Part shown: piece after piece, positions 1-51,744 of the stretch
How the letters are laid out: every line of letters starts with the position of its first letter
Numbering within the stretch: position 1 is the first letter of the stretch
Assembly (NCBI GenBank): GCA_031274925.1
Contig: JAISPL010000029.1
Location: forward strand, 1 to 51,744
Source: Syntrophobacterales bacterium
GTDB taxonomy: Bacteria > Desulfobacterota > Syntrophorhabdia > Syntrophorhabdales > Syntrophorhabdaceae
Direction: 5' to 3'
Length of the DNA: 51,744 bases
Notes under the pieces: generated by a model
Seen by the model: the letters and a program-made list of their open reading frames with translations, nothing else
What the model was told of the DNA's origin: nothing
The model's database searches: none
Program-made: the position numbers and the translations under genes

Positions 1-77
1 ATTTGTAGAAAATTTATCTAAACTCGCCGTGCAATTTTTACACTTTCAATTATTGTAACATTGGTGTTTATTGGCTG
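1..77 (-). other. AT-rich segment after csn2, possible start of the CRISPR leader
   Basis: This short AT-rich stretch follows the csn2 stop on the coding strand of the cas operon. In type II-A loci the leader and array normally lie directly after csn2, so this may be the first part of a leader. No repeat unit, palindrome or terminator is visible in these 77 bases. The array, if present, is outside the window. This is a positional inference only. Confidence 0.25.
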
Positions 78-788
78 TCAATCAGCGTATCCCAATGGAA
101 TAGTGCATAAATCAGCATCAATAATAAGTCGCCTTTCATTTTCAAGCAGTCCTGTTTTATCAATACCTTCTATTATTAGCACCCTGACATTTTTATCGCA
201 GCAATGTTTGTAAAAGTTATCAATACCCATTTTTGACAAAAACTCTTTGCCAAAAACAAGAATGAGCAATTTGAGAGGCTTTAAGTCACAAAGCAAATTT
301 ACATATTCGCACAACCTTTCAAGCAAGCCCCGCTTGTCATCTGCAATTTTAAGAGAACAAACTTTGGCGAGATTGCTGCCATTCATAACCGCATCGTATT
401 CAATGTTTAAGCCTGATTTCAATCTAAAATTTTCCGCTAAATTAAGTATTATGGCTTCAAGGTTCATAAGCGGCCCTGACTGCTCGCCAAGACCCAAAAA
501 CTCTGCGAATTTTTTGGTCAGCAAATTTGTTATTGTTTTTGAATTGAAGTTTATGTCTGTAAAATCGAATATGATTGACGCATTTTTCTCGATATCAACG
601 GGTTTGCCACCAAAAGAAAGGTTAAGGCCATCGTCATTGTCGTTTTTACCATCTTCTATTTGACATCTTAATTCCGTCAACATTTGAAGCAAAAATTTCT
701 TGTTTTCAACCACAAGTGTGAAAAAATTTGTTTCGGGGATTATAATGCTAGGTTCTATGCCGTATCTTGAAAGTGTAAGTTCATTCAT
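78..788 (-). CDS. csn2: CRISPR-associated protein Csn2 (type II-A adaptation)
   Basis: Csn2 is the type II-A signature protein. It forms a ring-shaped tetramer that binds free DNA ends and works with Cas9, Cas1 and Cas2 during spacer acquisition. The 236-residue length fits the usual 220-230 range. The N-terminal half carries a Csn2-like pattern (MNEL, then a beta-rich segment and an acidic linker). There is no catalytic motif, as expected. Identification rests strongly on position: it is the last gene of a cas9-cas1-cas2 operon, starting 3 bases after the cas2 stop. It is AT-rich like its partners. It looks full length, with no frameshift. A divergent Csn2 subfamily is possible; a non-Cas identity is unlikely. 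Confidence 0.85.
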   Translation of the reverse strand: MNELTLSRYGIEPSIIIPETNFFTLVVENKKFLLQMLTELRCQIEDGKNDNDDGLNLSFGGKPVDIEKNASIIFDFTDINFNSKTITNLLTKKFAEFLGLGEQSGPLMNLEAIILNLAENFRLKSGLNIEYDAVMNGSNLAKVCSLKIADDKRGLLERLCEYVNLLCDLKPLKLLILVFGKEFLSKMGIDNFYKHCCDKNVRVLIIEGIDKTGLLENERRLIIDADLCTIPLGYAD

Positions 789-791
789 CCT

Positions 792-1121
792 TTATTCCTC
801 ATCGTATATTGTCAAACGCTCGGTTGTGTCCAGGATATTACTTTGTTTGCTGCCCAATATCCAAGCAATGTCTGAAAACTGCTTTTCTGTTATTTCCATA
901 ACTGCTATATTACCGATTTCAGGTTTATTCTGCTCAAGCCGTCTGCGAATTTGACCGGCTACGGTTTTGTTGATTGCAAGTTTTGTATAGACAGAAAACT
1001 GTAACATCATAAAGCCATCTTCAATAAGAAATTTGCGAAACCTCGTATAATTTTTTCTGTTTTCTGCCGTTTTAGTCGGCAAATCAAAAAACACCATTGT
1101 TCGCATAAATCTCCAGCTCAT
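792..1121 (-). CDS. cas2: CRISPR-associated endoribonuclease-fold protein Cas2
   Basis: Cas2 dimerises and bridges two Cas1 dimers in the spacer integration complex. The 109-residue protein begins with the beta strand MVFFDLPT, whose Asp13 is the conserved acidic residue of the ferredoxin-like fold. The segment around LQFSVYTK is typical of type II Cas2. The start codon overlaps the cas1 stop by 4 bases (ATGA), which implies translational coupling. The next gene, csn2, begins 3 bases after the cas2 stop. It is intact and of normal length. Confidence 0.95.
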   Translation of the reverse strand: MSWRFMRTMVFFDLPTKTAENRKNYTRFRKFLIEDGFMMLQFSVYTKLAINKTVAGQIRRRLEQNKPEIGNIAVMEITEKQFSDIAWILGSKQSNILDTTERLTIYDEE

Positions 1122-2008
1122 TCCCGGTTCTCTTTTTCGTCTAAAATTTCTATACCGAATATATCGTCAACCTCCTGACGCATAAAGCGAAAAATGCGGT
1201 GCAGATATATTCTTATTGCGGGAACAAGGCTTTGATTTTCACCATTCATTTTTACCCTTGAATATAAAAACGGCAGCATATAGCGTTTGTATTTTTCTTC
1301 GTCATCTTCTGGAAGAAATACAACAAATCTGTCAACAACCACCCTAAAAGGCTCCATTAGGTCACTTGCCAAGTTGAAAGCATTTTCAACGCCCTTGTGC
1401 CAAATGCCCAGTTCGGTTAAGTAACCACAAGCAGAAATTTCCCGTGCAAATGCTGCCATAAGCAAAGTATAGCCATAATTTAATGCAAAATTATGAAGGC
1501 GCGGAGCGCTTCTGCTAAAGTCTGAACCAAATAGCACCCTAAAATAAACCGCCGCCGCCCTTGCCTCATGATTTTCAAAGTCGCCTATCCGTACATTGTT
1601 TTGATATTCCATCAGTGCAGAGTGTTCTTCTTGCTTGTCCAGTTCTGACAAAAATAAAGCCTGCTGGCGGATTTTTTCTTTAATTATCTGCCGCCAACAC
1701 CTTGCTTTTAAGGTTTCGTTCCAAGCAATCTGCTCTTTAATGTTTTTTGCAGCACTGAAATGGGCGTGAACGGGCAGAAAAACAGAGGCTGGGAGATGCT
1801 TTTTGTCACAAAATATTATATTCGCACCTGCCTCGGTCAAATCTGCAACAAGGGCGGCTGTTAAAGCGACAGCCGTACTTTCGATGATAAGTGTTTCAAT
1901 CTCTTTGATGTGTATCCGCTCTTCGGTTTCCGAGCGAACAACAAGCGAGCCGAGCAGAGATTCTAATTTACAACGCTTGTTAATGACAATTGTTCGAAAA
2001 CCCGCCAT
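1118..2008 (-). CDS. cas1: CRISPR-associated integrase Cas1 (type II)
   Basis: Cas1 is the metal-dependent integrase that inserts new spacers at the leader end of the array. The 296-residue length is normal for type II. The three expected metal ligands are all visible: Glu148 in NHEAR, His204 in IWHKG and Glu219 in DLMEPFR. These are within one residue of the positions described for Streptococcus pyogenes Cas1 (149, 205, 220). It begins 4 bases after the cas9 stop and overlaps cas2 by 4 bases, so all four cas genes should be one transcript. Conservation of the catalytic set suggests a working adaptation module. Confidence 0.96.
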   Translation of the reverse strand: MAGFRTIVINKRCKLESLLGSLVVRSETEERIHIKEIETLIIESTAVALTAALVADLTEAGANIIFCDKKHLPASVFLPVHAHFSAAKNIKEQIAWNETLKARCWRQIIKEKIRQQALFLSELDKQEEHSALMEYQNNVRIGDFENHEARAAAVYFRVLFGSDFSRSAPRLHNFALNYGYTLLMAAFAREISACGYLTELGIWHKGVENAFNLASDLMEPFRVVVDRFVVFLPEDDEEKYKRYMLPFLYSRVKMNGENQSLVPAIRIYLHRIFRFMRQEVDDIFGIEILDEKENRE

Positions 2009-2012
2009 AAAA

Positions 2013-5000
2013 TCACCTTTTATGGTTTATAACAACTCTGTTTTCAAACAGCCCTGTGACTGATTGGGTGATGAGGTATATATTTCTTTCCGGAATTTCT
2101 TTAACCTTATATATGGAAACTTCATTTGCGACACCGCCAATTTTTACTGCATTGAAACCCTTGCCATTTGTTGTTATTAAATTCAAAAGACCGACCAACT
2201 GCTCCATTTGTTTATAAGTTGGCAATTCCCTGAATTTTTCTCTATCAATTTTGTTTTCTTTAACTTTTTTTGCAAAAGTGTAGTTCGCATAAAATGGCTT
2301 TTTGACTTGCTCTATTATTGCATCATAAAGCTTGAGGTTATTTTCACGGGAAATTTTTTTGCCCTCTTTTGTTTTTGGGTTTCTCTCGCGAGTGGCAAAA
2401 ACAATATCTTTATATGTTTCTTTGTCTTCGGTGATTTGTTTATCTTTGACAAGTTTTTTATATTTGTAAATGTCGTGAATAATCTGAATAATCCCCTTGT
2501 CGGGATACCATTCGGTTGTAACAGAGCATTGCAAATCGCCTGAGCGCATGTGATAACGAACTCCGTCCACTTCAAGGACACTAAACATTTGTATTTTTGA
2601 AATAATAACTTTCGGGTTTTTATCAGCAATTTTATTATCAGCCACTATTTTTGCCAGTAATTCATCTCGTCTGTTGTCTTTTTCAAGATGAACAAACCTC
2701 ACAGGGACAGAGAAAATACCTCGAATTCTTTCACCATTTCTGCCATCATCATATTCAATAAGGCAGTTATAAGCAGTGTATCCCCTTATATATCCGCCGT
2801 ATTTTGCAGTATCAAAGCCTTTGTGAAGCTCAAACTGCCCCTTGCCTTTCGGATGAATTGTTTGGTCGTAAAATTCTCCTTTTTTCTCAAATGGGCGGGT
2901 GGTTACGGGGAATTTATCAAGATATTTCTTGTTGTCGAACAAATACGCTTTTATTTTATCAATATATGTATTTTGCCAAATACCATTGCGGTCACATTTG
3001 AACAGCTTGTCGATAGCAGTGTTTTCGTTAAATGTGAAATTAGTTTTCCAATATTGCCCAAAAACACTATCCCACACATTGCCGACAACAATATTGAGAT
3101 ACGCATCGTGAGCGTGGTGCAAATTGTTCACTTCGCGGCATTTGACAAGCCCATAATTATTTCTAAAATCGCTTACATTGCTTGCTTTAGAGTAAACAAT
3201 TTTCGTATCATCGCCAAATAGAATTTTAAGTGCATTCGCCGTTTCTTTTACCGCTTGATTTGTCGAAACAAGCTGGCGGTTGATAAACCCGCCGATAGTG
3301 TCATAGTCCAGACTTTGAGTGCAAATAAGACGACTATATTTTTCGGCGTTTATCAGCCCCTTGCCTTTTAACATTCCCCAAAACGAGGACATTTTAGTTT
3401 GAATAGGTTGTTCAATCGGGTACGCATCACTTTTGTATGCGTTGTCGTACCGTTTAACAAGCACCCTGTTTGTTAAACTATCATCCTTGATTTTGCTTTG
3501 TGGATAAATATGATCAATGTCGTAGAGACTGTAGTTGTTCAAATTGGACAACTCAATTTTTTCGCCGCTGTACATACATTTACCCAACTGTGTGAAATAA
3601 AAATAAAGCCTATCGGAACGAAATTCCGTTTCATCCGTTTTGCCGTCAAACTCTGCTTTTAACGTCTGAATGTCACGACTATCTTTAGCGGCCTTGTTTA
3701 AGAGTTCCTCAATTTGCTTGCGGCGGCTTGATTTCATCTTGCCTTTTTGCTTTTTGTCATCAGTACGGGTTACTTCTATGAAAACTTTTTTTGGCGCACA
3801 GCCGTTAATTTTCATGAGTTCTTTACAAATTAAAATCGCTTGCCAAATGGAGCGTTTAACTGTTGGCGAACAATAAAGCCCTGCTACAAGGTCATGGTCA
3901 ACTTTTTCTTTTTGTAAGCCTGCATTCTCTTTTTCAATGACATTGGTAAATTTTTCGATGATACTGCCGCCATTTCTTTGAATGTAGTGGTCACTGTTGA
4001 GAATTTCCATTAAGTTAAGGGTCGTTTCTTCAAGCAATTTTATAATTGTCAAAGCTGTTTCGCCCGTCGATTTATCAGTAACGGTAATTCCGCTCAAAAA
4101 TTTAGCGGAAAATCTCGCCCAGCCTTTAAATGACAATTTACTTAGTTTTTGTATCTGCTCCTCGGTAAGTTTATCACCGTATTGTGCTTCGATTTTCGCT
4201 CTGACAGGGGACTTTTCATCCCCAAAAACTGTGTGCCACTTTATAATGTTTTCGCACATTTCTTCATTAATGTTGTTGCCCAAAATACCTTTAAATTTAA
4301 TCAGTGATGAAAGCGACGAATTAAAAGCCGTGTCGTTATCATTTTCTTTGCCAACCGCATCTTTGGTGCGAGTTTCCCCTTGTTCAACTAAATATTTTTT
4401 GATTTTTGTTTTTGAAAGCGAGGTTTCGCGTTGACACATGTTATTATATAAAAGCTTCTTTAATTTTTGTCCTATGCGATTGCCATTGATTTTAAGATTA
4501 TTTAAGTCATTTAAGAGCATATACTTTTGATAAAGCAAACTTGATTTCGGGATAACATCCTCGGCCTTGAGATAGGTGCATTTTGCGGTCATTCGGGTAA
4601 TGAAATTTTCACCGCTTTTTGCGGCGTCAACAACTTCATTGAAATTCCAGGGCAAAACCTTTGTATTTTCAAAGCCAGAATTTTTTTCAATCCAGGTAAA
4701 CTTGCCTTTGTGCTTTTCGTTTAATGGTCCAACATAGTATGGTATGCGAAAAGTCAAAAGGGATACGATTTTATCTGCGACCGTTCCGTGGTTATCTTTA
4801 TTTTGCAGAAAGCCGAAGTTCCCTGTTTGTTTTTCTAAAATTGCTTTAAGTTCCGCTTCGTGCAGTTGATATGGAATATATGAATTGTCTTGCGTGTTGT
4901 GAATCTTGCAAAGTGTTTTGTTTTCAATTTTTTCTTCCAAGGTTTTGCATTCGTCAGTCGTCCTTGCCTCATCGCTTGCTTTTTCTAATATACTTTTCGT

Positions 5001-6266
5001 GTATTTCAAAAAATCTTCATGGTTTGCCGTCATTGGCTCTGACCCTTTGTCGATGCACATTATAAAATGCGAAACTGATTTTTTATTGTGGACAATATTA
5101 GAGCCAACATAATTAACGTAAGAGGCGTGAATAAAATCTTTATCTTTAAAATCCGTGTTCTTACGGAACATTTTACCGTATTCATTTGAAAGATATGTTT
5201 TGATAAAGTTTTTTAGTAATTTTAAATCGGCTTTATGCTCATTGTATCTTTGTACAAGCGCTTCTGAAACAAAATTTGAGTCCGCCATAACGCGATTAAG
5301 CTGCACTAAATCATAGAAAGATTTAAGCAACACTAAAAAACCAAGTTGGTCATCATTTAAAATAGTTTCAACGTCAGCTAGACATTCGTCATATTTTTCG
5401 GAAACAGCGGAAAATTTGAAGTTTTCGAGTTGTTTATTGCCCTTTAATTCCTTTTCGTCATCTTTTAAATGAGCGCCAAAAATTTCGGACAAATTGATTT
5501 TATTTCCTTGCATTGCGGTAAATACATGTTTTAATGACCTATTATTGTTGGGGTTTAGTTTTCCGTGAATCTCAAGCCATTGTTTTGCCACGGATTTACT
5601 TTTATCCTTGATAATTCCGGCAATGGCTTCAATATTGGTGGCGTCAAAGGGTGTATTATTCTCAAAGGTTGTATTATTCTCTTTTTGCGCATTTATGGCA
5701 TCAATTATGTCTTTGTAGCCGCTATTGCTGCGGCTTGTATTGAAATTTGAGGATAAAAAATGCCCACGATATTTTATCAAATGATGGCAGGCAAGATATA
5801 TTAAGCGAGGGTCTTTTTCGTCATTTTCAAGAAGATGCTTTCTCAAATGATAAATTGTCGGGAATTTTTTGTAGTAGTCTTTGTCTGCAAAATTAGAGTC
5901 ATTAAACAGGGGATATTTAGCTTTTTCAGTCTTATCGTCGAAATGTAAATTGCTTTCATTTAAGCGAATAAAAAACGCTTGGTCCTTTTCCGCAATCGCC
6001 GAATTAAAAAGCTCTTGCAATAAATCAATGCGAACCTTGCGTCTTGCAAAACGCCTGCGTGATGAACGAAAACCGCGCCTTGTCGATGCGTCTTGCGCAC
6101 CTTCAAATAATCTTACACCACATTGCAGTTTACCGTTTTTGGTTAGAATATTATATTCTGAATCAGTGGCGGAAAATCCGACTGAATTTGTACCTATGTC
6201 CAGCCCCAAATACCAGTCCCTTATCATTTTCTTTGCCAACGGCATCTTTTTATTTATTTGCTTCAT
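2013..6266 (-). CDS. cas9: RNA-guided DNA endonuclease Cas9 (type II-A)
   Basis: Cas9 is a 1417-residue effector that cleaves DNA matching the crRNA next to a PAM. RuvC-I is at residues 18-30 (GLDIGTNSVGF, Asp23). A long helical recognition lobe follows. RuvC-II has Glu831 in VFIEVTR, HNH is near residue 917 (DIDHIYPQS, His919), and RuvC-III is HHAHDAY with His1051 and Asp1054. A C-terminal PAM-interacting region ends the protein. All catalytic residues are present. The size and HNH sequence resemble II-A rather than the short II-C type. The chosen ATG has a G-rich Shine-Dalgarno-like stretch about 6 bases upstream. An internal Met14 would place the catalytic Asp at residue 10, as in S. pyogenes Cas9, but it lacks a clear ribosome site. 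The gene is AT-rich against its chromosomal neighbours, which points to transfer. Confidence 0.97.
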   Translation of the reverse strand: MKQINKKMPLAKKMIRDWYLGLDIGTNSVGFSATDSEYNILTKNGKLQCGVRLFEGAQDASTRRGFRSSRRRFARRKVRIDLLQELFNSAIAEKDQAFFIRLNESNLHFDDKTEKAKYPLFNDSNFADKDYYKKFPTIYHLRKHLLENDEKDPRLIYLACHHLIKYRGHFLSSNFNTSRSNSGYKDIIDAINAQKENNTTFENNTPFDATNIEAIAGIIKDKSKSVAKQWLEIHGKLNPNNNRSLKHVFTAMQGNKINLSEIFGAHLKDDEKELKGNKQLENFKFSAVSEKYDECLADVETILNDDQLGFLVLLKSFYDLVQLNRVMADSNFVSEALVQRYNEHKADLKLLKNFIKTYLSNEYGKMFRKNTDFKDKDFIHASYVNYVGSNIVHNKKSVSHFIMCIDKGSEPMTANHEDFLKYTKSILEKASDEARTTDECKTLEEKIENKTLCKIHNTQDNSYIPYQLHEAELKAILEKQTGNFGFLQNKDNHGTVADKIVSLLTFRIPYYVGPLNEKHKGKFTWIEKNSGFENTKVLPWNFNEVVDAAKSGENFITRMTAKCTYLKAEDVIPKSSLLYQKYMLLNDLNNLKINGNRIGQKLKKLLYNNMCQRETSLSKTKIKKYLVEQGETRTKDAVGKENDNDTAFNSSLSSLIKFKGILGNNINEEMCENIIKWHTVFGDEKSPVRAKIEAQYGDKLTEEQIQKLSKLSFKGWARFSAKFLSGITVTDKSTGETALTIIKLLEETTLNLMEILNSDHYIQRNGGSIIEKFTNVIEKENAGLQKEKVDHDLVAGLYCSPTVKRSIWQAILICKELMKINGCAPKKVFIEVTRTDDKKQKGKMKSSRRKQIEELLNKAAKDSRDIQTLKAEFDGKTDETEFRSDRLYFYFTQLGKCMYSGEKIELSNLNNYSLYDIDHIYPQSKIKDDSLTNRVLVKRYDNAYKSDAYPIEQPIQTKMSSFWGMLKGKGLINAEKYSRLICTQSLDYDTIGGFINRQLVSTNQAVKETANALKILFGDDTKIVYSKASNVSDFRNNYGLVKCREVNNLHHAHDAYLNIVVGNVWDSVFGQYWKTNFTFNENTAIDKLFKCDRNGIWQNTYIDKIKAYLFDNKKYLDKFPVTTRPFEKKGEFYDQTIHPKGKGQFELHKGFDTAKYGGYIRGYTAYNCLIEYDDGRNGERIRGIFSVPVRFVHLEKDNRRDELLAKIVADNKIADKNPKVIISKIQMFSVLEVDGVRYHMRSGDLQCSVTTEWYPDKGIIQIIHDIYKYKKLVKDKQITEDKETYKDIVFATRERNPKTKEGKKISRENNLKLYDAIIEQVKKPFYANYTFAKKVKENKIDREKFRELPTYKQMEQLVGLLNLITTNGKGFNAVKIGGVANEVSIYKVKEIPERNIYLITQSVTGLFENRVVINHKR

Positions 6267-6462
6267 CCTAGCCCCCCATTCCTTTGAAAATTGTTTAGAT
6301 TTTAATCATAATTAAATCCCAAATATCACCCTCTATTTGTTAATTCGATTATTTCTCTTTTATCCCGACAATACTTATAATTCACAATTTCACCCGTAAT
6401 AATCAGTTCTATTGCAGCGCAATCACATCAAAGGGAACCTGAAACCACTCATTCAGATTTCT

Positions 6463-6471
6463 ATTATACCA
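6463..6471 (-). promoter_or_regulatory. Candidate extended -10 promoter of the cas operon
   Basis: On the minus strand a perfect TATAAT is preceded by TGG, forming an extended -10 element. No good -35 box is seen 16-18 bases further upstream, as is common with extended -10 promoters. Transcription would start near 6456 and leave a leader of about 190 bases before cas9. Prediction from sequence only. Confidence 0.4.
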
Positions 6472-6568
6472 TAAAAATATTTTTAAATTGTGTGCAATAG
6501 TCACAAAATATCCAGAAATACCTGCTATTCATCCGGTTCAGAGTGATCACTGTAAGTATATATAAATA

Positions 6569-6583
6569 AAGGAGTTACTCCTT
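6569..6583. repeat. Perfect 6-bp inverted repeat with 3-base loop
   Basis: The motif AAGGAG-TTA-CTCCTT is a perfect dyad. Read on the minus strand it is followed by a T/A-rich run, so it could be a weak terminator for leftward transcripts, or an operator just upstream of the proposed tracrRNA promoter. Its role is unknown. Confidence 0.4.
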
Positions 6584-6606
6584 GCTGGCTTTGATTTTTG
6601 TCAAAA

Positions 6607-6612
6607 TATAAT
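6607..6612 (+). promoter_or_regulatory. Candidate -10 box for the tracrRNA
   Basis: A perfect TATAAT lies on the plus strand. The closest -35-like hexamer is TTGCTG with a long 19-base spacer, so the promoter is plausible but imperfect. Transcription would start near 6619, some 75 bases before the predicted end of the anti-repeat. This is divergent from cas9, as in the S. pyogenes arrangement. Confidence 0.4.
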
Positions 6613-6618
6613 ATCACT

Positions 6619-6742
6619 GACTTTAAATTTATTATGCAAAATTTTCTCAATGATTTGTGTTTATCACCTTTGTACTGGGTTTCACTTACAAGCATAAAGG
6701 CAAGCCGCAGGGAGCGATTAAGCTTTAGCCCCTTGGTTTTTC
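6619..6742 (+). ncRNA. Candidate tracrRNA for the type II-A system
   Basis: The tracrRNA pairs with pre-crRNA repeats, enables RNase III processing and is held by Cas9. At 6695-6707 the sequence is ATAAAGGCAAGCCG. This matches the layout of the nexus that follows the anti-repeat in known II-A tracrRNAs (AAGGCTAGTCCG in S. pyogenes), giving a GG-CAAG-CC mini-hairpin. Downstream, AGGGAGC can pair with GCT and CCC around 6709-6732, and a TTTTT tract at 6737-6741 would end transcription. The anti-repeat should lie at about 6657-6694. It cannot be confirmed because no repeat is in the window. Ends are approximate; the start is inferred from the -10 box. Confidence 0.55.
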
Positions 6743-6812
6743 GACCTCATTTATATATTTCGTCCATAATCCATTAATGCCTCTAAAAAACAGAAATTAC
6801 TTGAAATATTAC

Positions 6813-6855
6813 TTAAACGCAAGACTTGAGAGGGAAGGGTGCGTTTAAATTTTTT
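6813..6855 (+). terminator. Stem-loop with T-tract between tracrRNA and tRNA-Leu
   Basis: A perfect 9-bp stem (6813-6821 with 6840-6848, TTAAACGCA and its complement) encloses an 18-base purine-rich loop and is followed by six Ts at 6850-6855. It has the form of a rightward intrinsic terminator, with a larger loop than usual. No gene is seen that it would terminate, other than a long tracrRNA read-through or an unrecognised small RNA at 6745-6812. Confidence 0.45.
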
Positions 6856-7075
6856 AAGTGCTCTATGGTCCGGAAAAACAAATTTTGGTGCAATTTCATT
6901 TTTCACAGAATCCGACTTTTCGGGATGCCTCTATCTCGAGCACACCGCCAGTCTTGGCGATTGCAATGCAAGTGATTGAAAAACCATACTGCCCGATACA
7001 GGACACGGATTTCAAACAGGCTATTTTTTGTGATTGATAAAAAGGTAAGTATATGATATTATTGACAGGATTAAA

Positions 7076-7160
7076 TGCCGAAGGCGGGATTTGAACCCGC
7101 ACAGGCTTGCACCTACTAGACCCTGAACCTAGCGCGTCTGCCTATTCCGCCACTTCGGCA
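7076..7160 (-). tRNA. tRNA-Leu (anticodon CAG)
   Basis: The 85-base sequence folds as a class II tRNA. The 7-bp acceptor stem is TGCCGAA with TTCGGCA. The anticodon stem CTAGG/TCTAG carries loop TTCAGGG, giving anticodon CAG, which reads CUG leucine codons. There is an extra variable arm, and the T-loop motif is GGTTCAAATCC. The 3' CCA is not encoded. Its 3' end faces the CRISPR-Cas module, a usual position for an island insertion site. Confidence 0.95.
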
Positions 7161-7169
7161 CTGCATCAG

Positions 7170-7196
7170 CTTATATGGATATTGAGTCTATGTCAA
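7170..7196 (-). promoter_or_regulatory. Promoter of tRNA-Leu
   Basis: On the minus strand a perfect TTGACA (7191-7196) and TATAAG (7170-7175) are separated by 15 bases. This places the transcription start within a few bases of the mature tRNA 5' end. The -35 box lies against the ribF ribosome-binding site on the other strand, so tRNA and ribF transcription start from nearly the same spot. Confidence 0.55.
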
Positions 7197-7206
7197 GAGG
7201 TGAACT

Positions 7207-8139
7207 ATGAGAATTTTTGAATCCCTCGATATATCCGAGAGATTTACCAATCCGGTGCTGACCATAGGCAACTATGACGGGGTTCATGTGGGGCACAGGC
7301 AAATCATTGAGAAAGTGAAGGATGAGGCTCATCGCTTGGGAGGAACATCCATGCTTATGACCTTTAGCCCCCATCCCCTCACAGTAGTGAAGCCGGATGC
7401 GCTTATCGGACTCATCTCGCCCAACGGCTTAAAGAGAAGGTTGATAGAGGAAGCGGGGATTGATGCGCTTATCATTGTACCTTTTACGGAACAGTTCCGT
7501 CTTATAGAGCCCGAGGACTATGTAAAAGACATCCTTGTGGATAAATTGGGTATCAAGGGGCTTATTATAGGTTATGATTTCAGGTTTGGACGGCAGGGGA
7601 GAGGGGATGTGGATCTTCTGAAGGGTTTGTCGGCGCAAAACGGTTTCTTCTTTCATGTCGTCGAGCCGATCACACTTGATGGCGAAAAAATCGGGAGCAA
7701 CAGGATCAGGAAGATGTTGAGATCGGGCGAGACCGAGAGAGCCATGGCATGCCTGGGCCAACCCTATCTTATGGAAGGACGGGTTATAAAGGGATTTGGC
7801 AGAGGAAGAGAACTGGGGTTTCCGACCATCAATATCGCGACAGCGGTCGAACTTATCCCGAAGGAAGGTGTTTACGTAACGGAAATTGAAACGACCAACA
7901 GACGGTTCCATTCAGTGACCAATATAGGTTATAACCCAACTTTCGACGGCAAGGAACTTTCAATAGAAACTCACATCATGGATTTTTCCGGTGACCTTTA
8001 TGGCTGCGAAGTAACCCTGTATTTCTATAAGCGGATTCGGGATGAAATGAAATTCGGTTCCGTGGAAGAGCTGAAGCGGAGGATAGCGTTTGATGTGGAA
8101 ACCGCTTCCGATTATTTTATAAAGCGGGGACTGGAGTGA
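7207..8139 (+). CDS. ribF: Bifunctional riboflavin kinase / FMN adenylyltransferase
   Basis: RibF phosphorylates riboflavin to FMN and then adenylates it to FAD in the cytosol. The N-terminal nucleotidyltransferase domain (about residues 12-155) shows NYDGVHVGH, the HxGH-like ATP site, and a TFSPHP motif. The C-terminal flavokinase domain (about 180-305) shows GRGRELGFPT and NIGYNPTF. At 310 residues it is full length. The ATG has a good ribosome site (AGAGGTG) and lies 46 bases from the divergent tRNA-Leu gene. It appears monocistronic; the next gene is convergent. Confidence 0.95.
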   Translation: MRIFESLDISERFTNPVLTIGNYDGVHVGHRQIIEKVKDEAHRLGGTSMLMTFSPHPLTVVKPDALIGLISPNGLKRRLIEEAGIDALIIVPFTEQFRLIEPEDYVKDILVDKLGIKGLIIGYDFRFGRQGRGDVDLLKGLSAQNGFFFHVVEPITLDGEKIGSNRIRKMLRSGETERAMACLGQPYLMEGRVIKGFGRGRELGFPTINIATAVELIPKEGVYVTEIETTNRRFHSVTNIGYNPTFDGKELSIETHIMDFSGDLYGCEVTLYFYKRIRDEMKFGSVEELKRRIAFDVETASDYFIKRGLE

Positions 8140-8151
8140 GGGAGAGTTATC

Positions 8152-8340
8152 TTACTTCCCCTGCTTTGCCTTCTTGAGTGATTTTTTGCTGCAGGGCATA
8201 TTCTTATGTACGAGTGATTTCTTGAGGGTGCAATACATGGCGACAAAGGTGCGGCAGCTGCCTGCCCCATCCAAGGCTGTTTCCTCCGGTATACTTGCAT
8301 ATTTGCACATGAGATCGCAAAATTCAAAAATATGTTTCAT
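8152..8340 (-). CDS. Small cysteine-rich conserved-looking protein, function unknown
   Basis: This 62-residue protein has a strong ribosome site (AAAGGAG, 6 bases before the ATG), so it is very likely a real gene. It contains five cysteines (8, 12, 29, 37, 50) in the pattern C-x3-C-x16-C-x7-C-x12-C, and a lysine-rich tail. There is no signal peptide or membrane segment, so the cysteines probably bind metal or an Fe-S cluster in the cytoplasm. It lies between ribF (convergent) and hemC, and could be the last gene of the leftward tetrapyrrole operon or have its own promoter. I do not recognise a named family. Confidence 0.7.
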   Translation of the reverse strand: MKHIFEFCDLMCKYASIPEETALDGAGSCRTFVAMYCTLKKSLVHKNMPCSKKSLKKAKQGK

Positions 8341-8381
8341 GGGACGCTCCTTTCGATAAAATTCGACCAGTCTGCGGTTGC

Positions 8382-9281
8382 TCAGGAATCCTTAAATCCT
8401 GCAGTTGCCTTCTCAACGGCGCGTCGGACTATCTCATCTGCCTCGACCTGGCTACCAGATTCCTTTACTCTTGCGAGACGTACTCCATCTTCATCGCCGT
8501 AGGCTATGCGTAATGTGAGGACACCATCGGTCACCGCCGCATTGATGCCGAGAGGAACACTGCATCCTCCGCCCATCATATTCTGGACTTTTCTCTCTAT
8601 AGTGACAACTTTTCGGGTCTCCGGGTCGTCAATCGGTCTCAAGAGATCAATCAAAACCTTTTCATCCCGTGTCTCCACACATATGGCGCCCTGGCCAGAG
8701 GAGGGGACCATCATGTCGAGAGATAAAATATCCTTGACGAGACTCTCGAAGCCCATCCTTTTCATCCCGGCAAGGGCAAGAATAGCGCCATCCAAGCCAA
8801 GGGTCTCAATCTTACTGATCCTCGTATCTATGTTACCCCTTATCGGTATGATTACAACTCCAGGATTCAAATTTAGGATCTGGGACTTCCTTCTCAAACT
8901 GTTTGTCCCTATTTTCGAACCTTTTGCCACACGGTCGAAGCGGGAGAGATTGAAAGATACGAAAGCGTCCCGGGGATCTTCTCTTTTCAGGGCGGCGCCT
9001 ACGACAAGTCCTGGCGCGAGGTCGCCGGGAAGATCTTTCATGCTGTGCACCGCGAGATCAATCCCTCCACTAAGGAGATCGTCCTCTATTTCCTTCACAA
9101 AAAAGCCTTTGTCGCCTATCGACTGAAGCGGTTTGTCCAGCATGATATCGCCTGTGGTTTTTATTATCTTCGTAATAAATTCTAAGTCCGGATGAAAGGA
9201 CTTAAGCTGCTCCATAACCATGTCTGTCTGCTTTAGGGCGAGCTTACTCCCTCTGGTCCCTATTATCCATTTCCTCTTCAT
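8382..9281 (-). CDS. hemC: Hydroxymethylbilane synthase (porphobilinogen deaminase)
   Basis: HemC joins four porphobilinogens into hydroxymethylbilane for haem, sirohaem and corrinoids. The 299-residue protein shows the start GTRGSKLAL, the catalytic Asp83 in HSMKD, and the dipyrromethane cofactor Cys240 in GGGCSVPLG. It is normal length. The start codon is inside hemA: the two genes overlap by 38 bases in different frames. A purine-rich ribosome site (GGAGGAGGAGA) within hemA lies immediately before the ATG. It is the last recognised enzyme of the met8-ccsA-hemA-hemC operon. Confidence 0.96.
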   Translation of the reverse strand: MKRKWIIGTRGSKLALKQTDMVMEQLKSFHPDLEFITKIIKTTGDIMLDKPLQSIGDKGFFVKEIEDDLLSGGIDLAVHSMKDLPGDLAPGLVVGAALKREDPRDAFVSFNLSRFDRVAKGSKIGTNSLRRKSQILNLNPGVVIIPIRGNIDTRISKIETLGLDGAILALAGMKRMGFESLVKDILSLDMMVPSSGQGAICVETRDEKVLIDLLRPIDDPETRKVVTIERKVQNMMGGGCSVPLGINAAVTDGVLTLRIAYGDEDGVRLARVKESGSQVEADEIVRRAVEKATAGFKDS

Positions 9282-10554
9282 TCTCCTCCTCCAGTTCGAA
9301 TAATTTCTTCATTACCTCCAGTACTTCGGGGTTACCGTTCTGCCTTATGAGGGCAAGGTGGGGATGGAGAAATTTGGCGGTCAGTGCCTTGGTCAGAATA
9401 TCAATGCGGTCGAGAGTCTCTTTGTCCGCTCCTTTGAGTTTGGCCAATGCTTTCTTTACCTCCAATGACCGTACCTCTTCAAGCCTTCCTGTTATCCTGG
9501 AAATGATGGGGGCTATATCAAGCTGTTCGAGCCAGTGCGCAAATTTACGGGCCTCTTCCTCCATGATTTCATGCGCCTTCTGAGATTCTTTGAGCCGATC
9601 GGAAAAGTGCCGCTGAGAGATATCTTTGAGATCATCAATGTCGTAAAGATATACGTTTTCAATGTTGTTCACAAGGGAGTCCACGTCCCTTGGGACTGCA
9701 ATGTCTATAAAAAAGAGGGGACGGCTTTTCCTCTTTTTCATCGTGGAATGAACAGTTTCCTTGTCTATGATAGGTTTTTCCGATCCCGTGGACGAGAGCA
9801 CCATATCGACTTTGACAAGCAGGTTCGGTATCTCTTCGAACGGGTAGGGGGTGCCATTATACTCTTCGGCAAGAAAGCGGGCGTCCTGAAAAGTCCTATT
9901 GGTGATGAAAATGTCGTTAAGCCCCTCTTTCTTGAAATGCTTGAGAGCAATCTCGCACATCTCCCCTGCGCCAATTACAAGAATCTTTTTCCGGCTCAAA
10001 TCCAAGAAGATTTTCTTGGAAAGCTCAACCGCCATTGAGCTTATGGATACGGGGTTATATCCTATCCTTGTTTCCGTTCTTATACGCTTGGCTACGCGGA
10101 AAGTCCGGTGAAAGACTTTGTCCAGAAGAAAGCCGGTGGTGTTATGGGACGCGGCAAGGCGGTATGCGTTTTTAACCTGCCCGAGAATTTGGGATTCACC
10201 GATGACCATGGAGTCGAGTCCAGAAGCCACGAGAAAGAGATGTTTATAAGCGTTTTCGTCGAGGAAGGAATAGACGTATGAATCAAGTGATTCACGTCCC
10301 GCGCTGAAACGACTACCCAGGATATTGCCGATGACTTCCAGGGGTTCATTGCAGTCTCTATATGAAAAGTAGATCTCTGTCCGGTTACAGGTCGACAGGA
10401 CGACTGCCTCGTCTATTCCACGGTCTTTCAATTTGGTCAATAATTCGGGCTGAGAGCGTTCCGGAATATAGAGTCCTTCCCTGATCTCAATGGGGGCGGT
10501 ATTGTGGTTGAGGCCGAAGACGCCAATGTGAAGAAAATCTTTCATGTCCGCCAT
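9244..10554 (-). CDS. hemA: Glutamyl-tRNA reductase
   Basis: HemA reduces glutamyl-tRNA(Glu) to glutamate-1-semialdehyde, the first committed step of C5-pathway tetrapyrrole synthesis. With the start at 10554 it has 436 residues, the usual size. The catalytic Cys56 is in STCNRTEIY, the NADPH site is GAGEMCE, and a C-terminal dimerisation helix follows. The open frame extends 38 codons further upstream, but those codons lie inside ccsA and look non-native. The chosen ATG overlaps the ccsA stop as TGATG, which suggests coupling. Met4 is an alternative start. Confidence 0.94.
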   Translation of the reverse strand: MADMKDFLHIGVFGLNHNTAPIEIREGLYIPERSQPELLTKLKDRGIDEAVVLSTCNRTEIYFSYRDCNEPLEVIGNILGSRFSAGRESLDSYVYSFLDENAYKHLFLVASGLDSMVIGESQILGQVKNAYRLAASHNTTGFLLDKVFHRTFRVAKRIRTETRIGYNPVSISSMAVELSKKIFLDLSRKKILVIGAGEMCEIALKHFKKEGLNDIFITNRTFQDARFLAEEYNGTPYPFEEIPNLLVKVDMVLSSTGSEKPIIDKETVHSTMKKRKSRPLFFIDIAVPRDVDSLVNNIENVYLYDIDDLKDISQRHFSDRLKESQKAHEIMEEEARKFAHWLEQLDIAPIISRITGRLEEVRSLEVKKALAKLKGADKETLDRIDILTKALTAKFLHPHLALIRQNGNPEVLEVMKKLFELEEENEEEMDNRDQRE

Positions 10555-11375
10555 CACCAGTTTGCATAAGAATGCAAACCCCCGATAAGGAGATTTACTC
10601 CTAAAAAAGTGAAGAGCAGGGAAAAGAATCCTACAATCATCATATAGGCCGTCTTCCTGCCCCTCCATCCTATTGCGAGGCGGTTATGGAAGAGAATTGC
10701 ATATAGAATCCAAGTGATCAGAGACCATGTCTCTTTGGGATCCCAATTCCAATGCGATCCCCATGCGAGGCCAGCCCAGATTGATCCGGTGATGATTCCC
10801 ATGGTGAGAAAGGGAAAGCCGTAAGAGATACATGTGTAATTTATAGAATCCAGGGTTTCGAGGGAAGGGATACGCAAAGAGAGGGAAAAGAGTGTTTTTC
10901 GTTTAATGCTTCTCTCTGCCGCGAGATAGAGAATCGAAACACAGAAGCTTATAAAGAATATGGCATTTCCAACAAAGGAGAAGATCGCGTGAATAGGAAG
11001 CCAGTAACTTCTGAGCACAGGCGGCAGAGGTTTGATCGCTACGGGAAACATGACCGCCCATATGAGTATTACGGCCAGAATGGCGGCTATTATGCATCCT
11101 ATGATTTCTATACGGTAAATCCTTCTGAGATAGAGATAAAAGCCAGCGATACAGAAAGAGAGAAATAAGAGGGCTTCGTGGAGGTTTGTTGTGGGCGTGT
11201 ATCCTGCTTCCACGTACCGGAGAACAAGAGATATGAATTGAAGGAAAAAGCCCGCTATCAAAGAAAGGTGGGCGGGTATCCCAAGGCCTTTTTTCCCGGA
11301 GACGAGAAGGGTCAGATAAAGGAGGGTGGATACAAGGTAAAAACAGAGAGAGGTAATCAGAAGGAATATACTCAT
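10554..11375 (-). CDS. ccsA: CcsA/HemX-type cytochrome c assembly membrane protein
   Basis: This 273-residue integral membrane protein has about eight hydrophobic segments. It carries the WWD-type haem-handling motif near the C terminus (GSHWNWDPKETW), placing it in the CcsA/CcmC/HemX family. In system II cytochrome c maturation, CcsA with CcsB exports and ligates haem; HemX homologues next to hemA are thought to control HemA levels. No CcsB or thioredoxin-like partner is adjacent. The gene overlaps met8 by 4 bases and hemA by 3, which favours a HemX-like role. The exact function is not settled. Confidence 0.85.
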   Translation of the reverse strand: MSIFLLITSLCFYLVSTLLYLTLLVSGKKGLGIPAHLSLIAGFFLQFISLVLRYVEAGYTPTTNLHEALLFLSFCIAGFYLYLRRIYRIEIIGCIIAAILAVILIWAVMFPVAIKPLPPVLRSYWLPIHAIFSFVGNAIFFISFCVSILYLAAERSIKRKTLFSLSLRIPSLETLDSINYTCISYGFPFLTMGIITGSIWAGLAWGSHWNWDPKETWSLITWILYAILFHNRLAIGWRGRKTAYMMIVGFFSLLFTFLGVNLLIGGLHSYANW

Positions 11376-12031
11376 TTGTTGCCGGACGTGAGGAACAGTT
11401 CCTTGACTTTGCGGAAACCCATCCTATTTACTTCTTTAATATCCATTTTTCCCAGCTCGCTTAGGATCATCCTCCTTTTCTTGCCATCCTTTTCTGTGTC
11501 AAGGAGGAATTTTCTTGCTTTGCCGACTATATCCGCATACCGGACATAATCGTTGCCGATCTCATCCGCAATCAACCCTTTCAATCTTTTTGACAAAGAA
11601 GGGAGGGTTCCTGAAGTGGAGATAGCGATGACAATGGGCCCCTTCTTTACTATGGAGGGGACGATAAAATCACAGAGTCTCGGGTTATCAACCACATTTA
11701 CGGGAATATTTTTTTTCTGCGCCCCGGCCCTTATGCTGGAATTGATATTTTCAACATCGGTCGCCGCAAACGCGATAACGACTCCCTCTAGGTCATTTTC
11801 TATATAGTCTCGTTTTTCCAGATGCAACCGTCCAGTCTCCGCGAGTCTCAAGAGACCCTTCGTGACCTCGGGACTCACCAGTTTGACGACCGCGTTGAAC
11901 TTGAGAAGCATCCTTACTTTTCTTTCCGCAACCGCACCGCCGCCGACTACAAGACAAGTCTTGCCTGCGATATTCATAAACAGGGGATAATACCCGACAT
12001 CAGTGTTTAACTTCGAATGTAGTGAACTCAC
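11372..12031 (-). CDS. Precorrin-2 dehydrogenase / sirohydrochlorin ferrochelatase (Met8/CysG-B type)
   Basis: This enzyme oxidises precorrin-2 to sirohydrochlorin and may insert iron to form sirohaem. The N-terminal Rossmann domain has YYPLF and LVVGGGAVAERK (about residues 15-45), followed by VDNPRLCDFIVPS and the STSGTLPSLSKRLK segment typical of Met8/CysG-B. At 219 residues it lacks the CysG methyltransferase domain, so uroporphyrinogen methylation must be done elsewhere. The start is GTG with an AAGGA ribosome site 7-8 bases upstream. It is the first gene of the leftward tetrapyrrole operon and overlaps ccsA by 4 bases. Confidence 0.92.
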   Translation of the reverse strand: MSSLHSKLNTDVGYYPLFMNIAGKTCLVVGGGAVAERKVRMLLKFNAVVKLVSPEVTKGLLRLAETGRLHLEKRDYIENDLEGVVIAFAATDVENINSSIRAGAQKKNIPVNVVDNPRLCDFIVPSIVKKGPIVIAISTSGTLPSLSKRLKGLIADEIGNDYVRYADIVGKARKFLLDTEKDGKKRRMILSELGKMDIKEVNRMGFRKVKELFLTSGNK

Positions 12032-12189
12032 CCGTACATCCTTCTTCGGCGAACGCCTCTGTCCTCCGCCAACGCTACCCTAAGCCCTCTCTTACCGCTT
12101 GATCATGGGGGGCCTTAGTAGCCTGGACTCTGTCCACGAGGTTCCTTGCCCGTTCTTTCAGGCCCAACGCCTATCTGTGGAACGTAGGC

Positions 12190-12246
12190 AAAATGTCTGG
12201 AATAAACATTTTGTACTAAACCATGTACATAAATGCGAACATGTAC
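12190..12246. promoter_or_regulatory. Two adjacent dyads upstream of the tetrapyrrole operon
   Basis: Two perfect inverted repeats lie side by side: AAAATGT-N9-ACATTTT at 12190-12212 and GTACAT-N10-ATGTAC at 12225-12246. They are 160-215 bases upstream of the met8 start, in a gap without genes. Their form suits dimeric repressor or activator sites. I cannot name the regulator. Confidence 0.4.
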
Positions 12247-12348
12247 CATCGGTTATTTTTTGTCGAATGCTTCCTGCTAATGTAGTATTAATTAACATAG
12301 AGACCTTGTAAAATCAAAAGTTTTTGAAACTGCGTGAGAAAGCAAATG

Positions 12349-12720
12349 TACAGAATCGGTATTGATATAAGATTCTGTCGGTGTGAACGTTGCAGTGATG
12401 GATGAATCGGGCATTGTTGTTAAGAATAGCTATTACGTGGAAGGTCGTACGAGGGCAGGGGATGTAATTACTGAGGGAATGAATATAACGCAGATTTTGT
12501 TGTGGCAACGAGAACAGGGACAAGTAACTTTGTCTCATTCATAGGTACTTTTTTTATCAACGAAGTTGTAGCTCCCACACAGGCATTCAGTAATCTTCAT
12601 CCCAACTTAAGAGACGCCATAGATATTTGGGAGCAGATTCCAAGCTGATTTTTTTAAAAGAGACACCTGATGCGCAGGCGAAAAGTAAAAAATTTTTCGA
12701 GGATCAGCCAGGTTATTTCA
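12349..12720 (+). pseudogene. Decayed BcrA/BcrD/BadF/BadG-type ATPase (2-hydroxyacyl-CoA dehydratase activator)
   Basis: Reading across frames gives recognisable pieces in the family's order. First is YRIGIDI followed, after a frameshift near 12370, by SVGVNVAVMDESGIVVKNSY, the ASKHA phosphate-1 region. Then come FINEVVA and LHPNLRDAIDIWEQ near 12553-12640. After another shift GADSKLIFLKETP appears. In this family these blocks precede a conserved CAAGTG segment, which is missing. At least two frameshifts and large deletions make it non-functional. The family activates benzoyl-CoA reductases and 2-hydroxyacyl-CoA dehydratases in anaerobes. The rest of the 12032-12814 gap holds only the dyads listed above and no other gene that I can see. 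Confidence 0.7.
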
Positions 12721-12814
12721 TCGCCACAATACACCACCGGGACGCCTCCATCATCATGCCACTGCAATGCTTACAGATAAAAATTTTTGTTTACCGCGTT
12801 ATTATCCTCTCCTC

Positions 12815-13357
12815 TTAATAATTGATTACGCGCAATTCAAAGTACGCCTGCGGATGGTCGCAGACAGGGCATTGGTCCGGGGCGCTCTCACTGTCAACGA
12901 TGTGGCCGCAGTTGCGGCAAATCCAGACAGACTTTTCCTTTTTCGTAAAGACAGAACCGTCCTCAATGTTTTTTAGCAGTTTGAGATAGCGTTTCTCATG
13001 CTCTTTCTCAATCGCACCTACCGAATCAAATAGGACCGCGATGTCGTTAAAGCCTTCTTCGCGCGCCTCGGTCGCCATGCGCTTGTACATATCAGTCCAC
13101 TCACCGTTTTCACCGGCAGCGGCAGCCTTGAGATTATCGACAGTGCTGGGTACTTCTCCGCCGCAGAACAGTTTAAACCAAATCTTTGCATGTTCCTTTT
13201 CGTTACCGGCTGTTTCCTCAAAGACGGCTGCGATCTGCTCGTAGCCGTCTTTTTTCGCTTTGGAAGCAAAATAGGTATACTTGTTACGTGCTTGGCTTTC
13301 GCCCGCAAATGCCTCCATTAAATTTTTTTCGGTCTTGGTTCCTTTCAAGTTCGCCAT
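12815..13357 (-). CDS. rbr: Rubrerythrin
   Basis: Rubrerythrin reduces hydrogen peroxide in the cytosol of anaerobes. The N-terminal four-helix bundle (about residues 1-140) carries the diiron glutamates in AFAGESQAR, GNEKEHAK and AIEKEHEKRY. The C-terminal rubredoxin-like domain binds iron through CRNC (about 147-150) and CPVC (about 163-166). The 180-residue length is normal. The ribosome site AAAGGAGAG precedes the ATG. It stands alone, with its own promoters in the gap after accA. Confidence 0.96.
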   Translation of the reverse strand: MANLKGTKTEKNLMEAFAGESQARNKYTYFASKAKKDGYEQIAAVFEETAGNEKEHAKIWFKLFCGGEVPSTVDNLKAAAAGENGEWTDMYKRMATEAREEGFNDIAVLFDSVGAIEKEHEKRYLKLLKNIEDGSVFTKKEKSVWICRNCGHIVDSESAPDQCPVCDHPQAYFELRVINY

Positions 13358-13504
13358 TTTTATCTCTCCTTTGTTGTTTTATACGAATCCTCGGCAGTTA
13401 ATGCTTTTTCCATTGCACCAACTTAGGCGCAAACTGAATAAGTTACTTTCGCGCAACCTTTTCTCCGATCTTCCATGCAAAAAAATGAAGTATACCTATC
13501 GTTT

Positions 13505-13597
13505 ACTATATCATGCCCTTATAGCAAAATACAATAAACGCTATCACATTCCATCTGCTTCTTCGCTATAGGATAAGGCCTGAATGAGTTTTGTCAA
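13505..13597 (-). promoter_or_regulatory. Two candidate sigma-70 promoters for rubrerythrin
   Basis: On the minus strand, the distal one is TTGACA (13592-13597), 16-base spacer, TATCCT (13570-13575). The proximal one is TTGTAT (13529-13534), 18-base spacer, TATAGT (13505-13510). Both lie in the accA-rbr gap and point at rbr. The leader would be about 140-205 bases long. Confidence 0.45.
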
Positions 13598-13639
13598 ACG
13601 GTATTCTATCGCTTTGGCAATGGGATGTTGAGTCTATCT

Positions 13640-14593
13640 TTACTCCTCAAAAACCCCCATTCCTCTGAATTTTTCATAGCGTTTTTGCTTCCGCACTTCG
13701 GGAGACATGTCCATTACGGTTTTCAGATTATTTGTCAGCAGCGGCGTTGTGTTCTTCATCGTCTCCTGCCAATTCCTGTGTGCCCCCCCAAAGGGTTCTC
13801 GGATAATATCGTCGATCACTTTCAACTTCAGGAGATCATATGAAGTGGGTTTTAGGGCTTCGGCGGCGAGAGGACCCTTTGAGCCATCCCTCCAGAGAAT
13901 GGCTGCACACCCTTCGGGAGAGATTACCGCATAAGTGGCATTTTCCAGCATCAGTATGCGATCACCCACCCCGATAGCCAACGCCCCGCCGCTGCCCCCT
14001 TCTCCTATGACAAGGGTGATAATGGGAACGTCGAGAGAAAACATGAAATAAATACTTGATGCAATCGCTTCAGCCTGACCTCTTTGTTCCGCCTCAATTC
14101 CGGGAAAGGCTCCCGGAGTGTCTATGAAGGTTATGATAGGTTTTCCCCAGCGGTTTGCCATTTCCATAACCCTCATGGCTTTTCTGTAACCGTCCGGATG
14201 GGCCATACCGAAGTTTCTGAAAGCCATGCTGCGTATATCTTTGCCTTTCTGATGTCCGATGACCGCGACACTGATACCTTCAAGAAATGCGAACCCGGAG
14301 ACTATGGCAGGGTCGTTGCGGTACTTCCGGTCACCATGAAGTTCGGTGAAATCTGAAAAAAGGCTATCCACATAATCAAGCGTATGCGGCCTGTTGAGGT
14401 GCCTCGAAACCTGAGAGCGTTGCCAGTTAGTCAGTTCGCCATAGATTTCTTTCTCCATCTTGGCGATCTTTTTTTGCAGTGAGGTAAGCTCACGGGAATA
14501 ATGAGAATCATTTGTGTCATAAAACCTCTTTATCTCGTCAACTCGCCGCTCAAGAGGCTCAAGTCTTTTTTCGAAATCAAGATAATATCTCAT
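13640..14593 (-). CDS. accA: Acetyl-CoA carboxylase carboxyltransferase subunit alpha
   Basis: AccA and AccD form the carboxyltransferase that makes malonyl-CoA for fatty acid synthesis. With the start at 14593 the protein has 317 residues, the standard size. Recognisable blocks are YVDSLF-DFTELHGDR, GHQKGKD, the FIDTPGA-PG-AEERGQ-like segment (DTPGAFPGIEAEQRGQ), GEGGSGGALAIGVGD and SPEGCAAILW. The longest frame starts 7 codons earlier, but the chosen ATG has a GAGGTG ribosome site and the conserved MRYYLDFEK start. It overlaps the end of dnaE by 17 bases. Confidence 0.96.
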   Translation of the reverse strand: MRYYLDFEKRLEPLERRVDEIKRFYDTNDSHYSRELTSLQKKIAKMEKEIYGELTNWQRSQVSRHLNRPHTLDYVDSLFSDFTELHGDRKYRNDPAIVSGFAFLEGISVAVIGHQKGKDIRSMAFRNFGMAHPDGYRKAMRVMEMANRWGKPIITFIDTPGAFPGIEAEQRGQAEAIASSIYFMFSLDVPIITLVIGEGGSGGALAIGVGDRILMLENATYAVISPEGCAAILWRDGSKGPLAAEALKPTSYDLLKLKVIDDIIREPFGGAHRNWQETMKNTTPLLTNNLKTVMDMSPEVRKQKRYEKFRGMGVFEE

Positions 14594-17500
14594 CCAACAC
14601 CTCGAAAGATACACCTTGCGGGAAATTCCTCAGTACTACGTCCATTTTAACGGGATCTACCCGTAAATCTCTGATCTTCAGGAATTCCATGTTACCGTTC
14701 AGCAGAAATTCGAGAGAAACGGACGCCTTTCCCTTGAGGCTCACCAGAATATCCTTCAATTTTCTCAGGTCTTCTTTTTTAAACACCTGGCAATCTATTC
14801 TCAAGCTCACCTGTCTTTTCATCTCTCTGGCCACATCTTCCAGAAGAGTTATACTCTTTGCTTTTATTCTCGCCCCTGTCTCGTCCGCCTTATCCAGTGT
14901 CCCCGTCACAATCAGCGGTTTCTCTGAAGAGATGCCGGAAAGGTTTTTCGAATAGAGGTCCGGAAAGACGATCACTTCAGCGGTACCCTTCGTATCCTCC
15001 AGGGTCAGATAGGCCATCTTGTCGCCTCTTTTCGTCACAACTTCCTTGCGATTACTTACCATCCCGACCATGCTTATGTCTTCCGATGTTTCAGTATCCT
15101 TCAGATTCTGACTGTCAAAGGGAGTCACCTGAGCGATTAGTTCCTCATAGCCTTCCATGGGGTGTCTGCTGAAGTAGAAACCCAAGGCTTCTTTTTCACC
15201 TCTGAGTATCTCATCGCGGGTCAATTCCTCTATCTCGGGTATGTCAATCGAATCGTTTGTTCCGTATTCCTTACCAAATATATCCATCTGATAGAGGTTA
15301 CGGGTATCTTTTTTTTGTAATTTGTCCGATTTCTCCTGAAGTATATAGAGAAGCTGAGACCTCTTGAGGCCCATAGTATCGAAACAGCCCGCTTTTATGA
15401 GACTCTCCATAACTTTCTTGTTTGCTTTCCTTGAATCAATCGCGCTCAAGAATTGAGGAAAAGAAGTGAACTCTCCGAGCTCTTCTCTCATCGCAATGAT
15501 TCCGTCAAGAGCTGCATCTCCCACGTTTTTTATTCCCGAAAGGCCGAACCTTATCCTGTTATCTACCACGGTAAAGGATTTATCGCTCTTGTTTATATCG
15601 GGAGGCAATATCTCTATGCCGTCCTCCCTACACTCGGTGATGTATTTCACCATCTTGTCCGTATCATTCACTTCGCTTGTTAGGATAGCGGCGAAATAGG
15701 GGACATAATGATGAGCCTTCAGGTATGCTGTCTGGTAGGAAACAAGTCCGTAGGCTGTACTGTGGGACTTATTGAAACCGTACTCCCCGAACTGGAGGAT
15801 TACATCGTAGATTTTGTTAGCCGCTAAAGAGGACACCCCGTTCTCTATGGCCCCGGTCATAAACTGCTCTCTATATGCTTCAATCTGCTCCGGAATCTTC
15901 TTACTCATTGCCTTCCTCAAGGAATCGGCGTCCTTAATCGAGAACTTGGCAAGCACCGTAGCTATCTTCATAATCTGTTCCTGGTAGATTATAACGCCGT
16001 AAGTATCCTTAAGTACACCTTCCAGGAGGGGTGTCTCGTATTTTACAAGAGAAGGGTTGTTCTTCCTCTTTATAAATTCGTCTACCATGCCGCTCTTCAG
16101 GGGACCGGGGCGGTAGAGGGCGATTAGGGGCATTATATCTTCAAAGGTGGCAGGCCTCAGTTTGGTAAGAAGGTCCTTCATGCCTCTGCTTTCAAGCTGG
16201 AACACCCCGGAAGTATTCCCCGCAGACAGAAGGTCATAGGTTTTCTTGTCGTCTAAGGGGATGTTGCTTATGTCAAGGTCGATATTTTGGCCCTTCAGAA
16301 GCTTTATGGCCTCATCTATGATGGTAAGGGTCTCGAGTCCCAAGAAATCAATTTTGATGAGTCCTATCTTTTCGATGGTCTTCATGGCGAACTGGGTAAT
16401 AATTTCGCCCTTGGACCCTTTGTAGAGAGGGAGGTATTCAGAGAGGTGCTTGTTTGCAATCACGATGCCCGCCGCATGAGTGGAAGCGTGGCGGGCAAGT
16501 CCTTCAAGGACCATCGCGTTATCAAGAAGCTCTCCCATCTTGGGGTCATTGCGATAGGCGTCACTTAGCTGCTGTTCGTCGGTAATCGCTTTTTCGATGC
16601 CGTTGTCTGCCGATGTGATCAATTTTGCGATCTTATCCACCTCGGCGTAAGGGATTCCCAAGGCTCTTCCCACATCTCGCACGGCAGCCTTCGACTGCAT
16701 CGTTCCGAAAGTGATTATCTGGGCCACATTGTCCTTGCCGTATTTTTCTGTAACGTACTTTATGACTTCATCACGTCTTTTCTTGCAGAAGTCCACATCG
16801 ATATCGGGCATGCTCACGCGCTCTGGGTTTAAGAACCGTTCGAAAATCAGGTCGTACTTGATGGGATCTATGTCGGTGATTCGGAGGCAGTACGCGACGA
16901 GACTGCCAGCCGCCGAACCCCTCCCAGGTCCCACTGGGATTTTTATGGACTTTGCGTGCCCTATGAAATCGGAGACGATGAGGAAGTAACTGGCAAAACC
17001 GATCCTCTTAATAACATCCATCTCGTAGACGAGCCGTTCCGCATATTCCTTTTCCATTTGCTCGTCGAAGTGATTATAGGAGGCCCTTATCTGCCCCATA
17101 CGGTCCTTGAACCCCTTATTGCACAGGCTCTCGAAATATCTGTTGATATCAGACTGCCCGTCCGGAAGCTTGAATTCCGGGAAATGATAGGTACCCACAT
17201 CAATGTCCACGTTGCACATCTCGGCTATTTTCATCGTGTTGGATAGGGCATCGGGGTATTGAGTAAAGGCGGAGGCCATCTTCTCTTTTGATTTGAAATA
17301 GAATTCTTCGCTCTGAAAGGCCAGTCTGTCTTTGTCGTTCATCGTCTTGCCGGTCTGGATGCATAAAAGAAGCTCATGGGCCTTGGCCTCTTCCTGCCTC
17401 AAGTAGTGGCAGTCGTTTGTGGCCACAAGGGGGATACCGTAACGCTTAGACAGATCGGCGAGACCGTTGTTGATTACGGTCTGCTCCTGAAGCCCGTTGT

Positions 17501-18029
17501 CCTGAAGTTCGAAATAAAGCCTGTCTCCGAAAATGGAATAGTATTCTTCCACTGTGTCGTGGATAACTTTCTCGTTGCCTCTTAAAATCATGCTTGGGAT
17601 TTCGCCTTTCAGGCAGGCGGTAAGGCAGATGAGGCCTTCATGGTATTTTCTGAGTAGTTCTTTGTCTATTCTGGGAACGTAGTAGAATCCTTCAAGGTGT
17701 GCGAAACTGATCAGTTTGAGGAGATTCTTGTAGCCTTGGTTGTTCATGGCAAGGAGTACGATATGAAACGCGTTGTCCTCGCCCTTTACCCTTTTTTGGT
17801 CGAACCTTGATTTGGGAGCAATATAGGCCTCGCAGCCTATGATAGGCTTTATACCAAAACTCTTCGCGGTAAAATAAAAATCCACCGCGCCGAACATATT
17901 GCCGTGGTCTGTAATACTGCACGCCGGCATGCCGTATTCGTTTGCCAGTTTGAAAAGGCGGTCAAACCGTATCGCTCCGTCCAGCAGACTGAACTGGGTA
18001 TGAAGGTGAAGATGGACGAAATCACTCAT
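14577..18029 (-). CDS. dnaE: DNA polymerase III subunit alpha
   Basis: DnaE is the replicative polymerase of the C family. The 1150-residue protein has an N-terminal PHP domain (HLHLHTQFSLLDG, ITDHGNM) and the polymerase active site PDIDVDF with Asp409 and Asp411. Helix-hairpin-helix and OB-fold regions lie near the C terminus, the latter around GMVSNRKEVVTKRG. The length matches E. coli DnaE (1160). The start codon immediately follows the guaA stop, and the end overlaps accA. dnaE-accA adjacency is common in proteobacteria. Confidence 0.98.
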   Translation of the reverse strand: MSDFVHLHLHTQFSLLDGAIRFDRLFKLANEYGMPACSITDHGNMFGAVDFYFTAKSFGIKPIIGCEAYIAPKSRFDQKRVKGEDNAFHIVLLAMNNQGYKNLLKLISFAHLEGFYYVPRIDKELLRKYHEGLICLTACLKGEIPSMILRGNEKVIHDTVEEYYSIFGDRLYFELQDNGLQEQTVINNGLADLSKRYGIPLVATNDCHYLRQEEAKAHELLLCIQTGKTMNDKDRLAFQSEEFYFKSKEKMASAFTQYPDALSNTMKIAEMCNVDIDVGTYHFPEFKLPDGQSDINRYFESLCNKGFKDRMGQIRASYNHFDEQMEKEYAERLVYEMDVIKRIGFASYFLIVSDFIGHAKSIKIPVGPGRGSAAGSLVAYCLRITDIDPIKYDLIFERFLNPERVSMPDIDVDFCKKRRDEVIKYVTEKYGKDNVAQIITFGTMQSKAAVRDVGRALGIPYAEVDKIAKLITSADNGIEKAITDEQQLSDAYRNDPKMGELLDNAMVLEGLARHASTHAAGIVIANKHLSEYLPLYKGSKGEIITQFAMKTIEKIGLIKIDFLGLETLTIIDEAIKLLKGQNIDLDISNIPLDDKKTYDLLSAGNTSGVFQLESRGMKDLLTKLRPATFEDIMPLIALYRPGPLKSGMVDEFIKRKNNPSLVKYETPLLEGVLKDTYGVIIYQEQIMKIATVLAKFSIKDADSLRKAMSKKIPEQIEAYREQFMTGAIENGVSSLAANKIYDVILQFGEYGFNKSHSTAYGLVSYQTAYLKAHHYVPYFAAILTSEVNDTDKMVKYITECREDGIEILPPDINKSDKSFTVVDNRIRFGLSGIKNVGDAALDGIIAMREELGEFTSFPQFLSAIDSRKANKKVMESLIKAGCFDTMGLKRSQLLYILQEKSDKLQKKDTRNLYQMDIFGKEYGTNDSIDIPEIEELTRDEILRGEKEALGFYFSRHPMEGYEELIAQVTPFDSQNLKDTETSEDISMVGMVSNRKEVVTKRGDKMAYLTLEDTKGTAEVIVFPDLYSKNLSGISSEKPLIVTGTLDKADETGARIKAKSITLLEDVAREMKRQVSLRIDCQVFKKEDLRKLKDILVSLKGKASVSLEFLLNGNMEFLKIRDLRVDPVKMDVVLRNFPQGVSFEVLDEILS

Positions 18030-19574
18030 CTATTCCCACTCTATGGTGCTTGGCGGTTTGGAGGATATATCGTATACCACCCGGTTTACACCGGGCACTT
18101 CGTTAATTATTCTCCGTGCCATGGTGTCGAGGACGTCATTCGGCACTCTTGCCCAATCGGCGGTCATGGCGTCTTCGCTTTCCACTATCCGTAACGCGAT
18201 GACATTCGCGTAGGTTCTCTCATCGCCCATTACGCCCACCGTTTTTACTGGAATGAGAATCGCGAAGGACTGCCATATGTGTCTGAAAGACATCTTCCTC
18301 TCAACTTCATCCCGGACGATGGCGTCCGCATCTTTAAGTATTTTCAACCGTTCCTTGGTTATAGCACCTATGATCCTTATGGCGAGGCCGGGTCCGGGAA
18401 AAGGTTGTCTATGGATCAGATGGTCCGGTAACCCTAGTTCTTTCCCTACGACTCTTACCTCGTCCTTAAAAAGCTCTCGAAGGGGTTCCAGGAGCTTGAG
18501 TTTCATCCTTTTGGGCAACCCTCCTACATTATGGTGACTTTTTATAGTGGCCGACGGTCCTTTGAAGGATGTGCTTTCGATAACATCGGGATAGAGGGTG
18601 CCTTGGGCAAGGTACTGTACGTCGCTTAAGCTCTTTGCCTCTTCCTCAAAGATCTTAATGAACAGTTTCCCGATGATTTTTCTCTTTCGCTCCGGGTCCT
18701 TTATCCCTTTGAGAGCGGCAAGAAATCTGTCCTCCGCATCCACGTACTTGAGATTCAGGTGGAGTCTGTCCTTGAAAATATCAATGACCTCCAGCTCCTC
18801 ATCTTTTCTCAAAACCCCGTTATTGACGAAGATGCAACGGAGGTTGTCCCCTATAGCCTCATGGATCAAGGTGGCTACAACAGATGAATCAACCCCTCCG
18901 CTCAGGGCACATATTACTTTTCTATCACCTACTTCGTTCCTGATACGCTCGACAGCGAGTTTGGCGAACGATTTAGGGGAGAAAAGACCCTTTACTTTGC
19001 ATATTTTATAGAGAAAGTTTTTGAGAATACGATTGCCCTTGAGCGTATGGTGTACCTCAGGGTGAAACTGAACCCCGTAAATATCTTTCTCCACCGACCT
19101 TATAGCGGCGTGCGGGGAGTTGTCGGAATGAGCGAGGGTCTTATACCCTTTGGGCATCCGCAGTATCCGGTCCGTATGGCTCATCCACACCACGTCCCCG
19201 TCCTTGATTCCCTTAAGCAGCAGATCGGAGTCGTCGACGAACAGATGTGCCTTTCCGTACTCACGCTTAGTCGATTTGTCTACCGTTCCTTCGCATAACC
19301 TCGTGATAAGCTGTAAGCCGTAACATATACCGAGTATGGGCACGCCGAGAGAGAAGACATTCTCATCGCATATGGGGGCGTCGGCCTCGGTCACACTTTT
19401 CGGACCCCCTGAAAGAATGATCCCTTTCGGATCCATCAATTTAATTTTTTCAAGGTTGAGGTTAAAGGGATAGATCTCGCAGTACACCCCCAGCTCGCGC
19501 ACTTTCCGGGCTATAAGCTGTGTATACTGGGACCCGAAATCCAGTATTAGGATTATTTCCTCATGGTAATCCAT
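18030..19574 (-). CDS. guaA: GMP synthase (glutamine-hydrolysing)
   Basis: GuaA converts XMP to GMP using ATP and glutamine. The N-terminal class I glutamine amidotransferase domain has the nucleophile Cys84 in GICYGLQ and the His/Glu pair in [10 protein letters not shown]. The ATP pyrophosphatase domain has the P-loop SGGVDSS near residue 230. The C-terminal dimerisation domain ends with the conserved PPSTIEWE. It has 514 residues, full length. It lies 6 bases after guaB, with dnaE directly behind it. Confidence 0.98.
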
Positions 19575-19580
19575 TTAACC

Positions 19581-21047
19581 TCACTCAATTCTGTAGTTGG
19601 GGGACTCTTTCGTAATGATTACATCATGGACATGGCTTTCTCTGAGTCCGGCCGCCGTAATCCTCACGAATCTTCTAGTCTCTCTGAGATCCTTGAGACT
19701 TGCGCATCCGAGATAACCCATGCCGGAGCGTAGACCGCCCACAAGCTGCTGTACCGCGACTGAGAGGGAACCCCGGTAGGGAACCCTTCCTTCAATTCCT
19801 TCCGGCACAATCTTGGATTCTATTTCATCCTCGGCAATACAATACCGGTCTCTAGTCTTTCCTTCTTTCATAGCCTCCAGAGAACCCATCCCTCGGTAGA
19901 CCTTGTAGGTGCGGCCCTGATAAAGCACCATTTCGCCAGGCGTCTCGTCCGTTCCCGCAAAAAGGTTTCCTATCATGACCGTATCCGCCCCTGCTGCCAA
20001 TGCCTTAGTGACGTCTCCGGAAAACTTAATGCCACCGTCTGCTATTATGGGTATGGCGTACTTCTTTGCCACCTTTGATACTGTAAATATGGCGGTGATC
20101 TGCGGTACGCCCACACCGGCAATAATTCTTGTAGTGCATATTGAACCCGGTCCCACGCCGATCTTCACGGCGTCACAGCCCGCCTTTATAAGAGCTTCCG
20201 CGCCTTCGCCCGTCGCTACATTACCAGCGATAAGTTGGACATTCTTGAAATTCCGCTTTATTTCAATTACAGAATTGATTACATTCTGGGAATGGCCGTG
20301 AGCTGTGTCCACCACAATAACGTCACAGCCAGCTTTAACCAGGGCCTCTACCCTTATGTCACGGTCTTGAGCTACTCCAACTGCAGCTCCCACCCTCAGC
20401 CTTCCGATCTGGTCTTTGCATGAGTTGGGGAACTTCCTCATTTTTTCTATATCTTTAATAGTAATGAGACCCTTGAGATTGAAGCTCCGATCTACCACGA
20501 GGAGCTTCTCTATTTTGTGCTTATGAAGGATCTTCTTGGATTCTTCCAAGCCTATCCCTTCACTCACCGTAACCAGGTTCTCTTTGGTCATGACGTTTTT
20601 TACCGTTTCGTCCAAGTTCGTTTCAAAACGTAGGTCCCTGTTCGTGATGATACCCACGAGTTTTTTACCTTTTGTCACCGGGATGCCTGAGATCCTGTAT
20701 TTTGCCATGAGGTCAAGGGCGTCTTTTATTTTCTGTTCCGGTCGAATGGTTATGGGGTCAACAATCATACCGCTTTCCGACTTCTTGACCTTCTCCACCT
20801 CCTGGGCTTGCTCCTCCACGCCCATATTTCTGTGGATAATTCCTATGCCACCTTCCTGGGCAAGACATATAGCCGTTTTGGCCTCGGTGACCGTATCCAT
20901 TGCGGCGCTTAGAACCGGTATATTGAGTTTGATACTTCTTGTGAGGTAGGCGGAGACATCCGCCGCGTTCGGCATAATGCTGCTCATGGAGGGAACAAGA
21001 AGCACATCATCAAACGTCAGGCCCTCGTTAATATCCTTCTCTTGCAT
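19581..21047 (-). CDS. guaB: Inosine-5'-monophosphate dehydrogenase
   Basis: GuaB oxidises IMP to XMP with NAD, the rate-limiting step to GMP. The TIM barrel is interrupted by two CBS domains at about residues 95-205. The catalytic loop has Cys304 in [11 protein letters not shown], and the flap region includes MGSLEAM. The 488-residue length is typical. It is the first gene of the guaB-guaA-dnaE-accA operon. The ribosome site AAGAGGTGACAAATG is clear. Confidence 0.98.
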
Positions 21048-21302
21048 TTGTCACCTCTTAAATTTCCCTTGTGTCCGCATGGGACGGCTGAAGGTTAATC
21101 AAGGCTTTCCAGCTCTTAAACCCTGTCTGTTCTGGGTCAGACTTAAGCATGCCGCTTTTCTCGGATTTAAATAAACTGACACTCCCTCAAGGGTAAGATT
21201 TTTTATAAACCTCACGCTCGTAATTGTTTTCCATCAGACTCCGTCATATCAGTCGTGTGTATTTCGTCTAAATCAGTAGCGTTAAAACCATTTGCGAGCA
21301 AG

Positions 21303-21351
21303 ATTATAACAACCTTACCATTTTAATTGGGTTAGTATAATCCATAAGGTT
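21303..21351 (-). promoter_or_regulatory. Candidate guaB promoter with an upstream dyad
   Basis: On the minus strand TGT-TATAAT (21303-21311) forms an extended -10 box about 255 bases upstream of guaB. A perfect 7-base inverted repeat, AACCTTA at 21311-21317 and TAAGGTT at 21345-21351, sits just upstream and could be an operator. No classical -35 box is seen. I see no purine riboswitch in the leader. Confidence 0.35.
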
Positions 21352-21627
21352 AAAATAATCAAAAGTTTTTAGGCATGGGATAGCGCGAGCAGATTGCCAA
21401 TTTTTTATCGACTGGAGTCAAGAATTTAACATTCCTGTAATTTTTATTTCCCACGACTTTAATATTTTAGGTTCATTTCCGATAATATTGTTGTTATTCA
21501 CGGGGAAGGACGCTTGATGCGGAGATCGGTGACGAAGTATTTCGCGAGCCACTCCAACCCTGCAGGATTGATGCTGATTAACTTAATTAAATTAAGGCGG
21601 GAATAATTGCTAGACTATGAGACGCTC

Positions 21628-21753
21628 AATCCTTCAAAGGATTCTATCCACTATCCAAGATGGGGTATGAAAGAAGAATCATACGCGACGAGAACGCCGG
21701 ATCTTATTATAAATAAGGAGCGCGGGACAGTCTGTTGTCTGGCAGACACTCCC
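21628..21753 (+). other. Cluster of three potential RNA hairpins upstream of the prepilin gene
   Basis: Three dyads follow one another in the 870-base gap between guaB and the prepilin. They are AATCCT-TCAA-AGGATT at 21628-21643; GTATGA-N8-TCATAC at about 21665-21684; and GGGA-CA-GTCTG-N8-CAGAC-AC-TCCC at about 21724-21753. None is followed by a T-tract. They may be parts of a structured RNA or leftover sequence. The rest of 21048-21840 shows no gene. Confidence 0.3.
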
Positions 21754-21846
21754 TAATAAACTGATACGAAAATTGCTAATATAATAATTAATTGCAAGGA
21801 ATTACCAACAAATGCAAGAGATTTTCACAAAGTGTGGCACAAGCCA

Positions 21847-21876
21847 TTGGTTTGGCAGGAAAAAGTTTGTTATAAT
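21847..21876 (+). promoter_or_regulatory. Candidate prepilin promoter
   Basis: TTGGTT (21847-21852), an 18-base spacer and TATAAT (21871-21876) preceded by TGT make an extended -10 sigma-70 promoter. Transcription would start near 21883, leaving a 37-base leader. An RpoN-type site, common for pilins, is not convincingly present. Confidence 0.5.
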
Positions 21877-21919
21877 TTCACTGTGGATGTACTGTGTAAC
21901 TCTTACCAAGAGGTGTTTC

Positions 21920-22414
21920 ATGTTTAAGATTCAAAAGAACAGCAAAGGTTTCACGTTTATTGAGTTGATCATCGTCACCGCAATCATCTGTATTCTCGCC
22001 GCGATTCCAATCCAGTATTATACGAGGTATGTGAAGAGGACGAAGATCCAGGAGGTTGTCCATTCAATGGATGCAATAAAGACTGCGATCAGCGTCTACT
22101 ACGCGGAGACGGGTACTGGTCTCGCTGCTACTTTGAGCCTTACTGACATCAGGACACAGCTCGGTGTTGATGTTCCCACTAAGTATCTAAAGGGTATGAC
22201 GGTAAATAGCCAACTCAGCGATGGTACGCCCAGCGGAGGCGGTGTTATTACCGCGACGTTCTGCGATGCAGGTTCGGCTAGCCCTAAAAAACCGATCGGT
22301 TCCGGCGTGGATGGCGCCACTCTGATACTCTATCCTACCAGTGATTATAAAGACTGGAAATGGGCGCCTAACCCCACCAGTACATTAGCTCCAGCATATA
22401 TACCCAAAAATTAG
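21920..22414 (+). CDS. Type IV pilin-like prepilin
   Basis: Type IV prepilins are cleaved by PilD and assembled into pili or secretion pseudopili. The 164-residue protein starts with a 10-residue positively charged leader ending KG, then FTFIELIIVTAI. Mature residue 1 is Phe11 and the conserved Glu5 is present, followed by a hydrophobic helix and a Gly/Ser-rich globular domain. The longest frame begins 36 codons earlier, but the chosen ATG has an AGAGGTG ribosome site and the proper leader. No other pilus gene is adjacent except pilD, 170 bases downstream, so it may be a minor or structural pilin acting with machinery encoded elsewhere. Confidence 0.92.
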   Translation: MFKIQKNSKGFTFIELIIVTAIICILAAIPIQYYTRYVKRTKIQEVVHSMDAIKTAISVYYAETGTGLAATLSLTDIRTQLGVDVPTKYLKGMTVNSQLSDGTPSGGGVITATFCDAGSASPKKPIGSGVDGATLILYPTSDYKDWKWAPNPTSTLAPAYIPKN

Positions 22415-22584
22415 CACCTGATTTGCCGGCAGGATGGAGGTGTAATACCCCCTCTACAATTTTTTCTATTTACCAAAAGGATGGTTTTCATGCTTATTTC
22501 AGAATTATTCCACTGGTCGGATATATCTCAGGGATTCCACCTTGGATTGTGCGGTGCATCAAGGCAAGTGCCAAGGACATATTC

Positions 22585-23382
22585 ATGAGAATATTTATTG
22601 AACCCTGCTTATTTATGTTTGGAGCCGTCATAGGCAGTTTTCTGAATGTATGCATATACCGGATACCGAGGGAGAAATCAATCATACATCCCCCCTCCTC
22701 ATGTCCGAATTGCGGAAGACCGGTCAAGTTCTACGACAACATACCGCTCGCGAGTTACGTTTTGATGAAAGGCCGTTGCAGGAGCTGCGGCGTCAGAATA
22801 TCGGCAAAATATCCGATCGTCGAAGCTTTAACAGCCTTGTTGTTTGTAGTCCTCTACACACATTTGGGCCTTACTTTTGAGTTGTTCGTATTCATGACAT
22901 TTACGTCCGTCCTGATCGTCATATCGTTCATAGATCTGGAGTTTAAGATCATCCCGGATATACTGAGTATTGGCGGCATCATTGCCGGCTTGGTTTTCTC
23001 CATCGCCAGGCCGTTTTTCCGGAATTTTGGCCTGAAATTCGATATTCTTGACTCAATTTATGGTATCCTGTTGGGGGGTGGCATCATCTTCGCCATCGCT
23101 TGGATATATCAGCTTATTGCCAAAAGAAAGGGGATGGGCGGGGGAGATATAAAGCTTTTGGCGATGATAGGCGCATTCTGCGGACTGAAGGGTGCGCTTT
23201 TCAGTCTCATATGCGGTTCCATGGCGGGCATCATCGTTGGTGTGCCACTCATGCTGGCAAAAGGGGAGAACGGCAGGTATGCCATACCGTTCGGGCCGTT
23301 TCTTTCTATTGGCGCGTTTGTCTATTTATACACCGGAGAACGGGTCATATTCGAGTTTTTGGAGTTTCTGGACAGAGGCTGA
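22585..23382 (+). CDS. pilD: Prepilin leader peptidase / N-methyltransferase
   Basis: PilD cleaves prepilin leaders and methylates the new N terminus at the inner membrane. With the ATG at 22585 (ribosome site AAGGA, 7 bases upstream) it has 265 residues. The N-terminal cytoplasmic domain has two CxxC pairs (Cys40/43 and Cys65/68). The aspartic protease residues are Asp117 in FIDLEFK and Asp188 in GGGDIK, the GxGD motif. Several membrane segments are visible. The longest frame starts 54 codons earlier without support. It sits next to the only prepilin gene in the window and probably acts on it. Confidence 0.95.
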   Translation: MRIFIEPCLFMFGAVIGSFLNVCIYRIPREKSIIHPPSSCPNCGRPVKFYDNIPLASYVLMKGRCRSCGVRISAKYPIVEALTALLFVVLYTHLGLTFELFVFMTFTSVLIVISFIDLEFKIIPDILSIGGIIAGLVFSIARPFFRNFGLKFDILDSIYGILLGGGIIFAIAWIYQLIAKRKGMGGGDIKLLAMIGAFCGLKGALFSLICGSMAGIIVGVPLMLAKGENGRYAIPFGPFLSIGAFVYLYTGERVIFEFLEFLDRG

Positions 23383-23519
23383 GGCCTTAAACGCCGGATC
23401 CGTGAGTGCTTGATAAAGGGGAAGCTTGAGACGATAGACAGGTCGAATCTCCTCTGCTCCTCGCTAATGATACAGGTAAGAAGGTAATGCTAAACACAAC
23501 GAGAGATGGAGATTTCTTA

Positions 23520-23660
23520 ATGGAATTCAAAATGAATGCGGCTTTCGAGAAAAATCCGATTGAAATTAAGGTCTACAGACAAAATGAGCGGAAACACGTT
23601 CTGCTCAAACCGATTTATAGAACAGAGTCAGACAAGTTTGTCGACTTCTCCAAGGATTGA
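23520..23660 (+). CDS. Small hypothetical protein upstream of rluB
   Basis: This frame encodes 46 residues from an ATG at 23520 with GGAG upstream, or 57 residues from an in-frame ATG at 23487 with AAGAAGG very close. It is rich in Lys, Arg and Phe and has no membrane segment or cysteine. The stop lies 3 bases before the rluB-type gene, which suggests coupled translation. I do not recognise a family. It may also be a leader ORF or the remnant of a longer gene. Confidence 0.45.
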   Translation: MEFKMNAAFEKNPIEIKVYRQNERKHVLLKPIYRTESDKFVDFSKD

Positions 23661-23663
23661 GAG

Positions 23664-24386
23664 ATGTCACCGGTTCTAAGACTTTCAGTATTCTTGTCCC
23701 GAGCAGGCGTATCCTCCAGACGCAAGGCGGAAGAGATTGTTGCTTCCGGGAAGGTTAAAGTAAACGATCTAGTTGTATTGGAGCCGCAGTTTAAGGTAAT
23801 ACCAGAGAAAGATGTTGTAACACTTGATAATACCAAGATAAACGAGACAAAAATAAAATTATACATTGCGTTACACAAGCCTCCAAAAGTATTATCTGAT
23901 CTTAAGTATGATGATGACAGAGAGATTGCACGAAATCTTATAGGTATTCAGGGCTATCTTTACCCTGTGGGGAGGTTGGATTACCACTCTGAAGGGCTGA
24001 TGATTTTTACGAATGACGGAAACTTTGCCTACCGGGTGTCACATCCTAGGTTTGAAGTGGAGAAAGAGTATCTCGTCAAATTCAAGGGAACATTGAGCCA
24101 ACATGACCTGAAACAGATGAAACGCGGTATCCTTATTGACGGGGAAACATACAAGGTAGACAGCATTTCATTTGTAAAAATGTCTCTGCATAATAGCTGG
24201 TACAGGATTGTTCTCGGAGAAGGGAAAAACCGGATGATAAGAAATATGGGCAAGGCGCTGGGATGTCATGTACTTAAACTAAAGCGTATAAGAATAGGAA
24301 ATATAACACTAGGCAGTTTGAAACCCCGTGAGTACAGGTATCTTGAGGGTCATGAAGTTAAGGAACTGCAAATAAAGTATTTTTAG
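23664..24386 (+). CDS. rluB: 23S rRNA pseudouridine synthase, RluB/RsuA family
   Basis: This enzyme isomerises a uridine in rRNA. The N-terminal S4 RNA-binding domain (residues 1-60) includes LSRAGVSSRRKAEE. The catalytic domain has Asp106 in GRLDYHSEGLM, and later GEGKNRMIRNM, typical of RluB/RluE/RsuA. It has 240 residues, a normal size. The sub-specificity (RluB, RluE or RsuA) cannot be decided from motifs alone. The ribosome site AAGGA lies 8 bases before the ATG, inside the end of the small ORF. Confidence 0.9.
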   Translation: MSPVLRLSVFLSRAGVSSRRKAEEIVASGKVKVNDLVVLEPQFKVIPEKDVVTLDNTKINETKIKLYIALHKPPKVLSDLKYDDDREIARNLIGIQGYLYPVGRLDYHSEGLMIFTNDGNFAYRVSHPRFEVEKEYLVKFKGTLSQHDLKQMKRGILIDGETYKVDSISFVKMSLHNSWYRIVLGEGKNRMIRNMGKALGCHVLKLKRIRIGNITLGSLKPREYRYLEGHEVKELQIKYF

Positions 24387-24451
24387 GTTGACCTTGGCCC
24401 TCATTCTTATTTAAAGCAGTCTGAAATATGCGTTACCTCCTTTCTCTATAC

Positions 24452-25045
24452 TCAATCTGACACCATGACAGACTCTTTCGTAAAGTAAAGCGGAATCATG
24501 GAAATACCTAAGCTGGCGTCTAAAGCAAGTGTGAACACCCCTCCAAATGTCCAGAGAGACAACCTTCTTTGGAATATGATGGCGCTCAAAAGAAGCGCCG
24601 TCACTCTAAAACCCCGTAAATTTTCCTCTCATTTAAAGAGATGGAGGAAAAAGAACAATTAACAGAATAAAAAAGATACTGACGGAAGCACAGAAGTTAC
24701 GAAAGGCAATTGATGTACTTAAGCGCTTTTCCGTAAAATATTCAGCGATAACCTGTGGCATGGCATAAGGGAAATGCATACCGATAGAAAAACCGAGAAT
24801 CAAGTTGAACAGGTAGAGTACCGGAAATACTTTTACGAAGAAAAAATGAGGTGCCGATGAAAACGGATGTTACTATTGATCTCTTGCAACTAAGTTTGTC
24901 GGCAAAAAATCCCAAGAAAAACATGAAACTTCACGCTCTATTACCTGGAATGCAAATATGCCGTTTGCCGTGGCTTGGGTGATGGCAAACTCATCTTCAA
25001 TGAGCGGCACAATGGATGAGAGTATTCCTACACAACAAAGAAAAA
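24452..25045 (-). pseudogene. Decayed MFS transporter
   Basis: Reading on the minus strand across frames gives MFS-like blocks in the correct order. An N-terminal piece (VGILSSIVPLIEDEFAIT, near 25030-24970) is followed by GFFADKL and a charged loop (24924-24870). Then come VLYLFNLILGFSIGMHFPYA and PQVIAEYF (24820-24735), and a last piece with WTFGGVFTLALDASLG (24550-24490) ending at a TGA near 24452. At least three frameshifts and the missing second half make it non-functional. The substrate cannot be judged. Confidence 0.65.
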
Positions 25046-25211
25046 GGTGTCAAATTGAATATGGTGAAGGCAGGTAAGGAGGGCCTTTCTTCGGGCAGTC
25101 TTGATACGTCAAGGAATGCTCCAGAAGCTTTCATCTATTTTATTGATCCTTCTGTTAAAAAATATTTAATATTTTTCTCCATTCTTTATGCACTAATTTT
25201 TTTCCATCGGG

Positions 25212-25565
25212 TTATGTCCGCCCGTAATCGTCGTCAAGGCGTTCGATATCATCTTCTCCACAATATTGCCCCGTCTGCACTTCAACAATGATCAGTTCAT
25301 CTTCGCCGGGGTTCTGTAAGCGATGCAAAGCCTGCTTAGGGATATCTATGGACTCACCGCTTTCAAGGATGCTTTGTATGTCGCCCGATCTTACAATTGC
25401 GCTTCCGGACAATACGTACCAATGTTCGGCTCTGTAAAGATGGCGTTGCAGACTCAGTCTTTTGCCGGGAAGAACCACAATTCGTTTTACTTTGCAATGA
25501 TCTTCATCCAAAAGGACCTCATAATACCCCCAGGGGCGATGGTCTTCTTTTCGCGACCCTTTCAA
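25212..25565 (-). CDS. Cupin protein related to the C-terminal domain of mannose-6-phosphate isomerase (type II)
   Basis: The 117-residue protein starts with RPWGYYEVL and carries cupin motifs: GKRLSLQRHLYRAEHWYVL (metal-binding His and Glu) and PKQALHRLQN. This is the stand-alone form of the C-terminal domain of ManC/AlgA-type bifunctional enzymes, where it interconverts mannose-6-phosphate and fructose-6-phosphate. The guanylyltransferase domain is absent. The gene is monocistronic and faces away from the fumarase genes. Isomerase activity is inferred; a sugar-binding or other cupin role is possible. Confidence 0.82.
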   Translation of the reverse strand: MKGSRKEDHRPWGYYEVLLDEDHCKVKRIVVLPGKRLSLQRHLYRAEHWYVLSGSAIVRSGDIQSILESGESIDIPKQALHRLQNPGEDELIIVEVQTGQYCGEDDIERLDDDYGRT

Positions 25566-25954
25566 TATGGCCTCCTCCTTGACTTATCCGATATCTCCGC
25601 CCTAAAGGACGGAGAACGATAATGCTTCCATAGAGTCTCGTAAATTATAATAATTTATTCCATCCGGTCAAGATACTTTGGGCATCTATCGCAAATTGAG
25701 TGAAAAATATTCTTGTCGCTGCCCGATATATGAGGATTGAGATTTCTCTTTTCATTTTTGGTGATAAACTATACAATGTTTCCCGTCGGTGTACTCTGCT
25801 GTTTACGGGTGAGACAGCAAGAATACCTGCAATCCTCCGAAATTGATTGTGATATAGAAACAGGCGGTTGTGTATATTTATGGCGCTTAATATCTCCATG
25901 GGTCGGCAATAGCCCAGTTTCGAGGATACCTTGTTGAACGAAAGGAAGTGCTTC
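25566..25954. other. Intergenic gap between cupin gene and fumarase alpha
   Basis: I see no gene, convincing terminator or strong promoter here. The sequence must contain the divergent control regions of both neighbours. Confidence 0.3.
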
Positions 25955-26794
25955 ATGAGAGAACTTCACGTCGGCGAGATTATTGCTGCGATGGAAGTGT
26001 TATTTATTGACGCAAATGTGGACCTGTCCGAAGAAATGATGACCGCTTTCAATAGGGCTATAGAGCATGAAACATCTTCTGCAGGGAAGGAAGTTCTGAG
26101 GGAACTGATAAGGAATGCGGAAATAGCGAAGGAAGAAAGGATTCCCGTTTGCCAGGATACAGGGCTTGCCGTGACATTTCTTGAAATAGGGCAGGATGTC
26201 CATATGTACGGAGGTTTGCTGGAGGACGCGGTTAATGAGGGCGTGAGAAGGGCGTACGATAAGGGCTATCTCAGAAAATCGTGTTGCGATCCTTTTGTAA
26301 GGCGTAATACAGGAGACAATACCCCAGCTATCATACATACAAGAATTGTACCTGGCGAGAACGTTAAGATTACCGTTTTCCCAAAGGGTGGCGGAAGTGA
26401 AAATTATGGCGAAGTAAGGATGATGACACCTTCACAGGGCAGGGGGGGGATCAAGTCATTTGTCATTGAAATGGTGAAAAAAGGGGGTCCAAATTCATGT
26501 CCACCCATTATTGTTGGCATTGGAATAGGCGGAAATTTAGAAACCGCTGCTCTTCTTTCCAAGGAAGCGTTGATGGTCCGTCTCGGAGTGCGAAGCAAAG
26601 ACCCTTCCATTGCGGAGTTCGAGTCTGAACTCATAGCAGAGATCAACAAGACACATATCGGACCAGGAGGGTATGGAGGTTTTGTAACCACCTTGGATGT
26701 TCACATCATGGTAATGCCATGCCATATCGCTTCTCTACCGGTTGCAGTCAATATTCAATGTCATGCCCATAGAATGAAACAAATGATTCTGTAA
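25955..26794 (+). CDS. Fumarate hydratase class I / tartrate dehydratase family, alpha subunit
   Basis: The 279-residue subunit belongs to the oxygen-sensitive [4Fe-4S] hydro-lyases that interconvert fumarate and malate (or act on tartrate). Conserved parts are VCQDTG, RRNTGDNTPA, the GGGSENYGE substrate loop and CPPIIVGIGIGG, including the three cluster cysteines. The longest frame starts at a TTG 8 codons earlier; the chosen ATG has AAGGAAG upstream. The beta subunit follows 54 bases downstream, so the enzyme is the split two-subunit form usual in anaerobes. Fumarase is the likelier activity than tartrate dehydratase. Confidence 0.9.
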   Translation: MRELHVGEIIAAMEVLFIDANVDLSEEMMTAFNRAIEHETSSAGKEVLRELIRNAEIAKEERIPVCQDTGLAVTFLEIGQDVHMYGGLLEDAVNEGVRRAYDKGYLRKSCCDPFVRRNTGDNTPAIIHTRIVPGENVKITVFPKGGGSENYGEVRMMTPSQGRGGIKSFVIEMVKKGGPNSCPPIIVGIGIGGNLETAALLSKEALMVRLGVRSKDPSIAEFESELIAEINKTHIGPGGYGGFVTTLDVHIMVMPCHIASLPVAVNIQCHAHRMKQMIL

Positions 26795-26848
26795 CGCCTC
26801 CTGGGTTACAGCCGACAATGAAAAAAACAATATAGCGCGAGGTATAAA

Positions 26849-27400
26849 ATGGAAATAAGGCGCATTCAAAGCCCCTTAGAAGATGCTGTTATAGAGTCGT
26901 TGAAATCAGGAGACAAGGTCTTCTTGAGCGGCTATATCTATACGGCAAGAGACGCTGCCCATAAGAGATTTGTTGAGACTCTGAAAGAGGGGAGGGCACT
27001 TCCTTTTGATATTGCCGGGCAGATCATATACTACTGTGGGCCGACACCAGCGCCTCCAGGGAAAATTATCGGCGCATGCGGACCCACCACAAGTTCAAGG
27101 ATGGATGCGTATACCCCGACATTACTTTCTCTGAGATTAAAAGGAATGATAGGCAAGGGGAAGCGGTCAGAGACCGTGAAGGATGCGATAAAGAAGTACA
27201 AGGCGGTTTATTTCGGGGCAACGGGTGGCGCAGGTGCGCTTCTTTCAAAGACCGTTGTCTCCTTTGAGTCTATCGCATATGAAGACTTAGGCCCGGAGGC
27301 AGTGGTCAGGCTCGGAGTAAAGGATATGCCTTTGTTCGTAATTAACGATGTGTACGGAAGTGATTTGTATGAGACAGGGATGACAAGATACAAAGAATAA
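26849..27400 (+). CDS. Fumarate hydratase class I / tartrate dehydratase family, beta subunit
   Basis: The 183-residue subunit corresponds to the C-terminal domain of one-chain class I fumarases. It shows the GDKVFLSG and TARDAAHKR segment, YCGPTPAPPGK, the GPTTSSRMD substrate motif and YFGATGGAGALL. It has the usual length and a GAGG ribosome site. It acts together with the alpha subunit just upstream, in one operon. A weak terminator overlaps its stop codon. Confidence 0.92.
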   Translation: MEIRRIQSPLEDAVIESLKSGDKVFLSGYIYTARDAAHKRFVETLKEGRALPFDIAGQIIYYCGPTPAPPGKIIGACGPTTSSRMDAYTPTLLSLRLKGMIGKGKRSETVKDAIKKYKAVYFGATGGAGALLSKTVVSFESIAYEDLGPEAVVRLGVKDMPLFVINDVYGSDLYETGMTRYKE

Positions 27401-27415
27401 AATTCTTTTTTTTTT
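27392..27415 (+). terminator. Intrinsic terminator of the fumarase operon
   Basis: AAAGAAT (27392-27398) pairs with ATTCTTT (27402-27408) around a 3-base loop and is followed by a further run of seven Ts. The stem is AT-only, so it is weak in theory, but the T-run is long. It overlaps the beta-subunit stop codon. Confidence 0.45.
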
Positions 27416-27519
27416 GCATTTTATAAAGAGACAGAGAGAAGGATGAAGGGGGAACTTGGGGTGTAGAACGAAATCGACAAAAATGTCTCAAATTGCACAT
27501 TGAGAGATTTTTCAGAGAA

Positions 27520-28110
27520 TTTCAGGAAAGTCTTGAACGGCTGTCACCATCGTTTGTCGAGGCAAATAGTGCTGATAAACCAGCGTATATACAGCGAAGT
27601 AAAAAATTTCACAAAGAAAATCATAACGAAGGCTTGGTTGGTGGAGATTAACAGACACGCGGTTCTACCGACTTTAGCTCTCTACCGCCAATCAGCTTTA
27701 TTCCGACAATTGAGCAGTTAATTTATATGGTGACAAAATGGTAGGAATAATACAATTCACAACCCTGTCCGCACGTGAAATGGAAAGCAATAGGCAAGGT
27801 ATTTGACAAAGGCAGGGTGATGACATTGAAATCAAGCAGTTAGACGATTTGATGTTGGCGCAGAAGTATAAAACCATCCATAAAAACGGGATAAATTTTT
27901 TGAAGCCGATTATTATAATGAGCGCCTTACGGCTCAAAAGAACGTATGCTAATAAAATACACCCTATTTGATTTGTCAAAAATTAGAGTTTATACGCAGA
28001 GAGGCAAATTTTTGTGTGAGGCGCAAAGGGTTATGCCGCTTCATCCTGTGGCAAATTATATGGGTGATATTCAGAGTTTGTTCCAAGCATTGAATTTAAA
28101 CGGTTTTTAA
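27520..28110 (+). pseudogene. 3' remnant of a Mu-type (DDE) transposase gene
   Basis: Across frames one can read SFVEANSADKPAYIQRSKKF, then PTIEQL, then the beta-barrel region (QLDDLMLAQKYKTIHKNGI) and a last frame with DLSKIRVYTQRGKFLCEAQ and PLHPVA, ending at a TAA at 28108. These are hallmarks of the C-terminal part of MuA-like transposases. The catalytic DDE core is not present, and there are several frameshifts. I see no terminal repeats. It marks an old mobile-element event at the edge of the decayed island. Confidence 0.65.
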
Positions 28111-28198
28111 GAAATGGCTTACGGTTCATGAAAAATACAATCCTGCTGGCGTTTTTGTGGTAAAATTGAGAGGTAAAAGTCGAGAATAGAGGCGAAGC

Positions 28199-31100
28199 AT
28201 GACATCGGAGACAAAGGAAAAGGCACTTGGGCTATATACATTTATTCATGAATTAATAGCAACAAAATACAATGTTATTACGGATATCGAAAAACAATTT
28301 GGCATAAGCATATAGCGTCCATCCATGAGGACAATAAACATATTAAGTGGCCTTATTTAGACACATCAGATGAAACAACCGCCTCAACTGTACTACTACA
28401 GGTGCAAAAACCGCACTTTGACCATCCGCCAGAAGTTCCAAATAAATTATTTGAAATGGATAAGCCCACAATATAAGTACTTTTTGCACGAGTTAAAACC
28501 CAAAGAATCTATAGAAAAAGAAGATGCGACCCTTATTGTTTTTGTTGACAATATAGAAATTGTTGAATTATTTGATTTATATAAAGAAGAGTGGAATAAA
28601 TGGGCTGAAAAACAAAAAGTGTATGATTTAACGAGGCAGTTATATAAAGATTTATTCAGTTTACGTGAAGAATTAAAAGCTAATCCTGAAACACGCGAAT
28701 TTGTTGTTGGTAACGGCGAAATGTCTGTTGGCAGCAACAGAAAACATCCTATAATAACTAAAAAGGTTAGTATAGAATTTGACATGGCGAGCAATTCGTT
28801 ACAAATTTTAGATAACGATACAGATACGCTGTTTTATAATGAATTGCTTTTAAATGTAGAAGATATATCAGCCGACAGCCTAAAAACTTATAGAGACATT
28901 CTTGCCAATAATCCGTTCCATCCGCTATCAGAGCAAGATGCTAAAAATTTTTTATCTCAGTTTGCATTCAAATTATCTAGCGATACTATATTTGTTGATA
29001 ATCCTTGCAAGCAAGATACTGGTAATTACAGGATAACCATAAAACAAAATCCAGCATTTTTTCTCCGTAAAAAAATAGATGGTACGTTGCAATTTATTAA
29101 AAAAATAATTGAGGATATAAATAATGGCGGAAATTTAATGCCGTCACTGCCCCCCCATACTTGGCGAACATAATAGTTTCGAGGTGGAAAAATATGTAAA
29201 GCCCGAATTTGAGCAAGAATTAGCTGCACTTAATGGTGAAAGTCAAGATATATTGCTGCCAAAACCAGCCAATAGGGAGCAGTTGCAAATTGCTGAACGC
29301 ATCCAAAAAGAAAGTGCTGTTGTCGTACAAGGTCCGCCCGGAACAGGCAAAACGTATACCATTGCAAATATTTTGGGGCATTTTTTAGCAGAAGGAAAAA
29401 GTGTTTTGGTAACGAGCCAAAAATCAAGGGCACTAAGTGTCTTGCAAGAAAACTACCTGAAAAAATAAAAGGGCTATGCGTGCCCGTTTTTGATGACGGA
29501 ATATCTGAAGTTGAGCGTTCGGTAAATGAAATTTCGACACAAATCTCGACAACCAACTCCATGCAACTCAGTGAAAAAATAAAACGTACCGAAAAATTGC
29601 GCATGGAAATAATTAATTTGCTGAACGAACAACGTAAAAAATGTTTGCTATTAAATTTCGAGAATTTGAACCGCTGACCTACAATGGAGAAAGATACAGA
29701 CCGCTTAATATGGCAAAAGAAGTGGCGGCAAATGCAGAACTTCTGACAATTATTCCGTCAAATATAGTTAAGAACGCTGCATTTCCGCTTGAATTAGATG
29801 ACTTGTATAAATTATATGCAACAAATGAGACTATAACATCTGACGATGAGGGTGCGCTTGAGTTTGACATCCCTAGCCCTGCTGAGTTTGCGTTTTGAAA
29901 ACGCAGAAGAATTTAAAAGATATATTGATGATTTACAACAAATTGAACAGGAGCTTTTAATCTATAAAGATAAAAATTCCGACTTTTATTTTTGTCAAGC
30001 AGGAATATATAAAAATGAGAGATTGATAGTTACACCCACTTCTAAAGACGACCTTGCAAAATTGCAAAATAGTTTAAAAGAAGTTGAAAGTATACAAAAA
30101 TGGGCTATTCAAGTAGCTGCAGACGGGAAACAAGGCGAAGGATTCAAAGAGCGCTGGTTAAAGCTAAAAAAAGAAATCGAATGCGTGTATAAATTTTCTC
30201 GCGATTGTGCTGCGGATTCTCCGGGAAAAATTTTTAAACATAGTCCCGATACTGATAAACAAGAGGCGCTTCAGCTGCTGACTAAATTGAGCAAAATATT
30301 GGCAAAAGGCAAAATTGGAATAGGTGCTTTTTTATTCAAGCCTAGCTTGAAAAATTTTTACAAAAACACAACAATAAACGGTGTCAAGCTTAAGACAAGC
30401 GCCGAGTGCGATGTTTTTAAAAACTATATTGATTTAGAGTTGCAACGCAAAGATTTAGCAAAACTTTGGAATGATTTAATGACCTCGTTTGGTGTACCAA
30501 AGTTTGAAAGCTTTGGCAAGGGTCCTTTTGATAAGGGTCCTGAAGAGACTGCTAAAAATTATTGCCCCAAAATAGACAAATATCTTGACTGGCACGACAT
30601 TGAACATCCAAATATAATGCAGCCCTAAAAGATTGCGGCATCATTATAGAAGAATTTTTCACATTTGATGACAATGTATCTGAGAGCGAAAAATTGGAAA
30701 AAACAATTGAAATTCTTAACTGTGAAATAATGGCACTTATACCTACAGTGAGGGATTATATTGAAGTTAAAGATATTAATAATAGACTTGAAAGATTGCG
30801 TGCAGAGTTTAATGATAAAAAGCAAAAACACATAGAAGTGCTAACAATGAATGAGCGAATCAATTCCAATGTTTGCAACAAAATGGCAGAAGCTGTGCAA
30901 AATCACAACATTGATGATTTTAACGAATGCTATAAAGAAATATCGAGATTAAGTGGCAAATACGAGGCGCAAAATTTTAGACGTTCTGCTATTGAAAAAA
31001 TAAACAAAGTTGCACCAGCTTGGGCGCATGCTATTCAAAATCGAGATGGCATACACGGTGAAAAATCTGTTCCTGAAAATATTTTAGACGTTTGGAAATA

Positions 31101-32800
31101 TAAACAATTCTCAGCTACTCTTGACGATATTACAAAAGAATCTTTTGAAAAATTACAACTGGAAACAGTGAAATTATCAAAAGAATTAAGAAAAACAACT
31201 GAACAACTGGTTGCACATAAGGCATGGTATCATGTCTTGTTGCGCATAGAAAAAAATAATTCCATGCGACAATCTCTTACAGGCTGGCTGCAAACTATTA
31301 AGAAAATAGGCAAGGGTACTGGTAAAAAAGCTCCTATGCTTAGGCGCAAATCAAGAGAAAACATGTTGATGCCCAAAAAGCTGTTCCAGCTTGGATTATG
31401 CCAGTTACAAAAATAATGGACAATTATAATCCTGATGTAAATAAATTTGATGTGATAATTATTGATGAAGCGAGTCAATCAGATGTTTCTGCGCTGGGCT
31501 TGTTTTATATGGCTCATAAAATAATTGTTGTCGGAGATGATAAACAGGTGAGTCCATCAGCAATTGGCATGGTTGATGATAAAATAGCCCAGCTTCGCAC
31601 TATACATATTGAGAGAAAAATTCCAAATGACCATTTATACGATGGGACAACGTCACTCTATGATATAGCAATGACCACATTTAACCATTAATGCTAAAAG
31701 AACATTTCCGCTGCGTGTCTGATATTATAAATTATAGCAATAAACTTTCGTATGATGGAAAAATCAAACCACTTCGTGATACAAATGAAATTTATACAAC
31801 GCCACATATTATAAATTATTCCGTTGACGGCAAACGAAAAGGCAAGACAAACAAAACCGAAGCTGAAACAATAGTATCTATAATTAAAGCTTGTACCGAA
31901 CAAGAAGAATACAAAGATAAAACTTTTGGCGTTATTTCATTATTAGGAAATGAAAAAGACGAGCAGGTAGGCTTGATACAAAACTTAGTTGGCGAACGAT
32001 TGGATTTGGCACTAAAAGAAAAACTTAATTTGCGAGTAGGTGCCGCTCCTGACTTTCAGGGCGATGAGAGAGATGTTATATTGCTGTCAATGGTTGATAG
32101 CAATGAAAATGATGGACCGCTTCGATTGTCTGATATTGAGAAAAGAGAAACCAAGCAACGATATAATGTTGCAGTAAGTCGTGCGCGCGATCAAATTTGG
32201 ATTGTTAATTCATTAGACCTATCACGCGATTTAAAAACAAATGATATAAGAAGAGATTTATTAGAATATGCAAACGACCCAAAATTATTCTCGGATAAAA
32301 TTCTAAATATAAAAATCAAATCAGAATCACCGTTTGAGCGTGAAATAGCTGAATTTTTAGTAAGCAAAAATTATAATATTATTCAACAATGAGAGGTTGG
32401 GGCCTATCGAATTGACCTGGTTGTAAATTGTGGAAATAGAAAAATAGCACTTGAATGTGACGGTGAATGCTATCACAGCACCGAAGAACAGGTTAAAAAT
32501 GATATGGAGCGGCAAACTATTTTAGAACGTTTGGGCTGGTATTTTATCCGCATTAGGGGCAGTGAATTTTATCGTAGTAAAGAAAAAACTTTTGAGCGAC
32601 TAACGAGTGAACTTGAAAATTATAATATTTATCCCGAAGATATGGTGTCGGAAAATAAAAACGAACGCTCTTTGCTTGAAAAAATCAAAATCAGAGCAAC
32701 GCAAATCCGCGAGGAGTGGGAAGCGGAATATAACGCAGAGCAGGATGAAGCTATTACTACAAATACCACTTTTTCTAATATAGGTAATCAAAATGAATAA
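28199..32800 (+). pseudogene. Broken SF1 helicase with C-terminal PD-(D/E)XK/Vsr-like nuclease domain
   Basis: The pieces run in one direction over 4.6 kb. An N-terminal part (from an ATG at 28199; longest piece 28370-29173) is followed by Walker A (VVVQGPPGTGKT, 29184-29468). Long helical spacer pieces cover 29480-31416. Motif II is IIIDEASQSD with VVGDDKQVSP (31398-31691), and motif VI is NVAVSRARDQIW (31691-32392). After an in-frame TGA at 32392, a nuclease-like domain has YRIDLVV and IALECDG (32400-32800). About ten frameshifts or stops separate them, while flanking genes are intact, so this is decay. The intact ancestor would have been about 1530 residues, an Upf1-like AAA_11/AAA_12 helicase fused to a DUF559/MTES_1575-type nuclease. 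Such proteins are often found in phage-defence islands. The region is strongly AT-rich. Confidence 0.8.
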
Positions 32801-33010
32801 TAATTAAATTATAATCTACCGAACTCAAGACGAACAAACAAAAATTGATGTCAAAATCGAAAAAGCACCATCTGGTTTTCGCAAAGTCAGACGACAGAAC
32901 TTTTTCAAACTACAAAACAAAACATCAGCCTGCATATTAAAAATGTTTTTGAAGAAGGTGAGTTGGACGAGATTTCAGTTGTCAAAGATTTCTTGACAAC
33001 GATACCTTAG
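32793..33010 (+). pseudogene. 5' remnant of a RhuM-family gene
   Basis: An ATG at 32793 overlaps the helicase stop. After a frameshift the reading IIIYRTQDEQTKIDVKIE appears, and after a further shift SQSQTTELFQTTKQNIS, then HIKNVFEEGELDE, ending at a TAG at 33010. This is the conserved N-terminal part of RhuM/virulence-type proteins, which often accompany restriction-modification and other defence genes. The C-terminal two thirds are gone. The remaining gap to ispG (33011-33149) shows nothing I can name. Confidence 0.6.
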
Positions 33011-33149
33011 AATTCGGTGGTTTCTTAAATTCGGCCGCATCGCGATGTGTCGTCTTCCTTCTCGCCGTTTTAACGCAAATCACGGTGGATTCAGAGGATC
33101 ATTCGCATGCAGAACAGAGATAAGCCGAAAAATGAGGCTGCGGAGGAAA

Positions 33150-34211
33150 TCAAGATTCAACCAGATTGTAAATCTCTTCCTTGAGGATGGATCTAGCCAT
33201 CTCATTCGGTATATCGGTTTTGACAATTCTTCCTTTGACGAACAGGACGGCCTTAGTTTTACCGAAGGCTATGCCCACATCAGCATCCTTCGCCTCTCCC
33301 GGACCGTTAACCTTACAACCCATAAGAGCTACATTGAGATACATCCCAATATCCGCAATGTCCTTTTCAAATTGCTCTACAATCTCTGCCAGATTTGTTT
33401 TGCATCTGCCGCATGTAGGGCATGATATGATATTTATACCGGTTTTTCTGAGACCCATGTCCCGCAGAATGTGATAGGCGGCAATTACCTCGTAGGTTGG
33501 ATTACCTGTGAGAGATACTCTTATTGTATCCCCGATACCTTCGTTAAGTAAGATACCTATGCCTATGGACGATTTGATGACTCCCGAAAACACAGGCCCG
33601 GCTTCCGTGATGCCCACGTGAAGTGGGTAATCCGACACTTTTGAAAATTTTTTGTATGCCTCTATGGTCTCGAAAATGTCTGATGCCTTGAGAGAGACTT
33701 TGAGTTGTGTCCAGCCGGCATCCTCAAAAAGCTTTGTATAATATAATGCACTCTCTACCATAGTCTTCGCGTTGGGCTTCGCATGATTTTGGAGCAGGCG
33801 TTTTTCTATTGAACCGATATTGATGCCGATCCGCACGGGTGTACTCGTATCTTTTGCAAGCAGGGCAATTTCTTTTATCTTCCGAACATTGTTTATTGTT
33901 CCCGGGTTTATCCTTATTCCATCTATACCCGACTCCATGGCCCGGAGGGCAATTTTATGATTAAAATGAATATCTCCGACAATCGGAACATCTGTTTCCT
34001 CTTTCAGGAAGGGGACGATCTTACATGTATCAAGCTCGGGAAGGGCAATCCTTACAATCTCGCATCCTGCTTTCTTCAGTTCTCTTGTCTGATTCAGTGT
34101 TTGCTGAAAGTTTTCCGGATCCGCCTTGAGCATGGATTGAACCACTATTGGACTATTCCCCCCTATAGAAACATTACCGACTTTAATTGTCTTTGTCTTC
34201 TTTCTTTTCAT
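33150..34211 (-). CDS. ispG: 4-hydroxy-3-methylbut-2-en-1-yl diphosphate synthase
   Basis: IspG reduces MEcPP to HMBPP in the non-mevalonate isoprenoid pathway. The 353-residue protein has an N-terminal TIM barrel (VVQSMLKAD, GDIHFNHKIAL, IRINPGTI). The C-terminal reductase domain holds the [4Fe-4S] ligands in CPTCGRC and LMGCKVNGPGE. It is the short, two-domain bacterial form. It appears to be a single gene, lying next to the decayed island. Start at ATG with the conserved MKRKKTKTIKVGN opening. Confidence 0.97.
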   Translation of the reverse strand: MKRKKTKTIKVGNVSIGGNSPIVVQSMLKADPENFQQTLNQTRELKKAGCEIVRIALPELDTCKIVPFLKEETDVPIVGDIHFNHKIALRAMESGIDGIRINPGTINNVRKIKEIALLAKDTSTPVRIGINIGSIEKRLLQNHAKPNAKTMVESALYYTKLFEDAGWTQLKVSLKASDIFETIEAYKKFSKVSDYPLHVGITEAGPVFSGVIKSSIGIGILLNEGIGDTIRVSLTGNPTYEVIAAYHILRDMGLRKTGINIISCPTCGRCKTNLAEIVEQFEKDIADIGMYLNVALMGCKVNGPGEAKDADVGIAFGKTKAVLFVKGRIVKTDIPNEMARSILKEEIYNLVES

Positions 34212-34408
34212 ATATACAAGCTATCCTTAAAATGATTATGAGAATGAGCCGATGGGCCGCCTGACCCGCACAACCGAGCTCATTGTATACAACTATACAT
34301 CCTTTCGAAAACCTTGTCAATGTCATAATTTCTTTCGTGACGCACGCCCTTACCATGCTGAAACCTGAAATCTCAGTCCACGAGTGCGTTACTTACACAC
34401 CGCAGTCA

Positions 34409-36385
34409 TTACATTGACACGCGGATCGGCAGAATCACTGTTGCCACGCCGTTCCATTGGAGCCTTCGTTGGATGGAAAAAGCGGTCTCATTATGGAGTA
34501 TTTTCTGAAAAGGGTTCTCGTGACGAAACACTAGTTTTCCGGTGAATACTGTCGACCTCGGAAACTCTCTTACTACCGTTTCCGCAAGCTCGGTCACTGT
34601 ATCCACGACATCCGTTCCCACATCCATTCTGAAATCTGCTGGAAATCCATGCTGACGCGTAATTTTCACGTATTTCTCGAGATCTTTTTTCACGGAGGCT
34701 TTCAGTGCTTCAATTTCGGCAATGCCTTTGAAGGTACCAGAATCAATTTCCGCGACAGCGACAAAGATAAAATTGGCATACACATTAGGGAAAGACCGAA
34801 CGATTGACAAGAGCGTATGAAGTCCAAACCCGTTAAACCCACTTACCAGCAATATTGCAGTCATATTCCTGAGGTCAACCGGTTTGGCGTTAAAAGGAGT
34901 AACTGCAGGTATGTCGGATAACATGTCGGCCAGTTTTCCCATGACTTGACTCACTTTATTATAGTGCCTTCGTATAAGGTAACATAATCCTATCACAAAG
35001 GAAGTGATTACGATGGTAACCCATCCGCCCTCTTCAAATTTTTCGTAAAGAGTAACTACTAGGATTGTTACGCAAACCATAAATCCTATAAGGTGGATAA
35101 CAATATGTTTTTTTCCGTTTTTGCCTTTCTCCTTATTTTTCATGAAAAATCTGGCCATTCCGAACTGGGATAGGGAAAAAGTAACAAACACGTTAATTGA
35201 GTACATGATTACAAGGGATGTAATGGAGCCATGTGTATAAATAAGGATGGCAAATGCGGCCACACCCATTAACAATACACCATCTTGCATTGTCAGTCGC
35301 TCGGAAAGAGCTGCGAACCGGCGTGGAAGCCAGCGGTCTATCGCCATGTTCGCCATGACGGCCGGACCGCTCGCAAAACCAGACTGGGCTGCTACAACAA
35401 GAATAGCGCCCTCCGATAATATCGTGACCAGGGCGACGACGTTACCCAGGGGCCATTCTCCGAAAACTTTCTCGGAAAGGATGGCGTTCAGAGTCTTCCC
35501 TTCTGTTGGTTTTATATTGAACAGAAGATAGCATATGAGGAGTCCCCCTGCGGTTACGGCCAGCGAAGTGGCCATATATATCATGGTCCGTTTTCCGGTC
35601 TTAATTTTTGGTTCCCGCATGATGTGCATAGCATTGGAGACAGCCTCAATTCCTGTATAAGTACCGCCCATAGAGAAAGCGCGCAGGAATATACCCATCA
35701 TACCTACGCATCCAAGAGTCGAAAATCCCCCGGTGAAGCCTGCAGTCAGATTCTCCGTCAAAGGTCTTACCTGGGACGCATGACTCACTATGCCGTATCC
35801 TATGAGTACGGCATGAGTTACAACAAAAATAAAGAAAATAGGTACAAACATCTTCACTGACTCTTTTACTCCTCTCAGATTAAAAACAACCAGAACAATA
35901 ATGAGAAATCCTACAAAAATCAGTTTGTATTTCTGAAACGAGAGAGGAAAAAAACTGAAAATAGAATCACCGCACGATACAAGGGATACAGTAATGGTGA
36001 ACATGTAGTCGACAAGAAGAGCGCATCCCGAAATTACACCCGCGCCTTTGTTAATGGTGTGGGTTGCGACGATGTAACCTCCTCCCTGTGGAAAATGCTC
36101 AATTATCCTAGAGTAAGTATAAGATATAACGATCACGGTGAAAACGGTTGCCAAAGCCAGAAAAATGACCAGGTAAGTGTGCTGCCCCAAAGCTCTGAAT
36201 GTTTCTTCTGGACCATACGAAGCAGATGACAGACCGTCGGCGCCAAGTCCTATCCATGCAAGTATTGGAATTAGCGAAATCTTGTGGAATATGGAAGGCT
36301 CGGTAACACTTCGGGGTGTCCCTATGAGCGTCCGTTTCACTTTTTCAACGAAAGTCAACTTATGGTCTGAGATATCTTCGCCCAT
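34409..36385 (-). CDS. APC-superfamily permease, KimA/YdaO-like
   Basis: The 658-residue membrane protein has about 12 hydrophobic segments, then a cytoplasmic C-terminal region of about 170 residues. The early motif GADGLSSASYGPEE is characteristic of the KimA/YdaO branch of the APC superfamily, whose studied members take up potassium by proton symport. FPQGGGYIVA follows in helix 3. Other APC members carry amino acids, so the substrate is not certain. It appears to be monocistronic. I see no c-di-AMP riboswitch upstream, unlike the Bacillus kimA gene. No frameshift is seen. Confidence 0.8.
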   Translation of the reverse strand: MGEDISDHKLTFVEKVKRTLIGTPRSVTEPSIFHKISLIPILAWIGLGADGLSSASYGPEETFRALGQHTYLVIFLALATVFTVIVISYTYSRIIEHFPQGGGYIVATHTINKGAGVISGCALLVDYMFTITVSLVSCGDSIFSFFPLSFQKYKLIFVGFLIIVLVVFNLRGVKESVKMFVPIFFIFVVTHAVLIGYGIVSHASQVRPLTENLTAGFTGGFSTLGCVGMMGIFLRAFSMGGTYTGIEAVSNAMHIMREPKIKTGKRTMIYMATSLAVTAGGLLICYLLFNIKPTEGKTLNAILSEKVFGEWPLGNVVALVTILSEGAILVVAAQSGFASGPAVMANMAIDRWLPRRFAALSERLTMQDGVLLMGVAAFAILIYTHGSITSLVIMYSINVFVTFSLSQFGMARFFMKNKEKGKNGKKHIVIHLIGFMVCVTILVVTLYEKFEEGGWVTIVITSFVIGLCYLIRRHYNKVSQVMGKLADMLSDIPAVTPFNAKPVDLRNMTAILLVSGFNGFGLHTLLSIVRSFPNVYANFIFVAVAEIDSGTFKGIAEIEALKASVKKDLEKYVKITRQHGFPADFRMDVGTDVVDTVTELAETVVREFPRSTVFTGKLVFRHENPFQKILHNETAFSIQRRLQWNGVATVILPIRVSM

Positions 36386-36686
36386 ACTGCCCTCCGTCGA
36401 GGGGGACCCGCGCTTTATTTCGTTGGTAAAGGTATTTTAGCTTCATCACAGACTGTATCTGAATATTTGTTTACTCAATTCACAATAGGTTACCCCTTAC
36501 CATGAAGAAATTCAACATTTTCGTTGGTTTTGGTTTACAGGCTGCGGTGACCATCGGCGATATAAAGTATAGGGTATTAATGAAGCGGTGATAGGGGTGT
36601 CCATATCTGACAATAAAGCCGCTTAAAAGGAGATACGGTTCTTTTCTGGAAGTGGTTTGACAAATAAGCTATTTTAATATTGAATA
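36386..36686. other. Divergent intergenic region
   Basis: This gap separates the leftward permease from the rightward DUF2156 gene. Apart from a promoter-like element at its right end (listed separately) I see no gene or clear structure. Confidence 0.4.
36657..36683 (+). promoter_or_regulatory. Promoter very close to the DUF2156 start codon
   Basis: TTGACA (36657-36662) and TATTGA (36678-36683) are separated by 15 bases. The start of transcription would fall at about 36690, at or after the first ATG of the gene, so the mRNA may be leaderless. No Shine-Dalgarno sequence is seen in front of either ATG. Confidence 0.45.
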
Positions 36687-37607
36687 ATGCTCATGCCAGA
36701 AGTTCCATCTTTTCCTGAGTTTAAATCCATTGAGCTTGGGGATCGCAGTGTTTTCACTCGTATTTTGAAAGAATACCAGCCTGAGACTTCGGAGTGGACC
36801 TTTACGAATCTTTTTATTTGGCGTGACCATTACCGGTTTCGGTGGTCCGTCTATGGAAATTTACTTATCATAACTGGTGAGCAAGACGGGACCGGCGCCT
36901 ATGTGATGCAACCTATGGGGCCGCCCCCAAGACGAGACACCGCCCTGACGGTCTTGAAATGGCTTAGAAAGGAAGAAGGAGTATCCCTCCCAACCATAGA
37001 GAGGGTGGATGCGCAGATGATAGAAGAACTCCATGGAGCACCTGGTTTATTTATTGAGCCCACTCATGATCATTACGATTATGTCTACCTGAGAGATGAT
37101 CTTGTGCAACTTGCCGGAAACAAGTATCGTACCAAGAGAAATCGCATCAACAGAATCACGCGAAATCACAGTTTCACGTTTGAACCCCTTGAGGAGCGCC
37201 ATTTAGAAGCATGCCTTGAATTGCAATCTAATTGGTGCGAGGTACGACGTTCCGAGGAAGACCTTAGTCTCTTGGGAGAGTGGGGGGCAATTCAGGAAGC
37301 CATGGAGAATTTTGAGGCCCTCGGGCTTCAGGGAGGCGTGATCACTATCGGGGGAAAGGTGAAAGCCTTCTCTGTAGGTGAAATGCTGAATGACGCCACG
37401 GCGGTAATTCATATCGAGAAAGCAAATCCTGAAATATCGGAACTCTATACGATCATAAACCAACGATGCGCTCAGGAATGCTGGAATGTGCGTTATATCA
37501 ACCGGGAGCAGGACCTTGGAATACCTGGGCTGAGAGAAGCCAAACTTTCCTATCACCCTCACCATATGGCACCCAAATACAGGGTTACTTTAACCGGCTT
37601 CGAGTAA
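36687..37607 (+). CDS. DUF2156 protein (phosphatidylglycerol lysyltransferase C-terminal-like, GNAT fold)
   Basis: The 306-residue soluble protein resembles the DUF2156 domain, a double GNAT-like fold related to the catalytic part of MprF aminoacyl-phosphatidylglycerol synthases and FemX enzymes. Supporting segments are FTNLFIWRDHY, YLRDDLVQLAGNKYRTKRN, IHIEKANPEI and INREQDLGIPGLREAKLSY, the last being the conserved core. No membrane segments are present, so it would act in the cytosol, perhaps as an aminoacyl- or acyltransferase of unknown substrate. The start may be the second ATG (36693). The transcript may be leaderless. Confidence 0.85.
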   Translation: MLMPEVPSFPEFKSIELGDRSVFTRILKEYQPETSEWTFTNLFIWRDHYRFRWSVYGNLLIITGEQDGTGAYVMQPMGPPPRRDTALTVLKWLRKEEGVSLPTIERVDAQMIEELHGAPGLFIEPTHDHYDYVYLRDDLVQLAGNKYRTKRNRINRITRNHSFTFEPLEERHLEACLELQSNWCEVRRSEEDLSLLGEWGAIQEAMENFEALGLQGGVITIGGKVKAFSVGEMLNDATAVIHIEKANPEISELYTIINQRCAQECWNVRYINREQDLGIPGLREAKLSYHPHHMAPKYRVTLTGFE

Positions 37608-37689
37608 TAAATAAATTCCTCCTGTCCGGTTCGTTCTTCGGGCGGCCGCCCCTGTGTGGTGCCTCGCCGAATGAGACTCAGCGATAGTT

Positions 37690-38721
37690 TTATTGGCCTA
37701 TTTTCAAGACCTTAGCGCCTCGTATTTTGCTTTCCCTAAGTTCGGCTACAGCCCTATTCGCTTCCTCAAGGTCGAATATCTGGATCTCTGGTCTTATCGG
37801 TATCTCCGCTGCCAACTCAAGAAATTTGCTTACATCCCACCGTGCGACATTAGCCACGCTTTTCAGCTCCTTCTCGAGCCATAAGTGAGTGGGGTAGTCG
37901 AGGTCAAGAAGAGACTCTTTGTCGGTTGACTCTTTGCGAATAGCATTTACGACAAGCCGACCTCCTTTTCTGAGGTTCTTCATAGACTCCAAGATCGGTT
38001 TCCAAGCGGGTGTTGTATCAATAATTGCATGAAGTTTCTCTGAAGGATCATCCTCTATACGTCCTGTCCAAAAGGCCCCAAGCTCTCGCGCCAGCCCCCT
38101 TTCGGACTCGCTTCTTGCGAAAACAAAAATCTTGCTTCTCGGGTACATGTGAAGTGCCATCTGTATCACAAGATGGGCGGACGCGCCGAACCCGGTAAGA
38201 CCCAAATTTTCTCCATCTTGCAAGTCCGTAAACCTCAAAGAACGGTAACCGATCGCTCCGGAGCAAAGCAGGGGAGCAGCTTCAATATCAGGAAATGATG
38301 GCGGAATCGGAAATGCATAATCTTCTGGGACCAAGGTAAACTCGGCATAACCGCCATGGACATCCCTGCCGGTTGCCTTAAAGTTGTCACACAGATTGTC
38401 ATTACCCTCGGCGCAGTACCGACATTTCCCGCAGGAAGAGTGAATCCAAGCCACGCCGACGCGGTCTCCTGTTTTGAACTTGGTTACCTTCTTTCCGGCC
38501 CTTTCGACTCTCCCTACGATCTGATGTCCAGGGATTATAGGGAGAAAAGCAGGGGCTGTCCGTCCTTCTATCTCATCAATTTCCGTGTGACAAACCCCAC
38601 AGGCTGAGACCCTCACAAGGAGATCATTCTCTCCTTCAATGGGCACAGGCATATCTATCAGTTCCAATGGGTTGGTCCCTGAGCCAAGGCTGCCGATCCT
38701 CGTTATTACCATCGCTCTCAT
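37690..38721 (-). CDS. Zinc-dependent alcohol dehydrogenase family protein
   Basis: The 343-residue MDR-superfamily protein binds a catalytic zinc through Cys44 (GVCHTE), His66 (PGHQ) and Cys153. A structural zinc is bound by Cys97, 100, 103 and 111 (CGKC, CAEGNDNLC). The nucleotide-binding Rossmann fold begins around residue 170, but the usual GxGxxG reads GLTGFGASAH, as in the AdhA/YdjJ-like subgroup. It probably interconverts a primary alcohol and an aldehyde with NAD(P)H. A GAGGAGG ribosome site precedes the ATG. It is divergent from the purine operon. The substrate is unknown. Confidence 0.9.
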   Translation of the reverse strand: MRAMVITRIGSLGSGTNPLELIDMPVPIEGENDLLVRVSACGVCHTEIDEIEGRTAPAFLPIIPGHQIVGRVERAGKKVTKFKTGDRVGVAWIHSSCGKCRYCAEGNDNLCDNFKATGRDVHGGYAEFTLVPEDYAFPIPPSFPDIEAAPLLCSGAIGYRSLRFTDLQDGENLGLTGFGASAHLVIQMALHMYPRSKIFVFARSESERGLARELGAFWTGRIEDDPSEKLHAIIDTTPAWKPILESMKNLRKGGRLVVNAIRKESTDKESLLDLDYPTHLWLEKELKSVANVARWDVSKFLELAAEIPIRPEIQIFDLEEANRAVAELRESKIRGAKVLKIGQ

Positions 38722-38841
38722 TCAGTCAACCTCCTCGCAAAACAGTTACCACTGGTGCTGGGACGTATCGCTTATTAAACAAAACCGGAAGGCGCACGAC
38801 CCATTTACCGCGGATTACGCTCGGTTTGGTACCGAAATTTA

Positions 38842-38871
38842 TTGACAAACTATCTGCCGAGAATTTACTAT
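38842..38871 (+). promoter_or_regulatory. Strong sigma-70 promoter of the purine operon
   Basis: TTGACA (38842-38847), an 18-base spacer and TACTAT (38866-38871) match the consensus well. Transcription should begin near 38878, leaving a leader of about 104 bases before the purH-type gene. The leader contains the large hairpin listed next. Confidence 0.65.
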
Positions 38872-38904
38872 AACTCTTGCTTGCCGGTTTGTCCAGCGGG
38901 CGGG

Positions 38905-38953
38905 TTGGAAAGATGGTGGCCGGTTCAAAACGGCGTATATTCCATTTTTCCAA
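38905..38953 (+). promoter_or_regulatory. Long stem-loop in the purine operon leader
   Basis: Bases 38905-38916 (TTGGAAAGATGG) pair over 12 positions with 38942-38953 (CCATTTTTCCAA), with one G-U pair. Inside the loop GCCG (38919-38922) can pair with CGGC (38931-38934). The structure ends 17 bases before the ribosome site AAAGGAGG. There is no T-tract, so it is not a terminator. It could control translation or stability. Confidence 0.5.
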
Positions 38954-38981
38954 TGGCCAGCTACAGCAAAGGAGGACTATA

Positions 38982-39572
38982 GTGAAGATCAGAAGGGCAG
39001 TGATAAGTGTCTCCAGCAAGGACTATTTATCGGAACTTGCATTGTTTCTTAAAAATAGCGGGGTGGAGCTATTGTCTACCGGGGGCACAAAGAAATTTCT
39101 TGACGACATCGGTGCCGATCCCTTGGAGGTTAGTTCTTATACAGGTTTTCCAGAAATAATGGATGGGAGAGTTAAGACACTCCATCCAAAAATTCATGGA
39201 GGAATTCTCAACATACGAGACAACGAAGAACATCAGAAAGCAATGGAATCTCTGGACATAAAACATATTGATATGATCGTCGTGAACCTCTATCCCTTTA
39301 AGGAAGTGATAAACAAAGGCTGTACATTCGAAGAAGCAATTGAGAATATCGACATCGGGGGGCCTTCAATGATTCGGGCTGCTGCGAAGAATTTCAAATA
39401 CATGACTGTTGTGATTGATCCGGACGATTACGGAAAAGTAATGGAAGAAATGAAGACCCACTATGGAGAGACTACTGAGGAGTTTAGATTTTATCTCGCG
39501 AAAAAAGTTTTTTATCTGACTTCGGATTATGACAGGGCGATTCATGCGTACCTGTTTGAATCAAAACTTTAG
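38982..39572 (+). CDS. Stand-alone IMP cyclohydrolase domain (PurH N-terminal domain)
   Basis: This protein closes the ring of FAICAR to IMP, the last purine step. It has 196 residues and consists only of the MGS-like domain of Pur[37 protein letters not shown] and [13 protein letters not shown]. The AICAR transformylase domain of the usual 520-residue PurH is absent, so that step must be encoded elsewhere. The start is a GTG with a very good AAAGGAGG site 6 bases upstream. The upstream extension to a TTG is not used. purD follows 12 bases later. Confidence 0.9.
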
Positions 39573-39584
39573 GGAAGGCGATTC

Positions 39585-40886
39585 ATGAAGGTACTTATCA
39601 TAGGAAGCGGGGGCAGGGAGCACGCTCTTGCGTGGAAATTATCGCAATCGGATCTAGTAAAATCCATATTGTGCGCACCGGGAAATGGCGGCATATCGGA
39701 CATTGCCGACTGCGTCGAGATTGATGTCAATAACACGGATGGGTTGGTTCGGCTGGCAAAGCGGGAGAAAATTGATCTTGCTGTTGTGGGGCCGGAAAAC
39801 CCCTTGGCTCAAGGCATTGTAGATCAATTTAATGGTACCGGGATCGCAGTTTTTGGCCCGTCCATGAAAGGTGCCGAGATAGAAGCAAGCAAACTCTTCG
39901 CTAAGGAAATGATGGTTGGAAATGGAATACCGACGGCCCCCTTCAGGAGTTTTATCGATTACGATGATGCTGTGCGGTATATCAGGGACATTGCCGCGCC
40001 TTTCGTGATAAAGGCCGATGGTCTCTGCGCAGGGAAAGGTGCTTACGTAATAAAAGATAATGAAGAGGCGGAGAAGGTGCTGGAAGACCTCATGGTTCGT
40101 AGGATCTACGGGAATGCAGGTGTGAAGATTATCATTGAGGATTTCCTTTCCGGGGTAGAGGCGTCTTGCCTTGCGTTTACCGACGGAAAAACCATTCTGC
40201 CTATGCTTCCGTCCCAGGATCATAAGCCTCTTCTCGATAATGGTGAAGGGCCAAATACGGGAGGGATGGGGGCTTATACGCCCATACCTTTCGTGGATGG
40301 CCAGATGGATGACCTAATACATTCGCAGATCATGATGCCGATGATTATGGCTTTACGCAACCGAGGGATCGTATATAAGGGGGTATTATACGGCGGATTA
40401 ATGATAAGAGACGGCAATCCCTTTGTCATTGAGTTTAATGCCCGATTGGGAGATCCGGAGACGCAACCCATTCTCTTCAAGATGGAAAGCGATATTGTTC
40501 CGATTTTAATGGCATGCGTGGAAGGACATCTGGACAGTATCCCCGAGATAAAGTGGAAACCAGGTGTTTCCGTTTGCGTGGTACTGGCTTCGAAAGGCTA
40601 CCCGGACAAACCGGAGAAAGGAAAGGCGATAAGAGGTCTGGAGGAACTTAAAAAGCGTGACAACGTGATGGTTTTCCACGGGGGTACGAAAAAGACGGGA
40701 GATACGTATTACACGTCTGGAGGTAGGGTCCTAGGAGTGACCGCCACAGGCAATACGTACGAAGAAGCCATAAGAATTGTATATGATGCAGTGTCGTGTA
40801 TCGAGTTTGAAGGCATGCAATACAGGAAAGATATCGCCGGTAAGGCGCTTAAAATTATGAAGGAAAGGGACACCAAGCATGAATAG
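39585..40886 (+). CDS. purD: Phosphoribosylamine-glycine ligase
   Basis: PurD joins phosphoribosylamine and glycine with ATP to make GAR, the second step of purine synthesis. The 433-residue protein begins with GSGGREHALAWKL. It has the ATP-grasp core with KADGLCAGKGAYV, the GPNTGGMGAYTP block and EFNARLGDPETQ. Length and motifs are complete. It lies 12 bases after the IMP cyclohydrolase gene, and its end overlaps the leuB-like gene by 8 bases, so the three are co-transcribed. Confidence 0.97.
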   Translation: MKVLIIGSGGREHALAWKLSQSDLVKSILCAPGNGGISDIADCVEIDVNNTDGLVRLAKREKIDLAVVGPENPLAQGIVDQFNGTGIAVFGPSMKGAEIEASKLFAKEMMVGNGIPTAPFRSFIDYDDAVRYIRDIAAPFVIKADGLCAGKGAYVIKDNEEAEKVLEDLMVRRIYGNAGVKIIIEDFLSGVEASCLAFTDGKTILPMLPSQDHKPLLDNGEGPNTGGMGAYTPIPFVDGQMDDLIHSQIMMPMIMALRNRGIVYKGVLYGGLMIRDGNPFVIEFNARLGDPETQPILFKMESDIVPILMACVEGHLDSIPEIKWKPGVSVCVVLASKGYPDKPEKGKAIRGLEELKKRDNVMVFHGGTKKTGDTYYTSGGRVLGVTATGNTYEEAIRIVYDAVSCIEFEGMQYRKDIAGKALKIMKERDTKHE

Positions 40887-41946
40887 GAATTACAATATTG
40901 CAGTCATTCCAGGAGACGGAACCGGCCCGGAAGTAATCACCGAAGGCGTAAAAGTTCTTAATGCTGTATCCCACAAATTGGGTTTCACTCTCAGCTATAC
41001 GGAATATGACCTCGGGGGCGAAAGATATATGAGGACAGGCGACCTGCTTCCGGAGAGCGTTTTATCCGAACTGAGGCAATTCAACGCAATCTATCTCGGC
41101 GCCATCGGTCACCCTGACGTGAAGCCTGGCATTCTTGAAAAAGAGATACTCCTGAAGGCAAGGTTTGAACTGGACCAGTATGTAAACCTGAGACCCGTAA
41201 AACTCTACGAAGGAGTCGATACGCCTCTCAAAAACAAGGGACCTGCAGAGATTGACTTTGTGGTAGTCAGGGAGAATACCGAGGGTCTGTATACGGGTGC
41301 TGGCGGTGTACTGAAGAAGGGCACTAAAGATGAGGTAGCAGTTCAGGAGTCGATCAACACGCGTAAAGGGGTGGAAAGATGTGTAAGGTTTGCTTTCCAG
41401 TATACAAAAAAACGGGGCAAGGAAAAGAAGCTCACTTTATGCGGGAAAACAAATGTTCTCACGTACGCGTTTGATCTCTGGTCAAGGACGTTTTATGATG
41501 TTGCGAAAGAGTATTCTGATATAACGGCAGATTATGCACATGTTGATGCCATGAGCATGTGGATGATCAAGAATCCCGAATGGTTCGACGTTATCGTGAC
41601 AGACAACATGTTTGGAGATATTATCACGGACCTAGGGGCCATGATACAGGGCGGAATGGGAATAGCGTGCGGTGGCAATATCAACCCTGAGGGCGTGTCG
41701 ATGTTCGAGCCTATTGGTGGTTCCGCACCAAAATATACGGGCATGAACGTCATAAACCCGCTCGCGGCGATTATGGCCGGCGGGATGCTCCTGGAGTTTA
41801 TAGGTGAACAGGAAGCCTCAGATCTTATTGAGAAAGCTGTTCAGCAGGCCATTGTCAAGAACATAAAGTCGCAGGATGCAGGAAAAATGGGTATGGGGAC
41901 CTGTGAGGTAGGAGACCTTGTTGCCAAAATAGTGACAAACCTTTAG
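40879..41946 (+). CDS. leuB: Isopropylmalate/isocitrate dehydrogenase family, probably 3-isopropylmalate dehydrogenase
   Basis: The 355-residue beta-decarboxylating dehydrogenase has the IPGDGTGPEV start, the substrate loop YVNLRPVKLYEG, VVVRENTEGLYTG and the NAD site GGSAPKYTG. The signature FDVIVTDNMFGDIITDLGAMIQGGMG is split here only in description: FDVIVTDNMFGD, then ITDLGAMIQGG. The LRPVKLYEG loop and size suit LeuB better than NADP-isocitrate dehydrogenase, but homoisocitrate or tartrate dehydrogenase cannot be excluded. It is unusual to find it behind purD rather than with leuCD. Confidence 0.78.
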   Translation: MNRNYNIAVIPGDGTGPEVITEGVKVLNAVSHKLGFTLSYTEYDLGGERYMRTGDLLPESVLSELRQFNAIYLGAIGHPDVKPGILEKEILLKARFELDQYVNLRPVKLYEGVDTPLKNKGPAEIDFVVVRENTEGLYTGAGGVLKKGTKDEVAVQESINTRKGVERCVRFAFQYTKKRGKEKKLTLCGKTNVLTYAFDLWSRTFYDVAKEYSDITADYAHVDAMSMWMIKNPEWFDVIVTDNMFGDIITDLGAMIQGGMGIACGGNINPEGVSMFEPIGGSAPKYTGMNVINPLAAIMAGGMLLEFIGEQEASDLIEKAVQQAIVKNIKSQDAGKMGMGTCEVGDLVAKIVTNL

Positions 41947-42029
41947 TCCCGTCCGTTGGGGTTCAGCTCTTTAAACTTTTTCCCTAGAGTGTTCCTGTCA
42001 ATGTCGAGAAGTTTTGCGCCTTGGGGGTG
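41943..42029 (-). pseudogene. Remnant of an NtrC-type response regulator C terminus
   Basis: On the minus strand the last 28 codons of a frame read as a Fis-type helix-turn-helix: AKLLDIDRNTLGKKFKEL before the stop. This motif ends sigma-54-dependent activators. Upstream the frame cannot be followed into a recognisable AAA+ domain. The end overlaps the leuB-like stop codon. It is a short match, so confidence is moderate. Confidence 0.45.
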
Positions 42030-42581
42030 ACTTTTTTAAGACGCATTGCTGCGTTACGAAGATTTTTTCGGCATAATATGGACATCGCCGTTGTTCTTTG
42101 TGGGCAGGAGATTGACTATATGCTAAAATTACGCCTCAGCTCGTCTCTCAAAGAGTGTAGTAATTAACGGAACCCCTTGGGGGGTACAATTGTTAAAATC
42201 TTGTCATTTTCATAAATACTTTTATAGTTGCTTTCTAAACTTTAATTAGTACCGATAAGAGATATTATGTTAACTTTTATCTAAGACCCACCTCTTTTAC
42301 ACACACTTCTTGAAAAGGCTCCGATTTGCCTCTCGTTTTTTTCTCTCATAGCGGAACATTACCCTTATCCGTTATATTGTTGTGACGCATGTATCTTTGG
42401 AACCAATACTTGTACTTGTATTGAAGAAGGTATGAAAACCAACTTTCAGCTTCAATACTACCGGTAAATTATAAATCGTTTTCAATGTCTATCCACAATG
42501 TCTTAAACTACGGCACCAGACTCTATGACAGAATGAATTCTCCCATCGGGCTGCTTTCAGGCCAAGGAATATATAAGATTG
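42030..42581. other. Intergenic gap between leuB-like gene and rpoD
   Basis: No gene or RNA is recognised here. Short C/G runs near 42172-42187 could form a small CCCC/GGGG hairpin. No clear terminator for rpoD is visible. Confidence 0.35.
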
Positions 42582-44102
42582 TTACATTTCTACAAAATAT
42601 TTCAGCCGTTTCGCTCTGCTATGGTGCTTCAGTTTTCTTAGCGCCTTAGCCTCGATCTGACGAATTCGCTCCCTCGTAACATCGAAAACCTCTCCCACCT
42701 CCTCAAGGGTGTGGTCATACTTTTCTCCAATACCAAAACGCATTCTCACCACCTTTTCTTCTCTGGGAGTCAGGGTTGCCAGCGTTTTGTCCAATTGGTT
42801 TGCCAGGTCATCACATATGGCATATTCCTGCGGGCTCGGCGTGCTTCTATCTTCTATAAAGTCGGCAAGATGGGTATCATCCTCGTCGCCGACAGGGGTT
42901 TCAAGGGAGATAGGTTCTTTGGTGATCTTAAGAACTTTCATCACTCTATCAAGAGAAAATCCTATCTTCCGGGCAATCTCATCCGGCTTGGGTTCTCTCC
43001 CCAATTCCTGGACCAGGTTCCGGGAAACCCTGATTATCTTATTGATAGTTTCAATCATATGGACAGGTATCCGTATTGTTCTTGCCTGATCGGCTATGGC
43101 CCGTGTGATTGATTGCCTGATCCACCAGGTAGCGTAGGTGCTGAATCTATAACCTCTTTTGTATTCAAATCTATCGACTGCTTTCATTAAGCCGATGTTT
43201 CCTTCCTGGACAAGATCAAGAAGGGAGAGCCCGCGGTTCATATATCTCTTCGCAATACTCACTACGAGGCGAAGATTGGCTTTGACCAACTCATTCTTGG
43301 CAAACGCGCATCCATCTTCAGTCTTCTCCACTCTCTTCAGATATTCTCTGAGTTCTTCTGGGTCCATTCCCATTTCTGCTTGCACCATCTCAAGCTTTCT
43401 TCGGATCATCTTCGTGCCAGTTTGTTTCTGCAGATCGTTTTCAAGGATTTCGATCTTGTCTACATAGCGCCTCATCCGTTGCACTATTCTTTCGATAATC
43501 TTCCTACCGAGGTTTATGTCGGCAATAATAGTATGGATCTCCGCAGAAACGGCCGCTTTATTGGTCGCCTGAGCAGATTTATACCGATCATTGATCTCCT
43601 TCAATCTATCCAGTAGGATTATTACCCGATTTCGCTGAAATTCTACTTCTGAATCACTCTCTTCTTCATCGACTTCCATCGTAATATCCTGGATGCTCAT
43701 CTTCCCTGATTTTAGAGAAGGTAAGGCGGCAAGCAATTCTCTGACCGTCCCCGGAAAAGAAAGGATGATCTGCTTGATTTCTTCTTTCGCCTGCTCCATT
43801 TTGACGGCTATCTCTTTTTCTCCTTCTTTTGCAAGGAGCGTCATACCGGCCATTTCTCTAATGTAATGCCGGATGGGATTTGTTAAGTTGTCTTCTATTG
43901 CCCCTTCAAGGTTTTCCTCCATGACACAGTGGTTGTCACCCGGTTCAACAATGCCTGTGTCATTCTCCGTTGCTTCCATATCGAAAAGCTCAATCTCATC
44001 AAACATGCTTTCCGGCTTATCTTTGTCCGACATAGGAATAAAGAAATCTCCGTCTTTCAGGCTTCTATCATAAGAAAAAAAACCTCTGGTCTTTTCAGGC
44101 AT
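42582..44102 (-). CDS. rpoD: RNA polymerase primary sigma factor (sigma-70, RpoD)
   Basis: RpoD directs RNA polymerase to housekeeping promoters. The 506-residue protein has region 1.2 ([10 protein letters not shown]), a shortish non-conserved region, region 2 ([33 protein letters not shown]), region 3 and region 4 ([18 protein letters not shown] and [17 protein letters not shown]). The longest frame starts 6 codons earlier within dnaG and lacks a ribosome site; the chosen ATG follows GCGGGGGAA. It comes just after dnaG, the classical dnaG-rpoD order. Confidence 0.98.
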
Positions 44103-44112
44103 GGTTCCCCCG

Positions 44113-45834
44113 CTATACAAAATGTGATTTTATAAATGCCAATACCTGTTTTTTTTGCTGGAGAAGTTCCATAACTTTTTTATCGTTACCATTCCTTTCA
44201 GCTTCCGACAATCTTTCGGTTATCCGCTCCGCCTCTTCTTTCATGTATTTTTTCTCTACATGTTTAAGATAGTCGGACAGGATTCTCTTTGATTCCGTCT
44301 CATCGCATTCGGCCACATCAAGAGCCGACTGAACTACGAAATCTCTCAAATTGGTATTGTCTAGCAATCCGATAAAGCTGTTGATCTCCAACTGTTTTTT
44401 TTCCTCAAAATATTCAAACATTCTTTTCAAAACTTCCTTTATATCATCATTCTTTACGTGTTTTATCACCTCCCTACCGTTCATTGCATGGATTAACGAC
44501 GGATTGTTTATCAGGACCCCTACCACCCTTTTCTCAATAATATTCGTCGTATCCTTTCTCGTAGGCTTTGAAACTTGCCCCGTCGTGGTCGTTCCCTTAA
44601 AACTGTCGAAAAAGTGCTCCTCTTCTACACCGGTCAGTTCCGAGAGCCTTTGTATATAAAGCCTTTTCTTGATCCCATCCCGTATTGTCTCAACGTGAGG
44701 TGTTACCGTCTTTATAAAGGTCAGTTTGCCTTCAAGCTTATCGAGCTTGCATCTTGCCATATAATAGTCAAAGAAATAATCAAGAATCGGTTTTTTGCAC
44801 TCTGAAAGTGTGTCCAAACCCCCCGTTCCTTTTTCACGAACAAAACTGTCAGGATCATGCCCGTCTGGAAGCACGATCATACTCCCGTTAATATCCATTT
44901 CCGAAAGGATCCCTATGAGCCTCAAGGCACTCTTTACTCCCGCCTCATCTCCGTCAAGCATGAGGGTTATATTTTCAGTGTAGTTTCGGAGCTTAGAGAG
45001 CTGTCCTTCGGTAATTGATGTTCCAAGAGTGGAGACCACATTTTTAATGCCGTTCAAATAAAGCGCTATAAGATCAAAGTAGCCTTCCACAATAAAAACT
45101 TCATTCTTTTCCGTAATATACTTTTTTGCCTTATCTATTCCAAAGAGAGAAAAACGCTTCGAAAATATGGAAGACTCTGGTGAGTTAATATACTTGGGAA
45201 TTGCGTCCTTCTCCATGGCACGCGCCCCGAACCCGACTACTTTTCTAGTCACATCAAAGATGGGGATTACGATCCGGCCCCTGAAAATATCGTAGATATC
45301 ACCATCTTTCATTCTCAGGATTCCTGTCCCAAGAAGAATGTCATCAGGTATGTGCGCACTCTTGAGAAAACCTCTCATGCTGTACCTTTGGCGGTCGCTG
45401 AAACCAATCTTGAATTCATTAATCCCATCTTGATTGAGGCCACGATCCGAAAGGTACCGAAGCGCTGAAGGATTGCTTTTCAGGCAATCGTGATAGTGTT
45501 CCACCAGTCTTGCAAGGGCATCATGCTGTTTGGGCCTCTTTGTATTCCCTGCCTGCTCCAGTTTGATTCCGTACTGACCGGCGAGGGCTTCCAGAGCCTC
45601 CTGAAAACTAAGATTCTCATACTTTATTATGAAATTGATCGCATTGCCACCTTCGTGGCAACCAAAACAATAATATATTTGTTTATCAATACTTACAGTA
45701 AATGAAGGTGTTTTTTCTTTATGAAATGGACATAACCCTATGTAATCCTTACCTGCTTTCCTTAATTTGACATACTGAGAAACGACATCAAGAATATTAA
45801 TCTTGTCAAGGACCTGGTCGATATTGGTTCTCAT
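44113..45834 (-). CDS. dnaG: DNA primase
   Basis: DnaG makes RNA primers at the replication fork. The 573-residue protein has the N-terminal CHC2-type zinc finger (Cys35, His38, Cys56, Cys59). A Toprim catalytic domain has EGYFDLIAL (about residue 250) and [12 protein letters not shown], and a C-terminal DnaB-interaction region follows. Its start overlaps mutS2 by 4 bases, and its end lies 10 bases before the rpoD start, consistent with one macromolecular-synthesis transcript. Confidence 0.97.
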
Positions 45835-48131
45835 GGCAGTTCTACCACCGTTACGCCTGCATTTGTATTTCCCTCATCTCTCTTTAATTTTACGTAGTCT
45901 ACGCCATGAAGATGTTTTTTGACCGCTGTCATCAGTTTGCCCGTGCCAACGCCATGCAATATCCGTACTCGTGGCATGCCTTGCAGTATTGCCCTATCTA
46001 TAAATCTGTCGAGTTCTTCCATGGCCTCCTCGACTCGCATACCGATAAGATTCAACTCAGCTTCCGCTATGGGTTGAGCGGCAATCTGAACGCTTTTACC
46101 AGACAGGACTTTTCGCTCAATCGCTACTCGCTCAAGTTGCCCCATGGGCACTTTTGTCCTGATATTGCCCACCTGAATTTCACACATACCTTCTTCGTCA
46201 GTTTTCAGTACATACCCATTGGTCCCCAACGTGCGGACTCTAACATAATCGTCGACTTGAATATTCTGCGTGGCCTGCGCTGTGGCGGGCGTCTTGCCAT
46301 CTACTCTGTTTTTTAGTGTTTTAAGCCGTTCTTTGGCGGTCTTTGTCGCCATTTTCTCTTTCTTCTCAAGTTCTCTGCGTATTTCTTCTATCTCAGTTTC
46401 AACTTCACGCATGCGAGACTCACATTGATCTTCAATCTTTTTTAAGTACTTCTCCCGGTTATCCTTGAGGAGGCGGAGTCTCTTTTTAGCCTCTTCTCTA
46501 AGCCTGGCCAATTTCTTCTGTTCTTCTTCAATTTTCTTTCCCCCTAACTCAAGAGCCATGACTAGATCATTCAACATGTGCTCCTGCTTTCCCAAGTATC
46601 CGTAACTGGCCTCAATAATGCTTGCAGGCAGCTCAAGACTCTTGGCTACGCTGATCGCATTACTGTAGCCCGCGATCCCGTAAACAAGTCTATACTTTGG
46701 CTTCATTGTGTCTTTATCGGACTCTGTGGCGACATTTAGGGCAAATGGCTTCGTGTAACCATACGCTTTCAGGAGGTTAAGGTGTGTTGTAACAACCACT
46801 CTGCACCCTTTTCCTACAAATCCGTCGATGATGCTCATGGAAAGAGCCGAGGCTTCCTGTGGTTCCGTTCCTCCGCCGATTTCGTCAATGAGCACAAGTT
46901 CGTCACCTTTTGACCGGTAGAACAATTCCTTTATGGTTTGCATATGGGCTGTAAAACTTGACAGCTCCATCGAAATATCCTGTTCGTCGCCCATAACCGC
47001 GAATATGTGAGAGGCAATGGGTACGAGCGGTCGGCCTGCCGCCGGAATGAAAAGGCCGGCCTGAGCCATCACGGACAAGAGGCCGATCGTCTTAAGAGCG
47101 GCGGTTTTGCCGCCTGCATTGGGACCGCTTATTATCATTGCCTTCTTATCGCTGCCCATAATCACATCTATGGGAACCGCTCTTTCCCGCTTCGAAAGCA
47201 CAATAAAGGGATTTAGGGCTTGCTTTATCTCAAGGGACCCTCCCACGCTGATTTCTGGTCTCACACACCCAAACTCCAGACTGAAGAGGGCAAGACAATG
47301 ATAAAAGTCCAGATTCCTGAGGATGTGCATGTTGATGGCCAGATCGCCCACAGAATCTCTCACGAAATCCGTCAACTCACTGAGAACCCTCTTCTCTTCT
47401 TCCCTTTCTTCCTCTTCCAGGACATTGATGGAATTGTTTAATTCGACGCACTCAATGGGTTCTGTAAATGAGGTTTTCAATGAGTGGGAATAGTCGTGTA
47501 CAATGCCTTTCAGGGCTTCATTAAAATTAGGCTTCAGAGGGATTACATATCGGCCGTTTCTTATCGCTATATACGTATCTTGCAATACAGGGCGAACAGC
47601 TTCCCTGTCCATGATTCTTTCAAACTTTTTCTTTATTCGCTCTCTCAGACTGAAAAGATCAGACCTTATTTTTGACAGCTCATACGAGGCGGTATCTTCA
47701 ATAAATCCTTCCACGTTTATGGTTTTCATTATTCGGGAGTTCACAGTATGAAGCGGCCTCAGAGCCTCAAGCACCTCTTCCGTGTATGGCCCTCTCACAT
47801 GAGTCTTCCTAAGAAAAGAGGAGATATCATCGCATGCACTCAAGAAATGGGAAATAAGAATAAAATCTTCTGATCCCAACACGGTATTGCGGACCGAAAG
47901 CCTCTTTGATAAATCATCTATATCTGGGATGTCTGAGAGAGGGATCTTTCCGTCCCATTTGATAACTTCAAGAACTGACCCCAGTTTTTCTTGTTTTTCC
48001 ATCACCTCGCTGGGATCACTCAAGGGCAACAGTCCGCTTATCATCTCATCGGCAAAATGTGTCGACGAATAGCTTTTTAAAATGTTGAGTAATTTTATGT
48101 AATCAAGATATGATAGGGTTTTGTCAACCAT
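45831..48131 (-). CDS. mutS2: MutS2 family protein (ATPase with Smr nuclease domain)
   Basis: MutS2 acts on branched DNA and, in some bacteria, on collided ribosomes. The 766-residue protein has a MutS-like core and clamp, then the ABC-type ATPase with Walker A GPNAGGKT (Lys342) and Walker B ELVLIDEIGGGTEP. A charged coiled coil lies at about 515-605. The C-terminal Smr domain (about 690-766) has LNLIGMRVEEA and ILHGVGTGKL. The mismatch-recognition domain of MutS is absent, as usual. It sits between yqeY and dnaG. Confidence 0.96.
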   Translation of the reverse strand: MVDKTLSYLDYIKLLNILKSYSSTHFADEMISGLLPLSDPSEVMEKQEKLGSVLEVIKWDGKIPLSDIPDIDDLSKRLSVRNTVLGSEDFILISHFLSACDDISSFLRKTHVRGPYTEEVLEALRPLHTVNSRIMKTINVEGFIEDTASYELSKIRSDLFSLRERIKKKFERIMDREAVRPVLQDTYIAIRNGRYVIPLKPNFNEALKGIVHDYSHSLKTSFTEPIECVELNNSINVLEEEEREEEKRVLSELTDFVRDSVGDLAINMHILRNLDFYHCLALFSLEFGCVRPEISVGGSLEIKQALNPFIVLSKRERAVPIDVIMGSDKKAMIISGPNAGGKTAALKTIGLLSVMAQAGLFIPAAGRPLVPIASHIFAVMGDEQDISMELSSFTAHMQTIKELFYRSKGDELVLIDEIGGGTEPQEASALSMSIIDGFVGKGCRVVVTTHLNLLKAYGYTKPFALNVATESDKDTMKPKYRLVYGIAGYSNAISVAKSLELPASIIEASYGYLGKQEHMLNDLVMALELGGKKIEEEQKKLARLREEAKKRLRLLKDNREKYLKKIEDQCESRMREVETEIEEIRRELEKKEKMATKTAKERLKTLKNRVDGKTPATAQATQNIQVDDYVRVRTLGTNGYVLKTDEEGMCEIQVGNIRTKVPMGQLERVAIERKVLSGKSVQIAAQPIAEAELNLIGMRVEEAMEELDRFIDRAILQGMPRVRILHGVGTGKLMTAVKKHLHGVDYVKLKRDEGNTNAGVTVVELP

Positions 48132-48148
48132 AAAGGGCTTTGACTATC

Positions 48149-48598
48149 TTATTTAGAAGATAGTCTTTTAAGCACCATTTCACTCAATACTTTTCCATCC
48201 ACTCTTCCGGGATACTTCCCAAGGATAGTTTTAATGATTTTCCCCATATCTTTTTTATCTTTTGCTCCAGTTTCCTCAATCGCCCATTCGATTTCCTTTG
48301 CCATTTCCTCCTCCGTCAGCTGGGAAGGAAGAAACTCTTTCAATATTTCAAGTTCTTTTTCCTCTTTTTCAACCAGATCGTTTCTTTGCCCTTTCTTAAA
48401 ATTTTCTATCGATTCAATATGTTGCTTTATGGATGTTTTGATGAGAGAGAAAAACTCGTCTTCGTTTATTTGTCCTATTTTTTCAACTTCTTTATTTTTG
48501 ATAGAGGTCAAGATCATCCGGAACAGAGACAAGCGTACATGGTCTCTTCCTTTTAAAGCCTTCTTCAGACCTTCTTCAATCATGGTTTTATATTCCAT
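48149..48598 (-). CDS. yqeY: GatB/YqeY domain-containing protein
   Basis: The 149-residue protein is the stand-alone YqeY domain, related to the tail of the GatB amidotransferase subunit and thought to bind tRNA. It has the typical alternation of charged helices: RLSLFRMILTSIKNKE, LKEFLPSQLTEEE and KIIKTILGKYPGRVDGKVLSE. The frame continues upstream to a GTG at 48682, but that part is an rpsU remnant. The chosen ATG has only a distant AAGG. It lies 17 bases upstream of mutS2. In many bacteria yqeY follows rpsU, and that fits here. Confidence 0.92.
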   Translation of the reverse strand: MEYKTMIEEGLKKALKGRDHVRLSLFRMILTSIKNKEVEKIGQINEDEFFSLIKTSIKQHIESIENFKKGQRNDLVEKEEKELEILKEFLPSQLTEEEMAKEIEWAIEETGAKDKKDMGKIIKTILGKYPGRVDGKVLSEMVLKRLSSK

Positions 48599-48695
48599 TG
48601 TTAATAAAGACCTTATTGGCTGCCCGTCTTGTTTCCTAAGTCTTGTGAGGGTACCCTTCGAAGGGCTTCCTTTCGCATACACTTACGGCAGGCAT
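48599..48695 (-). pseudogene. 5' remnant of rpsU (ribosomal protein S21)
   Basis: A strong ribosome site (AAAGGAGG) precedes an ATG at 48695. It encodes MPAVSVCERKPFEG, then stops at 48636 out of frame. Shifting frame near 48655 continues as TLTRLRKQ. Together this matches the S21 start pattern (MP-V-V-E--PFE-ALRRFKKQ). The remaining basic half of S21 is missing, and yqeY starts right after. rpsU is the classical first gene of the rpsU-dnaG-rpoD operon, so context supports it. The truncated frame may now serve as a leader peptide coupled to yqeY. Confidence 0.6.
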
Positions 48696-48801
48696 CCGTG
48701 TCCCCCTCCTTTGAGTATAAAATAAAAAAATATGAGTATTGAATTGCTCTATTTAAACGTAATTTCCTGCCGAAGTCAATAGATTTGTTAAAGGTAACTT
48801 C

Positions 48802-50091
48802 CTACAAAAACGGATTCCTGAGTACAATGGTGTTCTCACGATCAGGTCCCACCGAGACTATATCAATCCGGACATGGAGTAATTCCTCCAGTCTTTGCAG
48901 GTATTTTTTTGTATTCAAAGGCAGGGCTTCATATCTGGTTATGTGTGTTGTCGGCGTCTTCCATCCCTCAATTTCCTCGTACTGCGGTTCTGAACGCTCA
49001 TAATCGGCAACACTCAAGGGCGGAGAATTATGGAATCTTTTCCCTATCTTGTAACTGACGCATATCTTGATCGTATCAAACGAATCAAGGACGTCGAGTT
49101 TCGTGAGGCACAACCCATTTACACCATTCACCTTGAGTGCCCTTTTTACAATCACGGCGTCAAACCACCCGCATCTGCGCGGCCTGCCGGTAGTGGCCCC
49201 ATATTCACCGCCAACTTCCCTCAACTTGAGGCCTTCATCGTCTTCGAGTTCGGTAGGGAACGGTCCCTCACCTACCCTGGTAGTATATGCCTTGCAGATG
49301 CCGAGTATATAATTGAGCGCCGTGGGGGGCGTTCCTGAACCAGACGCGATACTTCCCGACACGGTATTAGATGAAGTCACATAAGGGTAAGTGCCATGGT
49401 CGATGTCGAGATACGTGCCCTGAGCCCCTTCAAAGAGTATATTCTTTCCCTGTTCTATGTTTGTGTGCAGGAAACCTGCCGTATCGGCAGCGTATTTCTT
49501 CAGAACCTTTCTGTATCCGTTGAAGGACTTTATGACCTCTCTTGCACTGAAGCCTTCATCTTTGTAATATTTTTTGATCACAAAGTTTTTAAGCTCCAAG
49601 TTCTGTTTCACTTTCTCGGAGAATACTTTTTTATCTAAAAGGTCAATCACTCTTATGCCAAGCCTGCTCATTTTGTCCTCATAAGCAGGACCGATACCTC
49701 TTCCAGTTGTTCCTATCTTTTTTCTGCCTTTTGCTTCCCTCAGGGAATCCAGTTTTTTGTGATAAGGCATGATGACATGAGCAAGATGACTTAGGAGGAG
49801 TTTCTTATCATCGCTCAGATAACCAAGGCTTTTCAATTCCTCAATTTCCTTCTCGAATACATCAGGGTCCAGGACCACGCCGTTGCCGATAACACAATAT
49901 TTTTTCTCATGGAGTATGCCAGACGGGAGGAGGTGAAGCACTACCTTCTGATCGCCTACCACAATCGTGTGTCCGGCATTGGCTCCACCTTGGAAACGCA
50001 CAACCACATCGGCGTAGTTGCTAAGCATGTCTATTATCTTGCCCTTTCCTTCGTCCCCCCACTGAATTCCCACTACTCCTACGTTAGGCAT
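48802..50091 (-). CDS. purA: Adenylosuccinate synthetase
   Basis: PurA couples IMP and aspartate with GTP to form adenylosuccinate, on the way to AMP. The 429-residue protein shows GIQWGDEGKGK with catalytic Asp13, GANAGHT with His41, GRGIGPAYEDK and the GTP-site region near TKLDVLDSF. It is full length. The longest frame has 11 more codons; the chosen ATG has GGAGAGGA upstream and the standard MPNVGVVG start. It seems to form its own unit, upstream of the rpsU remnant. Confidence 0.97.
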   Translation of the reverse strand: MPNVGVVGIQWGDEGKGKIIDMLSNYADVVVRFQGGANAGHTIVVGDQKVVLHLLPSGILHEKKYCVIGNGVVLDPDVFEKEIEELKSLGYLSDDKKLLLSHLAHVIMPYHKKLDSLREAKGRKKIGTTGRGIGPAYEDKMSRLGIRVIDLLDKKVFSEKVKQNLELKNFVIKKYYKDEGFSAREVIKSFNGYRKVLKKYAADTAGFLHTNIEQGKNILFEGAQGTYLDIDHGTYPYVTSSNTVSGSIASGSGTPPTALNYILGICKAYTTRVGEGPFPTELEDDEGLKLREVGGEYGATTGRPRRCGWFDAVIVKRALKVNGVNGLCLTKLDVLDSFDTIKICVSYKIGKRFHNSPPLSVADYERSEPQYEEIEGWKTPTTHITRYEALPLNTKKYLQRLEELLHVRIDIVSVGPDRENTIVLRNPFL

Positions 50092-50494
50092 ATTTCCTCT
50101 CCAATTCTCTCTTGAGATAAGCAAACGTATATTTCTAATATACCTTGGAAGGCAAAATCAAATAAAATCAACACTTGGAAATTTATACAAGATGGTATCC
50201 TCCCAGTTATCCATAATTATGAGACGCTCACATCAGAGGACCACGTCTGCCCGGCCCAAAAAGGATAGATAGAGGAAGCATGCACCTATCGAAGGCTGAT
50301 AAAGCGTCGGCCATTTCAAAAAATCAAACGCATACAGCCCATATATAATATAACTACCTTAGATCCAACCGACTATACTCAGACACAAAACCGGGTATTC
50401 CGAACGATGGTCCCCAGGATCATGAGCAAAAGTACCATCGAAGCCTTTCTGTTGCAACTCATCGTGGTTGGTGTTACAATTAAAAGAGGTATGC
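50092..50494. other. Divergent intergenic region between purA and the metallophosphoesterase gene
   Basis: No gene is visible. On the plus strand TTGCAA (50452-50457), a 17-base spacer and TACAAT (50475-50480) form a good sigma-70 promoter for the rightward gene, with a start near 50487 and a leader of only about 8 bases. I find no single convincing promoter for purA. Confidence 0.45.
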
Positions 50495-51622
50495 ATGAAA
50501 ATCGGGATAATCTCTGACACTCACGAAGATAAAATGAAGGCTTTGCAGTACATAGTCAGGAAAGAATTTTTGCCGAGAGGGGTTGATCTGATTATCCATT
50601 GTGGCGACATAATTCCTGAACACGTTAATCCTGAATTTTTTGGGAATCTGCCGGTAATCTGTGCCTTGACGGACGAGCAGGAAACTGATTGTGCGGAAGG
50701 AAGGGCTGATTCTCTTTGTCCCGGGGCCGAGCCGCCTGACTGGCGATTTACCCGTCCAGGAAAACGGATCGTGCAAATCGGAAAAATCAGCGCCTATGTC
50801 GGCCACAAGTTGTCATATGATTACTGGAAGTCGTCCAAGGGTGAGATTTACACGAAGATGTATGAAATTCGAAAAGATCATAACAATGTGAGATATCTGT
50901 TTGCTGGTCATATGCATCATCAAACTTTAATCGAATCTCCTCTCATCAGTTTCATAAATCCGGGGGCAACTGAAGGCGCCTTTGGTGATGCCGGAGGCTA
51001 TGAGTTTGCCACGGTGGACACCGACAGCGGTGAGATTGTGTTCAGCAGGATAAAATATCCTCTGCCCGTGAAAAAGCCTCTCAGGCTTGGGGTAATTTCC
51101 GATTCTTTTGACGTCTCGGAAATGAATCCCAGTTTTTGGCGGAAGCTGGCAGGGAAATTTCGAGAGGCAGGCGTTACGCACATTATTCACTGTGGCAATA
51201 TATCTTCCGAAGATGTCGGATTGGATGTGCTTTCCGATTTTCAGGTATTCTACTATTTACGGCCCGAACAAGAACGAAAAGCGCGTCAGCCTGACAATTG
51301 GATGCTTATCCCCATTGATCCGCCCATAGTCGAGATCAACGGATACAGGTTTTTGGTGGATTTAACGTTAAGCAGAAAGCTCCTCGGTAAGAGCGAGGCC
51401 GAAACTTATTCCATAACCAGTGGCATATTAAAGGCAAATCCTGAGACAAATTTTATACTTACAGGGTTTACGCAAAATGCATTCCTGGATGAGATGCAAA
51501 ATATTGTGGTTCTTAACCCAGGAGATATAAAAAATGATCAGGACTACGTTATTATTGATTTGCCTAGATATGAGATCACCTTCTCCCACATTCAGCGCGA
51601 GCCTCTCCCGTTACTCGATTAA
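50495..51622 (+). CDS. Tandem YfcE/MJ0936-type metallophosphoesterase, second domain degenerate
   Basis: The 375-residue protein contains two copies of the small calcineurin-like phosphodiesterase fold. The first (about residues 1-190) keeps Asp8 and His10 in SDTH, Asp38 in HCGD, His103 and the GHMHH ligands at 138-142, although the usual GN-D motif reads ALTDEQE. The second (about 196-375) has SDSF (histidine lost), HCGN (Asp to Asn235) and TGFT in place of the GHTH motif, so it should not bind two metals. The ATG at 50495 has AGAGGT upstream. It may hydrolyse phosphodiesters; the second half may regulate or dimerise. Confidence 0.85.
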   Translation: MKIGIISDTHEDKMKALQYIVRKEFLPRGVDLIIHCGDIIPEHVNPEFFGNLPVICALTDEQETDCAEGRADSLCPGAEPPDWRFTRPGKRIVQIGKISAYVGHKLSYDYWKSSKGEIYTKMYEIRKDHNNVRYLFAGHMHHQTLIESPLISFINPGATEGAFGDAGGYEFATVDTDSGEIVFSRIKYPLPVKKPLRLGVISDSFDVSEMNPSFWRKLAGKFREAGVTHIIHCGNISSEDVGLDVLSDFQVFYYLRPEQERKARQPDNWMLIPIDPPIVEINGYRFLVDLTLSRKLLGKSEAETYSITSGILKANPETNFILTGFTQNAFLDEMQNIVVLNPGDIKNDQDYVIIDLPRYEITFSHIQREPLPLLD

Positions 51623-51744
51623 CGTCTCCACAGGAAGAAGATAAATCCTGCCACCCGTCACGTTCTTGCTGCCAGGAAAGTCACCTCTTTCAAGGACGAT
51701 GACCTGGAGATTGTTCTCTGCAAGTTTATACGCGCAGGAGAGTC
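51611..51744 (-). pseudogene. Truncated FixC-like flavoprotein fragment (partial at window edge)
   Basis: On the minus strand, entering from the right edge, one frame reads LSCAYKLAENNLQVIVLERG, then DFPGSKNVTGGRIYLL, and stops at 51611. This is the FAD-binding N-terminal region of FixC/electron-transfer-flavoprotein quinone oxidoreductases. A whole FixC is about 430 residues, but the frame ends some 45 residues into the family domain, overlapping the metallophosphoesterase stop. So the 3' part is lost. The upstream part lies outside the window. Confidence 0.55.

Follow-up and report, generated by a model that had tools for sequence, protein, structure and literature searches.

The window analysed here, the whole 51,744-nucleotide stretch of contig JAISPL010000029.1 from a Syntrophobacterales bacterium of the family Syntrophorhabdaceae, carries on its minus strand, in this order, purA (upstream), a stump of a gene, yqeY, mutS2, dnaG and rpoD. 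The names purA, mutS2, dnaG and rpoD are presumed identities based on the sequences. The stump and the operon behind it comprise these features:

48752..48779, minus strand: probable sigma-70-type promoter of the operon, TTGACT-16-TTTAAA
48702..48712, minus strand: strong Shine-Dalgarno (SD) sequence AAAGGAGGGGG of the former rpsU; relatives have GGAGGGAGGG at the same position
48636..48695, minus strand: 19-codon frame MPAVSVCERKPFEGYPHKT, followed by a stop; the N-terminal rpsU portion, cut short by a frameshift
48622..48650 (approximate), minus strand: rpsU homology continuing in the shifted frame (TLTRLRKQ) as far as the internal deletion; this is the frame of a 177-aa ORF, and the profile alignment ends at 48622
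48601..48617, minus strand: last rpsU codons (KGLY-stop in relatives), containing AAGG, the likely yqeY ribosome site
48149..48598, minus strand: yqeY, 149 aa, with its ATG at 48598
45831..48131, minus strand: mutS2, the next operon gene, homologous in relatives
44113..45834, minus strand: dnaG
42582..44120, minus strand: rpoD

The stump spans positions 48695-48601 of the minus strand. A strong ribosome site precedes a frameshifted N-terminal part of rpsU; a large deletion has removed interior sequence, and the final rpsU codons follow. Its 19-codon frame begins with an ATG at 48695, 3' of AAAGGAGGGGG, and closes with a TAG stop ending at 48636. From 34 genomes of the family, none of them belonging to the genus, a DNA profile was made of the rpsU region; it matched the window at 48711-48622 (minus strand) with an E-value of 8.7e-6 at a scale of 2 Mb, and the next-best match in the window had E = 6.1. 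The Pfam S21 protein profile gave no match to the relic even at E ≤ 10, and it is DNA similarity together with position that marks the stretch as a former rpsU. The distance from the ATG to yqeY is 97 nt in the window as opposed to 209-219 nt in relatives with an intact gene. Since a homologous intact gene stands at the same place in relatives and the reading frame here is destroyed by frameshift and internal deletion, the stretch is best described as a pseudogene relic of the operon-encoded S21, most likely with no rpsU function left. A sequence-only reading of this DNA had already recognised a strong ribosome site and the first part of S21 in front of yqeY-mutS2-dnaG-rpoD, in a gene both frameshifted and truncated; AAAGGAGGGGG and the DNA-profile match uphold that description, to which we add that the 3' end of the gene (48617-48601) also persists beyond the internal deletion.

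The signals flanking the relic have counterparts in related genomes. A TTGACY or TTGATY element combined with a -10 element of at least 4/6 matches was found in 42 of the 44 upstream sequences compared, among them those of all three genus genomes; a strict-consensus promoter scan of the window detected none upstream of the operon. In relatives the rpsU stop is close to the yqeY start or overlaps it, and AAAGG or a close variant lies within the last rpsU codons, directly 5' of the yqeY start. Because this motif adjoins the yqeY start in relatives, the tail preserved in the relic is likely to be the ribosome site of yqeY. The yqeY of genome G014 (G014:C58:35395-35768) is itself split by a frameshift or stop, which may be an error or decay.

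For the comparison with relatives, G000 denotes the window's genome, G001 and G002 its congeners, f1 its family and f2 the sister family. Every one of the 41 genomes checked from the order outside the genus (34 from f1, 4 from f2 and 3 from f3) has an intact rpsU immediately 5' of yqeY, a count that leaves out the f1 genomes G060 and G061, both of which have S21. The proposal that rpsU was lost from this operon is thereby borne out; had relatives lacked the gene at this site it would have failed, and the opposite was found. The genus itself, the first branch of the family in a yqeY-mutS2-purA tree (FastTree supports 0.95 and 0.97), was sampled by three genomes, all draft, and in each the operon rpsU is destroyed in a different way. 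G000 has the relic with N-terminal part and tail. G001 has a near full-length rpsU pseudogene (Pfam E = 1.4e-6) with internal stops and without a good ribosome site. In G002 a deletion joins the first rpsU codons in frame to yqeY, behind the kept rpsU ribosome site. Drafts in many contigs invite the suspicion that the damage is an assembly or sequencing error, yet an internal deletion of more than 100 nt accompanied by many substitutions, and two congeners that are also broken, each differently, make the chance of this negligible. The three end states show a reading frame released to decay, with transcription and some yqeY initiation retained.

Another rpsU copy in the genome, which the sequence-only reading had named as a thing to look for, was found as the intact S21 gene G000:C42. 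We refer to the S21 of the rpsU-yqeY-mutS2-dnaG-rpoD operon as type A and to a different S21 encoded elsewhere as type B. Each genus genome holds exactly one intact S21 (G000:C42, G001:C87 and G002:C23), clearly different in type from the operon copy; the three genomes are 97, 100 and 93% complete. G000:C42 encodes a full-length bS21 (PF01165, 61.6 bits against a cut-off of 27, positions 2-54 of 55). Over 63 codons the type-B genes of the genus differ by 24-26 nucleotides and by 0-1 amino acids (dN at most 0.007, dS 1.2-1.8), and so few amino acid differences beside so many nucleotide differences indicate strong purifying selection on type B; by comparison, yqeY is 69-72% and mutS2 65-71% identical to the window's gene. 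In the three genus genomes and G008 the type-B gene (L052, L053, L054, L055) has an apparent TTG start, unusual for a ribosomal protein and possibly regulatory; no in-frame ATG was found near the start in G000 or G002.

Both types occur together in only one (G008) of the 36 other f1 genomes, and G060 has a second S21 match of 74.9 bits at a contig end. In the sister family, a second S21 of type B accompanies type A in 4 of 4 genomes. In a tree of about 63 residues and moderate support, the type-B sequences of f2, G008 and the genus form one group (support 0.87) distinct from type A (1.00); the genus and G008 alone reach 0.52. Type B stands beside, and divergent from, one and the same small gene in G001, G002 and G008. 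This neighbour gene is present in 31 of 39 family genomes, and 27 of the 30 family loci read around it have neither type B nor any trace of it. G000 lacks the small gene but has other neighbours of type B in common with G001 and G002. The possibility that the replacement S21 came from a phage or plasmid was considered and rejected: tblastn matched 24 phage and 231 plasmid records, but no match covered 80% of the query, the phage matches were all under 60% identical, and the viral contigs held no confirmed relative.

Retention of both types in one other genus and in the sister family points to differential paralog loss as the probable course of events. The ancestor of the family and its sister family probably had two S21 genes, type A in the operon and type B elsewhere. 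The genus would then have come to rely on type B, leaving the operon rpsU free to decay, and most other genera of the family would have gone the reverse way, keeping type A and losing type B. The operon promoter would have escaped decay, as would a functional ribosome site for yqeY, presumably the AAGG within the last rpsU codons in the window and the original rpsU site in G002. We assign a probability of roughly 0.88 to this reading, in which the stump is a pseudogene relic of a two-S21 ancestor whose operon copy decayed once the genus relied on type B. Directly observed are the relic, the intact genes corresponding to it, three distinct lesions, and type B as the one intact S21 gene, strongly constrained by purifying selection; a two-copy ancestor with opposite losses is the simplest reading of these observations, at the price of several losses of type B. 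From them we infer the order of events, the replacement of type A by type B in the ribosome and the present initiation of yqeY. Horizontal acquisition of type B by the genus and by G008, instead of inheritance from a two-copy ancestor, would suit the 27 empty loci and the occurrence of S21 genes on phages and plasmids. It fits poorly with the grouping with sister-family type B, with the neighbour gene shared by G001, G002 and G008 and with the outcome of the viral and phage comparisons, and we regard it as improbable.

The stump had also been proposed to have become a short leader peptide, translation of the 19-codon frame controlling yqeY-mutS2-dnaG-rpoD. The retained strong ribosome site and the 37 nt between the stop of the frame and yqeY would allow this, but the frame has no counterpart in either G001 or G002, its codons align with S21 and nothing more, and no terminator-like hairpin was found in 48560-48860. 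A leader peptide would need a conserved frame; the 19-codon frame is not conserved, and the proposal, which was not borne out, seems very unlikely. What may survive of it is ribosome landing: the relic might be kept because initiation at the old rpsU ribosome site (AAAGGAGG) holds the mRNA open or feeds yqeY, whatever the peptide. G000 and G002 retain the strong ribosome site, which may mean residual use, in G002 it now drives yqeY directly, and the rpsU stop adjoins the yqeY start in relatives. On the other side, G001 has lost the site and three genomes are too few to show selection, and we consider such a role possible, though on balance unlikely.

A further property of the intact operon gene was noticed at its start. 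In all 41 rpsU genes of the order (L032-L051, L152-L191) a second start codon, out of frame, lies exactly 4 nt 5' of the true one, with one free base between the two; it is ATG in 40 and GTG in 1. Outside the order, ATG, GTG or TTG is found at -4 in 40 of 63 rpsU genes of the phylum (L222-L291), in 16 of 29 families, and other positions from -3 to -26 have a start codon in no more than 9 of the 63, these being related genes hand-picked among the higher-scoring matches, with counts that are not independent and 23 of the 63 without a -4 start. Among control genes a -4 start was seen in 1 of 43 yqeY, 0 of 43 mutS2 and 1 of 14 purA, and in the window in 2 of 30 SD-preceded ORF starts. The relic has lost the codon, which is still present in G001 and G002. 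The frame it opens is 10-20 codons long and variable in sequence, and a peptide varying in both respects is unlikely to be a conserved product. A mechanism in which the SD register favours the -4 start was discarded, since rpsU genes that have this codon and those that lack it do not differ in SD spacing (medians 9 and 10, p = 0.34). Scans of six genomes for anti-SD patterns found the first pattern in 0 of 6 and the second in 1 of 6 (G001, the ordinary CACCTCCT). Our guess would be that the -4 start modulates initiation of S21. More broadly, and tentatively, since we incline slightly to the contrary, the operon rpsU of Desulfobacterota may carry a control device made up of a strong SD and an out-of-frame -4 start, which would have become purposeless after the takeover by type B and be decaying with the gene. 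If functional, the -4 start codon would represent a novel means of tuning S21.

The genus would offer a clear example of how a widespread operon loses a ribosomal protein gene once a paralog has taken over, with intermediates placed on the tree: both copies, a pseudogene, a remnant and a fused start. Comparison with sister genera makes it testable whether S21 types are interchangeable and whether the type alters which mRNAs are read. In a separate search of the phylum, 24 of 247 genomes, nearly complete ones included, lacked any S21 match at E ≤ 0.001, and in several others the match was weak; S21 may be absent from the matchless genomes or very divergent in them.

Within the titles and abstract openings of open-access literature, neither this loss of rpsU nor the -4 start codon was found described. 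Related systems are known. The number of bS21 paralogs is reported to vary among close relatives, Desulfobacterota being among the groups with paralogs, which have been proposed to substitute for one another (McNutt et al. 2023, PMC9976891). The same variation among close relatives is seen here, but the present case differs from such surveys in that the losing copy is caught in mid-decay inside a conserved operon, in three end states within one genus. Francisella likewise has several S21 types in one organism, in its case three intact homologs reported all to enter ribosomes (PMC9578407), whereas this genus has one intact copy. In Flavobacterium (Bacteroidota), S21 is described as autoregulated via the exceptionally strong SD of rpsU (PMC9976891). 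A strong SD precedes rpsU in both systems, yet other genes of the present genomes also have SD sequences. A parallel to the -4 start is offered by the overlapping start codons AUGUG/GUGUG of E. coli (PMC9841429), where, as here, two start codons in different frames share one initiation site; in E. coli the offset is 2 nt and many genes are reported to be involved, whereas the offset seen here is 4 nt and is conserved in a single gene.
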